Origin: Myxococcota bacterium | GTDB taxonomy: Bacteria > Myxococcota_A > UBA9160 > SMWR01 | Assembly: GCA_039030075.1 (NCBI GenBank) | Contig: JBCCEW010000037.1 | Coordinates: 1 to 45,428 of the forward strand | Direction of reading: 5' to 3' | DNA length: 45,428 nt | Part shown: positions 1-45,428 of the stretch, piece after piece | Layout: each line of letters opens with the position of its first letter | How positions within the stretch are numbered: the stretch's first letter is position 1 | Translations under genes and position numbers: made by a program | The notes under the pieces: model-generated | The model's input: only the letters and a program-made list of their open reading frames with translations | The model's database searches: none | What the model was told of the DNA's origin: nothing

Positions 1-160
1 GGGGGGTTGTTCCCCTCATCTCGGGGGGGGTCTTCGGCGGGTTTGTGGGGGCCCGGGTGGGGGGGTTTGGGCTGGGGTTGGCGGTGGGTTCGTGGGCGCG
101 CGGAACCCCTGGGGGGGGGGGGGGCGGGGGGGGGCTGGGCCTCGGTCATCTGGTGGCTCC
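1..160. other. G-run low-complexity window end
   Basis: This stretch consists of long runs of G broken by T and short mixed segments, with a strand bias unlike anything else in the window. Open frames across it give only glycine, tryptophan and arginine-rich translations with no recognisable domain. It precedes the stop of the first real gene by about 80 bases. It may be poor-quality contig-end sequence rather than biology. No gene is called here. Confidence 0.6.
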
Positions 161-238
161 TCGGGGCGCCCCTCGATCGTGCCCGCTTTCGGGGCGCGCC
201 GCTAGAGGGGATCTTCCTGCCTCCGGCTGCCGCGGAGT

Positions 239-1123
239 CTAGAGCCGGCCGAGCACCGGAACCGTGATGGTCGATTGGTTGTCGCCGAGCTGCTTGCCGC
301 CAATGATGCCCTGGAAGAACTCGCTCTGGATCATGTCCCCGAAGAACTGCACGCCGGGATAGAAGACGATCGCCACGTTCTCGAACTCGGCGTCGCCGGT
401 GACGCGCACGGCGCGCCCCATGTGGATAGGCCCGTAGCCGCCCTCGGCCATCGACCCCAGCATGCGACCCACGTATGCGGCGTCGGCCTGCTGCTGCTCG
501 GGCGTGCCCGGGTTGGACAGGTTGAAGACCACCGCCGCGTCGCGGCTCAGACGCTCGCCCCGGAGCATCCGCTGGCCGATCTCGCGCGCCTCGGGCATGG
601 TGAGATCGCCTTCGCGCCGAACGAAGGGGAACGCCGACGGCTCCCGGCGCGCGAGCGCTGCGAGTCTGCGCAGGCCGAGAAGCTGCGGGAACAGCAGGTT
701 CTGGACGCCCGGGCGATCGAAGCCGTGGACGTGCACGTCGGCGAAGGACGCGAGTGCCTTGCCGAGCGGGCCCGCCAGGGCGTCGTCGGCTTTCGCGCGT
801 GAGGGTGCCTGCAAGAGTAGGCACGCCGTCCAACGGATGTCTCCGAGCTGACGCGAGTAGCCGCCGTTCGCGGCGACCCGGCCGGCGTAGACCCAGGTGA
901 GCGCTGCTTCCGTCTGTGCCTTGAGCCTGCGCAGGGCGTCGAGGACCGCGGCGTCGGAATCGTCTTCAGTGCGCAGGTAGACGATGAGGTGAAACGCGTC
1001 GTCGCCGTAGACGAGCGGTTGGAGGTCCTGGGCGGCGTCCCGCCGCACGCCGAGGTAGCGCGCGTGCTGCCAGGCGGCGGCACCAAGGATGGCGATCGCG
1101 AGAACGAGCAGCGCCCACTTCAT
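239..1123 (-). CDS. Membrane-anchored or secreted DUF1330-like protein
   Basis: This is a 294-residue protein. I chose the ATG at 1123 because a strong GGGAGGAA ribosome site lies just upstream and the protein then begins with a typical membrane/signal segment (MKWALLVLAIAILGAAAW). The frame stays open upstream to 1399, but that part has no coding character and would run into the Rrf2 gene. The N-terminal half is an uncharacterised alpha/beta domain. The C-terminal ~100 residues (from DAAVVFNLSNPGTPEQQQ) resemble the DUF1330/NIPSNAP ferredoxin-like dimeric barrel, including the FENVAIVFYPG strand typical of that fold. No catalytic role can be assigned. It is divergent from the Rrf2 gene with about 160 bases between them. 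Confidence 0.7.
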   Translation of the reverse strand: MKWALLVLAIAILGAAAWQHARYLGVRRDAAQDLQPLVYGDDAFHLIVYLRTEDDSDAAVLDALRRLKAQTEAALTWVYAGRVAANGGYSRQLGDIRWTACLLLQAPSRAKADDALAGPLGKALASFADVHVHGFDRPGVQNLLFPQLLGLRRLAALARREPSAFPFVRREGDLTMPEAREIGQRMLRGERLSRDAAVVFNLSNPGTPEQQQADAAYVGRMLGSMAEGGYGPIHMGRAVRVTGDAEFENVAIVFYPGVQFFGDMIQSEFFQGIIGGKQLGDNQSTITVPVLGRL

Positions 1124-1240
1124 GCGACTTCCTCCCGAGCGCGCGTCGCGCGCCGCTGCAGAAGATACCGGGAGTGAGAGCGGGGGCAGGGAGGTCCGGT
1201 CCGACGCGGGGACCTGGCGCAGGGGGTGGCGAGGGGACTT

Positions 1241-1266
1241 ATTGTGGATACGATATATCTGCAAAT
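1241..1266 (+). promoter_or_regulatory. Putative Rrf2 promoter/operator
   Basis: An AT-rich island in otherwise GC-rich DNA lies 18 to 43 bases before the Rrf2 start. It contains the perfect 8-base palindrome GATATATC (1252-1259) inside a wider GATA...TATC dyad. Rrf2 proteins commonly autoregulate from such sites. Assignment as operator or promoter is inference. Confidence 0.4.
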
Positions 1267-1283
1267 AGAGAGGCGGACGCGAC

Positions 1284-1781
1284 ATGAAGATCGGAAAGGG
1301 CGTCGAGTGGGCCGCCCACACCTGTGCGCTGCTCGCCTTGCTGCCGCCGGGCGCCGCCCTTTCCGGGGAAGCGCTGGCCGACTTCCTGGGCGTGCCCACC
1401 CCGTACCTGGCGAAGCAGCTCCAGGCCCTGAGCCGGGCGGGGATCGTCGAGGCGAAGCGCGGCGCGGCGGGCGGCTACTGGCTGGCCCGCCCCCCCGAGC
1501 GCGTGTCGCTCTGGGACGTCACCGCCGCGCTCGAAGGCAGCGAGCCGAGCTTCCGCTGCACCGAAGTGCGGCGCAGCGGCCCCTGCGGCGCGTCGCCGGC
1601 GGAGTGCGCGGGTCCGTGCACGATCGCGGCGGCGTTCCGGCATGCCGAGGAGGGCTACCGGCAGGCCCTCGCGTCGGTCCCGCTCACCGAAGTGGTCGCC
1701 GGCGTCGCCCGGGATGCGACGTCCGCGCGAAAGCAGCGCATCCGCGCGTGGATCGATCAGAACGCGGCGCTGCCCGCCTGA
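1284..1781 (+). CDS. Rrf2-family transcriptional regulator, Cys-rich
   Basis: This 165-residue DNA-binding regulator has the Rrf2 winged-helix layout: a recognition-helix region around residues 36-56 (GVPTPYLAKQLQALSRAGIV) and the wing KRGAAGGYWLARPPE. Four cysteines follow at about residues 92, 101, 108 and 112, the region where IscR/NsrR-type members bind an iron-sulfur cluster, so it probably senses redox, NO or iron-sulfur status. It sits 19 bases upstream of a DoxX-family membrane gene on the same strand and probably controls it. An AT-rich dyad directly upstream may be its own operator. The family is clear; the cluster and the signal are inferred. Confidence 0.9.
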   Translation: MKIGKGVEWAAHTCALLALLPPGAALSGEALADFLGVPTPYLAKQLQALSRAGIVEAKRGAAGGYWLARPPERVSLWDVTAALEGSEPSFRCTEVRRSGPCGASPAECAGPCTIAAAFRHAEEGYRQALASVPLTEVVAGVARDATSARKQRIRAWIDQNAALPA

Positions 1782-1800
1782 AGACGAGAGAGGAATCACC

Positions 1801-2223
1801 ATGCTCCAGGAAGACCGACTCCCGAATCACTCCGCCCTCACCCTGGCCGCGCGTTTCCTGTTCACGGGGGTGTTCTTCCTGTCGGGCATCACGCACTTCA
1901 CGAACGTCGGCCGCTACGTCGCGCTGATGCCCGAAGCCATTCCTTTCCGTGAGTTCTGGGTCCTCGTCTCGGGCGTCGTCGAGCTGGCGGGCGCCGCCAT
2001 GATCCTCTTCGACTGGCGCCCCCGCCTCGGGGGCTGGTTGATCGTGCTCTTCCTGCTTCCCGTCACCGTCACCGTTCACGGCTACGAGATGCTCTACGCC
2101 GAAGGCGAGGCCATGCGCGCCATCCAGCAGGCGTCGTTCCTGAAGGGGTTCGCCCTGATCGGCGCGGCCCTGTTCATCACACAGGTGGGCGCCAGCCACC
2201 GTCCGGTGCCGGCGGCGCGCTGA
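1801..2223 (+). CDS. DoxX-family membrane protein
   Basis: This is a 140-residue integral membrane protein of the DoxX family with four hydrophobic segments at about residues 14-32, 50-66, 72-90 and 115-132. The pattern LFTGVFFLSGITHF in the first segment is typical of DoxX proteins. The start at 1801 follows a GAGAGGAA ribosome site; an open extension upstream overlaps the Rrf2 gene in another frame and is not coding. DoxX proteins are linked to thiol or oxidative stress and quinone-related redox processes, but the exact reaction is unsettled. Its position behind a cysteine-rich Rrf2 regulator fits a redox-stress role. Confidence 0.85.
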   Translation: MLQEDRLPNHSALTLAARFLFTGVFFLSGITHFTNVGRYVALMPEAIPFREFWVLVSGVVELAGAAMILFDWRPRLGGWLIVLFLLPVTVTVHGYEMLYAEGEAMRAIQQASFLKGFALIGAALFITQVGASHRPVPAAR

Positions 2224-2334
2224 ACGCGATCCACGATTCCTGTCCGGGTGTGGCCTGGTTCACAGGTGCGCTCGGCCCCAGGCGATAGGTTCCGCGCCGT
2301 CGAGGACGCAAGGGCGTCCAGAGGGGTGGACTGG

Positions 2335-2619
2335 ATGCAGCGATTCGGATGGCTCGGTGTGGCCGTGATCGGGGTGTGGGTGGCGACCCTTCTCACGTCG
2401 CTGTCGATGATGTGGGACCGCACCTGGATGGAAGGAAACCCGCCCTCCGAGCTCGCGACCGGGGGGCTCCACGGCCTCGCGGTGATCGCGGGCCTGGGGC
2501 TCGGCGGGTCCCTGCTGGCTCGGGCGGTTCGCCGCGAGCTCAGCCGTGCCCAGACGCTGTCTTTCGCCGTTGCGTTCGGTTTGTCGGCGACTTCGGTCGC
2601 CTTGTTTCTGAAACCTTGA
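2335..2619 (+). CDS. Small two-to-three-helix membrane protein
   Basis: This predicted 94-residue protein starts at MQRFGWLGVAVIGVWVATLL, with further hydrophobic stretches at about residues 42-60 and 75-92. I preferred the ATG at 2335 because the hydrophobic coding pattern begins there and a GAGGGG stretch precedes it; an in-frame GTG at 2248 is possible. I do not recognise the family. It lies between the DoxX gene and a Spy-like periplasmic gene, 23 bases ahead of the latter, so it may share a transcript of small envelope proteins. Confidence 0.6.
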   Translation: MQRFGWLGVAVIGVWVATLLTSLSMMWDRTWMEGNPPSELATGGLHGLAVIAGLGLGGSLLARAVRRELSRAQTLSFAVAFGLSATSVALFLKP

Positions 2620-2642
2620 AAGAACCCTTGGAGGGAATCGAG

Positions 2643-3053
2643 ATGCGTATTCGAACCATCGTGGGAATCGTCGTTGGCTTGTTGTTCATCGTGCCGGCCG
2701 CATATGCGGACGCGCCGCTCAAGAGCAAGCTCGGGCTCGATGTCGACCAGGCGAAGGTCGTCTCGGAGATCCAGGCGAAGTACAGGAAACAGAAGCGCAG
2801 CGTGCGCCAGGATCTGAACCGCGAGTCCCGGAAGCTACGGCGCGCGCGCTCGGCCAACGACAGCGAGACGATCGCGCAGCAAGAGCCCATCGTGGCGGGC
2901 CTCGAGGGGCAGATGCGCGAGCAGATCCGCGCCGAGGACGACGAGATTCGCAAGGTGCTCAGCCCCGAGCAGCTCGAGAAGTTCGAGGCCTATCTGCAGG
3001 TGCGGGACGACATGGTCGGGAGTTCCCGCGACGTCCGCGTGGGCAAGAACTAG
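2643..3053 (+). CDS. Spy/CpxP-like periplasmic helical protein
   Basis: This 136-residue protein has a clear signal peptide (MRIRTIVGIVVGLLFIVPAAYA, cleavage near residue 22). The mature chain is almost wholly helical and charged, with a C-terminal LSPEQLEKFEAYL segment typical of the Spy/CpxP/LTXXQ group of periplasmic chaperones and metal-responsive proteins. A good GGAGGG ribosome site precedes the ATG at 2643. The central part (KYRKQKRSVRQDLNRESRKL) would form a long amphipathic helix. It is probably a periplasmic stress or metal-binding helper; assignment to a precise family member is not possible. Confidence 0.7.
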   Translation: MRIRTIVGIVVGLLFIVPAAYADAPLKSKLGLDVDQAKVVSEIQAKYRKQKRSVRQDLNRESRKLRRARSANDSETIAQQEPIVAGLEGQMREQIRAEDDEIRKVLSPEQLEKFEAYLQVRDDMVGSSRDVRVGKN

Positions 3054-3070
3054 GGCCCTGACCCAGGGCC
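3054..3070 (+). terminator. Possible hairpin after the Spy-like gene
   Basis: GGCCCT and AGGGCC form a 6-bp stem around a 5-base loop immediately after the stop codon at 3053. No T run follows, so this is at best a weak or factor-assisted terminator. Confidence 0.3.
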
Positions 3071-3223
3071 ATCGCCCTCGCGTCGCGCACCTCCGCAGCG
3101 CGGCGCGGGGGCCGGCCTCGGCCGCCGAGACCGGGCCTTTCGTTCGACCCCGCGGCGAATATCCTTCGAGGTCACGATCGACCGCGTGAACGGGTCGGAG
3201 ACCGGAGTGGAAGGGGCGCGGGG

Positions 3224-3625
3224 ATGGCGGACGTCGAATTCGTGCGGGGCCTGGGCATCGAAACGGTGCTCTCCGAGGACGGACGCTGTGAGATGGCCCT
3301 GGAGGTCGAGGAGCGTCACTTCAGCACCGCCGAGCGTGTTCACGGCGGCGTGTTCTTCACGCTGCTCGACACGGCGATGGGCCGCGCGGTGATCTCGAAG
3401 CTTCCGGAGGGTCGTGGCTGCGCGACGATCGAAGCGAAGATCAACTTCTTCCGGCCGGTCCAGACCGGCCGCCTCGTGGCGGTCGGGCGCTGCGTGAACC
3501 TCTCCAAACGACTCGCCTACACCGAGGCCGAGCTCGTCGACGCCGAGGGGCGTTCGATCGCCAAGGCGTCGGGCACCTTCATGTTGACCGACACCTACCG
3601 TCAGGCCGACCGCGAGCGCGTCTGA
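3224..3625 (+). CDS. PaaI-type hotdog thioesterase
   Basis: This 133-residue single hotdog-domain protein carries the PaaI/4HBT signature HGGVFFTLLDTAMG at about residues 40-53. The HGG turn and the Asp on the long helix form the acyl-CoA thioesterase active site. The later strand TIEAKINFFRPVQTGRL is also characteristic. It probably hydrolyses an acyl- or aryl-CoA in the cytoplasm. It stands alone, convergent with the PQQ-like gene downstream, so the substrate cannot be told. A second thioesterase of the same class lies at 20481. Confidence 0.88.
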   Translation: MADVEFVRGLGIETVLSEDGRCEMALEVEERHFSTAERVHGGVFFTLLDTAMGRAVISKLPEGRGCATIEAKINFFRPVQTGRLVAVGRCVNLSKRLAYTEAELVDAEGRSIAKASGTFMLTDTYRQADRERV

Positions 3626-3652
3626 TCGGAGGTCGATGCAGCGGTCGCCTCG

Positions 3653-5194
3653 CTAAGGCGCTTCGTCTCCGGTGACGGGCTCGAAGGCCACGATCCCGCC
3701 GGTGGGCGGGGGCGTTTGCATCGCCTCGGGCAGGAGCCAGCGGTAGGGAGCGCCGGCCGCGATCGACGCCTGGATCGCCAGGATGTCGAGGTAGAGCTGA
3801 CCCTGGTGTCCGACGCTGATGCCGCCTTCGCTGGTGTCCGGGATCGGGTAGTCGGTGAGCAGATCGCCCGTCGCGGGGTCGAGGGAGACGAGCCGCGTGT
3901 TGCGCGGGTGGAAGAAGGCGCGTCCGAACACGTTCATGTCCCAGCCCATCACGACGCTCGTCCAGATCACGTCCTCGGTGATGGTGACGACGCTGTCGAT
4001 GGCGCTGGTCGGCACCCCGCTCACGACGAAGGGCCACCAGGAGCTGACCGTGGGCAGGTGGCGTCGTGCCAGGTCGTCGTAGTTCCGTTCCCAGAGCACC
4101 TCGCCGCTGCGACCGTCGAGCTTCACGAGGCGTTCCCGCGCGAGCGCGTAGACGCTGCCGTCGTTGTCGACCGAGGGGGACGCCGGGACGCCGCCGATCG
4201 GGGTCGTGAAGAGCACTTCGCCCGTCGTCGCATCGAAGGCCATGACGTTGCCTTCGCCGTCGAAGGCGAAGACGCGTTCCCCATCGGCAGAGATGGCGGG
4301 GCTGGTTCCCGTCCCGGGGTCGGTCACGGTTTCGAAGGCGATGCGAAGCGCACCGTCTGCGAGGTCGATGCCGTAGAAGAGGCCTTCTTCGAGGCTGCGT
4401 CCGCCGGCGAGCAGGTAGATGCGCCCGGTCTCCGGATGCACCGCCGGCGAGTTCGTGACTTCGTAGCGATAGCCGAGCAGGATGCGCTCGGCGCGCTCGC
4501 GGGTCTCGCGATCCATCAAGCCGGGTTCCCACAGCCAATCGGGAACTGGAGGGCCATCGGGGCTGGCACCGCCCGGCAGCTCGAGCACGGGCACCGCGAG
4601 GGATCCATCGGCGCGCGAGAGCAGCACCACCTGGCCGTGGACGCTCACGCCTCCCACATGACCTCCGATGAAGATGCCGGTGACGAAGGGGCCAGCGACG
4701 CCCAGCGTCGATACCTCGGTCACCCATTTCACGCGGCCGTCGGGGTGGAAGGCCCAGAACTGGTCTGCGTCGCCGACGTAGACGTCACCGTCGTCCCCGA
4801 TGATCGGCGCGCTGGTCACGGCGCCGGGCCCGAGCTGGGTGTCGTCCTCGTACACGTCGCTCTCCCACACGATGGCTCCCTCGGGTGAGATGGCGTGCAG
4901 GTGGCTCGTGCCGCGACCGCGACCGGTGGTGACGAAGAGTCGGCCATCGGGCGCCACGCTAGGTGCCGTCCAGCTCCCCGAGCCTTCGAGCACGTGCCAA
5001 GTCGGCTTCATCGTCGTGGGCAGCCGCACGGGGACGTAGTCCGAGTTGCGCGAGTCGCCGTGCACGGCGGCCCAGGTGGTGCGCGCGTAGCCCGGGCCGT
5101 TCGCGAAGGGCGGCTCGGCCTGGGCCAGCGAGGGCAGCAGTCCGATGGCGGCTGCGGCCATCGGGAGAACGCGAATCGACGAAAAGGAAATCAT
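3653..5194 (-). CDS. Secreted PQQ-like beta-propeller repeat protein
   Basis: This 513-residue exported protein begins with a signal peptide (MISFSSIRVLPMAAAAIGLL, cleavage after AQA near residue 26). The rest consists of repeated blades of the PQQ-binding-like/quinoprotein-dehydrogenase propeller, for example GAIVWESDVYEDDTQLGPG, YVGDADQFWAFHPDGRVKW, FAFDGEGNVMAFDATTGEV and YALARERLVKLDGRSGEVLW. Each ends in the aspartate/glycine turn and tryptophan-containing strand typical of these blades. I see no dehydrogenase catalytic region or cytochrome c CxxCH motif, so it is more likely a structural or binding propeller than an enzyme. The start at 5194 was chosen for the signal peptide; the open frame upstream lacks coding character. 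Confidence 0.8.
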   Translation of the reverse strand: MISFSSIRVLPMAAAAIGLLPSLAQAEPPFANGPGYARTTWAAVHGDSRNSDYVPVRLPTTMKPTWHVLEGSGSWTAPSVAPDGRLFVTTGRGRGTSHLHAISPEGAIVWESDVYEDDTQLGPGAVTSAPIIGDDGDVYVGDADQFWAFHPDGRVKWVTEVSTLGVAGPFVTGIFIGGHVGGVSVHGQVVLLSRADGSLAVPVLELPGGASPDGPPVPDWLWEPGLMDRETRERAERILLGYRYEVTNSPAVHPETGRIYLLAGGRSLEEGLFYGIDLADGALRIAFETVTDPGTGTSPAISADGERVFAFDGEGNVMAFDATTGEVLFTTPIGGVPASPSVDNDGSVYALARERLVKLDGRSGEVLWERNYDDLARRHLPTVSSWWPFVVSGVPTSAIDSVVTITEDVIWTSVVMGWDMNVFGRAFFHPRNTRLVSLDPATGDLLTDYPIPDTSEGGISVGHQGQLYLDILAIQASIAAGAPYRWLLPEAMQTPPPTGGIVAFEPVTGDEAP

Positions 5195-5306
5195 GCGCGC
5201 GAGTATATGGCCGCGGCCGCGTTCGACGCCCGACGCGATTGGCGCCGTCGGTCTGCGCCCGATTGGCTCCAGGGAGACACCGCGGTGCGTGATAGCGTCC
5301 GCGCCG

Positions 5307-5921
5307 ATGCTCGGGTCCACGCGCGCGACGACGCTCCTGCTCGCCATCGGCCTGGCCGGGCTCTCGCTCGCCCTGCTCATGACGCGCGGCGGGCTGCTGG
5401 CCGGTCTGGGGCTCGTGGCGGGCAGCGCGATGCTCACGAAGGCCCTGTGGCGGCCCGGCGCTGCGGACGTGCGTTGGACGGCGGGTCTGCTCGCGGGCTG
5501 GGCCGCGCTCTGGGGCGTCGCGCTCGGCTCCGTCTACCTCGGGTGGGAGAGCGGCGAGGTCGTCGTGCTGCGACCGCTGGATCCCGTCACGGGCGAGCTC
5601 TCGGAGCTGCGCGTGTGGGTGGTGGACGATGCGCAGACGGGCCACCCGGTCGTCTTCTACGACGGTTCGCGGGAGCGTCTGGCCGCGATCGGGAGCCAGG
5701 CGACGCTGGAATGGGTGCGCGGCGGCAGCGTCCATCGGAGTCGCCCGACGCTGCACTGGCTCGACGACGCGCCGCCCGAGTTCGTCGCGCGGATCACCGA
5801 GCTCTTCGACGCGAAGTACGGCGACCTCGGCTGGGCGGCGAACGTCTTCTACGTCCTGGCCGGGCGCGCCGCCGGGCGGACCTTCGGCATCCTGGAGCTC
5901 GCACCCGCCGCGCCCGAATAG
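5307..5921 (+). CDS. Membrane protein with C-terminal split-barrel-like domain
   Basis: This 204-residue protein has three N-terminal hydrophobic segments (about residues 7-25, 27-43 and 57-79) followed by a soluble C-terminal domain. The domain pattern (ELRVWVVDD, a short glycine-rich turn, LEWVRGGSVHRSRPTLHWL, then FDAKYGDLGW) recalls the FMN/F420-binding split-barrel (PNPOx-like) proteins; this is my reading of the pattern, not a search. The ATG at 5307 places the first helix at the start. The gene at 20937 has the same architecture. It ends two bases before the stop of the convergent secreted-protein gene. Confidence 0.6.
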   Translation: MLGSTRATTLLLAIGLAGLSLALLMTRGGLLAGLGLVAGSAMLTKALWRPGAADVRWTAGLLAGWAALWGVALGSVYLGWESGEVVVLRPLDPVTGELSELRVWVVDDAQTGHPVVFYDGSRERLAAIGSQATLEWVRGGSVHRSRPTLHWLDDAPPEFVARITELFDAKYGDLGWAANVFYVLAGRAAGRTFGILELAPAAPE

Positions 5922-5923
5922 GG

Positions 5924-6481
5924 CTACGGGGTCTTGGCGCGGAACACCCGGCGAATCCGCATCGGGCCGTCGTCGGTGTCGATCCGGTTCCGCAGCTCGA
6001 GGTGGTCGTCCACGCGGGCCCAGGTCGACGTGATGACGACGATGCGGTCCGCATCGACGTAGTTCTGCTGGGTCACGACGAGCTCGCCGGCGTCGTTCCA
6101 CACCTCGCTCGAGACGACCTTGCGCCCGAGCGGGTCCTTCCGCTCGCGCTCGACGCCATCCGCGGGCATGGGCGTGTCGGTGGTCTGGATCGGGTTCTCG
6201 TTGACGATGCGCAGGCCGTCCCCGAGTGGCGTGATGGTCAGGGTCGGCTCCATCACGTCGGCCATCTTGCGCGCGACCCAGGGCGCTTCCATCACCTCGA
6301 GCAGCGGTCCGATGGGGTCGGAGGCGTCGCCGTCGAGCTGCCAGACGCCGATGTAGGAGTCGCCCGGGTCCGAAGCGTTCTCGGCCGCGGTGGCGCTGGC
6401 GAACAGCGCGCAGCACAAGAGCGCTACCGGAGCAGCCAGCCGCGTTCGCGCTCCAGAGTGGCTCGATCGGAAGACGCGCAT
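5924..6481 (-). CDS. Secreted hypothetical protein, lipocalin-like pattern
   Basis: This 185-residue protein begins with an export signal (hydrophobic core LAAPVALLCCALFASATAA, cleavage near residue 32) and continues as a mostly beta-strand domain (IGVWQLDGDAS, LTITPLGDGLRIVNE, DRIVVITSTWARVDDHLELRN). The pattern recalls a small lipocalin-like or START-type barrel, but I cannot assign a family. It begins 10 bases after the stop of the Sec-containing redoxin, so it is probably the last gene of the ScsB-redoxin transcript and may act in the same periplasmic redox process. Confidence 0.65.
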   Translation of the reverse strand: MRVFRSSHSGARTRLAAPVALLCCALFASATAAENASDPGDSYIGVWQLDGDASDPIGPLLEVMEAPWVARKMADVMEPTLTITPLGDGLRIVNENPIQTTDTPMPADGVERERKDPLGRKVVSSEVWNDAGELVVTQQNYVDADRIVVITSTWARVDDHLELRNRIDTDDGPMRIRRVFRAKTP

Positions 6482-6491
6482 GCGCTGCACC

Positions 6492-7256
6492 TCAGTCGAG
6501 ATGGGCTTCGAGGGCAGCCAATACGACCTCGGGCCCCGAGCGCCGCTGGTAGTTCTCGGCCACGTCCATCCAGAGCACCTTGCCGTTGGCATCGACGAGG
6601 AGTGACGCGGGAACGGGCAGCGCTTCGATCTCGTCTCGTGGGTCGCCCGAGTGGGCACCCTCGTTACGCAGGCCGAAGGCGTCGGTCACCGCCAGGGTGC
6701 GGTCCGAGAGCATGGTCGCCTGCAGCCCGTGGGCCCGTCGACCCTTGCGGATGTCCTCCGGGTGGTCGGTGCTCACGGTCAGCACTTGTACGCCGCGCTC
6801 GTCGAACTCACTTCGCAGTTCTTCCCATCGCCGCAACTCGGCGACACAGTACGGTCACCAGTGGGCGCGGAAGAACTTGATCAGGACCGGGTTGCCGCGC
6901 AGCCGTGCCGAGTCGAAGAGTTCGCCGTGGTCGTCGGGCGCGTTGAAGTCCGGGATCGTGTCGCCCACCTGGATCGCGTTCGGCGGCAGGATCTGCTCGC
7001 TGATGCTCACGGTGAAGGTCAGGAAGAGCCCGAGCACGATCGCGGGCAGCGCCGCGATCCGGCCGAGCCAGGTTGCCTTCATCACGAAGGCCGCGACGCC
7101 GAGCGCGGCGGCGCTCAGCCAGGCTGCGACGAAGAGAACGCGGCTCTGGGGGAGGTCGACCGCTTCCGCCAGCGAGAACCACGTCATCACCGAGCCGACG
7201 GCGAGCGCGAGCCCCACCAGGGCCAACCGGTTTCCTAGATTCGCCAAGGCACTCAC
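6492..7256 (-). CDS. Selenocysteine-containing membrane redoxin (UPYC)
   Basis: Read through the in-frame TGA at 6857-6855, this is one 254-residue protein. Residues 1-90 hold three transmembrane segments. From about residue 95 it is a peroxiredoxin/AhpC-TSA-like thioredoxin fold: VGDTIPDFNAPDDHGELFD, then LIKFFRAHW-U-PYC-VAELRRWEELRSEF, then VQVLTVSTD and PASLLVDANGKVLWMD. Relatives carry WCPYC at this point, so TGA replaces the first redox cysteine; Sec is residue 134 and the resolving Cys is 137. A hairpin suited to bacterial SECIS follows the TGA. The start is GTG at 7256, behind GAGGAGG. Three helices with the N-terminus inside would place the redoxin domain in the periplasm, where the adjacent ScsB/DsbD-like reductase could reduce it. 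Automatic annotation would split this into two hypothetical genes (7256-6855 and 6836-6492). A sequencing error (TGC to TGA) is the alternative, but the hairpin argues against it. Confidence 0.88.
6826..6846 (-). promoter_or_regulatory. Bacterial SECIS hairpin of the redoxin gene
   Basis: In the mRNA sense the eight bases UGUCGCCG pair with CGGCGAUG around a five-base loop AGUUG. Six of the pairs are Watson-Crick and the two outer ones are G-U. The hairpin starts 9 nt after the UGA and the loop G of the GU pair is 18 nt after it. This is within the distance known for bacterial SECIS elements, which carry a G (often GU or GG) in a small apical loop for SelB binding. The element lies wholly in coding sequence. 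Confidence 0.8.
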
Positions 7257-7319
7257 GCAGGCCTCCTCGTTCTCGGGGCGCGGCGAACACGCCGCGCCGA
7301 TTCTAGTACGCCGCAGCGT

Positions 7320-9680
7320 TCAGATGCCGGCTTCTCGCCCTGCGGCCGCGAGAGCTTCGACCGTGTCGTCGAGGGTCAAGAGCTCTGGGAGCAGCTCGGG
7401 CGACTTCGCGGGGTCGGCGGGATACACGAGGTACATCGGCACACCGGCGCGGCCCCAGGTTCCCAGCGCGCGGGTGATCCGGTCGTCCCGCCGGGTCCAG
7501 TCGGCCTTGAAGACCGCGTAGTTCCAGCGCTCGAGCTCGTTGCGGACGGCGTCCTGCGAGAGCACGACGGTCTCGTTGACCTTGCAGGTGATGCACCAGT
7601 CGGCGGTGAAGTCGACGAACACGGGGCGGCCCGCTGCGCGTTCGCGCGCGATCGCGGCGGGGTCGAAAGCCACCCAGGCGATCCCGTCGCCGGAGTCGGC
7701 GACGCGGTCTCGGGTGTCCGGGGGCGGCGCCGCGTCGAAGGGCAGGATGGCGAGCGCCCCGACGACGAAGGCGAGTGTCGCGGCGGCCAGGCTGCGGGCC
7801 CAGCCGGTGCGCGCTGCTGCCTGGGCGATTCCGAAGAGCCACGCCAGGAACGCGACGACGACCAGGTAGGCCAGCAGCAGGGACTGGGTGTCGACGCCCG
7901 CGGCCCGTCCTGCCACCCAGGTCAGCCACATCACGGTGGCGAGGAGGGCGAAGGCGAGCGCCTGGCGCACGCGGAGCATCCAGGCGCCGGGGCGCGGGAC
8001 GAAGCGGGACCAGCCCGGCACGACGGTCACCAGCACGAAGGGCGCCGCGAGGCCGATTCCGATCGCAGTGAAGATGGCCACGATCACCAGCCCCGAGCTC
8101 GCGAAGGCAAAGCCCACCGCCGTTCCGAGGAACGGCGCGGTGCACGGCGTCGCGACGGCGACGGCGAGGGTGCCCTCGAAGAAGCTTCGCGAGGTCGCCG
8201 GGGGTCCGACCGCGGGCCCGAGATCCGGTCCGGACGGTTGCAGCGTGATCTCGAACGCACCGAAGAGGTTCATCGCGAACACGACGAGGATCGTGCAGAT
8301 CGCCGCCAGAAAGATCGGGTTCTGGAGCTGGAAGCCCCAGCCGACCGCAGCTCCTGCCGAACGCAGTGCGATCACGACCGCGGCGAGCGCCCACATCGAC
8401 GCGACGATGCCGGCGAGATAGGCGAGGCCGTGTCGCACGGCGTGCCCGCGCTCGGCCTGGGCGAGCTGGGTGACGGCGAAGATCTTGATCGCGAGCACGG
8501 GCAGGACGCAGGGCATCAGGTTCAAGATCAACCCGCCGACCAGCCCGAGCAGCAACGCGAAAGCCAACGACGGGGAATCGGGCTGCGGCGCCTCGGTGGC
8601 CTTCGGCTCGTCGGGGGCCGAGGGCAGGGCGGCGATCACGTCGAAGGTCCCGGCGGACGCTTCGTTGGCGTCGACGACGAGCGGGATGTCCACCGCGAGG
8701 TGCGCCGCCTGGTCGGCGCGGGCGAGCGGAACGATGCCGCGCAGGCGCATGCCATCCAGCGCCTGTTCCCCTTCGAAGGACTCGGCGTGCAAGACGAGCG
8801 AGAAGCCGCGGGTCTCGTCACCGTCCACGCCCGCTTGCGGCGCGCGCGCGAGCCCTTGCGCCGAGAAGCCCACGTCCGACGCCTCGAGGGGGAGGAACGC
8901 CTGGTCGGCGTAGGGTGTGTCGAGGATCCAGGGGCGGCAGTCCGCACCGGCTTCCGTGCAGGAGCTGATCTCGAGCACGACCGCAACGGGTTCGTCGACC
9001 GCGGTCGGCTTCGCAGCGCGGGCGGCGACGTTCGCCTGGAGCGCGCGCGGACGCTGCGGCACCCGGGACGCCGCGAGGTCGAAGCGCTGGCGAACCGAGA
9101 CCTCCGCGGGCGTACGCGTCTCGCCGACGGGAACGGCGTGCGCGAGCTCGATGCGGCCCGGAATGCAGGCGGTGAGGCACGCGACGAAGCGGACCTGGGC
9201 TTCGAGGTTCCAGGCGTCCGACGCAGCTGGCACGACGCGCGCCTCGGCGTGCAGCAATACCTCGTCCTTGTAGCCGTAGGTCGTCAGCAGGCCGTCCGCT
9301 TCGCGAAACACGTGTGGTGCCGGCCAGCGGAGCGGTCCGACCTCGCCCTGGGGAGCGTTCCAGGCGATCTGGGTGGCGGCGCCCGAGTCGCCCGGATTCT
9401 CCCAATAGATGTGCCAGCCCGGATCCAGGGTGAGCAGGACCCCGACGCGAACGCGATCGCCGGGCGCCACGCGGTCCGCGTCGACGACGAGCTCGGCGCG
9501 GACCCGCGCATCGTCGACGCCCAGGGCCGCCTCGCCGGTCGGCCCGGGCGCTGCGAGAGCGGGGAGGGCCAGGGTCAGCAGCACCCCCACGAGCGTCAGC
9601 GCGCGTAGCGCCGAGAGGCGAACGCGCTGCGCGCGAGGGTTGGATCGGGGCACCGACACCGGTGCGGGTTCCTGGAACAT
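7320..9680 (-). CDS. ScsB/DsbD-like thiol:disulfide interchange protein
   Basis: This 786-residue membrane reductase passes electrons from cytoplasmic thioredoxin to periplasmic thiol proteins. The order is: signal peptide (hydrophobic core near residues 27-43); a periplasmic beta-sandwich domain of the DsbC/ScsB N-terminal type with FVACLTACIPG and two further cysteines (SSCTEAGADCRPW); a CcdA/DsbD-type transmembrane domain with the paired cysteine motifs NLMPCVLPV and ATPCTAPF; and a C-terminal thioredoxin domain with DFTADWCITCK (Cys696 and Cys699). All six expected redox cysteines are visible. It is the first gene of a minus-strand group, 63 bases ahead of the Sec-redoxin, which is a plausible partner. 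The start at 9680 lacks a strong ribosome site, and in-frame GTG codons downstream are possible. Confidence 0.9.
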   Translation of the reverse strand: MFQEPAPVSVPRSNPRAQRVRLSALRALTLVGVLLTLALPALAAPGPTGEAALGVDDARVRAELVVDADRVAPGDRVRVGVLLTLDPGWHIYWENPGDSGAATQIAWNAPQGEVGPLRWPAPHVFREADGLLTTYGYKDEVLLHAEARVVPAASDAWNLEAQVRFVACLTACIPGRIELAHAVPVGETRTPAEVSVRQRFDLAASRVPQRPRALQANVAARAAKPTAVDEPVAVVLEISSCTEAGADCRPWILDTPYADQAFLPLEASDVGFSAQGLARAPQAGVDGDETRGFSLVLHAESFEGEQALDGMRLRGIVPLARADQAAHLAVDIPLVVDANEASAGTFDVIAALPSAPDEPKATEAPQPDSPSLAFALLLGLVGGLILNLMPCVLPVLAIKIFAVTQLAQAERGHAVRHGLAYLAGIVASMWALAAVVIALRSAGAAVGWGFQLQNPIFLAAICTILVVFAMNLFGAFEITLQPSGPDLGPAVGPPATSRSFFEGTLAVAVATPCTAPFLGTAVGFAFASSGLVIVAIFTAIGIGLAAPFVLVTVVPGWSRFVPRPGAWMLRVRQALAFALLATVMWLTWVAGRAAGVDTQSLLLAYLVVVAFLAWLFGIAQAAARTGWARSLAAATLAFVVGALAILPFDAAPPPDTRDRVADSGDGIAWVAFDPAAIARERAAGRPVFVDFTADWCITCKVNETVVLSQDAVRNELERWNYAVFKADWTRRDDRITRALGTWGRAGVPMYLVYPADPAKSPELLPELLTLDDTVEALAAAGREAGI

Positions 9681-9907
9681 GCGCTGGGGACTCGTGTTGG
9701 GCGCGTTCTAGCGGGCCTCACGCAGGAGGCCCAGGAATTCGGAAAGACGATAGGGACCTCTCCGCTTCCTGGAAAGCCAGGGGCTCTGGCGTGGGTTTCG
9801 GGCGTTCGATCCGGTGATCTTGCCGTGGCACCTCGCCCTCAGCGATGCGCTCCGAGCGTGCAAGGTCTGTGCTTCAATCGCCCCGAGCGGCCGAGGGAGA
9901 GCGGACC
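9681..9907. other. Divergent intergenic region
   Basis: These 227 bases separate the ScsB-like gene (minus) from the alcohol dehydrogenase gene (plus) and must hold promoters for both. I see no strong palindrome, terminator or small gene in it. Confidence 0.5.
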
Positions 9908-10852
9908 ATGCGAGGTGTGCGCAGAACCGAGAAGGGCATCGACGTGGTCGAGCTGCCGACGCCGAACGGTGACGGTGTGCGCATCCGCGTCGAGTCGATC
10001 GGGATCTGCCAGACCGACCTCGCGCTATCGGAGATGGGGCCGCTCCAGTTCACGATGGGCCACGAGTTCGCCGGTGTGCTCGATGACGGAACGCCGGTCG
10101 GCGTCCAGCCGACCGTTCCTTGCGGACACTGCGAACTCTGCCGGAACGGGGACGCGGTCTGGTGTGTCGAGGGCTACCAGCGACTGATCGGAGTCGGCCA
10201 GGACGGCGGCATGGCCGACGAGGTGGTCGTCCCCGCTGGCTCGATCGTGCCCTTGCCGCGCGGCCTCGATGCGAAGAACGGCGCGAACCTGATCGAACCC
10301 CTGGCAATCCACCTGCACACCCTCGATCTCGCCCGCGCGACGGGACGCACTCGCATGCTGGTCGTCGGGGCGAACCGGTCCGGCTTCGGCGTCCTCGCGG
10401 TGGCCGCCGCAATCGCCCGCGGTGCCAAGCAGGTCGACTTCGAGGGCGAGCGCTCGTTCCAGAACGAGGCCGCGGCGCGTCTGGGTGCCGGTATCGAGCC
10501 GAGCGGCCAGTACGATCTGGTGATCGAAGCCGAGGGCACCGAGGCGGCGATCCACCGAGCGGCCGAGTGGTGTCGCCCGGGCGGAACCCTGGCGCTGGTG
10601 GCGGGCTACTACACCCCGAAGACCTGGAATTTCACGACGGCGTTCGTGAAGGAGCTGACGGTCGTATTCGGTGCGTTCTACGGCCACAGCGCAACCGGCA
10701 GGGACGTCGATGCGGCGGCGACGCTGTTGGGACGCAACCCGCGCATCGCCGAGGTCGTGAACACCCACCGGTTTCCGCTCGACGCCGCCGCGGAGGCCTT
10801 CGCGTTCGCCGCGAGCGACTCCGAGTCCCTGAAGGTCGTGATCGAGCCCTGA
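9908..10852 (+). CDS. Zinc-dependent alcohol dehydrogenase (MDR family)
   Basis: This 314-residue medium-chain dehydrogenase/reductase shows the catalytic zinc site (Cys34 in SIGICQTDLAL, then GHEFAG at residues 51-56 with His52 and Glu53) and the structural zinc site CGHCELCRNGDAVWC with four cysteines at 72, 75, 78 and 86. The usual GICGTD is GICQTD here. The nucleotide-binding fold follows (MLVVGANRSGFGVLAVAAAIARG), with a less canonical glycine pattern than GxGxxG. It probably oxidises an alcohol or polyol with NAD(P). The ATG at 9908 is preceded by GGGAGAGCGG. It is 47 bases upstream of an MFS carrier, suggesting uptake and oxidation of one compound. Confidence 0.88.
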   Translation: MRGVRRTEKGIDVVELPTPNGDGVRIRVESIGICQTDLALSEMGPLQFTMGHEFAGVLDDGTPVGVQPTVPCGHCELCRNGDAVWCVEGYQRLIGVGQDGGMADEVVVPAGSIVPLPRGLDAKNGANLIEPLAIHLHTLDLARATGRTRMLVVGANRSGFGVLAVAAAIARGAKQVDFEGERSFQNEAAARLGAGIEPSGQYDLVIEAEGTEAAIHRAAEWCRPGGTLALVAGYYTPKTWNFTTAFVKELTVVFGAFYGHSATGRDVDAAATLLGRNPRIAEVVNTHRFPLDAAAEAFAFAASDSESLKVVIEP

Positions 10853-10899
10853 CCCCGCCGCGTTGCGCCGGCGCACGGGAAGAGCTGAGATCCCGCCCG

Positions 10900-12162
10900 A
10901 TGATCGACGAGAACGACTTCACCGGCGCCCGCCGCCGCGCCGCCTTCGTGAGCCTCGGCACGCTGATGCTCGTCAACGTGATGAGCCAGCTCGACCGCCA
11001 GATCATGAGTGTCCTGGTGGAGCCGATCCGCAAGGAGTTCGGCTTCTCCGACACCGAAGTGGGGATCGTCGTCGGCCTGGCCTTCGCCGTCTTCTACACG
11101 CTGGCCGGTCTCCCTCTCGGTCGGCTCGCCGACGTGACCAACCGCAAGCTCGTCGTGACGTCGGTGCTCTCGTTCTGGAGTCTGGCGACCGCCGCTTGCG
11201 GCTTCGCCCGCGGCTTCTGGTCGCTGTTCGCGGCGCGGGTGTGCGTGGGCATCGGCGAAGCCGGTGCGGCACCCGCGGCCCAGTCGATCCTCACCGAGAC
11301 CTTCCCCAAGGCGCAGATGGGGCGCGCCTTGTCGACCTACCAGATGGCGATTCCGATCGGCATCTTCGTCGGAGTGGCCGGAGGAGGGGCGCTCGCCGAC
11401 GCGTTCTCCTGGAGGCAGGTGTTCTGGATCGTCGGCTTGCCCGGCCTCGCCGTGGCGGGCCTCGTGCTGCTGTTGCTGCGCGAGCCCGAGCGTGGGCCTC
11501 AGGAAGAGCTGCTTCCCGTTCCCGAAGTGCTCCGCACCCTGCTCGGGATGGCCTCGCTGCGACAGCTCATGCTCGCGGCGTCGATCCAGACGATGACCCT
11601 CGCGGCGACGGCGAGCTTCAACTTCGCCTTCATGCTGCGCGTCCACGACCTCACCAGCAGTCAGGCCGGGCTCTTGATCGGGGCGATGACGATGCTCGCC
11701 GGTGGCTTCGGTACCTACCTCGGTGGGGCCGTCGGCGATCGGCTCGCGCCCCGGGATCCGCGCTGGCGCATCGGCTGCCTCGGCCTGGGGGCCGTCGTGT
11801 CGGTGCCCTTTACGGTGGCGGCGTACCTGGTCGACGACCTCTTGCTCACCATCGTGCTGCTCACCGTCGGCATGGTCGGCACCTACATGTACGCGGGCGC
11901 GAGCCACGCGTGCTCCCAGTCGCTGGTGGGCCCGCGGATGCGGGCGATGACCGCGGCCTCGATGCTCTTCTCGATGAACCTGTTCGGCTACGGCGGTGGA
12001 CCCGTCGTGGCGGGCGTGATGAGCGACCTCTTCGGCGGCGAAGAAGCGCTGCGCTACGCGCTCGCGCTCATGAACATGCTGTTGCTCTGGGCAGGCGTTC
12101 ATTACTTCCTGGCGACGCGCACCTACCGCGAGGATCTGGCCGACGCTGCCGAGCGCGTCTGA
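10900..12162 (+). CDS. MFS transporter, spinster-like
   Basis: This 420-residue, 12-helix carrier belongs to the major facilitator superfamily. The N-terminal NVMSQLDRQIMSVLVEPIRKEF, GLAFAVFYTLAGLPLGRLAD (motif A region between helices 2 and 3) and VGIGEAGAAPAAQSIL patterns are those of the Spns-like branch common in environmental proteobacteria. The substrate is unknown. It follows the alcohol dehydrogenase gene by 47 bases and precedes an SDR gene by 110 bases. A relative with the same signature is encoded at 31467. Confidence 0.9.
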   Translation: MIDENDFTGARRRAAFVSLGTLMLVNVMSQLDRQIMSVLVEPIRKEFGFSDTEVGIVVGLAFAVFYTLAGLPLGRLADVTNRKLVVTSVLSFWSLATAACGFARGFWSLFAARVCVGIGEAGAAPAAQSILTETFPKAQMGRALSTYQMAIPIGIFVGVAGGGALADAFSWRQVFWIVGLPGLAVAGLVLLLLREPERGPQEELLPVPEVLRTLLGMASLRQLMLAASIQTMTLAATASFNFAFMLRVHDLTSSQAGLLIGAMTMLAGGFGTYLGGAVGDRLAPRDPRWRIGCLGLGAVVSVPFTVAAYLVDDLLLTIVLLTVGMVGTYMYAGASHACSQSLVGPRMRAMTAASMLFSMNLFGYGGGPVVAGVMSDLFGGEEALRYALALMNMLLLWAGVHYFLATRTYREDLADAAERV

Positions 12163-12213
12163 TCGCGCGTGAGATGGGTGGGGCCGTCGGCGTTTCACGC
12201 GGACGGCGCCCAG

Positions 12214-12237
12214 GCCGGCGCGCTAGGATGCGCCGGC
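12214..12237 (+). terminator. Hairpin between MFS and SDR genes
   Basis: GCCGGCGC and GCGCCGGC form a perfect 8-bp stem with an 8-base loop, 52 bases after the MFS stop and 35 before the SDR start. There is no downstream T run, so it may be a factor-assisted terminator or an attenuating structure. Confidence 0.4.
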
Positions 12238-12271
12238 AGGAACACCCACCGGCGAATCTCGGGAGAGCGAC

Positions 12272-13123
12272 ATGGCGAGCATCGTAAGCGGCGGCCTCGA
12301 AGGAACCTCCATCCTCGTGACGGGCGGCGGCACCGGCATCGGTAAGGCCTGCGCGGCGCGCGCGGCTGCCGACGGCGCGGCGGTCACGATCTGCGGCCGC
12401 ACAGAGTCGAAGCTCGTCGAATCGGCGGAGGTGATCGAGAAGGCCGCGGGCCACGGCGGCAACGTCCAGCTCATCACCGGTGACGTCACCAACGAAGACG
12501 ACGTGCAGCGCATCCTCGCGAAGGCCCTCGAACCGACCGGCCACCTCGACGGCGTCGTCGCCAACGCCGGTGGGGGCGGTGGCATGGCGCCCTATCACGT
12601 GCAGGACACCAGCGAGTTCAAGCGTGTACTCGAACTCAACGTGATCGGCACGTTCTTCTGCGTGAAGCACAGCATCCCGCACCTGGTCGCGAACGGCGGG
12701 GGCTCCTTCATCGGCATGTCGTCGATCGCGGGCCACCTGACGCACCTCTACTTCGGCGCCTACTGCGTGGGCAAGGCGGGCATCGAAGAGATGATGAAGA
12801 ACGCAGCCGACGAGTTCGGCGCTCAGAAGGTGCGCTTCAACGCGATCCGTCCCGGTTTCATCTCGACCGAGATCATGGAAGGCGTCCCGCGCGACTCGAA
12901 GGTCTACGCGTCCTACCTCGAGAACACGCCCATGCAGGACGTCGGGGAGCCCGAGGACGTCGCGCACCTCGCGCGCTTCCTGCTCGGACCCGAGAGCCGC
13001 TGGATCACCGGCCAGAGCATCAACTGCGATGGGGGCCACAGCCTGCGTCGCGGGCCGAACTTCGGTCAGTTCGCCGAGGCGATGTTCCCGCCCGAGGTGC
13101 TCGCCGGGAAGCGTCCCGAGTAG
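12272..13123 (+). CDS. SDR-family oxidoreductase
   Basis: This 283-residue short-chain dehydrogenase/reductase has the cofactor motif VTGGGTGIGKACAARAAADG near the N-terminus, VANAGGGGG in place of NNAG, a serine in GMSSIAGH, and the catalytic Y164-x3-K168 (AYCVGKAG). RPGFISTEIM and WITGQSINCDGGHSLRRG are the usual C-terminal signatures of the classical branch. It probably interconverts a hydroxy- and a keto-compound with NAD(P). GGGAGAG precedes the ATG. It is convergent with the FMN reductase gene, 11 bases apart. Confidence 0.9.
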   Translation: MASIVSGGLEGTSILVTGGGTGIGKACAARAAADGAAVTICGRTESKLVESAEVIEKAAGHGGNVQLITGDVTNEDDVQRILAKALEPTGHLDGVVANAGGGGGMAPYHVQDTSEFKRVLELNVIGTFFCVKHSIPHLVANGGGSFIGMSSIAGHLTHLYFGAYCVGKAGIEEMMKNAADEFGAQKVRFNAIRPGFISTEIMEGVPRDSKVYASYLENTPMQDVGEPEDVAHLARFLLGPESRWITGQSINCDGGHSLRRGPNFGQFAEAMFPPEVLAGKRPE

Positions 13124-13134
13124 CCGCCGCCGGC

Positions 13135-13686
13135 TCAGGCGCTGTTCTGGCTCGTGGCCCAGGCCGCGAACTCGGGCAGCGTCGCTTGCAGGCGGAGGCG
13201 CGTGATGTCGTCGGTGAGGGCGCCGTCGGCGTCGAACTTCTCGTGGATCTGAGGGACCACGAAGCTCGGCGCCAGGAAGACGGGGGTGAGCGTCCCGACG
13301 AGCACGCTGGCGAGCTGCGCGTGGGCGCGCGCGCCGCCCGACGGGGCGATCGAGTGCGCGATGACGAGGGACGGCTTCCCCTTCAGCGGCGAGTTGTAAG
13401 CGGGACGCGAGGCCCAGTCGATCAGGTTCTTCACGGGGCCGGGGATTCCGTAGTTGAACTCGGGCGTCACGAAGACGAGCCCGTCGGCGGTGGTCACCTG
13501 CTCGAGCAGAGTCTGGACGGGCGCGGGTTTGTCGTCGCCGTCGAGATCCTGGTTGTAGAGCGGGAGCGTTCCGCCGTCGGTCGTTTCGATCTGCGCGCCT
13601 TCCGGCGCGGCCGCAGCAACGGCGTCGGCGAGCTTTCGACTGAAGCCCGCGGCACGCAGGCTTCCGACGATCACGAGCAGGTTCAT
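13135..13686 (-). CDS. NADPH-dependent FMN reductase
   Basis: This 183-residue flavodoxin-fold reductase has the phosphate-loop region VIVGSLRAAGFSRKLADAVA at the N-terminus and TPEFNYGIPGPVKNLIDWAS, the flavin-contacting signature of the NADPH-dependent FMN reductase family. It supplies reduced flavin or reduces quinones or azo compounds in the cytoplasm. It overlaps the stop of the upstream membrane-protein gene by four bases and is third in an operon headed by an FAD monooxygenase, consistent with redox support of an aromatic or xenobiotic pathway. Confidence 0.9.
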   Translation of the reverse strand: MNLLVIVGSLRAAGFSRKLADAVAAAAPEGAQIETTDGGTLPLYNQDLDGDDKPAPVQTLLEQVTTADGLVFVTPEFNYGIPGPVKNLIDWASRPAYNSPLKGKPSLVIAHSIAPSGGARAHAQLASVLVGTLTPVFLAPSFVVPQIHEKFDADGALTDDITRLRLQATLPEFAAWATSQNSA

Positions 13687-14369
13687 GGAATCTTCCTTTC
13701 GGGTGAGGGCGCGAGCGGAGCTCGCGGTGGATTCGACGCACGGGTGCTCCCGCGCCGGCGCAGCATGCGCCAAGCGAACGCCCCGACGAGCAGGGCGCCC
13801 GCGAGCAGCAGCCAGGTTTCCCGAGGCTGCTCGGTGAGCCAGCGGAAGGCATGTCCGCCGCCGTAGCTCACGGCGACGAGCCAGGGGAGCATGCCGATCA
13901 TCGAGCCCAGCAGGTAGTCGCGGAAGCGAACCGGCGAGAGTCCGAGGAACCAGTGCGCTGGGGGGGCGATGAAGAAGACGAGACGCACCAGCACGACCGT
14001 CTCGAGTCCGCGCTCTTCGATCCGGGACTCGTAGCGACGGACGTTCTCCGGCAGGCGCGCGGCGACCCAATCGCGACCGATCCAGCGTGCGAAGAAGAAG
14101 CCCACCAGCCCGGCCGTCTGGGCACCGAGGAAGTTGTAGAGGAACGCCAGGGAAGGGGGCCAGATCGCGATCGCGGCCAACATGAAGACGACGCCGGGGA
14201 CTCCAACCCCTTCGAGCCCGAAGAGCGCGACGAACACCACCGGACCCCACGGACCGGCGCCGTCGACGAGGTTGCGGACCGTGTCGAGTTCGAGGTGCGC
14301 GTGCAAGCCCGTGCCCCACGCCACGAGAGCCACGCCGACCAAACCGGCCAGGATCGCGAGCCGTTTCAC
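13683..14369 (-). CDS. TVP38/TMEM64 (DedA-like) membrane protein
   Basis: This 228-residue integral membrane protein has about five hydrophobic segments. The VTT/SNARE-associated domain signature is visible: GLEGVGVPGVVFMLAAIAIWPPSLAFLYNFLGAQTAGLVGFFFARWIGRDW, followed by VLVRLVFFIAPPAHWFLGLSPVRFRDYLLGSMIGMLPWL (positions about 52-166; quoted in parts of the protein). Members are putative lipid scramblases or transporters. It overlaps both neighbours by four bases, so it is translationally coupled to the monooxygenase upstream and the FMN reductase downstream. Confidence 0.85.
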   Translation of the reverse strand: MKRLAILAGLVGVALVAWGTGLHAHLELDTVRNLVDGAGPWGPVVFVALFGLEGVGVPGVVFMLAAIAIWPPSLAFLYNFLGAQTAGLVGFFFARWIGRDWVAARLPENVRRYESRIEERGLETVVLVRLVFFIAPPAHWFLGLSPVRFRDYLLGSMIGMLPWLVAVSYGGGHAFRWLTEQPRETWLLLAGALLVGAFAWRMLRRRGSTRASNPPRAPLAPSPERKIP

Positions 14370-16018
14370 CGGGAGCCGACCACCGTTTCGATCACCCCGG
14401 CCGGTTCCGAGGGCAGGGCCGAACCGCGCCAGGCCACCACACCATCCGGGCGGACGAGGGTGAACGGAAGCGGGTAGGCCGCGGACGCCTCGGGGACGGC
14501 TTCGATCCGGAGCGGGACCCGCCGTTCCTCGGCCGCCCGCTGGAGCGCATCCGTCCCGTTCGCTGCATCCGTGCAGACCAGCGTGAGGCCTCGGCCGTAG
14601 AGATCGAGAATCGAGCGTCCTCCCCGGAGTGACACGTGCGGCGCGCGGCCCCCCGGCTTCGTGGTGGCTTCGTAGACGCGGTTGTCCGAGCGATCGATGG
14701 GCGGAGTCCCATCATCGCAGACGATCGGCGAGCTGTCGTAGCGTGTGCCCAGATCGATCTGCGGTTTCACGTACTCGTCACCCCGGGAATCGATCAAGCC
14801 GACCCCGAACGCGCGCCGCGCGGTTTCCCCCGCCTCGTCGGTGCGCCAGAGCTCCTCCGTCGGGATCTTGTGGATCGGCAGTGGCGGGCCCAGGCGCTCG
14901 GGATCCGGCCCCGAGAAGTCCACGCCCTGGTACCGGAGCAGGTCGAGGGCGGCGAGGCTTCGCTCGGTCTCGTAGCTCTCCTCGAGCAGGCGTGGCCCTC
15001 CCCAGCCGCGGAGTGTCGCGTCGAGCTTCCAACCGAGATCGAACGCGTCGGCCATGCCCGTGTTCACGCCGAGACCACCGAAGGGCGTCACGACGTGAGC
15101 TGCGTCCCCGGCGAGGAAGACGCGCCCCGCGCGGAACGAGGTGGCGAGGGCCTGACGCGGAGTCCACGCACTCATGGCCAGGATCTCCGCGTCCGGCGCT
15201 CCCAGCTCGGCGAGGCGAGCGGCGGTCTTCGCCTCGTCGTCGGCGTCCAGACCGAGACCGTGGATGCGCCAGAGGTGGTGGCCATCGACGGTGATCATGA
15301 GGGCTGCTCCGACGGGCGAGGGCGTCGGGCCGGCCTCGGTCCCGAGCAAGAGGTACTGCACGGCGCCGGGGGGCACCTGGTCGGCGACCCGGCGCGAGCG
15401 GAAGAAGGCGGAGTGGACGCGCACAGGAATCGCCGGCGGGCCGACGAGTTCGATGCCCAGCGACTCGCGGACGCGACTGCTTCCCCCGTCGCAGGCGACC
15501 GCGAAGGCCGCGCGCACCTCGACCCGGCCGCCTTCGGCATCGCGCCCGGCGCAAGCGACGCCACTGCGGGTTACCGACACGGAGTCGATCTGGACGCCGT
15601 GGTGAATCGCGGCCGTCTCCGTCGCATGGACCGCCCGTTCGAGAATCGGATCGAAACACGGCTTCGGCGCCCACACTTCCCGTTCGGGAGAGTCGCTGCG
15701 ATCGCGCGAATCGGCGAGCGCATCCTCGACGCGGCAGACCTCGGCACCGCCGAGATGGGTGAGGCAGACGAAGTCGCCTCCCCAGTCCGGGCGAAACGCT
15801 CGGCGCACCTCGTCCGAGAGCCCATGACGTCGGAGCTGTTCCATCGTTCGGACGCCGATGTGGTTCGCGGTGGGGAAGACGGGCTCGCCGGCACCGCGCC
15901 GCTCGAGCACCGCGCAGTCGACGCCGCGCGACCCGAGCTCCAGCGCGAGGCACAACCCCACCGGGCCGCCGCCGATGATCGCGACCTGCGTTTCGATCGT
16001 GTGGGTGTCTCGACTCAT
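14366..16018 (-). CDS. FAD-dependent aromatic monooxygenase (PheA/TetX type)
   Basis: This 550-residue flavoprotein hydroxylase is of the phenol or 3-(3-hydroxyphenyl)propionate hydroxylase type. The N-terminal AIIGGGPVGLCLALELGSRG binds the ADP part of FAD, VACDGGSSRVRESLGI is the DG motif, and RVFLAGDAAHVVTPFGGLGVNTGMAD is the GD motif that binds the flavin ribityl. A C-terminal thioredoxin-like domain (from about 450) is present. It probably hydroxylates an aromatic ring using NAD(P)H and O2. The ATG at 16018 starts directly at the FAD-binding domain. It heads an operon with a membrane protein and an FMN reductase, 52 bases downstream of a TetR regulator. Confidence 0.9.
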   Translation of the reverse strand: MSRDTHTIETQVAIIGGGPVGLCLALELGSRGVDCAVLERRGAGEPVFPTANHIGVRTMEQLRRHGLSDEVRRAFRPDWGGDFVCLTHLGGAEVCRVEDALADSRDRSDSPEREVWAPKPCFDPILERAVHATETAAIHHGVQIDSVSVTRSGVACAGRDAEGGRVEVRAAFAVACDGGSSRVRESLGIELVGPPAIPVRVHSAFFRSRRVADQVPPGAVQYLLLGTEAGPTPSPVGAALMITVDGHHLWRIHGLGLDADDEAKTAARLAELGAPDAEILAMSAWTPRQALATSFRAGRVFLAGDAAHVVTPFGGLGVNTGMADAFDLGWKLDATLRGWGGPRLLEESYETERSLAALDLLRYQGVDFSGPDPERLGPPLPIHKIPTEELWRTDEAGETARRAFGVGLIDSRGDEYVKPQIDLGTRYDSSPIVCDDGTPPIDRSDNRVYEATTKPGGRAPHVSLRGGRSILDLYGRGLTLVCTDAANGTDALQRAAEERRVPLRIEAVPEASAAYPLPFTLVRPDGVVAWRGSALPSEPAGVIETVVGSR

Positions 16019-16070
16019 CTCTGGGCACCTCCGAGAGGAGCGGTGGCGTTGGGGCGGCGCGCTCGAGCGC

Positions 16071-16712
16071 CTACCGGGCGGACAGGGCCGGGGTTCGGGA
16101 CGCCGTCGCGACGGCGGCGGCCGCGAGGGTTCGCGCTTCGGGCGCCGACACGCCGAGCGCACGCAGTCCGCGCTCGATGGAGCGCTTCGAGACGTCGTCG
16201 TCCGCGAGGCCCGCGACGATGCGACGGATCGTCATGACGAGCAGACCGATCGTCTGGTCGAGCGTGGCGTCGTCGGGCCCCGTGTCGAAGCGACCCTCAG
16301 CGAGTCCCTCCGAAAGGTCTTCTCGCAGGTATCCATTGATGCGGTTGTAGACCGTCGGCCGGTTGACGAGCCGCAAGACGAGACGCGCCCAGGGCGTGTC
16401 GGTGGCTGCGCGGCGCAGGATGACGGCCGAGGTCAGCGCCACCCGAAGTGCCGGGTCCGGGATCGGCTCCTCGGCGGTGGCCGCCGTCGCGGCCAGGGTG
16501 TGCAGCTGTTCCTCGGTGACGGCGTCGATCAGGGCATCGCGGTCGGCGAAGTAGTTGTAGAAGGTGCCGACGGCGACTTCGGCTTCCGTGCTCACGTCGC
16601 TCGCCGTCAGCGTGTCGCCCTTGGTGGAGAGGACGCGCATTCCGGCGGCGAGCAGCTGCCGACGTGTCCTCTCTTTCTTCCGGTAGCCGCGGGTCCGGCG
16701 TGTCTCGGGCAT
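16071..16712 (-). CDS. TetR-family regulator
   Basis: This 213-residue regulator has an N-terminal helix-turn-helix domain (KERTRRQLLAAGMRVLSTKG, then the recognition part EAEVAVGTFYNYFADRDALI) and a helical ligand domain. I chose the ATG at 16712 because the frame upstream, to 16775, crosses an AT-rich palindrome that looks like an operator rather than coding sequence. It lies just upstream of the monooxygenase operon on the same strand and likely controls that operon together with its own expression. Confidence 0.9.
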   Translation of the reverse strand: MPETRRTRGYRKKERTRRQLLAAGMRVLSTKGDTLTASDVSTEAEVAVGTFYNYFADRDALIDAVTEEQLHTLAATAATAEEPIPDPALRVALTSAVILRRAATDTPWARLVLRLVNRPTVYNRINGYLREDLSEGLAEGRFDTGPDDATLDQTIGLLVMTIRRIVAGLADDDVSKRSIERGLRALGVSAPEARTLAAAAVATASRTPALSAR

Positions 16713-16736
16713 GGAGCCCAGGATGCCCATAAAATG

Positions 16737-16759
16737 AGTATTTTTCAATATTGAATACT
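16737..16759. promoter_or_regulatory. Putative TetR operator
   Basis: A perfect 12-base palindrome TTCAATATTGAA (16744-16755) is flanked by the outer arms AGTA (16737-16740) and TACT (16756-16759). It is in an AT-rich island 25 bases upstream of the TetR start and between divergent genes. Size and placement fit a TetR-dimer site. Confidence 0.6.
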
Positions 16760-16825
16760 GTTCATTTAGATTCATTTCCAGGGCTCCGCGCTGGCACGAT
16801 CACCCCGATCGCTTTGCTCCTTTGC

Positions 16826-16837
16826 GTGCATATGCAC
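16826..16837. promoter_or_regulatory. Putative MarR operator
   Basis: GTGCATATGCAC is a perfect 12-base palindrome ending 12 bases before the MarR start codon. A repressor bound here would block its own transcription or initiation. There is no ribosome site between it and the ATG, so the mRNA may be nearly leaderless. Confidence 0.45.
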
Positions 16838-16849
16838 TAGTGTGCCCGC

Positions 16850-17290
16850 ATGGATCGTGAATGCAGCGCCTTCAAGGTGCGGCGGCTCTCCCGTCAGGTG
16901 ACCCAGTTCTACGACCAGGCGCTGCGCGCCGAAGGTCTGCGCTCGACCCAATTCCATCTGCTCACCGTCGTCGGCGAAGAGGGCCCCGTCACGATCGGAC
17001 AGCTCGCCGAGCGGGTCGGCGCGGAGCGCACGTCGGTCACCCGTGCGGTGCAGGCCGTCGAGACCGGGGGGTGGGTCGCCGTGGGACCCGGTCCCGACGG
17101 ACGCTCGAAGTCCGTGCGCATCACGCTTGCAGGGCGCGCACTTCTCGACCGCGTCGAACCGGTTCGCAAGAAACAGGAGGCGGCGTTTCGGCGCGCGTTG
17201 GAAGGGGTGACGTCGGAACGCTTCCTCGACGACCTGGTTCACGCGGCCGATCGCTTGCAAGACCTCATCGAGCAAGGCGACGAAGCCTGA
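16850..17290 (+). CDS. MarR-family regulator
   Basis: This 146-residue winged-helix regulator matches the MarR family: SRQVTQFYDQALRAEGLRSTQFHLLTVV as the N-terminal dimer/helix region, then VTIGQLAERVGAERTSVTRAVQAVETGGWV as the recognition element, and DGRSKSVRITLAGRALLDRV as the wing. A palindrome sits immediately upstream. The next gene, 61 bases downstream on the same strand, is a glutathione S-transferase, a common target of MarR control in detoxification. Confidence 0.9.
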   Translation: MDRECSAFKVRRLSRQVTQFYDQALRAEGLRSTQFHLLTVVGEEGPVTIGQLAERVGAERTSVTRAVQAVETGGWVAVGPGPDGRSKSVRITLAGRALLDRVEPVRKKQEAAFRRALEGVTSERFLDDLVHAADRLQDLIEQGDEA

Positions 17291-17351
17291 TCCCAACGCG
17301 CCCATCGGCACGCGCCAGCCACGAGCCCAAAGACAGGACAAGGAGACCCCC

Positions 17352-18086
17352 ATGGCGATGGAACTGCTGACCTCCCCGACGCCCAACGGCTGGAAGGTGA
17401 CGATCATGGTCGAAGAGCTGCGCGAAGCGGGCTTCGAGCTCGCCGATCTCACCGTCACGCCGATCGACATCATGAAGGGCGACCAGTTCACGGATGCCTT
17501 CACGGCGGTGAACCCCAATCAGAAGATCCCGGCACTCGTAGACGGCGACCGCCACGTGATCGAGAGCTGCGCCATCCTCCAGTACCTCGGGGAGAAGTTT
17601 CCGTCCCCGCTGCTGCCGGAAGGAGAGGCGCGCTGGGACGTCCTGCCCTGGGTGTACTGGCAGGCCGCCAATGTCGGACCGATCTTCGGCAACAAGCTCG
17701 CCTACACGCGCTACATCACCGACGTGTCCGACGAAGCGCGCGCGCACCCGCTCGAGCGCTTCGGGAAGGAAGCGCGGCGGCTCGCCGGGGTGCTCGATCG
17801 CAAGCTCGAGGGGCAGGCCTTCATCTGCGGCGACACGTTCACGATCGCCGACATCGCGGCCTACCCCTGGCTGCGCGGCTGGAAATGGAGCAAGGTCGAC
17901 ATCACGGACCGCCCGAACGTGATGGCGTGGATCGATCGCGTGCGCGCGCGGCCCGGCGTCGGACGGGGGCTCGCGTACGGGGTCCCCGAGGACGAGGTCG
18001 ATCGCTGGAGCCAGGAACGCCGCGACAGCTATGCCAAAGGAGGCGCCTCGATCGCCTCGAACGATCGCCTGCGTTCGGATCTCTGA
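17352..18086 (+). CDS. Glutathione S-transferase, YfcG/Ure2-like
   Basis: This 244-residue protein has an N-terminal thioredoxin-like glutathione-binding domain (LLTSPTPNGWKVTIMVEEL, then NPNQKIPALVD and ESCAILQYLGEKF) and a helical C-terminal domain (FICGDTFTIADIAAYPWLRGW). The TSPTPNGWKV start, with Asn near the thiol of glutathione, is the signature of the nu-class/YfcG branch, which acts as a disulfide-bond reductase as well as a transferase. An AAGGAGA site precedes the ATG. It probably forms a detoxification unit with the upstream MarR. Confidence 0.92.
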   Translation: MAMELLTSPTPNGWKVTIMVEELREAGFELADLTVTPIDIMKGDQFTDAFTAVNPNQKIPALVDGDRHVIESCAILQYLGEKFPSPLLPEGEARWDVLPWVYWQAANVGPIFGNKLAYTRYITDVSDEARAHPLERFGKEARRLAGVLDRKLEGQAFICGDTFTIADIAAYPWLRGWKWSKVDITDRPNVMAWIDRVRARPGVGRGLAYGVPEDEVDRWSQERRDSYAKGGASIASNDRLRSDL

Positions 18087-18181
18087 CCCATCTCGGGCAG
18101 CGCGTTTTCACCAGGCCGAGGTCAGGCGAGTCCTGCTCGGCCGCGCCGAACTTCGGCGAGACCCCTTCGAAGAGGAGAGAC

Positions 18182-18700
18182 ATGTCCGTTTCGTTCTACG
18201 ACCTGACGGTCGGCAGCTACGTCCAGATCATCGAGGCCCTGGTCGGCATCCTGGGCAAAGGAGCCGACCACTGTAAGACCGAGGGCATCGCCCTCGACGA
18301 CATCGTCGCGACCCGTCTCTACCCGGACATGGCCAACTTCCACTTCCAGGTGACCAGCGTGACCCACCACTCGCTGGGTGCGCTGCAAGGGCTCAAGTCG
18401 GGCGAGTTCCGCCCCCCGAACTACGAAGCCTGCGACTACGCCGTGCTCCAGACCATGACGGAGGCGACGCTCGACGCGCTGAAGGCGCAGAACCGGGACG
18501 AGATCGACGCCCTCGCCGATGGTCAGCTCGTCTTCAAGCTGGGGGGGAACGAGATCCCCTTCACCGCGAAGAACTTCGCCTTGTCCTTCTCGCTGCCGAA
18601 CTTCTACTTCCACGCGACCACGGCGTACGACGTGCTGCGCATGAAGGGCGTGCCGCTCGGCAAGCGGGACTTCCTCGGGGCGATGAAGGCCGGCGTCTAG
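18182..18700 (+). CDS. DUF1993-family protein
   Basis: This 172-residue protein matches the DUF1993 family, whose fold is related to the DinB/YfiT four-helix bundles. It opens with SFYDLTVGSYVQIIEALVGILGKG and contains LYPDMANFHFQV and FSLPNFYFHATTAYDVLRMKGVPLGKRDFLG, all typical. The function of the family is unknown. A GAGGAGAG site precedes the ATG. It follows the GST gene by 95 bases on the same strand and may share its transcript. Confidence 0.9.
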   Translation: MSVSFYDLTVGSYVQIIEALVGILGKGADHCKTEGIALDDIVATRLYPDMANFHFQVTSVTHHSLGALQGLKSGEFRPPNYEACDYAVLQTMTEATLDALKAQNRDEIDALADGQLVFKLGGNEIPFTAKNFALSFSLPNFYFHATTAYDVLRMKGVPLGKRDFLGAMKAGV

Positions 18701-18828
18701 TCCTACGGGACCGACGAGCCCGGGGCGAACGCCTCGGCAGCAGGGCAACGTCGCGGCATGGGTCGCCCCCTGCCTGAACCCTGCTCCCGGTACCCGGGCG
18801 CGCGCCGCTCCCAGATGATCCAGGAGGC

Positions 18829-18857
18829 TTGACAGCCCTGGGTTTTCTTGGGATTCT
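18829..18857 (+). promoter_or_regulatory. Sigma70-type promoter of the crotonase gene
   Basis: TTGACA (18829-18834) is followed, after 17 bases, by GATTCT (18852-18857), giving a perfect -35 and a degenerate -10 at ideal spacing. The palindrome at 18861-18882 begins just past the -10, over the expected start site. Confidence 0.6.
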
Positions 18858-18860
18858 CGT

Positions 18861-18882
18861 ACCGACCGACTAGTCGGTCGGT
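18861..18882. promoter_or_regulatory. TetR-type operator, perfect 22-base palindrome
   Basis: ACCGACCGACT is followed at once by its exact reverse complement, giving a 22-base palindrome centred on CTAG. The core CGACTAGTCG and length are typical of TetR/AcrR-family sites. It overlaps the expected transcription start of the crotonase gene and lies 32 bases before its ATG. The TetR gene at 19813 is the likely binder. Confidence 0.75.
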
Positions 18883-18914
18883 AATGCCCACCCCATCCAC
18901 CGCGAGGACTCGCC

Positions 18915-19805
18915 ATGTACGAGACCATCAAGACCTCCGTCGAGGACGGCGTCTTCTTCCTGACCCTCAATCGCCCCGAGGCGCTGAACACGATCGTGCC
19001 GCCGATGCCCGACGAGTTCGCCGCGGCGATCGAGGAGGCGACCCGCGACAACGACGTGAAGGTGATCGTCGTGCGTGGCAACGGGCGCGCCTTCTGCGCC
19101 GGCTACAACTTCGACGGCGGCTTCCACCACTGGGACGACTACATCTCCACGGAAGGCAAGTGGGACCCGGGGAAGGAGTTCACCTGGTCGACGAACGAGC
19201 TCACCGCGCCGACCCAGCAGTTCTTCTCGATGTGGCGCACGTCGAAGCCCGTGATTGCCCAGATCCACGGCTGGTGCGTGGGCGGCGGGTCCGACAACGC
19301 GTTGTCCGCCGACATCGTGATCGCTTCCGACGACGCGATCATCGGGACTCCGTATTCCCGCATGTGGGGCGCGTACCTGTCGGGTATGTGGATCTACCGG
19401 CTCGGCCTCGCCGAGGCGAAGTGGCGTGCACTGACCGGGCAGCCCTTCACGGGAGCCGAAGCGGCCGAGGCCGGGCTGATCAACGAGGCCGTGCCCTTCG
19501 CGAAGCTCGAAGACCGGGTCCTCGAGGTGGCGAACCTGCTGAAGAGTATTCCGGTCTCTCAGCTGCAGGCGATGAAGCTGGTCGTGAACCACGCCTACGA
19601 ACAGCAGGGCCTCAATGCCGTGCAGACGCTCGGGCCGATCCTGGATGGCATGATGCGCAACACGCCGGACGCCCTCGCATGGGTCGACAAGGTCGAGGCC
19701 GAGGGCGTGCGTTCGGCGATCACCCAACGGGACGGCCTGTTCGGTGACTACAGCCAGGCGCCGCCGGACCGCAAGCCCAACCCCAACCACGTCATCAGCC
19801 ACTGA
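18915..19805 (+). CDS. Enoyl-CoA hydratase/isomerase-family protein
   Basis: This 296-residue crotonase-superfamily member contains the oxyanion-hole segments RGNGRAFCAGYNF and WCVGGGSDNALSADIVIASDDAIIGTPYS. At the two positions that are glutamates in classical enoyl-CoA hydratase, my alignment by eye gives Asp (GGGSDN) and Tyr (TPYSRM), so simple hydration may not be its reaction. Its C-terminus is longer than usual and proline-rich (QAPPDRKPNPNHVISH). It acts on an acyl-CoA in the cytoplasm. It has its own promoter overlapped by a palindromic operator and is followed 7 bases later by a TetR gene that likely represses it. Confidence 0.88.
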   Translation: MYETIKTSVEDGVFFLTLNRPEALNTIVPPMPDEFAAAIEEATRDNDVKVIVVRGNGRAFCAGYNFDGGFHHWDDYISTEGKWDPGKEFTWSTNELTAPTQQFFSMWRTSKPVIAQIHGWCVGGGSDNALSADIVIASDDAIIGTPYSRMWGAYLSGMWIYRLGLAEAKWRALTGQPFTGAEAAEAGLINEAVPFAKLEDRVLEVANLLKSIPVSQLQAMKLVVNHAYEQQGLNAVQTLGPILDGMMRNTPDALAWVDKVEAEGVRSAITQRDGLFGDYSQAPPDRKPNPNHVISH

Positions 19806-19812
19806 GGCGTCC

Positions 19813-20421
19813 ATGCCCGCAGCGTCGTCGGTTCCCCGCATCCTCGACTGCGCCGAGGCGAAGTTCGCCGCCGGGGGCTTTGGCGGCACGACGCTCTCGT
19901 CGATCGCGAAGGCGGCTGGCCTCGGCAATCCCGGGCTCCTCCATCACTACCCCTCCAAGGCGGCGCTCTACCGGGCCGTCCTGGAGGCGGTGGGGGAGGA
20001 CCTGGATCAGCGGATGGAAGCGGCGACGGCCGGCGTCGACGGTGTCGACGAACGACTCCGCGCCCTCCTCGGCGTCCTGGTCACGCTCGGGCGCGAACGG
20101 CCGACCGCGTTGCGCCTCGTCATGCAGGAGTTTCTCGACGACACGGGGCGGCTCGAGAAAGCGACGGTGCTGCCGCTCGCCGGGGCCGTACGTCGCACAC
20201 TGGAAGTGATCGAAGCGGGCCAGGGCGCGGGCGAAGTCGACGACGGCGACCCTCTGGCAATCGTCGCCCGGCTGCACGGGACCCTCTTCTACGGGCTGCT
20301 CGGGACCACCGTGCTCGGACGCATCCACGTCGAGCCCGGGCAGGGCTGGGCCGAGCGATTGGTGGAGGCGGCTCTCGACGGAGTGCTCGTGACGTCTCCG
20401 GCGAGGTCCGGGGCCCGCTAG
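19813..20421 (+). CDS. TetR-family regulator
   Basis: This 202-residue regulator has the helix-turn-helix region RILDCAEAKFAAGGFGGTTLSSIAKAAGL then GNPGLLHHYPSKAALYRAVLEAVGE. The ATG at 19813 comes 7 bases after the crotonase stop; an upstream in-frame start within that gene would add an unstructured tail. Being last in the unit controlled by the 18861-18882 palindrome, it probably autoregulates through that site, with an acyl-CoA or fatty-acid-like effector as a reasonable guess. Confidence 0.9.
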   Translation: MPAASSVPRILDCAEAKFAAGGFGGTTLSSIAKAAGLGNPGLLHHYPSKAALYRAVLEAVGEDLDQRMEAATAGVDGVDERLRALLGVLVTLGRERPTALRLVMQEFLDDTGRLEKATVLPLAGAVRRTLEVIEAGQGAGEVDDGDPLAIVARLHGTLFYGLLGTTVLGRIHVEPGQGWAERLVEAALDGVLVTSPARSGAR

Positions 20422-20480
20422 GCTTCGCCCCGTACGCGCCGCCCGGAAGCGAGCGCGCATTCGAGAGAGAGGGAGCGAAC

Positions 20481-20891
20481 GTGTCGGACGACGTGAAAGC
20501 GACGCTGGAGTCCTTCCTCGAACAGGTTCCCTTCGCCCAGTCGTGCGGGATGCGGATCGTCGAGGCGGACGCGAGCGCCGGCACGCTCGTCGTCGAGATG
20601 CCGATCGCCGACCACCTCGAGCGGCAACGCGGCTCGGGCCAGTTCCACGGGGGCGCGGTCGCGAGCCTCATCGATACCGCGGGCACGTTCGCGATGATCA
20701 TGGTGACCGGGTCGATCGTCTCGACCGTCGACATGCGCACCGACTTTCTGCGGCCGGCCGTGGGTTCGTTGCGGGCCGAAGCGCGGGTGCGCAAGGCCGG
20801 GAAGCGGATCGGCGTCGTGGACATCGATGTGACCGGGGCCGAAGATCGGGCGGTTGCCGTGGGCCGAGGGACGTTCGCCTCCGTGGGCTAG
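20481..20891 (+). CDS. PaaI-type hotdog thioesterase
   Basis: This 136-residue single hotdog-domain protein carries GQFHGGAVASLIDTAGTFAM (about residues 53-72), with the HGG and catalytic Asp of the PaaI family, then VDMRTDFLRPAVGSLRAEARV. It starts with GTG at 20481 behind GAGAGAGGGAG. It probably hydrolyses an acyl- or aryl-CoA. It lies 59 bases after the TetR gene and could belong with the crotonase unit, which would supply the CoA ester. Confidence 0.88.
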   Translation: MSDDVKATLESFLEQVPFAQSCGMRIVEADASAGTLVVEMPIADHLERQRGSGQFHGGAVASLIDTAGTFAMIMVTGSIVSTVDMRTDFLRPAVGSLRAEARVRKAGKRIGVVDIDVTGAEDRAVAVGRGTFASVG

Positions 20892-20936
20892 GCGAGCGCC
20901 TACACTGAGGAAGCCGCCCAACACTGGAGGTCGCTC

Positions 20937-21557
20937 GTGGCGCATTCCGATTCGTTCTCGAAGGTCACCGCGGTCGTCGGCTGGGGGTTGATCGCGCTCG
21001 GTCTCGCCGTGTTCGCCATCCGGATCCAGCACGCGGGGGCCTATGCCATACCCGGTGGCGGCAACCTCTTCGGAGGCCTCGGCGCGCTCGTACTCGGCGG
21101 GCTGCTCCTGTGGCGGAGCGCGCCGCGCCCGCTCCACTGGTTGGCCCTCGTGACCACGCCCGTGGTGCTCTTCTTCGGTCTCTACGCGACGATGGCCGAG
21201 GTCGAAGAAGTGATCTCGCTCTACGCGACCGACAGTGCGGGGCGTCCTGCGGAGCTCCGGCTCTGGATCATCGATCGCGAAGACGGCGCGTGGGTCGGCA
21301 TGCCGCGCTCGAAGGCGATCGAGCACTCCCTCGACGGCGCGCGCCTCGAGATGCTGCGCGGGGGCGAGACCCAGTGCGTGGTTCCGGTGCTCCACGAGGA
21401 CCGACCGACCGTCACGACGATCCACGCGCTCAAGGTGGAGAAGTATGGCGTGGCGCAGGCGGCGGCTGCGATCGGCTTCTATCCGCGCGAGGCGCCGGAT
21501 ACCTCGGTGTCGCTCCGCTTCGATCCCTGCCCGCCTGCGGCAACGCCCTCGAGGTAG
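20937..21557 (+). CDS. Membrane protein with C-terminal split-barrel-like domain
   Basis: This 206-residue protein has three N-terminal hydrophobic segments (about residues 11-27, 44-60 and 66-86) and a soluble tail (ELRLWIIDREDGAWVGMPRS, then LEMLRGGETQCVVPVLH and VEKYGVAQAAAAIGFY). The order and spacing of these segments match the gene at 5307, so the two are probably distant paralogues. The tail again recalls PNPOx/F420-type split barrels. It starts with GTG at 20937 after CACTGGAGG. Its 3' end overlaps the convergent TPR gene by 79 bases. Confidence 0.6.
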   Translation: MAHSDSFSKVTAVVGWGLIALGLAVFAIRIQHAGAYAIPGGGNLFGGLGALVLGGLLLWRSAPRPLHWLALVTTPVVLFFGLYATMAEVEEVISLYATDSAGRPAELRLWIIDREDGAWVGMPRSKAIEHSLDGARLEMLRGGETQCVVPVLHEDRPTVTTIHALKVEKYGVAQAAAAIGFYPREAPDTSVSLRFDPCPPAATPSR

Positions 21558-22336
21558 GGCCGCTTCGCCTCGAAGGCCTCGAGTCGCGCTTGCCGCGCCT
21601 CGAACTCCGGTGCCTCCTCGCCGCCTGCGAGTTCGATGGCCGAGCGCTGGTGCTCGACCGCGTCACGGAAGTTCCCTTTCGCCGCCAGCGCGACCGCCAT
21701 CGTCTCGAGGGTCTCGGGCGTGCGGTCGTGGAGGAACGCATCGCTGGCGAGGTCGACCGCGCGATCGACGTCGCGTCGGGCGGGATCGGGGTGGGTGGCG
21801 AGGAGCCACGCGAGCTGAAGCCGTAGATGGACGTCGCCGGGGCCGTGCCGCAGCCCGACCTGCAGCGCTGCGATCGCCTCGTCGCGCTCGCCCCGCTCAC
21901 GGAGGGAAGGGACGAGTGCGCGGTGGCCATGGGGAATGTCGGGGGCGAGAGCGACCGCCTCTCGGTAGCGGGCGACCGCCGCATCCGAGTCGCCGCGCGC
22001 GTCGTGTTGCCGCCCCACGCCGACCATCGAGATCGCGGCGCGGCGACGCATCTCCGGGTCGTCCGGGCGCAGCGCGAACGCCTCCTGGAAGGCTTCGATC
22101 GCCTCGGTGTGCCTCTCCTGCCGCGCGAGCGCGAAGCCCAGGTCGCGGTAGAGGTCGGCGCGGACCTCGCCCGAGCTGTCTTCGAGGGCGCTCCGCGCGA
22201 GCGCCTCGGCTTCTGGCCAGCGGCGCTCCTCGATCAGAACGGCCAACCGCTCGACGGGGGTCGGCCCGAATACCCAGAGCGCGACTCCGCCCAGCACGAG
22301 GAACAGACACAGCAACAGGAGGCGCGCGGGGGTCAT
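21479..22336 (-). CDS. Membrane-anchored TPR protein
   Basis: This 285-residue protein has an N-terminal membrane segment (LLLLCLFLVLGGVALWVF, residues 6-23) and about five tetratricopeptide repeats: RADLYRDLGFALARQERHTEAIEAF, AAISMVGVGRQHDARGDSDAAVARY, HRALVPSLRERGERDEAIAAL, and similar stretches to about residue 235. It would present a helical scaffold for protein contacts on one side of the membrane. The ATG at 22336 puts the membrane segment first. No partner can be named. Confidence 0.8.
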   Translation of the reverse strand: MTPARLLLLCLFLVLGGVALWVFGPTPVERLAVLIEERRWPEAEALARSALEDSSGEVRADLYRDLGFALARQERHTEAIEAFQEAFALRPDDPEMRRRAAISMVGVGRQHDARGDSDAAVARYREAVALAPDIPHGHRALVPSLRERGERDEAIAALQVGLRHGPGDVHLRLQLAWLLATHPDPARRDVDRAVDLASDAFLHDRTPETLETMAVALAAKGNFRDAVEHQRSAIELAGGEEAPEFEARQARLEAFEAKRPYLEGVAAGGQGSKRSDTEVSGASRG

Positions 22337-22487
22337 GGCGGAGGAACATAGCTTTCGCCCCCCGCGCAGGAGGCGCCGGCTCCCGGACCGGTCACGAAAT
22401 CGCGGCCCGGGAGTGCGCTTCGTGCGGAATCCCCCATCCTCCCGACGGCGCTGCGCCCCATCGGGCCACGCCGACGGAGGATGCGGG

Positions 22488-22973
22488 ATGACCATCATGC
22501 GCGTGAGCCTCGTAGGCGCCTCTCTCGACGCCGAGCGCAAGCAGCAACTCGCCAGCCGACTGATCGCGGCGTTCGCGCGCGTCGAGGTGGGCCAAGACTC
22601 CCCGGCCGCCCACGCCGGTTTCCTCGTCCACTTCGAGGAAGTCGCTCCCGAGGATCTCTACATGGGCGCCCAGCGGATGGCCGACGCGGGCGGTTCGGGG
22701 CGCGCGGCCGTCGTCACCACCCAGGTCATGGCGGGCCCCTGGACCGACGCCATGAAGGCCCAGCTCTTCGGGGACCTCGAGTCCGTGATCCGCGAAGAGG
22801 TCGACATGCCGCGCAGCGGGTCGGGCGCGGACTTCTGGATGACCATCACCGAGGTGCCCGAAGGGGCGTGGGGCTACGGCGGCAAACCGGTCTCGATCGC
22901 GAGCCTCGCCCCCGTGTTCAGCGAGGATCGCCAGGCGCGGATTCATCGCTACCTCGAAGATCGCTCCGAGTAG
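22488..22973 (+). CDS. Tandem tautomerase-like protein
   Basis: This 161-residue protein appears to contain two tautomerase/MIF-like halves. The first is MRVSLVGASLDAERKQQLAS followed by LVHFEEVAPEDLYMG; the second is AAVVTTQVMAGPWTDAMKAQ followed by FWMTITEVPEGAWGYGG. The ending VPEGAWGYGGKPVSI matches the strand-turn pattern of 4-oxalocrotonate tautomerase relatives. However, no proline follows the initiating Met, so the usual Pro1 catalytic base is absent and the function is open. GGAGG precedes the ATG at 22488. Confidence 0.6.
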   Translation: MTIMRVSLVGASLDAERKQQLASRLIAAFARVEVGQDSPAAHAGFLVHFEEVAPEDLYMGAQRMADAGGSGRAAVVTTQVMAGPWTDAMKAQLFGDLESVIREEVDMPRSGSGADFWMTITEVPEGAWGYGGKPVSIASLAPVFSEDRQARIHRYLEDRSE

Positions 22974-22988
22974 CGCCCGGCCGGTGAC

Positions 22989-23717
22989 TCAGTCGTCTTC
23001 CGCGTAGCGGTCGACGAGCTTGCTCGGGTTGCGGCCGTCGACGTAGCCCATGAAAGTGCCGTTCATGAGGTCGTAGCCGAGCATCGCGCGCACGCGCTTC
23101 GAGTAGCGCGCGGCGATCTCGGGCGGCACGGCGAGCACCATGTTCTCGATCTGTCGCAGCCAGGGCTGGCAGTACTGGAGCGTGATGCCGAGCCGCGTGG
23201 TGTCGGTTTGGTTGGCGCCGCCGCGGTGGAAGAGGGAGCCCTGCCAGATCATCACCGAGCCTGCGGGCATCACCGCCTGGAAGGTGCGGGCGTCGTCGTG
23301 GGCGGGAAGTTCGCCGGGCCCCCAGGTGTGGCTGCCGGGAATGATCTCGGTGGCCCCGTTCTCGTCGGTGAAATCGTCGAGGGCCCACATCGTGCTCATG
23401 CCTTGGGCGGGTCGGGGTCGCGGCGGCGCGCCCGCGTCGTCGTCGCAGTGGTAGTCCTGGCGCTCCTCGCCCGGGTGCTTGTTGATCGCGAGCCCGCCCC
23501 ACAAGAGATACGAGGGCATGAGGAACGGGTCGATCAGTGCGAGCACCGCCGGGTGCTCGACCAGCGCGGCGATCGACGGCGCCTTCGCCAGGAGCGCATA
23601 CACGCGCTGGGTCTTGTGGCCTTCGAAGGGGTTTCGTCCGAAGTGGGTGAGGTGGGGAGCCAGCTCGCCGCGAACCCGCGCGACCTCGTCGCGAGACAGC
23701 AGCGAGGGCAGGACCAC
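22989..23717 (-). CDS. Phytanoyl-CoA dioxygenase-like Fe(II)/2OG enzyme
   Basis: From GTG at 23717 this is a 242-residue Fe(II)/2-oxoglutarate dioxygenase of the PhyH family. The metal ligands are His90 and Asp92 (DYHCDD) and His164 (SLFHRGG), and TRLGITLQY supplies the 2-oxoglutarate arginine. The family's N-terminal stretch (a helix then HGYVVLPSLLSRDE) clearly continues upstream in frame for about 25 residues (PDPAALAHLREHGY) without any ATG, GTG or TTG. An ATT codon at 23792, preceded by GAGG at 8-base spacing, is the best-placed start and would give 267 residues. It hydroxylates an unknown small molecule or lipid. Confidence 0.88.
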   Translation of the reverse strand: MVLPSLLSRDEVARVRGELAPHLTHFGRNPFEGHKTQRVYALLAKAPSIAALVEHPAVLALIDPFLMPSYLLWGGLAINKHPGEERQDYHCDDDAGAPPRPRPAQGMSTMWALDDFTDENGATEIIPGSHTWGPGELPAHDDARTFQAVMPAGSVMIWQGSLFHRGGANQTDTTRLGITLQYCQPWLRQIENMVLAVPPEIAARYSKRVRAMLGYDLMNGTFMGYVDGRNPSKLVDRYAEDD

Positions 23718-23879
23718 GTAGCCGTGCTCGCGGAGGTGGGCGAGGGCGGCGGGGTCGGGCTCGTGGGCTTGGAGCGGCGTCGCAGATGAAATGGCGAGAC
23801 CTCGAGCGAGCGCGTCGAGCGTAGCCCTTCGGGTCGGGCCGCGCCGAGCGAATGACGTCGTTGGTCAGGCGGTCGTGTC

Positions 23880-23895
23880 GATCGTTTCGACGATC
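23880..23895. promoter_or_regulatory. Dyad with TTCG loop between divergent genes
   Basis: GATCGT-TTCG-ACGATC is a perfect 6-bp inverted repeat around TTCG. It sits between the divergent dioxygenase and molybdopterin oxidoreductase genes, so it may be an operator, or an RNA hairpin with a stable UUCG loop. Confidence 0.35.
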
Positions 23896-23988
23896 CCGGC
23901 CGTGCGTGTGGCCTCCGTCCCTCGCGGAGTGCCGCGACGCCTTGCAGGCCGGGTTGCGAGCGGATCGTCCCTTCTGCAGGCTGGCCCG

Positions 23989-26211
23989 ATGGCCGCCGAA
24001 TGGTTCCATCGTTCGTGCTCGATCTGCGAAGCGAGCTGCGGAATTCGCGTGCTGGCCGATCGCGACGCGCGCAAGGTGCTCCGGATCGAGGGCAACCCGG
24101 ACGATCCGATCAGCCAGGGCCACATCTGTCCCAAGGCGACGGCCATGCAGGGCGTCTTCGAGGATCCGGACCGCCTGAAGCGTCCGATCCGCAAGACGCC
24201 CAGCGGCGGCTGGGAGGAACTCTCCTGGGAAGCGGCCTACGATTTCGCCGCCGAGCGGATCGGCGCCCTCCAGGCCGAGTACGGCAACGACACGCTAGGC
24301 GTCTACATCGGCAACCCGTCGGGCTTCGACGTGGGCTGCCTGCTGTACAACCGCTTCATTCTCGAGTCGCTGCGGACCCCGCGCATGTTCTCGGCGGCGA
24401 CGATGGATCACTTCCCGAAGCTCTACACATCGCGCGTCCTGTTCGGCAAAGGGTCGATCCTGCCGATCCCCGACATCGATCGCTGCGACTACTTCCTGTG
24501 TCTCGGCGGGAACCCGATCGTCTCCCAGGGCAGCCTGATGTCGGCGCCGGGGGTCGCGAAGAAGCTGCGCGCCATCCAGGAGCGCGGCGGCAAGCTCGTC
24601 GTGGTCGACCCGCGCCGGACGGAGACGGCGGACGTCGCCGACGAGCATTGCTTCATCCGCCCGGGCAGCGACGCGTACTTCCTCTTCTCTCTGGTGCACG
24701 TGCTCTTTGCCGAGGATCGCGTGCAGCTGGGTCGTTTCGCCGCGTTCACGGACGGCCTGGAGGCGATCGAGGATCTCGCGGCCGACTTCACGCCCGAGGC
24801 GACCGCGGCCGCGACCGGGATCCCCGCCGAGACCACGCGCCGCATCGCCCGCGAGCTCGCCGCGCACCCGCGGGCTTGCGTCTACGGTCGGATCGGCACC
24901 TGCACGGTCGAGTTCGGCACCCTCGCGAGCTGGCTCGTCGACGTCGTGAACATCCTGCTGGGGCGCTACGACGAGCCAGGCGGCATGATGTTCCCGCGCC
25001 CCGCGACGGGCCAGCACGAGCCGGGCAACCCGATGCCGCCGATTTCGATCGGGCCCTACAAGACGGCGGCGCGGGGCCTGCCCACCGTCGACGGCCATCT
25101 CCCGGCCTCGGCCTTCGCCGAAGAACTCGATCCGGAACGTGCGGGAGAGCGGCGCGTGCGCGCCTTGCTCGTCACCTGCGGCAACCCGGTGCTGTCGATG
25201 CCCGAGGGCAACCGGATCGCCGAGGGGCTCGCCGGTCTCGAGTTCATGGTGGCCGTCGACATCTACCTGAACGAGACGACGCGCTACGCCGACCTGATCC
25301 TGCCGACGGCGCCCCAGCTCACCCACGAGAACTTCGACTTCCTCTGTCAGTCGACGGCGGTGCGCAACCACGTGCGCTACGGCGAGCAGGTCTTCGAACC
25401 CGAGCCGGGCGAGAAGCGCTCATGGGAGGTCTACCTCGAACTCGCCGCCCGATTGAACGGCGCCGAAGCGGGCGCCTACGACGACGTGCACGTCATGCAG
25501 AACGCGACCCGCTTCGCCGGGAAGCTCGGGCTCGACCCCGACGACGTGATCGCGGCCCTCGGAGCCGAGCGGGGCCCGATGCGGATCGTCGATCTCCAGC
25601 TCCGCTGCGGGCCCTACGGCGACCACTTCGGGAAGCAGGCCGAGGGCTTGAACCTCGAGAAGCTCAAGGCCGCCCGCGCTGCGATCGATCTCGGACCCCT
25701 CGAACCGCGATTCCCCGACATCCTCCGCACCGAAGGGCGGCGCATCGATCTCGCGGATCGACGGATCACGAGCGACGTCGCGCGCCTGCGCGAGCGTCGG
25801 CGGAGCTTCGAGGATCCGAATGGCCTGCGCCTCATCGGGCGACGCCAGATGCGCGGTATGAACTCCTGGCTCCACAACCTGCCGAACCTGGCGAAGGGCA
25901 AAGCGCGCTGCACGCTGCTCGTGCATCCGGACGACGCAAAGCGGCACGGCGTGAGCGACGGAGGTCGCGCGGCGATCGAATCGCGCTCGGGTCGACTCGA
26001 GGTCGACGTCGAAGTGAGCGACGAGATGATGCCCGGCGTCGTCAGCCTGCCCCATGGCTTCGGTCACGGCGCGGCGGGAACGCGGCTCGGTGTCGCCGCC
26101 GAGAAGCAGCCGGGGGTGAATGCGAACGCTCTGACGGACGCGGCGCCCCTCGACGTACCCTCGGGTACCAGCGTCGCGAACGGCATCCCGGTCGAGATCC
26201 GCGCGCTCTGA
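23989..26211 (+). CDS. Molybdopterin oxidoreductase (DMSO reductase family)
   Basis: This is a 740-residue catalytic subunit. Four N-terminal cysteines (C10-x2-C13-x3-C17, C47 in GHICPKA) bind a [4Fe-4S] cluster. The molybdopterin-guanine-dinucleotide domains follow (FLCLGGNPIVSQGSLMS, VVVDPRRTETADVADEHCFIRPGSDA, LLVTCGNPVLSMPEGNRI, DLILPTAPQLTHENFD), ending in the usual barrel (VHPDDAKRHGVSDGGRAAIES). No twin-arginine signal is visible, so it is probably cytoplasmic. In the region where I expect the metal ligand (SAATMDHFPKLYTSR) no Cys or Sec is obvious. The ATG at 23989 starts close to the cluster motif; an open extension to 23791 has no coding character. No Fe-S or membrane subunit gene is next to it. 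Confidence 0.92.
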   Translation: MAAEWFHRSCSICEASCGIRVLADRDARKVLRIEGNPDDPISQGHICPKATAMQGVFEDPDRLKRPIRKTPSGGWEELSWEAAYDFAAERIGALQAEYGNDTLGVYIGNPSGFDVGCLLYNRFILESLRTPRMFSAATMDHFPKLYTSRVLFGKGSILPIPDIDRCDYFLCLGGNPIVSQGSLMSAPGVAKKLRAIQERGGKLVVVDPRRTETADVADEHCFIRPGSDAYFLFSLVHVLFAEDRVQLGRFAAFTDGLEAIEDLAADFTPEATAAATGIPAETTRRIARELAAHPRACVYGRIGTCTVEFGTLASWLVDVVNILLGRYDEPGGMMFPRPATGQHEPGNPMPPISIGPYKTAARGLPTVDGHLPASAFAEELDPERAGERRVRALLVTCGNPVLSMPEGNRIAEGLAGLEFMVAVDIYLNETTRYADLILPTAPQLTHENFDFLCQSTAVRNHVRYGEQVFEPEPGEKRSWEVYLELAARLNGAEAGAYDDVHVMQNATRFAGKLGLDPDDVIAALGAERGPMRIVDLQLRCGPYGDHFGKQAEGLNLEKLKAARAAIDLGPLEPRFPDILRTEGRRIDLADRRITSDVARLRERRRSFEDPNGLRLIGRRQMRGMNSWLHNLPNLAKGKARCTLLVHPDDAKRHGVSDGGRAAIESRSGRLEVDVEVSDEMMPGVVSLPHGFGHGAAGTRLGVAAEKQPGVNANALTDAAPLDVPSGTSVANGIPVEIRAL

Positions 26212-26226
26212 TCCCGCCGCGGTCCT

Positions 26227-27270
26227 CTAGCGAAAGCCCAGCGCCTGCATGTCGACGCGGTTGCGCAGCGGCTCCCCGCGCGCGAAGCGCTGGAGGTTGT
26301 CCTCGAAGAGATCGAAGACGTCGTCGACGTAGCGGTCGACCGAGACCGAGGAATGGGCCGACACCCAGAGGTTCGGCGCGTCCCAGATCGGGCTGTCGGC
26401 AGGCAGGGGTTCGGTCTCGAAGACATCGAGCGCCGCCGCGGACAGCTGGCCCGAAGCGAGGGCGTCGAGGAGCGCGGCCTCGTCGACCAGCGATCCGCGC
26501 GCGACGTTCACGAGCACCGCGCCGGACTTCATCGCGGCCAGGGCCGCGCGGTCGATGAGGTGGTGCGTCTCGGGTGTGGCCGGTGCGGTCACGACGACAC
26601 CGTCGCACTGGGCCAGCATCTCGTGGAGCCGGTCGGTGCGGAAGATCTTGTCGGCCGCGTCCGGGTCGCCTTGTTCGGGGTTGCGCTTCGTCGCGAGCAC
26701 CCGCACGCCCATCGCCCGCGCGCGTTGGGCCACCGCCGCACCGATGTGTCCGAGCCCGACGATCCCGATCACCGAGCCGGCGAAGCTGCGCCCGTAGGTG
26801 CGCACGTACTCGTGCTTGCGCTGGTAGGCCTCGGCCTCGGGGAAGCGTTTCCAGATCTGCAGGAGCCGACCGATCACGAACTCGGCCATCGACCCGGCGC
26901 TGACGCCCGACGCATTGGTCACCACGACCCGGTCGCGGGTGACGCCCGCCGCCACGAACTGGTCGACGCCGGCGCCCAGGCCCTGCAGCCAACGCAAACG
27001 CGGTGCGAGCTGCATCAGGTCCTTCGGCGTGTGGAGCTGGATCAGGACCTCCGCGCGCGCGAGCGCCCGGCGCCGCTCGTCCTCGCAACCGACCGCCCAG
27101 CGCGGCGGTTCGTCGTGGGGACGGTCGGGGGGCACGGTCACCCAGTCGGTGTCGGGGTCGACGGGCATGCCCACCACCTCGATGCGCGGATCGATGGCCC
27201 GCACCCGTGCCACGTAGCGATCGGCGAGCAGGGCGGGGTAGCCGAGGCACACGACGAGGGGCTCGCTCAC
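26227..27270 (-). CDS. D-2-hydroxyacid dehydrogenase family protein
   Basis: This 347-residue NAD-dependent dehydrogenase is of the D-isomer 2-hydroxyacid family. VIGIVGLGHIGAAVAQRARAMG is the Rossmann motif, and the catalytic Arg (NVARGSLVDEAALLDAL), Glu (DVFETEPLPADSPIWD) and His (WVSAHSSVS) are all in place. TNASGVSAGSMAEFVIG is the substrate-domain signature. I chose GTG at 27270 (AGGG 9 bases upstream); an in-frame ATG at 27309 has no ribosome site. It probably reduces a 2-ketoacid. It is divergent from the MarR-UGSC operon. Confidence 0.9.
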   Translation of the reverse strand: MSEPLVVCLGYPALLADRYVARVRAIDPRIEVVGMPVDPDTDWVTVPPDRPHDEPPRWAVGCEDERRRALARAEVLIQLHTPKDLMQLAPRLRWLQGLGAGVDQFVAAGVTRDRVVVTNASGVSAGSMAEFVIGRLLQIWKRFPEAEAYQRKHEYVRTYGRSFAGSVIGIVGLGHIGAAVAQRARAMGVRVLATKRNPEQGDPDAADKIFRTDRLHEMLAQCDGVVVTAPATPETHHLIDRAALAAMKSGAVLVNVARGSLVDEAALLDALASGQLSAAALDVFETEPLPADSPIWDAPNLWVSAHSSVSVDRYVDDVFDLFEDNLQRFARGEPLRNRVDMQALGFR

Positions 27271-27331
27271 GACTCCATCCCTAGCGCATCTCCGGGTCGC
27301 GCCGGCCATCCCGGGCTGGGGCGAAATTTAT

Positions 27332-27355
27332 CTTGCCAGAAAGCTTTCTCGAAAG
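27332..27355. promoter_or_regulatory. Putative MarR operator of the UGSC operon
   Basis: The perfect 12-base palindrome AGAAAGCTTTCT (27338-27349) is extended by CTT (27332-27334) and AAG (27353-27355) placed symmetrically. It is an AT-richer island in the divergent region, 32 bases upstream of the MarR ATG and 62 upstream of the hydroxyacid dehydrogenase start. It is likely the site of the MarR encoded next to it. Confidence 0.6.
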
Positions 27356-27386
27356 TATAAGGGCGGAGGAGGCGCGCGAGCAACGC

Positions 27387-27884
27387 ATGAGCTGGATCGA
27401 CGAGCTCTCCGAAGCCTGGCAGCGGGAGCACCCGGACTACGACACGGCGACGCTCCCGCCGATGGTGCGGCTGGCGCGGCTGGCTCTGCTGATCGACGGG
27501 TTCCAGCACGACGTGCTCGCACCCTATCGACTGAGCGCTGGCGACTACGGGGTGCTGGCGGCCTTGCGCCGCGCGGGGGCTCCCTATCAGCTGAGACCGA
27601 GCATGCTCTACAGCCGGCTGCAGCGATCCTCGGGCGGCATGACCAAGACGCTGGGTCGCCTCGAAGAGCGCGGCCTCGTGGCACGCACGCCCGATTCGCT
27701 CGATCGACGCGGATCGCTCGTTTCCCTCACGCGCAAGGGGCGGGCGCTGCAAGAGGAGGTGTTCCGCGCCTATCTCGAAGCGACCGAGGACCTGCTCGAG
27801 CCGTTCTCCGAAACCCAGCTGAAGGACACGGACCGCGTGCTCGAGGCGCTGCTCGCGCTCTTCGAGGGAAGGGCGGCGTCGTGA
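27387..27884 (+). CDS. MarR-family regulator, first gene of the UGSC operon
   Basis: This 165-residue winged-helix regulator shows the MarR pattern: LLIDGFQHDVLAPYRLSAGDYGVLAALRRAG, recognition part LYSRLQRSSGGMTKTLGRLEERGLV, and wing RTPDSLDRRGSLVSLTRKGRAL. I chose the ATG at 27387; an upstream TTG (27333) would run through the operator-like palindrome. Its stop overlaps the start of the next gene by four bases (GTGA), so it is co-translated with the UGSC-partner gene and probably governs the whole operon. Confidence 0.9.
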   Translation: MSWIDELSEAWQREHPDYDTATLPPMVRLARLALLIDGFQHDVLAPYRLSAGDYGVLAALRRAGAPYQLRPSMLYSRLQRSSGGMTKTLGRLEERGLVARTPDSLDRRGSLVSLTRKGRALQEEVFRAYLEATEDLLEPFSETQLKDTDRVLEALLALFEGRAAS

Positions 27885-28921
27885 CCGAGGAGTTCGAGCT
27901 CTCGGCCGATACGCCCGAAGCGCTGTTGGAGCTGTTCGAAGCGAAGGGGCTCGGCGACGGGTTGCCGCTCGTTCCGCCGACGCGCGACCGGGTAGATGCG
28001 ATGCTCGCGGCCTCAGGGGAGGGCGACCTCGACCCCGACGAGGTGATCGCCACCCTCGAGCCGCGGGCGGGGGAAGCGACCCGGCGTGCGGTCGCGATCA
28101 ACGCGGTGCTGGCCGGTTGTACTCCGGGGGTCTTGCCCGTCCTGGTGAGCGCCGTGCGCGGGCTTGCGCGTCCCGAGTTGAACCTGCGGGGGGTGAACGC
28201 CACCACCCATCCGGTGGCGCCGCTCCTGATCGTGCACGGGGCGGTCGTCGCCGAGCAGGGCTTCAACGCGGGGCTCGGGACGTTCGGTCCGGGCCATCGC
28301 GCGAACGCGACCGTCGGCCGGGCGATCCGCTTGATCCTGATGCACATCGCTGGCGCCCGGCCCGGTGCCGGTGATGCCTCCAGCCAAGGACAACCGTCGA
28401 AGTACACCTACTGCATCGCCGAGAACGAGGGCGCCTCACCGTGGGAGACCTATCCGCGCAGCGTCGGCGTCGAGGCTCCGAGCGCGGTCACCCTCCACTG
28501 CGGTGAGAACCCGCACAACTTCCACGACATGGAGAGCGAGGCGCCCGAGGCGATCCTCGACAAGGGCGCGAGCGTGATGGCGACGCTCGGGTCCAACAAC
28601 GCGCCCGTGTCTTCGGCCGAGTTCTTCGTGGTGCTCGGTCCCGAGCACGCGGCGACGATCGCGGGCGCCGGCTGGAGTCGGCGCGACGTGCAGTCGTATC
28701 TGTACGAGCGCGCGCGGCTGCCGGCTCCCGTGCTGCGCGGTGCCTTCGACGTCGTCCAACATCGTCCTTGGCACCAGGCGTTGCCCGCAGATGCGCCACT
28801 CCCGATCACCGATCACCCCGACAACCTCCGCGTGCTCGTCGCCGGTGGGGCGGGGAAACACTCGTGCGTCATCCCGAGCTGGGGGATGACCCGCAGCGTG
28901 ACGCTGCCCGTCGAAGCCTGA
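27881..28921 (+). CDS. Conserved protein of unknown function, UGSC partner
   Basis: This 346-residue protein begins with GTG at 27881, overlapping the MarR stop. I do not recognise a named domain. It has no membrane segment. Striking stretches are LEPRAGEATRRAVAINAVLAGC, GPGHRANATVGRAIRLILMH, KYTYCIAENEGASPWETYPR and IPSWGMTRSVTLPVEA; five cysteines are scattered. The density of Gly, Asn and acidic motifs suggests an enzyme. It ends 63 bases before the UGSC selenoprotein gene and shares its operon, so the two may form a complex or act in successive steps. That link is inference from position. Confidence 0.75.
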   Translation: MTEEFELSADTPEALLELFEAKGLGDGLPLVPPTRDRVDAMLAASGEGDLDPDEVIATLEPRAGEATRRAVAINAVLAGCTPGVLPVLVSAVRGLARPELNLRGVNATTHPVAPLLIVHGAVVAEQGFNAGLGTFGPGHRANATVGRAIRLILMHIAGARPGAGDASSQGQPSKYTYCIAENEGASPWETYPRSVGVEAPSAVTLHCGENPHNFHDMESEAPEAILDKGASVMATLGSNNAPVSSAEFFVVLGPEHAATIAGAGWSRRDVQSYLYERARLPAPVLRGAFDVVQHRPWHQALPADAPLPITDHPDNLRVLVAGGAGKHSCVIPSWGMTRSVTLPVEA

Positions 28922-28984
28922 ACCGCGCGGGCCGCACGCTGGCCCGGGCGAAACGGACCGCGCAACGGTCCGAGAGGAGCCTCC

Positions 28985-29524
28985 ATGAAGATCCTGTCTC
29001 CCGAAGGCACGGTGGGGACGCGCGGGGTCGTACTCGCAGCGCCGCCCGCGCAACTCGCCGGCCGACGCATCGCGGTGCTCGACAACGGCAAGCCCGGGGC
29101 GGCGCTCGTGATGACGCGCATCGCCGAGCGGCTGGTCGAGCGCGCGGGCGTCGAGTTCGTGGGCCTACACCGCAAGCGCACGGCCGCGACCCCCTGCGAA
29201 GAGGGATTGCTCGGCGAGATCGCCGACGGCGCGGACCTCGTGCTGACGGGGCTGGCCGATTGAGGCTCGTGCACGTCGTGGAGTCTCCACGACACGGCAC
29301 GGTTGGAAGCCCTCGGTCGACCCACGGTGGTCGTAGCGACCGAGCGGTTCGCGGATCTCGCCCGGCAGTCGGGCCAGGAGATCGGGCTCGATGACGCGCG
29401 CCTGGTGGAGGTCGCGCATCCGGTGGGAGGCGTCCCCGAGGAGGCACTGCGCAGGCGCGCCGAGTCGGCGACGGACGGTGTGATGCAGCGGCTCCTCGGC
29501 CGCGTGGGAGGAAACGATGGGTAG
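28985..29524 (+). CDS. UGSC-family selenoprotein
   Basis: Read through TGA at 29261-29263, this is a 179-residue protein with selenocysteine at residue 93. The family motif appears exactly as LAD-U-GSC-TSWSLHDT, and the flanking VLDNGKPGAALVMTRIAERL, ATPCEEGLLGEIADGADLVL and LEALGRPTVVVATERFADLAR segments match UGSC proteins, in which the first position is Sec or Cys. U93 and C96 form a CxxC-like redox pair. A strong SECIS-type hairpin follows the TGA. The frame continues unbroken to 29524 and overlaps the next start by eight bases. A good GAGAGGAG site precedes the ATG. The reaction of the family is not established to my knowledge. A gene caller would report two fragments (28985-29263 and 29303-29524). 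Confidence 0.93.
29275..29293 (+). promoter_or_regulatory. Bacterial SECIS hairpin of the UGSC gene
   Basis: GUCGUGGA (29275-29282) pairs perfectly with UCCACGAC (29286-29293) around the loop GUC. The stem begins 12 nt after the UGA and the loop GU is at 20-21 nt, matching the geometry of bacterial SECIS elements recognised by SelB. Confidence 0.88.
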
Positions 29525-30617
29525 GTTCGGGCACTACGTAATCGATGCGGATGGGCACGGCGGCGAGCCGCTGGGCTGGCGCCGGCGAATCCCGGGGAAG
29601 TTCACTGCGACGATGCGCGACTACGTCGCGAGCATGCGCGCCCAGTACGCGAGCGTCCCGGGCGCGGGCCAGCGTGCCGCGGACGCGAGCCCGGCGATTC
29701 CCGGCGAGGACGATCTGGAGTTCGCGGTGCCCACCCAGCCGGGCATGTTCGACGCGGAGAAGCGTCTGCCGGACATGGATCTCGAAGGCATCGACGTCGC
29801 GGTGCTCTTTCCGCCCGGCTCCGGAGAGGAGTGGGCGATGGACGACGTGGACTTTGCCGTGGCGCTCTGCCAGACGCTGAACGATGCCCGGGCCGAGTAC
29901 GCGAGCGTTGCGCCCGAGCGTCTCAAGCTCGTCGCGAAGCTCCCCATGATGGAACCGTCGGCGGCCGCCGAAGAGCTCGAGCGCTGCGTCACCCTCCACG
30001 GGTTCGTCGGCATGGTGACCGCGACCCACATCCGCGACAAGAATCTGGACGACCCGAGCTTCGACGTCGTCTGGGAGACCGCTCAGCGCTACGGCGTGGC
30101 CGTGTGTACCCACGGCGGCGGCCAGGCGCCGGGTCAGACGCCCTTCGCCATCGATCGCTTCGACACCCGCCTGGGCGTGCACGCCCTCACCCATCCGCTC
30201 GGCGCCATGCAGGCCGTGTTCAACTTCACGGTGGGCGGGATCCTGGCCCGCTTCCCCGAGCTGCGAGTCGGCTTCCTCGAGGCGGGGGTGGGCTGGTTGC
30301 CCTTCTGGCTCGAACGTCTCGACGAGCACTGGGAGCTGATGCCCGACCAGGCGCCCGGGATCGATCGACCCCCGTCCGAGTACTTCCTCGGGCGCTGCTT
30401 CCTGACCACCGAGCCCGACGAGAAGATGGTTCCCTACGTGTTCGAGAGCGTGGCGGAGGACATCGTCTGCTACTCCTCGGACTACTGTCACTTCGATTGC
30501 GCGTTTCCCGACTCGGTGAGCATTCTCGAGAAGCGCAGCGACCTGAGCGATCGGGTGAAGCAGCGGCTCTTCTCCGCGAACGCGGCGAAGCTCTACTCCC
30601 TGGAGCCGCCTGCGTGA
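29517..30617 (+). CDS. Amidohydrolase-2 (ACMSD-like) family protein
   Basis: This 366-residue metal-dependent hydrolase or decarboxylase has the TIM-barrel features of the amidohydrolase-2/ACMSD group: an N-terminal DADGHGG in place of the common HxH, DLEGIDVAVLFPPG, VVWETAQRYGVAVCTHGGG (metal His), RFPELRVGFLEAGVGWLPFWLERLDEHWE, and a late IVCYSSDYCHFDC with the catalytic Asp. The first metal-binding motif is therefore altered (D-x-D-G-H). It starts inside the 3' end of the selenoprotein gene (8-base overlap), so the two are translationally coupled and probably act on the same compound. Confidence 0.9.
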   Translation: MGRFGHYVIDADGHGGEPLGWRRRIPGKFTATMRDYVASMRAQYASVPGAGQRAADASPAIPGEDDLEFAVPTQPGMFDAEKRLPDMDLEGIDVAVLFPPGSGEEWAMDDVDFAVALCQTLNDARAEYASVAPERLKLVAKLPMMEPSAAAEELERCVTLHGFVGMVTATHIRDKNLDDPSFDVVWETAQRYGVAVCTHGGGQAPGQTPFAIDRFDTRLGVHALTHPLGAMQAVFNFTVGGILARFPELRVGFLEAGVGWLPFWLERLDEHWELMPDQAPGIDRPPSEYFLGRCFLTTEPDEKMVPYVFESVAEDIVCYSSDYCHFDCAFPDSVSILEKRSDLSDRVKQRLFSANAAKLYSLEPPA

Positions 30618-30627
30618 GCCTGATCGC

Positions 30628-31434
30628 GTGATCGATACCCACACCCACGTGATCGCGGCGGACCACGGGCGCTACCCCCTCGACCCTCGCCCGCTGTCGG
30701 GGCCGTGGTATCTGGAGGCGCCCCACACCGCCGAGGAGCTGGCGGCCTGCATGGACGACGCCGGGGTCGAACAGGCCGTGTTGGTGCAGGCGGTGGGCGC
30801 CTACAGCTACGACAACGCGTATGCGGCAGACGCGGCGCAGTCCCAACCGGCTCGTTTCGCGAGCGCCTGCTGCATCGACGCCACTGCTGACGCGGCGGTC
30901 GACACGCTGCGCCATTGGGTGCGCGACCGCGGCATGCACGGCGTGCGGCTCTTCGCCCTCGCGCGCGAGGCGCCGTCCTGGCTGGTCGATTCGCGCACCT
31001 TCCCGCTCTGGGAAGAGGCGGCCGCACTCGGCATCCACGTGATCGTGACGATCTTTCCCCACCAGCTCGGCGAGCTCCGCGACGTACTGCGGCGGTTTCC
31101 CGAAGTGCGCGTGTCCCTCGATCACTGCGGGTTTCCGGAAGCAAGTGCGCCAGAGCCGCTCTTCGCGCTGGCCGCAGAGGCGAACCTCCTGTGCAAGGTG
31201 TCGTCGGTCGTGCTCGAGTCGGCCGGGGAGGGCGCCGAGGCCTTCGTAACCACCCTGGTGGGGCGCTTCGGAGCCGAGCGCGTCATGTGGGGGTCCGACT
31301 TCTGCCAGACCCATGACCGTCCCTACCGGGCGCTGGTCTCCCTTGCGGAACGCTGCTTTGCAGGCCTGACGTCGTCCGAACGCGAACGTTGCTTCGTCTC
31401 GACGCCGCGCTCGGTCTGGCCGAGCCTTCGCTAG
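30628..31434 (+). CDS. Amidohydrolase-family protein (lactonase-like)
   Basis: This 268-residue TIM-barrel hydrolase begins at once with the metal motif DTHTHV (residues 3-8). VRVSLDHCG and RVMWGSDFCQTHDR supply further metal ligands and the catalytic Asp of the amidohydrolase-2 group (2-pyrone-4,6-dicarboxylate lactonase and relatives). It lies 10 bases after the first amidohydrolase; two such enzymes in sequence suggest successive hydrolytic or decarboxylating steps. Confidence 0.9.
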   Translation: MIDTHTHVIAADHGRYPLDPRPLSGPWYLEAPHTAEELAACMDDAGVEQAVLVQAVGAYSYDNAYAADAAQSQPARFASACCIDATADAAVDTLRHWVRDRGMHGVRLFALAREAPSWLVDSRTFPLWEEAAALGIHVIVTIFPHQLGELRDVLRRFPEVRVSLDHCGFPEASAPEPLFALAAEANLLCKVSSVVLESAGEGAEAFVTTLVGRFGAERVMWGSDFCQTHDRPYRALVSLAERCFAGLTSSERERCFVSTPRSVWPSLR

Positions 31435-31466
31435 CGGGGCGGGTCGAAGCCAACCCCGGAGGACGC

Positions 31467-32831
31467 GTGGATACCCAGGCGGAAGATCGACAGCGCGCAG
31501 GCGACCCGAAGCCGCCCTCGCGTCTCAACACGGCCTACGTGCTGTGGATGGTCTTCCTGGTGATGATCTTCAACAACGTCGATCGCACGATCCTCTCGAT
31601 TCTCGTGCGTCCGATCCAGGCCGAGTTCCAGCTCAACGACACCCAGATGGGCTGGCTCCTCGGGCCGGCCTTCGCGCTGGTCTACTCGGTCCTTGCCCTG
31701 CCTCTCGGCCGCTACGCCGACGCGGGGGGCGTGCGCCGCACGATCGTCGCCGTCTGCCTGTTCGTCTGGAGCGGCTTCACGGCGGGCACCGCGCTCGCGC
31801 AGAGCTACTGGCAGATCTTCCTGATGCGGATGGGCGTGGGCGTCGGCGAGGCGGGAGCCACCGCACCCAGTGTCTCGATGCTCTCGGACATCCTGTCGCC
31901 CGCCGCGCGTGCGCGGGGCATGTCGGTGATCTCGATCGGCGCCGTCACCGGGATGGGCATCGGCATGATCTTCGGTGGCTGGATCGAGGAGCTCCACGGT
32001 TGGCGCGTGGCGTTTCTCGCGGCCGGCCTGCCGGGCATCGCCCTCGCGATCCTGTTCCGGCTCACGATCCGCGAGCCGGTGCGAGGTGCGAACGAGGGCC
32101 GCAGTGCCGCCCAGAACCCCGAGTTCCTGCCCGCCCTCCAGTTCCTGATGGGCTCGCGGACCTACCGCTTCATCCTGCTCGCCAACGCCTTCGCCCTGTT
32201 CGCCGCGATGGGGCGGAACCTGTGGGAGCCCTCGTTCCTGATCCGCAGCTATGGCCTCACCGAGTTCACGGCCGGCACCTGGTACTTCCTCACGAGCCCG
32301 GTGCCGTCGATGTTCGGGATCTTCCTCGGCGGCACCCTCGCCGACCACTTCGGGCGTCGCGACAGCCGCTACTACATGTGGGTGCCGGCGCTGGGTCAGC
32401 TGGCGAGTGTGCCGCTCCTGGTCGCGTTTCTTCTCTGGCCCGTGGACGACACGATCCCGCTGCCGGGGTTCCTGACGATCGCCGGGCTCCAGGCGTTGCC
32501 GGTCGCCTTCGTGCTCAGCTTCGTCGGTTCGATTCTGGGATCGTTCTTCACCGCGCCCTTCATCGCGACGATCCAGGGCGTCGCCCCGCTACGCATGCGC
32601 GCGTTCGCAGCCGCGGTGTCCTCGTTGATCAGTACGCTCGTCGGCCTGACGGCGGGACCCTTGCTCGTCGGAGCGGTCTCGGATGCGTTCACTGCGCGGT
32701 TCGCCCATGAAGCACTGCGCTACTCGCTCCTCGTACCCACCCTCGCGCCACTCTTCGGCGTGCTGGTCTGCTTCCTCGGCGCGAACAGCGTCGGGCGCGA
32801 CATGGACCGGGTGAGGGCCGCGAATGTGTAG
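31467..32831 (+). CDS. MFS transporter, spinster-like
   Basis: This 454-residue, 12-helix MFS carrier starts with GTG at 31467 behind GGAGG. Signature stretches are IFNNVDRTILSILVRPIQAEF, FALVYSVLALPLGRYAD and RMGVGVGEAGATAPSVSML, the same Spns-like pattern as the carrier at 10900. It lies 32 bases after the second amidohydrolase and is the last closely packed gene of the UGSC operon. It probably imports or exports the compound handled by the operon. Confidence 0.9.
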   Translation: MDTQAEDRQRAGDPKPPSRLNTAYVLWMVFLVMIFNNVDRTILSILVRPIQAEFQLNDTQMGWLLGPAFALVYSVLALPLGRYADAGGVRRTIVAVCLFVWSGFTAGTALAQSYWQIFLMRMGVGVGEAGATAPSVSMLSDILSPAARARGMSVISIGAVTGMGIGMIFGGWIEELHGWRVAFLAAGLPGIALAILFRLTIREPVRGANEGRSAAQNPEFLPALQFLMGSRTYRFILLANAFALFAAMGRNLWEPSFLIRSYGLTEFTAGTWYFLTSPVPSMFGIFLGGTLADHFGRRDSRYYMWVPALGQLASVPLLVAFLLWPVDDTIPLPGFLTIAGLQALPVAFVLSFVGSILGSFFTAPFIATIQGVAPLRMRAFAAAVSSLISTLVGLTAGPLLVGAVSDAFTARFAHEALRYSLLVPTLAPLFGVLVCFLGANSVGRDMDRVRAANV

Positions 32832-33002
32832 TCGCAGCGGCCCGCGACACGCGGTCCAGTCCCGCTGCGCGCGTTTTGACGCGCTGCATCAGGCGGAGTG
32901 TCGTCGTCTTCATGCGCATTCGCGACAGCCGCGGGTGCTACCTTGCTGTGCGCTTTAGAACCCTGCCGCCAGCTCCCCCAACCCAGAACCCGGAGAACTT
33001 CG

Positions 33003-33704
33003 ATGAGCCCTGCCGCCGAGTACACGATTCAAGGTCAGACCGTGCGCATCCCCTGCGTGGTGCGCGATGCATCGTCGGGGACCGCCCTCTACATGGTCGA
33101 TGCGGCGGCGGCCCAGAAGCTCGTCCCGAGCGCATTCGAGGTGGTGGAAGCCGCTCCGGGCCAGACCCAGGCGACGGTCGTGATCGTCGACTATCGCGAC
33201 AACGACCTCGGCGACTACGACGAAGTGGGCATCGTCTTCTTCGTGCGCCCGGCGGGCCAGCCCGACGCCGAGATGGGCTCGTACATCTACAAGCTCCCCG
33301 TGAACCAGGGCTTCACCTGCGAAGCCGGGGTCGAGATCTGGGGCTTCCCGAAGACGGTGGAAGAGATCGATTTCAACTACGCCGAGACGAGCGCCACCTG
33401 CCGGCTGTCGATGGGCGGCCGGCACGTGCTGACGCTCACCGTGCCCCGCGGCGGCGATGGCACCACCGATGACACGGCGGCGACCGGCTACACGATGATC
33501 GAAGGCATTCCCCACAAGAACGAATTCACCCGCGGTGGTTCCGGCGAACAGACGATTCCGGGCGGTGAGGGCGTGGTGCTCGAGTTGGGGACCCACCCTC
33601 TCTCCGACGAGCTGCGCTCGCTCGGCCTCGAGGGTGCCACGCCGGTGCTCTCCGCCTGGTCGGAGCACATGCGCGGGAGTTTCGGCCAGAGCGAGAAGCT
33701 CTAG
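33003..33704 (+). CDS. Acetoacetate decarboxylase-like protein
   Basis: This 233-residue protein resembles the acetoacetate decarboxylase (ADC) superfamily: ALYMVDAAAAQKLVPSAFEVVE, DYDEVGIVFFVRP, YIYKLPVNQGFTCEAGVEIWGFPKTVEEIDF. The Trp-Gly-x-Pro-Lys segment corresponds to the family's strand carrying the Schiff-base lysine region. Members include decarboxylases and aldolase-dehydratases acting on keto acids. A CCGGAG site precedes the ATG. It lies 171 bases after the MFS gene and 87 before the AOR gene. Confidence 0.85.
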   Translation: MSPAAEYTIQGQTVRIPCVVRDASSGTALYMVDAAAAQKLVPSAFEVVEAAPGQTQATVVIVDYRDNDLGDYDEVGIVFFVRPAGQPDAEMGSYIYKLPVNQGFTCEAGVEIWGFPKTVEEIDFNYAETSATCRLSMGGRHVLTLTVPRGGDGTTDDTAATGYTMIEGIPHKNEFTRGGSGEQTIPGGEGVVLELGTHPLSDELRSLGLEGATPVLSAWSEHMRGSFGQSEKL

Positions 33705-33791
33705 ACGGCACCGACACGATCAGGGCGGGCCGTCACCGTTCGCAGCATTCCCAGCTACCCATGAAGGCAGCTACCAGAGAGGGACAGGACC

Positions 33792-35606
33792 ATGGACGCA
33801 CGCACCTTCGGGCGCGACATCGCCCACATCAACCTCACAGCGGGGACGGTCGAGAAGCGGCCGGCGCCGGAAGGCTGGGTCCAGAAGTACATCGGCGGCC
33901 GCGGTCTCGGCGTGCGCTACGTGCTCGAGAACGGCGCGGACGTCGACCCGCTCTCGCCAGAGAACATCCTCTGCTTCATGAACGGTCCGCTCTCGGGCAG
34001 CGAGACCAGCATGAGTGGCCGCTGGGCCGCGGTGACGAAGTCGCCGCTCACGAACACGGTCACCGACAGCCACCAGGGCGGCTGGAGCGCCGCGCGCGTG
34101 CGCTGGGCCGGCTTCGATGGCCTCGTCTTCGAGGGGAAGGCCGAGACGCCGGTCTACGTATTCATCGAAGACGGCGAGATCTCCATCCGCGACGCGAGCG
34201 ACAGCTGGGGGAAGGGCATCCACGAAACCGTCTCCTTCTACCAGGAACGCTACGGGGCGAAGAACCTCTCGGTGAATGCGATCGGTCAGGCCGGCGAGAA
34301 CCTCTCGCGCTTCGCGGTCTGGGTCAACGAGGACGATCGCGCCTTCGGTCGCGGCGGCACCGGCGCCGTTGGCGGCAGCAAGAATCTGAAGGCCATCGTC
34401 GTCCGCGCGGCCCACAAGAAGAGCACCGTGCCCGACAAGCAGCAGTGGACCGGCGCGCGAAAGCTCGCGCTCGACACGATCCGCGACGAGAAGAACATCA
34501 CGAGTCCGCGGAAGGGCGGCCTCTCTCTCTACGGCACGAACGTGCTCATGAACGTGACCAACAGCATCGGCGCGCTCGGGGTGCGGAACAGCCAGCTGAC
34601 TTCCTTCGGTGAGCGGGCGGAAACCCTGTCGGGCGAGTACGTCGAAGAGCACCTGCTCTCCGGGAACCCGACCTGCCATGCGTGTCCGGTCGCCTGCAAG
34701 AAGGAGGTCGAGATCACCGACGGCCGCTGGAAGGGCCTCAAGATGGAGAGCGTCGAGTACGAGCCGGCCTGGGCGCTCGGCGCCAACTGCGACGTCGACG
34801 ACGTCCGTTCGGTCGCGAAGCTGATCGACCAGTGCAACGACTACGGCCTCGACCCGATCGAGCTGGGCAACGTCTACTCGGTCTTGATGGAGTGCAGCGA
34901 GGCCGGGCTGACCAACGGCGAATCGCTCGCGTGGGGCGACGACGACGCCATGGTCGATCTGACCGAGAAGCTCGCCCTGCGTCAGGGGATCGGCGACCAG
35001 CTCGCCGATGGCGCCGTGATCGCGGCCCGCAACCTCGGACGCCCCGAGGCGGCGATGGCGGTGAAGGGCCAGGCGGTGCCGGCCTACGACCCGCGCGGTT
35101 TGAAGGGCATGGGCCTCGGCTACGCCACCAGCAATCGCGGCGCCTGCCACCTGCGGGCCTACGTCGCCGCGGCCGAGCTGGGCGTGGTCGACATCGAGGC
35201 CGACCCGCTCGAGTGGAAGGGGAAGGGCGAGCTCGTCCGCATCTTCCAGGACCTCGCTGCCTTCTCGGACAGTCTGGACCTCTGCAAGTTCAGCGCCTTC
35301 GCCCAGGGAGCCGACGAGTACGCGGTCCAATGGAGCGCGGCGATGGGAATCGAATGCACGGCGGACGACGTCATGAAGGCGGGCGAGCGCGTCTACAACC
35401 TCGAGCGCTACTACAACAACCTCGCCGGCTTCGGTGCGGGGAGCGACACGCTCCCGAAGCGGTTCACCGAAGAGGCGTCCACCCTCGCCGGATCCAAGGG
35501 GCACGTCTCCGAACTCGACCAGATGCTCGTCGAGTACTACGCCGTGCGCGGCTGGGAAGACGGGGTCGTGCCGGCCGCGAAGCTCGCCGAGCTCCAGATC
35601 CCGTAG
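33792..35606 (+). CDS. aor: Aldehyde:ferredoxin oxidoreductase (tungsten type)
   Basis: This 604-residue enzyme is full length for the AOR family. The N-terminal domain has KYIGGRGLGVRYV and SGRWAAVTKSP, which bind the pterin cofactor, and GRGGTGAVGGSKNLKAIVV is the family signature. The [4Fe-4S] ligands are C295-x2-C298-x3-C302 (CHACPVAC) and C498 (SLDLCKF), almost the same spacing as in characterised archaeal AOR. It oxidises aldehydes to acids with reduction of ferredoxin, using a tungsten- or molybdenum-bis-pterin. The MoaD-like gene for pterin sulfuration lies convergent, 39 bases downstream. Metal and aldehyde are unknown. Confidence 0.95.
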   Translation: MDARTFGRDIAHINLTAGTVEKRPAPEGWVQKYIGGRGLGVRYVLENGADVDPLSPENILCFMNGPLSGSETSMSGRWAAVTKSPLTNTVTDSHQGGWSAARVRWAGFDGLVFEGKAETPVYVFIEDGEISIRDASDSWGKGIHETVSFYQERYGAKNLSVNAIGQAGENLSRFAVWVNEDDRAFGRGGTGAVGGSKNLKAIVVRAAHKKSTVPDKQQWTGARKLALDTIRDEKNITSPRKGGLSLYGTNVLMNVTNSIGALGVRNSQLTSFGERAETLSGEYVEEHLLSGNPTCHACPVACKKEVEITDGRWKGLKMESVEYEPAWALGANCDVDDVRSVAKLIDQCNDYGLDPIELGNVYSVLMECSEAGLTNGESLAWGDDDAMVDLTEKLALRQGIGDQLADGAVIAARNLGRPEAAMAVKGQAVPAYDPRGLKGMGLGYATSNRGACHLRAYVAAAELGVVDIEADPLEWKGKGELVRIFQDLAAFSDSLDLCKFSAFAQGADEYAVQWSAAMGIECTADDVMKAGERVYNLERYYNNLAGFGAGSDTLPKRFTEEASTLAGSKGHVSELDQMLVEYYAVRGWEDGVVPAAKLAELQIP

Positions 35607-35645
35607 TCGGCGGTCGCTGCCAGCCTCGTCCGGAGCCCGTTACGG

Positions 35646-35924
35646 CTAGCCCCCGGCGACCGCCGGGATGAACTCGATCGTGTGATGCGTGTCGACGATC
35701 GTGTCGAGGCCGTCGACGAGGTACTTCGAGCTGCGCCCGTCGACGAAGACGTGCACGTAGCGATTCAGTTGCCCGTCGTCGTCCAGGACTTCTGCGGCGA
35801 GGTCCGGGTAGGCCGCGACCACCGCGTCGACGACGGCGCGCAGGGAGCACGACTCGGGGACCGAGACCTCGACGTGCTTCTGTCCCACGATCTTGCGCAG
35901 GGTGGCGAAGAAGCTGACCCGCAT
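35646..35924 (-). CDS. MoaD/ThiS-family sulfur carrier
   Basis: This 92-residue ubiquitin-fold protein ends in the required Gly-Gly (PAVAGG), whose C-terminus is adenylated and thiocarboxylated. FFATLRKIVGQKHVEV, NRYVHVFVDGRSSKYLVDGLDTIVDTHHTIEFIP are typical of the MoaD branch that accompanies AOR genes. It would deliver sulfur for molybdopterin synthesis. The start at 35924 has no ribosome site; TACACT, 7 bases upstream on the minus strand, could be a -10 box of a leaderless mRNA. Convergent with AOR. Confidence 0.9.
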   Translation of the reverse strand: MRVSFFATLRKIVGQKHVEVSVPESCSLRAVVDAVVAAYPDLAAEVLDDDGQLNRYVHVFVDGRSSKYLVDGLDTIVDTHHTIEFIPAVAGG

Positions 35925-35979
35925 GGGGCGAGTGTAGACCAGGTCGCTCGTGCCCCCGTCCGGTGGCTTCGATGGTGGA

Positions 35980-37218
35980 TCAGCGCGGCGTGTACTCGAC
36001 TTCCATCTTCTGGATGGCGTCGAACCAGACCGTGGTGAGGCGCTCGGGCGGCCCGACGACGCGGATGTCCGGCAGCCTCGTCAGGATCTCGGTGAAGAGC
36101 ACGCGGAGCTGCATGCGCGCCAGGCGCGCGCCGAGACAGAAGTGGTTGCCGCTGCCGAAGGCGAGATGTTCCTTCGCGTTCTCGCGCGTGATGTCGTAGC
36201 GGCTCGGGTCCGGGAAGACGTCCTCGTCGCGGTTGGCCGACACGTAGGACAGGTAGACCTTGTCGCCCTTGCGCAGCTTCTTCCCCCGGAGCTCGAGATC
36301 CTGGGCCACGGTACGTCGGAACTGCATCACCGGAGGCGAGTGGCGCAGGGTTTCTTCGATTGCGTTGGGGAGCAGCCCTTCGAGGTCGCTCATGAGCAGC
36401 TCCCGCTGGTCGGGATGCTTCGAGAGCAGCCGCATGAAGTGGTTCGACGTGTTGCGCGTCGTTTCATGGGAGGCGATCGAGAGCGTGGTGAAGAACTGGG
36501 CAATCTCCAGGTCGCTGAGCTCGGAGCCTTCGACCTCGCCGTTCGCGTAGCGGCTCACGAGACCGTCGTCGGGGTGGTCTCGCTTCTTCGCGGCGAGATT
36601 GAGCGCGTACATCGCCAACCCCCCCACGGCTCCCTGGTGCTCCTCGGCGGTCTTTCCCTCGGGCGTCGCAGCGGCGGTCGAGAGGTCGAAGATCAGCGCT
36701 CGATCCTCGAAGGGAACCCCCATGAACTCGCACATCATCTGGATCGGGAGATCCCAGCTCAGGTCCATCACGAAGTCGCAGCGGCCCTTCGAGGCGATGC
36801 CGTCGACGATCTCCTTCGCCTTGGCGGCGATGATGGGCTCGAGCTTGTCGGTATTCCGGGGCGTGAAGGGCGGTGCGATCAGCTTGCGATAGCGGGAGCT
36901 GTCCGGGGGGTCCATGCCCATCATGCCGGCGCGCTGGTTGTCGAGGGCGCCCTCGACGTTCTCGAGGTCCCAGAGCACGGGGCCCCCGAGGTGTGACGAG
37001 AAGGACTCGTAGTCCTTGGACGCCCGCACGACGTCGTCGTACTTCGTGAGGACCCAGAAGCCACGTTGCATGGAGGGGCGCTCCATGCGCCCGGCATCCG
37101 TCAGCTCGTTCCAATGGACCGGGTCTTCGCGCCGCAGGGCTTCGAAGTACTCGACGGGTGCGCCTTCGTGGCGCGCGACGTTGTGCGGATCGGCGAGATC
37201 GACGTCTCCGGGCTTCAT
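35980..37218 (-). CDS. Cytochrome P450
   Basis: This 412-residue soluble bacterial P450 has the haem-binding FGSGNHFCLGARLAR with Cys361 as the thiolate ligand, the ExxR of the K helix (EETLRHSPP), and the I-helix acid-alcohol pair in SIASHETTRN. The I-helix segment has Ser-His in place of the common AGxET. It needs ferredoxin and reductase partners that are not next to it. It probably hydroxylates a lipid, terpenoid or aromatic. It lies 46 bases downstream of the TetR gene on the same strand, so that regulator likely controls it. Confidence 0.93.
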   Translation of the reverse strand: MKPGDVDLADPHNVARHEGAPVEYFEALRREDPVHWNELTDAGRMERPSMQRGFWVLTKYDDVVRASKDYESFSSHLGGPVLWDLENVEGALDNQRAGMMGMDPPDSSRYRKLIAPPFTPRNTDKLEPIIAAKAKEIVDGIASKGRCDFVMDLSWDLPIQMMCEFMGVPFEDRALIFDLSTAAATPEGKTAEEHQGAVGGLAMYALNLAAKKRDHPDDGLVSRYANGEVEGSELSDLEIAQFFTTLSIASHETTRNTSNHFMRLLSKHPDQRELLMSDLEGLLPNAIEETLRHSPPVMQFRRTVAQDLELRGKKLRKGDKVYLSYVSANRDEDVFPDPSRYDITRENAKEHLAFGSGNHFCLGARLARMQLRVLFTEILTRLPDIRVVGPPERLTTVWFDAIQKMEVEYTPR

Positions 37219-37264
37219 GGTCGGACTCCTTGGGGGTTGGAGAGGAAAGACGCGTGCGCGTCGG

Positions 37265-37876
37265 TCAGTTCGTCCAGGGCAGGGGGCGGGAGGCCGCTCC
37301 GGGAAGGAAGCCGCGCAGGATGCTCTGCATGCCCACCGCGATCTCCTCGACCGACTTCCCCAGATAGAGCTGGTTCGCGAGGGCCAGGGAGGCGAGCCCC
37401 TGCAGGGCGGCCCACGTGACGTGGGCGATCAGTTCGGGGTCGCCCTCGAGGTGCCCCTGTTCGACGAGCCGACGGATCGGTGCGGAGCAGGCCTCCCACG
37501 CGCGTTGCTGCGCGGCGCGGGTCGCGTCCGACACGACGTCCTGCCGCATCTCGAACATGATCCGGAACGTTTCCGGGTTCTCGAAGGCGAAGCGCAGATA
37601 GGCGGTGCCGAAGTAGGGCGTGCCGTGCGCATCGTCCGGGTAGTCGTGGAAGAAGCTGGCCAGGCGATCGAATCCCTGCCCGCGCACGGCATCGACCAGA
37701 TGCGACTTGTCCTGGTAGTAGCGGTAAGGCTTGGCGTAGCTGCAGCCCAGGCGCTTCGCGAGGCGACGCAGGGTGAGGCTCGCGACTCCGTCTTCTTCCA
37801 CGAGTTCGAGCGCGGCGGCGGCGGCGGTTTCGCGGAACGCCTCGACTTCGCTCTCGGTGCGCTGGGGTCTGGCCAT
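37265..37876 (-). CDS. TetR-family regulator
   Basis: This 203-residue regulator has the N-terminal helix-turn-helix AFRETAAAAALELVEEDG, then LTLRRLAKRLGCSYAKPYRYYQDKSHLVDAV, and a C-terminal domain of the TetR_C type (YLRFAFENPETFRIMFEM). It lies between P450 (same strand) and the divergent SDR-GST-monooxygenase operon. The palindrome at 37905-37923 is 29 bases upstream of its start and is its likely operator for both directions. Confidence 0.9.
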   Translation of the reverse strand: MARPQRTESEVEAFRETAAAAALELVEEDGVASLTLRRLAKRLGCSYAKPYRYYQDKSHLVDAVRGQGFDRLASFFHDYPDDAHGTPYFGTAYLRFAFENPETFRIMFEMRQDVVSDATRAAQQRAWEACSAPIRRLVEQGHLEGDPELIAHVTWAALQGLASLALANQLYLGKSVEEIAVGMQSILRGFLPGAASRPLPWTN

Positions 37877-37904
37877 GGATTCTCCGTTGACCCCGAATGG
37901 ATAT

Positions 37905-37923
37905 CATTGTTAAATTAACATTG
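37905..37923. promoter_or_regulatory. Putative TetR operator
   Basis: TGTTAA-A-TTAACA (37908-37920) is a perfect odd-centred dyad, extended by CA and TG outside one mismatched pair. It is the only AT-rich island in the divergent region between the TetR/P450 and SDR operons. Confidence 0.6.
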
Positions 37924-38004
37924 TCAACACTGATTCGATCCAGCGCGCCCACGCGCCCTGGGCGCCCAGACCGACCTTGGGCCCAAAACAGGAAAGGGAC
38001 CGCC

Positions 38005-38847
38005 ATGTCCAGCTCCGTTCATCCCGCGATCGCCGTCGGCCACGTCGCCGTCATCACCGGCGGTGCCAGCGGCATCGGCCTCGCCACCGCGGAACGTCTC
38101 GTCCGCGAGGGGCTCCGCGTCTGCGTCGCCGACCGCGACGAAGAGGCGCTTTCGGCGGCCGCGGACCGACTGGGCGCGGTAGGCGAGGTGCTCACCGAGT
38201 CGGTCGACGTGTCGGACGCCGCTTCGGTGGATGCGCTCGCCAACCGGGTGGCCGACCGGCTGGGCCCCGTGTCGGTTCTGATGAACAACGCGGGCGTCGG
38301 CGGCGGGGGTGACGCGCTCTCGAACCCCGAGGGTTGGCAGCGGGTCCTCGGCGTGAATCTGTTCGGCGTGATCCACGGGGTACAGCGTTTCGTTCCCGAG
38401 ATGGTGGCCAGTGATCGCCCGGGCCTCGTGATCAATACCGGCTCGAAGCAGGGCATCACCCAGCCTCCGGGCGATACCGCGTACAACGTGAGCAAGAGCG
38501 GCATCAAGAGCCTCACCGAGGGGTTGGCCCACACGCTGCATCAGCAGACGGAAGGTCGCGTCTCTGCGCATCTCCTCGTCCCCGGCTTCACCTACACCGG
38601 GATGATCCAGCGCTTCCTCAAGGAGAAGCCGCCGAGCGCCTGGCTGCCCGAGCAGGTGGCCGACTTCCTCTTCACGTCGCTCGAGCGCGGTGACTTCTAC
38701 ATCCTGTGCCCCGACAACGACGTGACGCGGGAGATGGACGAGAAGCGCATCCTCTGGAACACCTACGACATGATCGAGAACCGGCCGGCTCTCTCGCGCT
38801 GGAACCCCGCCTTCGAAGCGGAGTTCGAAGCGTTCATGAAGCGCTGA
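38005..38847 (+). CDS. SDR-family oxidoreductase
   Basis: This 280-residue short-chain dehydrogenase has VITGGASGIGLATAERLVREG for cofactor binding, MNNAGVGGGG, a serine in NTGSKQG, and catalytic Y160-x3-K164 (AYNVSKSG). The acidic residue in CVADRDEE suggests preference for NAD. It heads an operon with GST (9 bases downstream) and an FAD monooxygenase, and is divergent from the TetR and P450 genes. Confidence 0.92.
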   Translation: MSSSVHPAIAVGHVAVITGGASGIGLATAERLVREGLRVCVADRDEEALSAAADRLGAVGEVLTESVDVSDAASVDALANRVADRLGPVSVLMNNAGVGGGGDALSNPEGWQRVLGVNLFGVIHGVQRFVPEMVASDRPGLVINTGSKQGITQPPGDTAYNVSKSGIKSLTEGLAHTLHQQTEGRVSAHLLVPGFTYTGMIQRFLKEKPPSAWLPEQVADFLFTSLERGDFYILCPDNDVTREMDEKRILWNTYDMIENRPALSRWNPAFEAEFEAFMKR

Positions 38848-38856
38848 GGGGCGGGC

Positions 38857-39627
38857 ATGCAAGGCACGGCTCCGATCCAGCTCTACAGCATGATGATCTG
38901 CCCGTTCGCCCAGCGCACGCGGATCCATCTGGAGTTGCTGGAGCTCCCCTACGTGCTCGAGGATCTCGACATCTGTGCGCCGCGCCCGGACTGGTTCCTG
39001 GCCTTGAATCCGGCGGGACAGGTGCCCGTGATCGTCCGCGGTGACGACGTCGTCTCCGACTCGAGCGTCGTCTCCGAGTACCTGCAGGAGATCGCGCCGT
39101 CGCCGTTGCCCTTCGGCACCTCGGCGGTCGAACGGGCGCGCCAGCGCGGGTTCGTCAAGTACGTCGACAGCCGTTTCCTACCCGCGATGTACCTGCTGCT
39201 CGCGGCGCGCACGCCGGACGAACGGGAGCAGCGCATCGCCGCCGCGCTCGAGACCTTTCGCTGGCTGGAGGACTTCCTCGTGACGCCTTCGAGCGGCACG
39301 CCCTTCATCAACGGCGAGTTCGGCGTCCCCGAGGTCGCGATCGCGCCCTTCCTGCTGCGCTACGAAGTCGTTCGCTACTACCAGGACTTCGAGCTTCCCG
39401 AGAGCGGCGCGTTCGATCGCGTGATCCGCTGGCGCGACGCGATGCTCGCCCTGCCGGTGGTCCAGAAGACGGCCGAGTCGATTCCCGATCTGATCAAGCT
39501 CTACGAGGACTACACGATCGGCTCCTACAACGGCGCGGTGCCGCCGGGCAAGGAGCGAAGCTCGCTCGATCTCGCTGCGCCGCTGGCGGAGCGGCCGATG
39601 CCCGGCCGCGCCGCGTCCGTGCGTTGA
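38857..39627 (+). CDS. Glutathione S-transferase, omega/beta-like
   Basis: This 256-residue protein has a thioredoxin-like N-terminal domain with the active-site Cys15 (MMICPFAQRTRIHLELL), the cis-Pro region NPAGQVPVIVRGDD and SSVVSEYLQEI, then a helical domain. Cysteine instead of Ser or Tyr at the active site is typical of omega-class or glutathionyl-reductase-type enzymes (CPFAQR). The tail after about residue 225 is an extension. Placed between SDR and FAD monooxygenase, it may conjugate or reduce an intermediate. Confidence 0.9.
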   Translation: MQGTAPIQLYSMMICPFAQRTRIHLELLELPYVLEDLDICAPRPDWFLALNPAGQVPVIVRGDDVVSDSSVVSEYLQEIAPSPLPFGTSAVERARQRGFVKYVDSRFLPAMYLLLAARTPDEREQRIAAALETFRWLEDFLVTPSSGTPFINGEFGVPEVAIAPFLLRYEVVRYYQDFELPESGAFDRVIRWRDAMLALPVVQKTAESIPDLIKLYEDYTIGSYNGAVPPGKERSSLDLAAPLAERPMPGRAASVR

Positions 39628-39658
39628 GCCCGAGCGACACCCGAAGGCAGGAGACCCC

Positions 39659-41254
39659 ATGATCCGCGTTCCCGTTTGCATCATCGGTTGCGGCCCGATC
39701 GGGTTGACGGGAGCGCTGCTGCTCTCGCGCTTCGGCATCCGGACGCTGCTGCTCGAGCGCCGGGGGGCGCTCAACACCCATCCGCGCTCGCGCTTCGTCG
39801 ACACGAACACGATGGAGCTGCTGCGCGAGCTCGGCGTCGAGAAGGAGGTCGAGGCGACGGGCCTCGGGCCCGACTGGACCGAGGTCGACCGCTGGGCGTT
39901 CACGCTCGCCGACCGAGAATACGCCCGGATCCCGAGCCCGACCTTCCACAGCGTTCCGCGTTCGACGAGCCCGTGCCTGCCCGTCATGACGGCCCAGGAC
40001 CACGTGGAAGCCGCTCTGATCGCGAAGGTCCGCGCCGACCCGAACATCGACCTGCGATTCCACACCGAAGCACGCGACCTGGAGCAGATGGCGGACGAGA
40101 CGCGGCTGCGAATCCATCAGCACGAGACCGGCGAAGAAGAGGAGGTCGTTGCGGACTACACGATCGGAGCCGACGGGCCCTCGACGTCGACGCGGGCGGT
40201 GATCGGCAGTGCGCTCGAGAGCGACCCGATGGCGATCCACTCCCAGGACGTCATCTTCGACGCCGATCTCTCGAAGTACGTGGGGGATCGCAAGGGCGCG
40301 CTCCTCTACGCGACGCCACGGCCCGGCATCGCCGTGATCTTCCAGCCCCTCGACGGCGTGCGGCGCTGGCGTTGCCAGGTGAACATTCCGACGCCGGAGT
40401 TGCTCTCCGAGGCCGAGACGATCGAGCGGATCAAGGAGGCATTGGGCACCACCGACGACGTCCCGATCCAGATTACGAGCCTCTCGCTCTGGCAGCCGAC
40501 GCCCGGGTGCACCTCGCATTTCTCGAAGGGGCGCATCTTCATCGCGGGAGACGCGGCGCATGTGGCCGTCCCGACCGGTGGGCTGGGAAACAACACCGGC
40601 TTCGCGGGGATCCGGAACCTCGCCTGGAAGCTCGCCTTCGTCCTGCGCGGCATCTCGCCGGCGAGCCTGCTCGAGAGCTACCAGGAGGAGCACAAGCCCT
40701 TGGCCCTGTCGCGGATCGACGTGGGCGTGACGATCACCCGCGCCATGATCCCGATGATGTTCAAGGCGACGGGTGGCGAGGATGTTCGCGAAGACGTCCA
40801 CGCGACGCGCTACTACGGCAACTACGACGGCGCGCTCCTCGGCTTCGAGCTGAAGTCGGATTGGATCGCGACGGAAGCCGCGCCTCCGCCGACCGTGGAA
40901 GACCCGATCACGGATTTCGTTCCGGTCGTCCGTGCCGGGCGCCGTGCACCGCACGTCTGGGTGGACGCAGCCGAGTCGACGTCGCTGCTCGACCGCTTCG
41001 GTGCGGGCTACGTGCTCGTCCTCGGCGCTCGGGTCGACGCGAAGCCCTGGGCCGATTGCGTCGAGGCGCTCGCCCGAACCGAGCTGCCCCTCTCGATCGA
41101 GATCCTTCCCGAGATGCCGAAGGAAGCGCCCTACGCCAATGACGTCCTCGTGCTCGTGCGGCCCGACGGCATCATCGCCGACCACTGGGGGGATGGCGCA
41201 GTCGCCGAGGCCCAACGACTCGCCCGTCTGTCCGAGCGCCTGCCGCTGGGGTAG
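39659..41254 (+). CDS. FAD-dependent aromatic monooxygenase
   Basis: This 531-residue flavin hydroxylase has VCIIGCGPIGLTGALLLSRFG for FAD binding, IGADGPSTSTRAVIG (DG motif) and RIFIAGDAAHVAVPTGGLGNNTGFAG (GD motif). A C-terminal thioredoxin-like domain follows (from about 430). It is the same enzyme class as the gene at 14366, to which it is probably a distant paralogue. It ends 3 bases before the stop of the convergent pyrC. It would hydroxylate an aromatic substrate in the SDR-GST operon's pathway. Confidence 0.9.
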   Translation: MIRVPVCIIGCGPIGLTGALLLSRFGIRTLLLERRGALNTHPRSRFVDTNTMELLRELGVEKEVEATGLGPDWTEVDRWAFTLADREYARIPSPTFHSVPRSTSPCLPVMTAQDHVEAALIAKVRADPNIDLRFHTEARDLEQMADETRLRIHQHETGEEEEVVADYTIGADGPSTSTRAVIGSALESDPMAIHSQDVIFDADLSKYVGDRKGALLYATPRPGIAVIFQPLDGVRRWRCQVNIPTPELLSEAETIERIKEALGTTDDVPIQITSLSLWQPTPGCTSHFSKGRIFIAGDAAHVAVPTGGLGNNTGFAGIRNLAWKLAFVLRGISPASLLESYQEEHKPLALSRIDVGVTITRAMIPMMFKATGGEDVREDVHATRYYGNYDGALLGFELKSDWIATEAAPPPTVEDPITDFVPVVRAGRRAPHVWVDAAESTSLLDRFGAGYVLVLGARVDAKPWADCVEALARTELPLSIEILPEMPKEAPYANDVLVLVRPDGIIADHWGDGAVAEAQRLARLSERLPLG

Positions 41255-41257
41255 GGG

Positions 41258-42301
41258 CTAGGCCACGCGGTAGCGGAGGGTCTCACCGCCCAGGAAGATC
41301 CGCAGGGCCGCCGCGCCCTCTCCGTCCCATTCGGGGGGCGACCAGGGCTCCGCGACGAGGCGCACGCGGCCCGGGTTCCGAGGCAACCCGTAGAAGTCGG
41401 CGCCGAAGTGGCTCGCGAAACCTTCGAGGCGGTCCAGGGCTCCCGCCGAGGCGAAGGCTTCGGCGTAGGCTTCGAGCGCGATGGGAGCGCTGTAAATCCC
41501 CGCGCAGCCGCAGTCCGACTCCTTCGCATGGCGGAGGTGCGGCGCGCTGTCGGTGCCGAGGAAGAAGCTCGGGTCGCCCGAGGTCGCGGCGGCGAGCAGC
41601 GCCTGGCGGTCGTGCTCCCGCTTCAAGACGGGCAGACAGTAGTGGTGCGGCCGCAGCCCCCCCGCGAACAGGGCGTTGCGGTTCAGGAGCAGGTGCTGGG
41701 GCGTGATCGTGGCCGCGACACGCGCGGGCGCAGCCCGCACGAACTTCGCCGCCTCGCGCGTCGTGATGTGTTCGAACACGACGCGCAGCGCCGGGTAGCG
41801 GTCGATCACCGTCGAGAGGGTCTCTTCGAGGTAGACGCGCTCCCGGTCGAAGACGTCGGTTTCGGGTGCGGTCGTCTCGCCGTGGACGAGGAGCGGTAGA
41901 CCCGACGCGGCCATGGCCTCGAGGACCGTTCCGAGCGCGACGAGGTCCGACACCCCCTCCGAAGAGTGGGTGGTCGCGCCCCGCGGATACACCTTCACCC
42001 CGGCGATGTGCGGCGACTTTGCGGCGGCCTCCACCTCGGACACCGGCGTCTCGTCGGTGAGGTAGAGGGTCATCAGTGGCTCGAAGGATGCGTCCGCAGG
42101 ACACGCGGCGAGGATCCGATCGCGGTAGGCGAGGGCGCGCTCGACGGTCGTGACGGCGGGCACCAGGTTGGGCATCACGATCGCACGCCCGAAGCGACGC
42201 GCGGTCGCGGGGACCACCCGCTCCAGGAGGTCGCCGTCCCGCAGGTGCAGGTGCCAGTCGTCGGGTCGGGTGATCTCGAGGGAGGTCGGGCTCTCGGGCA
42301 C
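41258..42301 (-). CDS. pyrC: Dihydroorotase, class II
   Basis: This 347-residue enzyme catalyses the reversible cyclisation of carbamoyl-aspartate to dihydroorotate in pyrimidine synthesis. All metal and catalytic features are visible: HLHLRDG (two His), the carboxylated Lys in GVKVYPRGATTH, LVHGE, FEHIT and the catalytic Asp in LGTDSAPH. Length and motifs are those of the homodimeric E. coli-type PyrC. It starts with GTG at 42301. No other pyrimidine gene is in the window. Confidence 0.95.
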   Translation of the reverse strand: MPESPTSLEITRPDDWHLHLRDGDLLERVVPATARRFGRAIVMPNLVPAVTTVERALAYRDRILAACPADASFEPLMTLYLTDETPVSEVEAAAKSPHIAGVKVYPRGATTHSSEGVSDLVALGTVLEAMAASGLPLLVHGETTAPETDVFDRERVYLEETLSTVIDRYPALRVVFEHITTREAAKFVRAAPARVAATITPQHLLLNRNALFAGGLRPHHYCLPVLKREHDRQALLAAATSGDPSFFLGTDSAPHLRHAKESDCGCAGIYSAPIALEAYAEAFASAGALDRLEGFASHFGADFYGLPRNPGRVRLVAEPWSPPEWDGEGAAALRIFLGGETLRYRVA

Positions 42302-42370
42302 GGTGCGGGTGGCTCCGGTTCCCCGCTCGAACGCGAGGCGCGGCGAGCATACCCGCGGCCCGCGGCGCCT

Positions 42371-45079
42371 TCATCCCGACCGGGTCGACCGTTGGTGCTC
42401 CCGCCGGCGACCCAGCAGCCTCGTCAGCGCGAAACCGGCGACAAGCAGCACCCCGGCGTCCGGCTCGGGCAGGGTTTCGAGTCGGATCGAAACCCCGCCG
42501 CGGTTGTCGAGGACCTGGTCTTCGACGAGCGAGAAGTGGACGCGCTGTGGCTGCGTCAGGGTGAACGCGACCTGCTTCGAGGAGGTCCCGTCGAACGCCT
42601 GCTGGGCGCTACTCGCGGAGACCGGGAGACCGGTACCGAAGCCCGGGTCCAGCTCCGGACGCACCGCATACGCCGTTCCCCAGAGTGCGGCCGGACCCGG
42701 CGACCAGCCCAGGAAGCGGGCATCCGCGTCTTCCGCGGCGCTCACCAGGGTCAATTGGTAGTCCCCGGCTTCGAGAAAGACGCAGAGACCGTGATCTTCG
42801 TCGGCGGGGCTGCCGAAGCGGGCGGCGTCGAGGTTCAACACCCGCGGTACGAGGGGAAGGGTGCAGCCCGCCGTGTTCGCGATCTCTTCGTCGTCGAGGG
42901 CGCGGCGATAGAACTTCACGTCGTCGATGAGACCGTGGAACGGACGCAAGAGGTTCGTCGAAGCCCCCTGGCGCCAGAGACCGATCGCCATGGGATCCGG
43001 GAACGGGCTGCCCGGCTGGAGCGGGCCGTCGTTGCCCATCGAGCTGATCGGATTCTCCCCCGAGAACACCCCGTCGACGTAGAGGCGTGCGCGCCGGTCC
43101 TCGAGATCGCGGACGAGAACGATGTGGTGGGGGGCCCCATCGGACAGATCCGCGGTCCCGTGCGGGGGTTCCGTTCGACCCACACCGACGGTGTCGGCGA
43201 AGAAGCCCGAGCCGAAGCCCTCGGGCCGCAGCCGCAGCGCCCAACGCGAGTAGTTGGCCCCTGCGCCGTTGAGCCCTCCCAGGTCGTAGAGGTTGACGAT
43301 CTCGCTGACGTCCCCGGGCTGCAGCGTGTCGGTCTGGAACCAGGCTTCGACCGAGAACGAGGCTTCGGGGTAGAGCTCGTAGTTGGGTAAGGCGCCACCG
43401 AAGTAGCTCGGCACCTCGATCCACTGGTCGGCCGCGGCGTCGAGGGAGAAGGCCTGGCCGCCCAGGAAGCTCGGCACGTAGGTCACGCCGTTGCGCGGCG
43501 TTCCGTGGCCGATGTCCCAGGAATCGTCGCCCGCGTCGTCGCCCTTCCAGCGACCGACGAGGCCGGTCTTGCTGACCGTGGGATCGGCGATCGGTGCGCA
43601 GAGGGCCCACACCTCGAGGCTCCAGAGCGGAGCGGTGTCGACCTGGGCGCGCGCGGTCCACCCGACGGGGGGGCCGCCGAGCACGTCGTCCTTCGGCCGG
43701 CTGATGCGCAGCGCGGCTTCGCCGGTCGAGAACCCGCGGACGATCGCGCTGCCGCCGATGGGCACCTTCCCGGACGGACAGTTCACGCTGAGGTCCTTGG
43801 GGGAAGCCGGGCTCTGTTCGCTCTCGACGCGAACCGGCTCGAGCATGATGGCGTCGGTGCAGATCGCCTCCACTTCGAGGCCCCACGCGCTGCTCGAGGT
43901 GGCGACCCCGTAGTCCTTCGCGCTGATGCCCATCGCGAGATCCAAGGAGCCGAGCGGCACGAACCAGCCGCTGCCGACGAGGGCCTGGCGCAGATCGGCG
44001 CCGATCGTACGGCCGCCGCCTCCCAGCGGGACCTTTCCGTTCGGGCAGTGGAACCCGTCGCCCTGCAGGGCGTCGATCGATTGGGGGAAGACCTGCGTGA
44101 GGTTCTCGTAGCCCGAGACCTCGCCACACAGAACGTCGACGCGCAGCTGCCAGCTCGCGCTCGTATCGACGATCTCGCGCGCGCCGCCGGTCCAGCTCGT
44201 GGTCGGCGGGCCTCCGGTCGGTCGCGTCTCGGTGATCGCGACGTCGCCGTCGGCGCCGATCGTGGCGGCGCCACCGCCGAGCGCGTGGGTGCCGGCGGGA
44301 CAGCTGGCGGTGAGGGTCTTCGTGCTGCTGCTGTCGGTCGCGCTGACCACGGTCACGGTCTCGTAGTTGCGGACCGACGCGGCCGGAACGTTGAAGCGAC
44401 GGATGCGAACGTGCTCGATCTGGGCACTGCCCGAGTCCTGAGTCGAGAGGTCGCCGAAGTGCACGGCGGTGGCGCTGCCGTTCGAGCGGAACTTGTCCCG
44501 GTCGAGGCTCGTGACCTCGGTGCCGTTGATTCGCAGCGATGCCCGGACTTCGTCGACGCGAACCTGATAGTCGACGAAACCTGCCGTGGTATCGAAGGCG
44601 TGGGTTCCCTGACCGGTGATCCCGCGCAGGAACACGCTGGCTTCGCCGAAGTAGGCGTCGAAGGCCTCGACGCCGTCGCGCACGCGCACCCCGAAGCCGG
44701 CTCCGAAGCTCCCCGTCGTCGAGGAGAGGATCTTCAGTCGGAGGTCGATCACGATCACGTCGGATTCGAAATCGAACTCGGGCGGCGTGATCGCGTAGTA
44801 CTGGGAATTCGCCGGGTCGCCGGTGGCGCCGCCCGTGTCGCCCTGGGTCAGCACGCCGCCGGCGACGCTGTAGTTCGCCTCGGACAATCCATCGCTCGGT
44901 GCCGGATCGAGGAGCGTGTGGGAGAACCCCTGGGCGCTCGGCAGGGTCCCGAGGGCCGGGTCGTAGTCGATCTGCCAGCTCTGGGCAGACGCGGCCGCGG
45001 TCAGCCCGAGCACGGCCACACCGATCCGTGCCACCCCGAGGATCACCGCCCGCTGCCACCGGAGTTGCCTACCCTGCAT
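42371..45079 (-). CDS. Secreted LamG-domain protein with PEP-CTERM-like tail
   Basis: This 902-residue surface protein starts with a signal peptide (hydrophobic core AVLGLTAAASAQ, cleavage near 33). Residues ~35-235 form a beta-rich domain (IDLRLKILSSTTGSFGAGFG). Three related modules of about 85 residues begin with CPAGTHALGGG (~260), CPNGKVPLGGG (~343) and CPSGKVPIGG (~431), each ending in a Trp-x-Leu-x-Val...Cys strand (LRVDVLC, LEVEAIC, LEVWALC), so each has a conserved Cys pair. A LamG/concanavalin-like domain covers ~505-720. The C-terminus LPEPDAGVLLVAGFALTRLL then RRR looks like a PEP-CTERM sorting signal. It is likely exported and processed in an exosortase-type system, or anchored. 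Confidence 0.85.
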   Translation of the reverse strand: MQGRQLRWQRAVILGVARIGVAVLGLTAAASAQSWQIDYDPALGTLPSAQGFSHTLLDPAPSDGLSEANYSVAGGVLTQGDTGGATGDPANSQYYAITPPEFDFESDVIVIDLRLKILSSTTGSFGAGFGVRVRDGVEAFDAYFGEASVFLRGITGQGTHAFDTTAGFVDYQVRVDEVRASLRINGTEVTSLDRDKFRSNGSATAVHFGDLSTQDSGSAQIEHVRIRRFNVPAASVRNYETVTVVSATDSSSTKTLTASCPAGTHALGGGAATIGADGDVAITETRPTGGPPTTSWTGGAREIVDTSASWQLRVDVLCGEVSGYENLTQVFPQSIDALQGDGFHCPNGKVPLGGGGRTIGADLRQALVGSGWFVPLGSLDLAMGISAKDYGVATSSSAWGLEVEAICTDAIMLEPVRVESEQSPASPKDLSVNCPSGKVPIGGSAIVRGFSTGEAALRISRPKDDVLGGPPVGWTARAQVDTAPLWSLEVWALCAPIADPTVSKTGLVGRWKGDDAGDDSWDIGHGTPRNGVTYVPSFLGGQAFSLDAAADQWIEVPSYFGGALPNYELYPEASFSVEAWFQTDTLQPGDVSEIVNLYDLGGLNGAGANYSRWALRLRPEGFGSGFFADTVGVGRTEPPHGTADLSDGAPHHIVLVRDLEDRRARLYVDGVFSGENPISSMGNDGPLQPGSPFPDPMAIGLWRQGASTNLLRPFHGLIDDVKFYRRALDDEEIANTAGCTLPLVPRVLNLDAARFGSPADEDHGLCVFLEAGDYQLTLVSAAEDADARFLGWSPGPAALWGTAYAVRPELDPGFGTGLPVSASSAQQAFDGTSSKQVAFTLTQPQRVHFSLVEDQVLDNRGGVSIRLETLPEPDAGVLLVAGFALTRLLGRRREHQRSTRSG

Positions 45080-45200
45080 GCGGGAACCGTAGGTGCGCGA
45101 CGGGGCCGCAGAATGCTCAGACGCCGCTCAATCGGTGCTCATCCACCGCCCCGAAGCGCGAGCGCCGCTCCCGAACCCTCGCTGGAGAGCTCTCTTCGAC

Positions 45201-45428
45201 ATGGTCGACGCCGCGCGAAGCTTCATCGGACGAGGGGAAGAACTCTCCGCCCTCGCCGGAGCCGTCGAGCGCCTCGCGCGGGACGGAATCGGGGGCCTCT
45301 GCCTGATCGAGGGAGATCCCGGGATCGGGAAGACACGCCTCGCCCGGGAGCTCGCCGAGAGCCCGGAGGCGAGCGCGCTCCGGGTGGCCTGGGGGCGGGG
45401 CTGGGAGGCGGGCCGCGCGCCTTCCTAC
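45201..45428 (+). CDS. ATPase-domain regulator, 5' end only
   Basis: The window ends after 76 codons. SFIGRGEELSALAGAVERLA is the start of an AAA/STAND-type module, and LIEGDPGIGKTRLARELAE contains the Walker A loop (GDPGIGKT). This N-terminus is typical of large LuxR-type or cyclase-linked ATPase regulators (the FxGRxxEL pattern). An in-frame GTG at 45135 could start the protein 22 residues earlier. The rest is outside the window. Confidence 0.8.
   Translation, partial: MVDAARSFIGRGEELSALAGAVERLARDGIGGLCLIEGDPGIGKTRLARELAESPEASALRVAWGRGWEAGRAPSY

Follow-up and report, generated by a model that had tools for sequence, protein, structure and literature searches.

The window, a 45,428-nucleotide stretch of a Myxococcota contig, carries three successive genes on its minus strand. 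The first (7320–9680, 786 aa) encodes a DsbD/ScsB-like electron exporter, identified by Pfam matches, cysteine conservation and transmembrane (TM) pattern. It consists of a signal peptide, a DsbD_N domain, eight TM helices and a C-terminal Thioredoxin_7 domain, and the DsbD_N, DsbD_TM and Thioredoxin_7 matches all scored above the Pfam cut-offs. The redox cysteines are C168/C172 in the N domain, C391 and C513 in the membrane and C696/C699 in a WCITC motif. An exporter with all six of these residues had been proposed in the original prediction, made from the DNA letters, and they are kept in 31/31 homologues (9/9 linked to a redoxin gene, 22/22 others). The N-domain cysteine pair, the eight-TM domain with two membrane cysteines and the C-terminal thioredoxin CxxC are the structural hallmarks of DsbD/ScsB, and an extra cysteine pair, C241/C248, is also present. 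Electron transfer from cytoplasmic thioredoxin to periplasmic clients is predicted for this exporter. A tRNA-Gly called by ARAGORN at 8270–8368 (minus), inside the dsbD coding sequence, is probably a false positive.

The second gene (6492–7256, minus strand, 254 aa) begins 63 bases after the dsbD stop codon and encodes a membrane-anchored redoxin containing selenocysteine (Sec), as originally described. It was characterized by translation, Pfam, homologues, an AlphaFold2 model and fold matching. The anchor comprises three N-terminal TM helices (aa 11–29, 40–58 and 67–85), and the domain with peroxiredoxin fold spans aa 94–254. Pfam detected the AhpC-TSA/Redoxin domain with 99 and 80 bits. The AlphaFold2 model (pLDDT 96, pTM 0.90) gave its best structure matches with Bcp (Bcp4), AhpC, AhpE and Prx6 at Z 20–22. 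An AhpC-TSA domain was found in 22/22 family members checked, which together with the motif UPYC places the protein among the peroxiredoxin (Prx)-like UxxC redoxins. The third gene (5924–6481, minus strand) lies 10 bases after the redoxin stop codon and encodes a secreted 185-aa protein that is unassigned to a family; a Pfam search returned no match at E ≤ 10.

The UGA read as Sec (U134 in FFRAHWUPYC) is located at 6855–6857 on the minus strand, and the TGA is kept across homologues. Exactly one in-frame TGA was present in 60/60 homologues of the class (E ≤ 1e-30, 90 genomes) and is therefore not a chance occurrence; no Cys form was found among these 60. A bacterial SECIS hairpin with a 7 bp stem and the loop AGUUG (6827–6845, minus) begins 9 nt past the UGA. 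Folding of this region as a single sequence was non-significant by itself (z 0.08), and the SECIS is assigned from the covariation test. In the SECIS alignment, 95.6% of cells were paired and 30 cells were doubly changed, compared with 8.8 in shuffles (0/500). Pairs of UA, GC, CG and GU alternate at one position, while UA replaces CG at another. The codons following the UGA are nearly frozen (GTC GCC GAG TTR CGG CGA), with TTR as the Leu codon in 99/100 sequences compared with about 15% in the rest of these genes. The window genome encodes SelB (322.6 bits against a cut-off of 242) and a tRNA-Sec with anticodon UCA; a second tRNA-Sec covariance match (51.2 bits) proved to be a tRNA-Ser. Because the single TGA is universal in the class, the SECIS covaries and both SelB and tRNA-Sec are present, the UGA of the redoxin is assigned as a selenocysteine codon on comparative grounds.

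In the wider family, scanned with one genome per species, Sec occurs in 100 of the 106 motif-bearing sequences and Cys in six (duplicates removed). Relatives were found in Myxococcota, 'Deltaproteobacteria' MAGs, Gammaproteobacteria, Binatota, Acidobacteriota and Chloroflexota, and none was found in the viral contigs searched. The six Cys forms belong to Psychrosphaera, Colwellia, Pseudocolwellia and one Patescibacteria MAG; all are distant, and none lies near a DsbD gene. These sequences (L193, L197, L199, L200, L202 and L213) cluster inside Sec-containing branches, as would fit a replacement of Sec by Cys in their lineage. In the window genome itself, 11 of 24 matches to the AhpC-TSA domain (PF00578) bear one in-frame TGA (on contigs C16, C41, C12, C37, C3, C9, C17 with two, C36, C6 and C20), and the genome therefore appears rich in selenoredoxins.

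Gene order was compared in close relatives with a redoxin identity of about 69–80%, leaving out G009, where the contig ends. An orthologous DsbD lies directly upstream of the redoxin on the same strand, at a distance of −4 to 136 nt, in 8/11 of these testable genomes (G046, G048, G051, G052, G057, G062, G069 and G072). DsbD is not adjacent to the redoxin in G038, G050 and G073. Counting the window genome, linkage is found in three families; the redoxins of G051 and G052 are identical. No other conserved neighbour was found beside the pair in the linked relatives, and none beside the unlinked redoxins. Linkage in relatives, to which the original prediction had tied its proposal, is thus retained for the exporter and the redoxin. 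The third gene of the proposed order is present in the window but is not conserved beside the other two. Homologues of the secreted protein occur in eight other genomes of the order, all away from the redoxin, on which ground a three-gene operon was rejected; as judged by gene order, this protein is not part of the conserved pair.

The linked DsbDs form a single clade (support 100/100). The DsbD and redoxin gene trees are broadly congruent and most groupings agree, those common to both being the window with L126 and L127, L119–L121, L123–L124, and L129 in the outermost position. The exporter–redoxin linkage appears to have arisen once. Adjacency to a window-type exporter was seen only inside the redoxin clade of the window.

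The orientation of the redoxin was assessed by the positive-inside rule. As a control, K+R residues were counted in the DsbD loops of the same organisms (23 homologues). The counts were 9–15 in cytoplasmic and 0–2 in periplasmic loops, with eight TM helices in the expected orientation, so the rule works in these organisms. For the redoxins, the charge count was made over a fixed set of alignment columns. The window's redoxin clade (31 rows, support 100/100) has a net charge bias of +1 to +7, corresponding to an N-in anchor and a periplasmic redoxin, and all DsbD-linked redoxins lie between +3 and +7. In the 72 other rows the bias is negative except in four (three at +1, one at 0), corresponding to a cytoplasmic redoxin, and all four charge-counted regions are reversed between the two groups. 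Extra cysteines in the redoxin domain occur in 3/31 members of the window clade compared with 35/72 of the others, and their scarcity in the former is as expected for an oxidising compartment.

By charge counts only, the redoxin of the window is most likely periplasmic, in agreement with the topology originally proposed, while the charge patterns favor a cytoplasmic redoxin in most of the wider family. The window clade looks like a topology inversion of the redoxin anchor because its charge patterns are opposite to those of most of the wider family. On balance, it is somewhat probable that charge redistribution inverted the three-helix anchor of one family, giving a periplasmic clade and a cytoplasmic remainder, and that only the periplasmic form gained an adjacent DsbD. 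The gammaproteobacterial members of the window's charge clade are never DsbD-linked. The family member of the culturable marine gammaproteobacterium HTCC2143 falls in the group of opposite charge. A full DsbD was present in 15/17 genomes with the window clade compared with 11/30 of those that have the opposite type alone (p = 0.0008, with no correction for relatedness). When the comparison was limited to unlinked cases, the co-occurrence was non-significant (6/8 versus 11/30, p = 0.11).

A cytoplasmic redoxin domain is very improbable for the window. It would reduce the proximity of DsbD to a shared transcription unit with no electron transfer, a reading with which the opposite charge pattern of most family members and the absence of the adjacent pair in 3/11 relatives would agree. 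Nevertheless, all linked members carry the periplasmic type of bias, and since a DsbD supplies electrons to the periplasmic side, a conserved partner in the cytoplasm would have no ready explanation.

When the redoxin profile was aligned to solved structures, ResA gave the best match, and Sec134 fell on the first Cys of the ResA WCxxC motif, a position taken by Thr in peroxiredoxins. Cys137 aligns with the peroxidatic Cys. The invariant Pro216 aligns with the cis-Pro of ResA, where peroxiredoxins have Arg. Compared with a canonical peroxiredoxin, the domain has the fold but lacks both the catalytic Thr/Ser of TxxC and the catalytic Arg. As aligned, the active site is ResA-like, with Sec in the predicted attacking position. 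Thiol–disulfide exchange seems likelier than peroxide reduction, because the Thr and Arg of peroxiredoxins are absent and the site resembles that of ResA. The function was originally left as a peroxide or thiol system; the thiol–disulfide half of that proposal is favored here and the peroxide half less so.

The peroxiredoxin fold and the structure matches to Bcp, AhpC, AhpE and Prx6 would nevertheless suit a mainly periplasmic selenoperoxidase. Here Sec134 would reduce peroxides at the membrane surface, Cys137 would resolve the selenenic acid and DsbD would recycle the enzyme, making it a one-protein selenium counterpart of the TlpA–PprX branch of Caulobacter. The best NCBIfam score is that of the Bcp thiol peroxidase model, though under its cut-off, and ScsB-dependent removal of envelope peroxide is known in Caulobacter, as outlined in PMC5403849. 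With Sec in place of the TxxC Thr and an invariant Pro in the column of the catalytic Arg, peroxide reduction as the main function seems rather unlikely.

Other clients were found beside related exporters. The closest unlinked relative is a sister DsbD in G039, whose gene shares four bases with that of a secreted Cys redoxin bearing the motif NPGCPY (L243, G039:C13, 8314–8895, plus strand). TlpA-like WCxPC proteins follow eleven other DsbDs of the order, including a paralogue in the window genome (C1:137492-139486). At this last locus (L078, C1:134500–141500), the TlpA-like Cys thioredoxin (WCGPC) is accompanied on the same strand by genes for a small lipoprotein, an outer-membrane-like protein and an ApbE-like protein. 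As read from gene order, DsbD with an adjacent redoxin is a recurring module in which the putative client varies. Since the sister exporters have Cys clients (TlpA and the NPGCPY redoxin), the window represents a selenium version of a known arrangement.

The TlpA-like neighbours of these eleven DsbDs, together with the profile match to ResA, might also point to an assembly factor of the ResA/CcmG/TlpA type, supplied with electrons by DsbD as is usual and reducing apocytochrome c or a copper-site thiol. Such a role is improbable, however, as genes for cytochrome c or oxidase assembly are not conserved beside the pair and the genome has a separate DsbD–TlpA pair at a locus apart from that of the Sec-redoxin.

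A second family of three-helix Sec-redoxins, with the motif WUPFC, occurs in the same order (L117, on contig C9 of the window genome, and L220–L232). All members of this distant family are predicted to face the periplasm, and none was found beside a DsbD except the member in G029. There (L219, G029:C44, about 1163–4262, minus strand) a distant Sec-redoxin (FYRGFWUPFC) ends ~30 bases before a full-length DsbD. The gene order is the reverse of that in the window, and the locus counts as another case, distinct from the first, of a Sec-redoxin associated with DsbD.

The exporter and the adjacent Sec-redoxin of the window probably constitute a two-component periplasmic reducing system. The exporter would draw electrons from cytoplasmic thioredoxin through its membrane cysteine pair and pass them to its periplasmic thioredoxin-like and N-terminal domains, which would in turn reduce the Sec134–Cys137 selenenyl-sulfide of the membrane-anchored redoxin. 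With the redoxin domain on the periplasmic face, Sec134 would act as the attacking nucleophile and Cys137 as the resolving residue. The redoxin would then reduce oxidised envelope thiols (disulfides and sulfenic acids), with peroxide reduction by the selenolate perhaps a second activity. Reduction of the redoxin by this particular DsbD, and the nature of its substrate, are our inferences.

If true, this would be a hitherto undescribed pathway of envelope reduction with selenium as the catalyst, together with a natural topology inversion that relocated an enzyme. Extracytoplasmic selenium thiol enzymes need electrons, and the locus offers a testable answer: a selenoprotein served by a DsbD of its own. 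The contrast of the clade that faces the periplasm with relatives of opposite orientation amounts to a natural experiment, both on the switching of sides by a membrane enzyme and on the reasons for keeping Sec. A literature search turned up neither an account of a membrane-anchored Sec-redoxin in the periplasm with a DsbD gene next to it nor one of an orientation switch in a Sec-redoxin family; the search was incomplete and leaves room for an earlier report of either. Prx-like UxxC selenoproteins and DsbD/ScsB–redoxin modules are already known.

ResA/TlpA oxidoreductases are typical clients of DsbD or CcdA. They share with the window redoxin a CxxC-type site with a cis-Pro and an extracytoplasmic, membrane-tethered domain, whereas the latter has three TM helices, Sec for Cys in its UPYC motif and a fold ranked closer to peroxiredoxins. 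The selenoprotein TsoB (NF045694), a rhodanese/DsbD fusion, also links a DsbD-type membrane domain to selenium. The window DsbD matches the DsbD-like part of TsoB but has neither Sec nor a rhodanese domain, and it scores 137 against a cut-off of 805. Prx-like UxxC selenoproteins were reported from the Sargasso Sea set (PMC1088965), and the name 'Prx-like thiol:disulfide oxidoreductase' is used in PMC13188914. As in the window, they combine an AhpC-TSA domain with a thioredoxin-like UxxC instead of TxxU; the descriptions in these two papers make no mention of a three-helix anchor or a DsbD partner, both of which the window has.

The studied precedent is the ScsB–TlpA–PprX envelope reducing pathway of Caulobacter crescentus (Cho et al. 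2012, via PMC5403849). As outlined there, an exporter of the DsbD superfamily likewise feeds dedicated periplasmic clients of thioredoxin fold, one of them with a peroxiredoxin fold. In place of a TlpA-like protein and a periplasmic peroxiredoxin beside the exporter, and with no TlpA relay at the locus, the window has a single adjacent client, the membrane-anchored Sec-redoxin.

Follow-up and report, generated by a model that had tools for sequence, protein, structure and literature searches.

A family of UxxC redoxin selenoproteins with a predicted three-helix membrane anchor in uncultured Myxococcota-type bacteria

A redoxin gene interrupted by an in-frame TGA raises two questions: is the TGA read as selenocysteine (Sec), and what kind of enzyme would result? 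The gene lies on the minus strand of a 45,428-nucleotide stretch of DNA, here called the window. Re-reading of the minus-strand frame at 6492-7256 gave 133 codons from a GTG start, the TGA, 120 further codons and a terminal TGA, and read-through translation places Sec134 in the context KFFRAHW-U-PYCVAELRRW. The features of the reading frame are as follows:

7262..7267, minus strand: ribosome-binding site AGGAGG, 5 nt before the GTG at 7256 (from the sequence)
6492..7256, minus strand: complete selenoprotein coding sequence of 254 aa with Sec134 and a GTG start (from the sequence; orthologues share the layout)
6855..6857, minus strand: in-frame TGA, codon 134, selenocysteine at the first position of U-P-Y-C (conserved TGA; TGC in the homologues L119 and L120)
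6495..6974, minus strand: AhpC/TSA-type redoxin domain, residues 95-254 (Pfam, structure model and structure matches)
6492-6494, minus strand: TGA stop of the selenoprotein coding sequence (from the sequence)

The initial annotation had described a redoxin domain interrupted by the TGA and 120 open codons beyond it, and both are present: with U read as C, the Pfam AhpC-TSA match runs across the TGA and covers residues 97-229 (98.9 bits; PF00578 gathering score 26). Its prediction that standard gene calling would break the gene in two agrees with the mechanical ORF list, which cuts it into 6855-7256 and 6492-6836. When the window was scanned by codon-position GC for further TGA-split coding frames, 6492-7256 was the only convincing one; the other TGA-split frames resemble normal ends of genes or readings in the wrong frame.

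The TGA could nevertheless be a genuine stop codon, the result of a sequencing error or the scar of a pseudogene, in which case the product would not be a selenoprotein. TGA normally terminates translation, and this coding sequence itself ends in TGA. This explanation is contradicted by the occurrence of the identical TGA in dozens of independent genomes, which also disposes of the concern that the codon is a misread TGC. Codon 134 is TGA in 37/37 family loci inspected by alignment, which are homologues with 38 to 80% identity from relatives of the source genome, a few contigs being represented twice. When 284 genomes of the phylum were searched with a profile, 53 strong matches (E <= 1e-30) were obtained in 42 genomes, all 53 with exactly one in-frame TGA and none without. 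Downstream of the TGA, dN is far below dS in all pairs tested (for L010/L012, dN 0.04 and dS 0.46), and this purifying selection past the TGA likewise speaks against a stop or a pseudogene, as does covariation in the RNA hairpin that follows the codon:

6826..6846, minus strand: bacterial SECIS (bSECIS) hairpin TGTCGCCG-AGTTG-CGGCGATG, with arms at 6839-6846 and 6826-6833 and the loop AGTTG at 6834-6838 (covariation, frozen synonymous codons, published criteria)

The 8-bp hairpin with an AGUUG loop had been noticed from the outset and was recovered here, the loop G being the 18th nucleotide after the TGA. Two of its eight base pairs are G-U, and 16 nt lie between the TGA and the 5-nt loop. Published criteria for bSECIS elements specify a loop of 3-9 nt with a G in its first two positions, a stem of 4-16 bp, a spacing of 16-37 nt and a minimum free energy of at most -7.5 kcal/mol (PMC13188914); the hairpin agrees with all of them (5-nt loop beginning AG(U), 8-bp stem, 16-nt spacing, -11.8 kcal/mol). 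Its energy alone is not significant against shuffles (z = -1.0), which fold about equally well in this 70% GC sequence. Stability was therefore not used as evidence, and the weight rests on conservation and covariation.

In the family alignment, the hairpin occupies positions 12-19/25-32, with the T of the TGA as position 1, and has the loop AGUUR. Pair 14-30 occurs as UA, GC or CG, and pair 18-26 as CG or UA, the latter in L037 and L038 at the cost of an Arg-to-Gln change. The covariation score (0.195 versus 0.101 when shuffled) was reached in 0/500 shuffles and is the best of all slid registers; the signal is clear but not large, with just two pairs varying on both sides. Codon usage is constrained in the same segment. 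Codons +4, +6, +8 and +9 show no synonymous change, against a top-codon average of 0.61 at conserved codons elsewhere, and GTC, GAG, CGG and CGA within the hairpin are exceptionless in the main set. At Leu+7, 14/35 sequences use TTA, versus 1/931 in the remainder of the gene; at Cys+3, 33/35 use TGT, versus 3/28 in the remainder, where TGC is used. The amino acid context of the hairpin is also invariant, so that part of this nucleotide freezing reflects protein constraint. An Rfam scan of the window returned 0 matches.

The source genome encodes the machinery that Sec insertion would require. The initial annotation had named absence of selABCD as grounds for abandoning its reading, and the opposite was found: selA (517 bits), selB (323) and selD (271) each score above their curated cut-offs, and a tRNA-Sec with the anticodon tca (UCA) was detected at 69.7 bits. 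A second Rfam tRNA-Sec match above the cut-off in this genome was discarded, as ARAGORN calls it tRNA-Ser(tga). Two genomes that carry the gene, G050 and G303, gave no match to selA; perhaps these metagenome-assembled genomes (MAGs) are incomplete.

The source genome (G000) contains four additional redoxin-like genes (L088-L091), each with a single in-frame TGA, and thus appears to be rich in selenoprotein redoxins:

L088: contig C9, 149923-150528
L089: contig C3, 140968-141558
L090: contig C12, 112077-112547
L091: contig C36, 33923-34378

The hairpins of the three that were inspected (L088-L090) are unlike that of the window gene. The SECIS model R1, searched against the source genome, found one confident match, the 6492-7256 gene itself (E 1.1e-13; next 0.06), from which it follows that other selenoprotein genes of this genome use different hairpins. 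The element of the window gene is nearly frozen across the family, yet differs from those of other selenoprotein genes in the same genome, a pattern that is not obviously accounted for by SelB recognition alone.

A Sec/Cys pair provides a further line of evidence. Two full-length gammaproteobacterial homologues, L119 and L120, have a WCPYC motif with TGC at the position of codon 134 and are 44-45% identical to the Sec member L094. They belong to the same order as a gammaproteobacterial MAG in which the Sec form is present, and they resemble the window protein in combining an N-terminal hydrophobic region with a redoxin domain, but they differ from the window gene in having TGC instead of TGA and in lacking the family SECIS hairpin, which was not found in either. 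In a tree rooted on one outgroup sequence, both are nested within a Sec clade (support 0.958). This position inside a clade of Sec forms suggests, as an indication from the tree, that Sec was replaced by Cys in their lineage.

Five independent tests (TGA conservation, selection, RNA, machinery and the Sec/Cys pair) therefore agree, and we regard it as virtually certain that the product of the 6492-7256 gene is a selenoprotein. An explanation by a stop, an error or a pseudogene scar, which the full Sec machinery and the Sec/Cys pair contradict as well, retains almost no credibility. The result is a solid selenoprotein family that mechanical gene calling splits in two.

Within uncultured Myxococcota-type bacteria the family is widespread in one order, and it also occurs in marine gammaproteobacteria; in all, dozens of bacteria, most of them uncultured, share the TGA and the RNA signal. 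The MAGs among these genomes are possibly incomplete or contaminated. Two Sec forms from gammaproteobacterial MAGs, L054 and L055, are ~64% identical to the window protein and have the same hairpin, in genomes with selA; they may stem from either horizontal transfer or mis-binning. In two other gammaproteobacterial Sec members, L117 and L118, the hairpins are weaker and depart from the family SECIS by a larger loop or a bulged stem; they are perhaps fitted to a different SelB. A search of viral contigs for relatives of the selenoprotein found none. The main clade is essentially Sec-only, and close Cys forms are absent there, which is the situation in which homology-filtered selenoprotein finders are said to fail (deep-Sep, PMC12013277). 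For questions of SECIS constraint and Sec-to-Cys replacement, the family amounts to a clean natural experiment.

Two further features bear on where the protein may act:

7005..7256, minus strand: residues 1-84, the N-terminal region, predicted to form three transmembrane helices (AlphaFold model, hydropathy, charge counts)
7320..9680, minus strand: DsbD homologue with DsbD_N, DsbD_TM and a C-terminal thioredoxin domain with WCITC (domain matches), 63 nt upstream of the selenoprotein gene on the same strand

An AlphaFold2 model built on the family alignment (mean pLDDT 94.3) contains helices at residues 2-31, 40-58 and 63-84 followed by the redoxin domain, and so bears out the three N-terminal helices proposed in the initial annotation. 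The segment after helix 3 carries a net negative charge, and the N-terminus and loop 2 a net positive one. These counts favour an N-in, redoxin-out topology, although weakly, since loop 1 is positive as well; the redoxin domain is most likely periplasmic. A close homologue of the window DsbD precedes the redoxin gene in 10/37 loci, all from the near clade, with a few contigs entering the count twice; in L057 (Candidatus Binatia), the preceding gene is of the DsbD/CcdA-thioredoxin type. In the remaining members among the 37 loci, whose flanks often extend just 1.5 kb, no adjacent DsbD was seen.

Which reaction the redoxin domain might catalyse depends on how its active site is read. The residues concerned, besides Sec134, are:

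6846..6848, minus strand: Cys137, second residue of UxxC and counterpart of the PrxQ peroxidatic Cys in the alignments (the same residue in all 32 aligned members)
6609..6611, minus strand: Pro216 of the loop PVP(A/T)S, invariant (32/32) and aligned with the cis-Pro of ResA/thioredoxin, a position occupied by Arg in peroxiredoxins (alignments; PMC2757866)

The initial annotation had proposed a Sec-dependent peroxiredoxin-like enzyme with Sec at the peroxidatic Cys. The Sec and the peroxiredoxin-like fold stand, but the alignment does not: profile alignments with PrxQ/BCP (2cx3, 2ywn, 5enu) pair Sec134 with the Thr/Ser of TxxC, and it is Cys137 that matches the peroxidatic Cys. In peroxiredoxins, the first Cys has been lost, the second serves as the nucleophile, and Arg takes the place of the thioredoxin cis-Pro (PMC2757866). 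In the window family, the presumed nucleophile is not the last residue of T(S)xxC/U, and Pro occupies the Arg position in 32/32 aligned members. The profile alignment with ResA (4nmu) instead matches Sec134 to the first Cys of WCxxC and PVPTSLLVD to PLPTSFLID, so that UxxC coincides with the thioredoxin CxxC. Given Sec at the Thr position, the invariant Pro in place of Arg and the distinction between UXXC and TXXU drawn in the Sargasso Sea survey (PMC1088965), we interpret these residues as the active site of a UxxC thiol:disulfide oxidoreductase built on a peroxiredoxin scaffold, which may have some peroxidase activity as well.

A different function on the same scaffold would be that of a Sec-dependent peroxidase, fed by DsbD and chiefly reducing envelope peroxides. 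The AhpC-TSA Pfam match fits such an enzyme, the closest solved folds are true peroxiredoxins (Bcp4, AhpC and Prx6; for Bcp4 3hjp, Z 22.6 over 156 residues at 2.0 A), and the top NCBIfam match, below its cut-off, is thiol peroxidase BCP. In Caulobacter, an envelope peroxiredoxin is reduced by ScsB, which offers an analogue. A DsbD-class transporter with an envelope peroxiredoxin as substrate is known (Cho et al. 2012, cited in PMC4460558). Both conserved catalytic residues other than Cys are missing, however, with Thr of TxxC replaced by Sec and Arg by Pro, and known Sec-peroxiredoxins have Sec last in TxxU, not first in UxxC (PMC1088965, PMC13188914). We consider a peroxidase of this kind unlikely.

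The protein might also be a membrane-tethered relative of ResA/TlpA that acts in cytochrome c maturation or reduces one dedicated envelope protein. Foldseek matches ResA too, ResA is the best profile match among solved structures (1.6e-13), and the two share a WCxxC-type site (WUxxC here), the cis-Pro loop P(L/V)PTS(F/L)L(I/V)D and a membrane anchor; CcmG, moreover, is fed by DsbD in known systems mentioned in PMC8782879. The window protein differs in having Sec for the first Cys and three helices, and it scores 49 bits against the ResA model NF002854, whose cut-off is 170. Inspection by eye recognised no cytochrome c maturation genes beside the inspected loci, and a ResA/TlpA-like role seems rather improbable.

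As a putative UxxC oxidoreductase, the window family can be compared with catalogued selenoproteins. A prokaryotic catalogue lists both Prx-like thiol:disulfide oxidoreductases (PF00578, UxxC/UxxU), for which thiol:disulfide exchange is "predicted with high confidence", and a UxxC redoxin family (PMC13188914). The GOS survey reported 225 "Prx-like 1" pfam00578 UxxC sequences (PMC2398784), and the "Prx-like" family of the Sargasso Sea survey has UXXC as opposed to the TXXU of Sec-peroxiredoxin (PMC1088965). The window family shares with the catalogued Prx-like proteins the PF00578 domain, Sec as the first residue of UxxC rather than last in TxxU, and a bSECIS after the UGA. It agrees with the catalogue definition (PF00578, UxxC) and, judged by sequence, thus belongs to this known kind. 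Measured against the published descriptions of these proteins, it appears to be set apart by its predicted three-helix anchor, its DsbD neighbour and the invariant core KFFR(A/G)HWUPYCVAEL(R/Q)R of the main clade. In the literature searched, we found no description of the three-helix anchor, the DsbD neighbour or the near-invariant SECIS.

No NCBIfam model reached its cut-off with the window protein (best 63 bits versus 140), and scans of the other 31 members matched the same models at similar strength. Sec-peroxiredoxin PrxU (NF040737) has the AhpC/TSA fold and an active-site Sec in common with the window protein, whose Sec sits at the Thr and not the peroxidatic position, with neither the Thr nor the Arg present, and which scores 25 bits against a cut-off of 270. 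The SelL-related redox protein (NF040769) and WAxxUGC_long (NF041054) are likewise redoxin scaffolds with selenoprotein members, but the scores are 30 bits versus a cut-off of 120 and 34 bits versus 300, respectively.

For the UxxC oxidoreductase, we propose the following cycle. UGA codon 134 would be decoded as Sec by SelB and tRNA-Sec, directed by the hairpin that follows the codon, with 16 nt between the UGA and the loop. The three helices would anchor the protein in the inner membrane, with the redoxin domain facing the periplasm. There, the Sec134 selenolate would attack an oxidised envelope substrate, presumably a disulfide and possibly a sulfenic acid or peroxide, and Cys137 would resolve the intermediate to give a Sec134-Cys137 selenenylsulfide. 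The C-terminal thioredoxin domain of the neighbouring DsbD could then re-reduce this selenenylsulfide on the periplasmic face.

Taken together, the full explanation, comprising Sec decoding, a membrane anchor, an active site of UPYC and cis-Pro, and a DsbD-fed cycle, appears likely. The narrower proposal of a periplasm-facing Sec reductase fed by DsbD, which derives from the DsbD gene directly upstream in the near clade, is one that we favour on balance. More tentatively, the proteins may form a membrane-anchored envelope family that passes DsbD electrons across the inner membrane to Sec, as a Sec-based pathway dedicated to reduction in the periplasm; the literature searched held no description of such a DsbD-to-Sec route. 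If the link to DsbD is true, envelope redox maintenance would gain a branch based on selenium.

The gene that follows on the other side may belong to the same transcription unit:

5924..6481, minus strand: ORF encoding 185 aa, the first of which resemble a signal peptide, 10 nt downstream of the stop codon of the selenoprotein gene (from the sequence)

Its product has no Pfam or NCBIfam match, and the ORF is possibly co-transcribed with the selenoprotein gene. Elsewhere in the window, ARAGORN placed two tRNA-Gly calls within coding frames, one at 8270-8368 (minus strand) in the DsbD gene and one at 16043-16113 (plus strand) in the ORF 14366-16162; both are probably false positives.

Follow-up and report, generated by a model that had tools for sequence, protein, structure and literature searches.

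The window analysed here is the whole 45,428-nucleotide stretch of contig JBCCEW010000037.1 from a Myxococcota bacterium (assembly GCA_039030075.1), and the locus of interest is a run of six genes on its forward strand downstream of a sigma-70-like promoter that we read from the sequence at 27333–27361 (TTGCCA-N17-TATAAG, with a palindrome in the spacer). The genes encode a MarR-family regulator (27387–27884, with its ATG at 27387 in a frame open from 27333), a 346-aa partner protein without a named family (hp; 27881–28921, GTG start), a 179-aa UGSC-family selenoprotein with Sec93 and Cys96 (28985–29524), two Amidohydro_2 enzymes of 366 and 268 aa termed AMH2a (29517–30617) and AMH2b (30628–31434), and an MFS transporter (31467–32831, GTG start in a frame open from 31389). 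A D-2-hydroxyacid dehydrogenase gene lies on the minus strand, divergent from the promoter (26227–27309; PF02826, 192 bits). The six genes had been described as tightly packed, and every overlap and gap proved correct upon recomputation: MarR and hp overlap by 4 bases (27881–27884) and UGSC and AMH2a by 8 (29517–29524), and gaps of 63, 10 and 32 bases separate hp from UGSC, AMH2a from AMH2b, and AMH2b from the transporter gene. Located 3′ of the operon, at 33003–35924, are genes that by eye encode an acetoacetate-decarboxylase-family protein, an aldehyde ferredoxin oxidoreductase and, on the opposite strand, a MoaD-like protein.

The regulator matched PF12802 (MarR_2; 38.5 bits, cut-off 27) and also exceeded the cut-off of PF01047 (28.6 bits). 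Both amidohydrolases matched PF04909, with 85.4 bits for AMH2a and 121.8 bits for AMH2b (cut-off 26.4), and neither reached the cut-off of any NCBIfam equivalog model; the NCBIfam models nearest to AMH2b are those of lactonases and fell far below cut-off (34.6 bits for a fuconolactonase model that needs 400). The transporter scored 122.1 bits against PF07690 (MFS_1), and its best NCBIfam models are organic-acid symporters, every one below cut-off. An Rfam scan of the whole window returned zero matches. An AMH2a-type gene also follows UGSC at four related loci (L001, L002, L005 and L064). Because the 5.76-Mb genome contains just 26 Amidohydro_2 genes and the nearest relatives keep the arrangement MarR-...-hp-UGSC-AMH2a, the six-gene cluster is not a product of chance.

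The palindrome, AGAAAGCTTTCT, occupies 27338–27349 between TTGCCA (27333–27338) and TATAAG (27356–27361), which are spaced by 17 bases. Our consensus promoter scanner missed this pair of hexamers because it demands a T as the last base of the second one. Palindromes of 12 bases are common in this GC-rich window (n = 33). At L001 and L005, MarR is also preceded by a palindrome, there of 18 bp (GCCAGAAAGCTTTCTGGC), and at L064 and L002 by a shortened or degenerate one. The operator-like palindrome that the original prediction had placed ahead of the operon is thus located in the promoter spacer and kept before MarR in four relatives. As read from the sequence, a putative regulator site that overlaps the promoter is the picture of an autoregulated MarR operon.

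The UGSC frame runs through a TGA at 29261–29263 (Sec93 of the U-G-S-C motif) to a TAG at 29522–29524, and the protein matches both NF041046 (127.6 bits, cut-off 125) and PF24696 (147.6 bits, cut-off 25) over the full length of the profile. The SECIS element inside the gene (29261–29302) consists of the UGA followed by an 8-bp stem (29275–29282 with 29286–29293) closed by a GUC loop, and the RNA 3′ of the UGA has a minimum free energy of −21.6 kcal/mol (z −2.47). Among relatives, all 8 pairs are intact in 67 of 77 distinct Sec sequence windows versus 0 of 15 Cys windows, pair 21–27 alternates between G-C (54) and C-G (23), and the loop reads GU plus G, C or U in every Sec form and in no Cys form. 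The genome also contains SelB (322.6 bits, threshold 242) and tRNA-Sec (69.7 bits, threshold 47). Judged from these signals, the UGA of the window is very probably read as selenocysteine. The tRNA-Sec model gave two matches above its gathering score, at C16:112081–112175 (69.7 bits) and C3:54022–54111 (51.2 bits), the second of which may be another long-variable-arm tRNA. On a plasmid of Paracoccus ferrooxidans (L168), hp and a selB gene are no more than 4 kb apart.

A genome scan with hp alone resulted in 80 loci (L001–L080), and UGSC was nearby in 75 of them: in 70 it directly adjoins hp in the same orientation, and in 5 inserted genes (1.3–3.7 kb) lie between the two. UGSC was absent at the other five loci, two of which (L045 and L068) stop at a contig edge. 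The reverse test started from the UGSC family: 49 of 282 genomes of the window's phylum have UGSC, and hp adjoins it in 28 of the 29 loci that were fetched. Because the pair is conserved from both sides and spans several bacterial phyla as well as haloarchaea, the absence of conserved linkage that would have spoken against the original prediction is rejected for hp and UGSC. The gene order is hp-UGSC in 67 loci and UGSC-hp in 8, the reversed order occurring in Chloroflexota and haloarchaea, and since both orders exist, the linkage has outlived rearrangement. Single fused UGSC-hp proteins were found in three plasmid examples (Sporomusa, Vibrio and Variovorax), and several UGSC copies per genome occur. 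In the Sporomusa and Vibrio fusions (L131:9320–11041 and L133:7362–9044), which adjoin aconitase X and DUF126, MGTS replaces UGSC and both redox residues are gone, so that not every family member can be a redox protein; nearly all members other than these retain Sec or Cys.

The remaining genes are less constant, and strict conservation among the six is confined to hp and UGSC. MarR was seen only in the loci of close relatives, and the partner enzymes vary by lineage (SDR, D-2-hydroxyacid dehydrogenase, DmdA-like, MttB-like, CoA transferase/lyase or aconitase X). We therefore rejected the six-gene set as one conserved pathway; as the partner enzymes change between lineages, hp-UGSC is better described as a reusable module. 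What stands of the inducible pathway that had been proposed is an inducible-looking operon, with a conserved operator in its promoter, and a selenium-dependent redox component.

The suspected co-occurrence with amidohydrolases was borne out, as 37 of 81 loci have one no more than 4 kb from the pair. The density of amidohydrolase-like genes is 0.085 per kb within 4 kb, 0.015 per kb at 4–8 kb and 0.0045 per kb genome-wide, and the resulting enrichment (5.5-fold over the 4–8 kb zone, ~19-fold over the genome of the window) overstates the number of independent events because many loci are related. AMH2b homologues occur near the pair in more than 20 loci. Among 115 distinct neighbour proteins, Amidohydro_2 is the most frequent Pfam family (10), followed by short-chain dehydrogenases (8), D-2-hydroxyacid dehydrogenases (5) and luciferase-type oxidoreductases (5). 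Counting the window with its divergent gene, 18 of 81 loci have a homologue of the D-2-hydroxyacid dehydrogenase no further than 4 kb from the pair, and none has one at 4–8 kb; the divergent gene of the window is a probable associate of the operon. A DmdA-like gene was found near the pair in 18 loci and an MttB-like gene in 9, and the plasmid loci contain TRAP, TTT, TAXI and ABC importers, CoA transferases and lyases.

Two of these arrangements recur in a fixed form. Acidimicrobial loci (L020, L024, L028, L034, L035, L067, L071 and L073) share a conserved cluster of GMC oxidoreductase, DmdA-like methyltransferase, hp, UGSC, SDR and PhyH genes, in which the DmdA-like protein scores 363 bits where 410 are needed for DMSP demethylase. 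At L029, L055, L056, L063 and others, an MttB-like methyltransferase gene is divergent beside hp, UGSC and a 2-hydroxyacid dehydrogenase gene, which hints at methylated amines or related substrates.

Evidence for an electron donor came from related pairs. In the second pair of the same genome (G000:C18, L204:1211–2680, minus strand), a thioredoxin-like domain is fused N-terminally to hp and followed by a Sec-containing UGSC. Some 20 further genomes of the phylum have the same thioredoxin-hp fusion, in which CPTC is invariant and is accompanied by a cis-proline motif of the VPTL type (VPTLI in the second copy), and the only PDB matches of a profile of 19 sequences of the fused domain are thioredoxins (best E 3.5e-6). 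In Arthrobacter the genes form a tandem trxB-trxA-hp-UGSC, and 8 of 16 plasmid neighbourhoods, among them archaeal ones such as that of Haloterrigena, encode a TrxB-like flavoprotein no more than ~5.3 kb away from the pair; TrxB was found near the pair in none of the loci L001–L080. Because of the fusion, the tandem and the plasmid loci, thioredoxin is most likely the electron donor. No thioredoxin gene or domain adjoins the window's own pair, for which the same donor is suggested by the pairs of relatives.

UGSC was modelled (pLDDT 91.7) as a flavodoxin/CheY-like domain of alternating beta-alpha units with five strands, in which Sec93 is located just ahead of helix 94–109. Among solved structures it most resembles B12-binding and CheY-like domains (~120–127 residues aligned, Z up to 11.6), and no thioredoxin is among the matches listed; so common a fold says nothing on function. 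In the published sources on UGSC (PMC2398784, PMC13188914), a thioredoxin-like fold is assumed and no function is given, and our model suggests that reviews placing UGSC among thioredoxin-like folds are probably wrong on the fold.

We compared UGSC with profiles of PrdB-like selenoproteins that were fetched via PF07355. The two profiles align with Sec on Sec (hhalign 92%, E 6.5e-7), over 76 residues only, and the value is 92.2% with UxxCT masked, compared to at most 6.7% for 60 column shuffles and at most 16% for 23 unrelated families encoded at the loci of the pair. A candidate relationship to one half of Asp/Glu racemase was rejected (profile similarity 2.8% at most). By the direct PF07355 (GRDB) test UGSC is not a GrdB/PrdB member, as there was no match at E 10 for the window's UGSC and none listed for any of 51 members; the Pfam GRDB model seems to reach no further than the Sec. 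The profile alignment suggests that UGSC is plausibly related, remotely, to the Sec domain of GrdB/PrdB and works like it. The pyruvoyl subunit family PF09338 (GrdE/PrdA) gave 0 matches in 131 genomes of the phylum in a search run without a positive control. The same genome also encodes a PrdB-like selenoprotein with UPMCT (L084, contig C23, ~51393–51743). Because matches to Pfam GRDB break off at the UGA, genes of PrdB-like selenoproteins are likely truncated in annotation.

The original prediction called the 346-residue protein unrecognised, and hp indeed has no family in either database: there was no match in NCBIfam and none in Pfam even at E 10. It contains about thirty invariant residues, including D26, G27, C80, T108, T109, R147, C178, E181, W188 and D216, a pattern that would fit an enzyme active site. 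Its structure model (pLDDT 91.5) has no clear relative among solved structures. The best matches in a fold search, class I fumarase and cyclic amide hydrolases of the Toblerone fold, were rejected as a guide to hp (E ~1e-3, VIA Z below 6, rmsd 5 to 7 Å over the longer alignments). Searches of solved structures with the hp profile and with the UGSC profile gave nothing significant, and the hp profile showed no relation to the PrdB-like and UGSC profiles.

Taken from the sequences, the Sec signals, the pair and its fusions, the thioredoxin or TrxB linkage in relatives, the remote homology and the catabolic neighbours incline us towards the view that hp and UGSC are one two-component, thioredoxin-reduced selenoenzyme reductase with changing substrates, which bacteria and haloarchaea most likely plug into differing organic-acid catabolic pathways. 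We infer a physical complex of the two proteins; the substrate, the bond cleaved, the order of steps and the direction of uptake are likewise assigned conditionally. In such a complex it would be chiefly hp that binds the substrate, and the Sec93 selenol, at the helix start after a strand of the flavodoxin-like domain, would attack an electrophilic site, leading to reductive cleavage of a C-N, C-S, C-O or C-halogen bond. Cys96 would then resolve the Se adduct to a selenenylsulfide, which thioredoxin and thioredoxin reductase would reduce. In the window, the pair would serve a catabolic operon under MarR control, whose MFS carrier is of the organic-acid type; AMH2a and AMH2b might act on the substrate or product by opening or decarboxylating it, and the divergent 2-hydroxyacid dehydrogenase would probably take part. 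A more far-reaching version is possible, and we advance it tentatively: the pair may be a new class of thioredoxin-driven selenoenzyme, kin to the GrdB/PrdB Sec domain, with hp, whose fold is unassigned, replacing the pyruvoyl subunit, that carries out substrate-specific reductive cleavage in aerobic catabolism in bacteria and haloarchaea.

We regard it as unlikely that hp-UGSC is a protective thiol/selenol oxidoreductase, which would shield the catabolic enzymes from peroxide, disulfide or electrophile and leave the growth substrate untouched. Published reviews place UGSC with Trx-like redox proteins, but our model is flavodoxin-like instead, and the kinship is to PrdB/GrdB, which act on substrates. 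The adjoining enzymes differ widely, as protection would allow, yet they are consistently accompanied by transporters and are catabolic. The UxxC motif with its thioredoxin/thioredoxin reductase linkage suits antioxidant selenoproteins; a large and very conserved hp is unexpected for a simple antioxidant, and multiple copies in one genome also argue against it.

It is improbable that the pair works non-reductively, as a lyase, isomerase or hydratase whose Sec or Cys does no more than act as a nucleophile in the manner of Asp/Glu racemases, with thioredoxin just keeping it reduced. The Sporomusa and Vibrio forms, beside aconitase X and devoid of both redox residues, would suit this reading, but nearly all other members keep Sec or Cys; the weak matches of hp to class I fumarase and cyclic-amide hydrolase structures are not significant, and the profiles show no similarity to Asp/Glu racemases (at most the value given above). 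Least probable is a MarR-regulated system for detoxification and efflux of a xenobiotic electrophile, with the amidohydrolases and the selenoprotein inactivating and the MFS protein exporting it. MarR next to MFS is a frequent efflux arrangement and the operator is located in the promoter, but the top MFS models, though below cut-off, are organic-acid symporters and related pairs accompany TRAP, TTT, TAXI and ABC importers, CoA transferases and lyases.

Under the reductase reading, the near-obligate partner, the thioredoxin fusions and the link to glycine and proline reductases make UGSC amenable to testing as an enzyme system, and the window's operator offers a way to the inducer and thence to the substrate. 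If true, the reductive selenol chemistry of anaerobes also serves ordinary organic-acid catabolism. According to PMC2398784, UGSC proteins rank among the most abundant selenoproteins of aquatic metagenomes.

The system had been put forward as undescribed, which holds in part. UGSC was published in 2008, as was a protein in which it is fused with the conserved domain 'Unknown_1', probably hp (PMC2398784); the papers searched list UGSC in selenoprotein catalogues only and assign it neither a function nor a required partner nor a link to thioredoxin. The protein of the window shares with the UGSC family (NF041046, PF24696) the motif, the SECIS element and a full-length match over both curated cut-offs, and differs from the published picture in its predicted flavodoxin-like fold, its near-obligate partner and its thioredoxin/thioredoxin reductase links. 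AMH2a and AMH2b both belong above cut-off to the Amidohydro_2 enzymes (PF04909), which comprise ACMSD-like decarboxylases and COG3618-like lactonases. The fluoroacetate-induced farACEB operon for fluoroacetate reductase in Cloacibacillus encodes an MFS carrier and GrdB/GrdE proteins (PMC10838667). It resembles our locus in combining an inducible MFS carrier, a GrdB-type Sec protein and a partner, with Sec proposed to attack a substrate carbon, but it belongs to an anaerobe and has GrdB/GrdE proteins in place of UGSC, hp and amidohydrolases. From GrdB/PrdB themselves (PF07355; glycine, sarcosine, betaine and D-proline reductases) the present system differs in the missing direct PF07355 match, in the pyruvoyl subunit, not found among the 131 phylum genomes in that uncontrolled search, in an hp unlike any known subunit and in its aerobic-type catabolic neighbours. 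Both have UxxCT at a helix start after a strand, the 'LE..G.PTV' landmark, a link to thioredoxin and multiple paralogues, each belonging to a separate substrate operon, and the cycle proposed here resembles the Sec-selenol chemistry that has been suggested for the substrate-specific selenoprotein B of those reductases.
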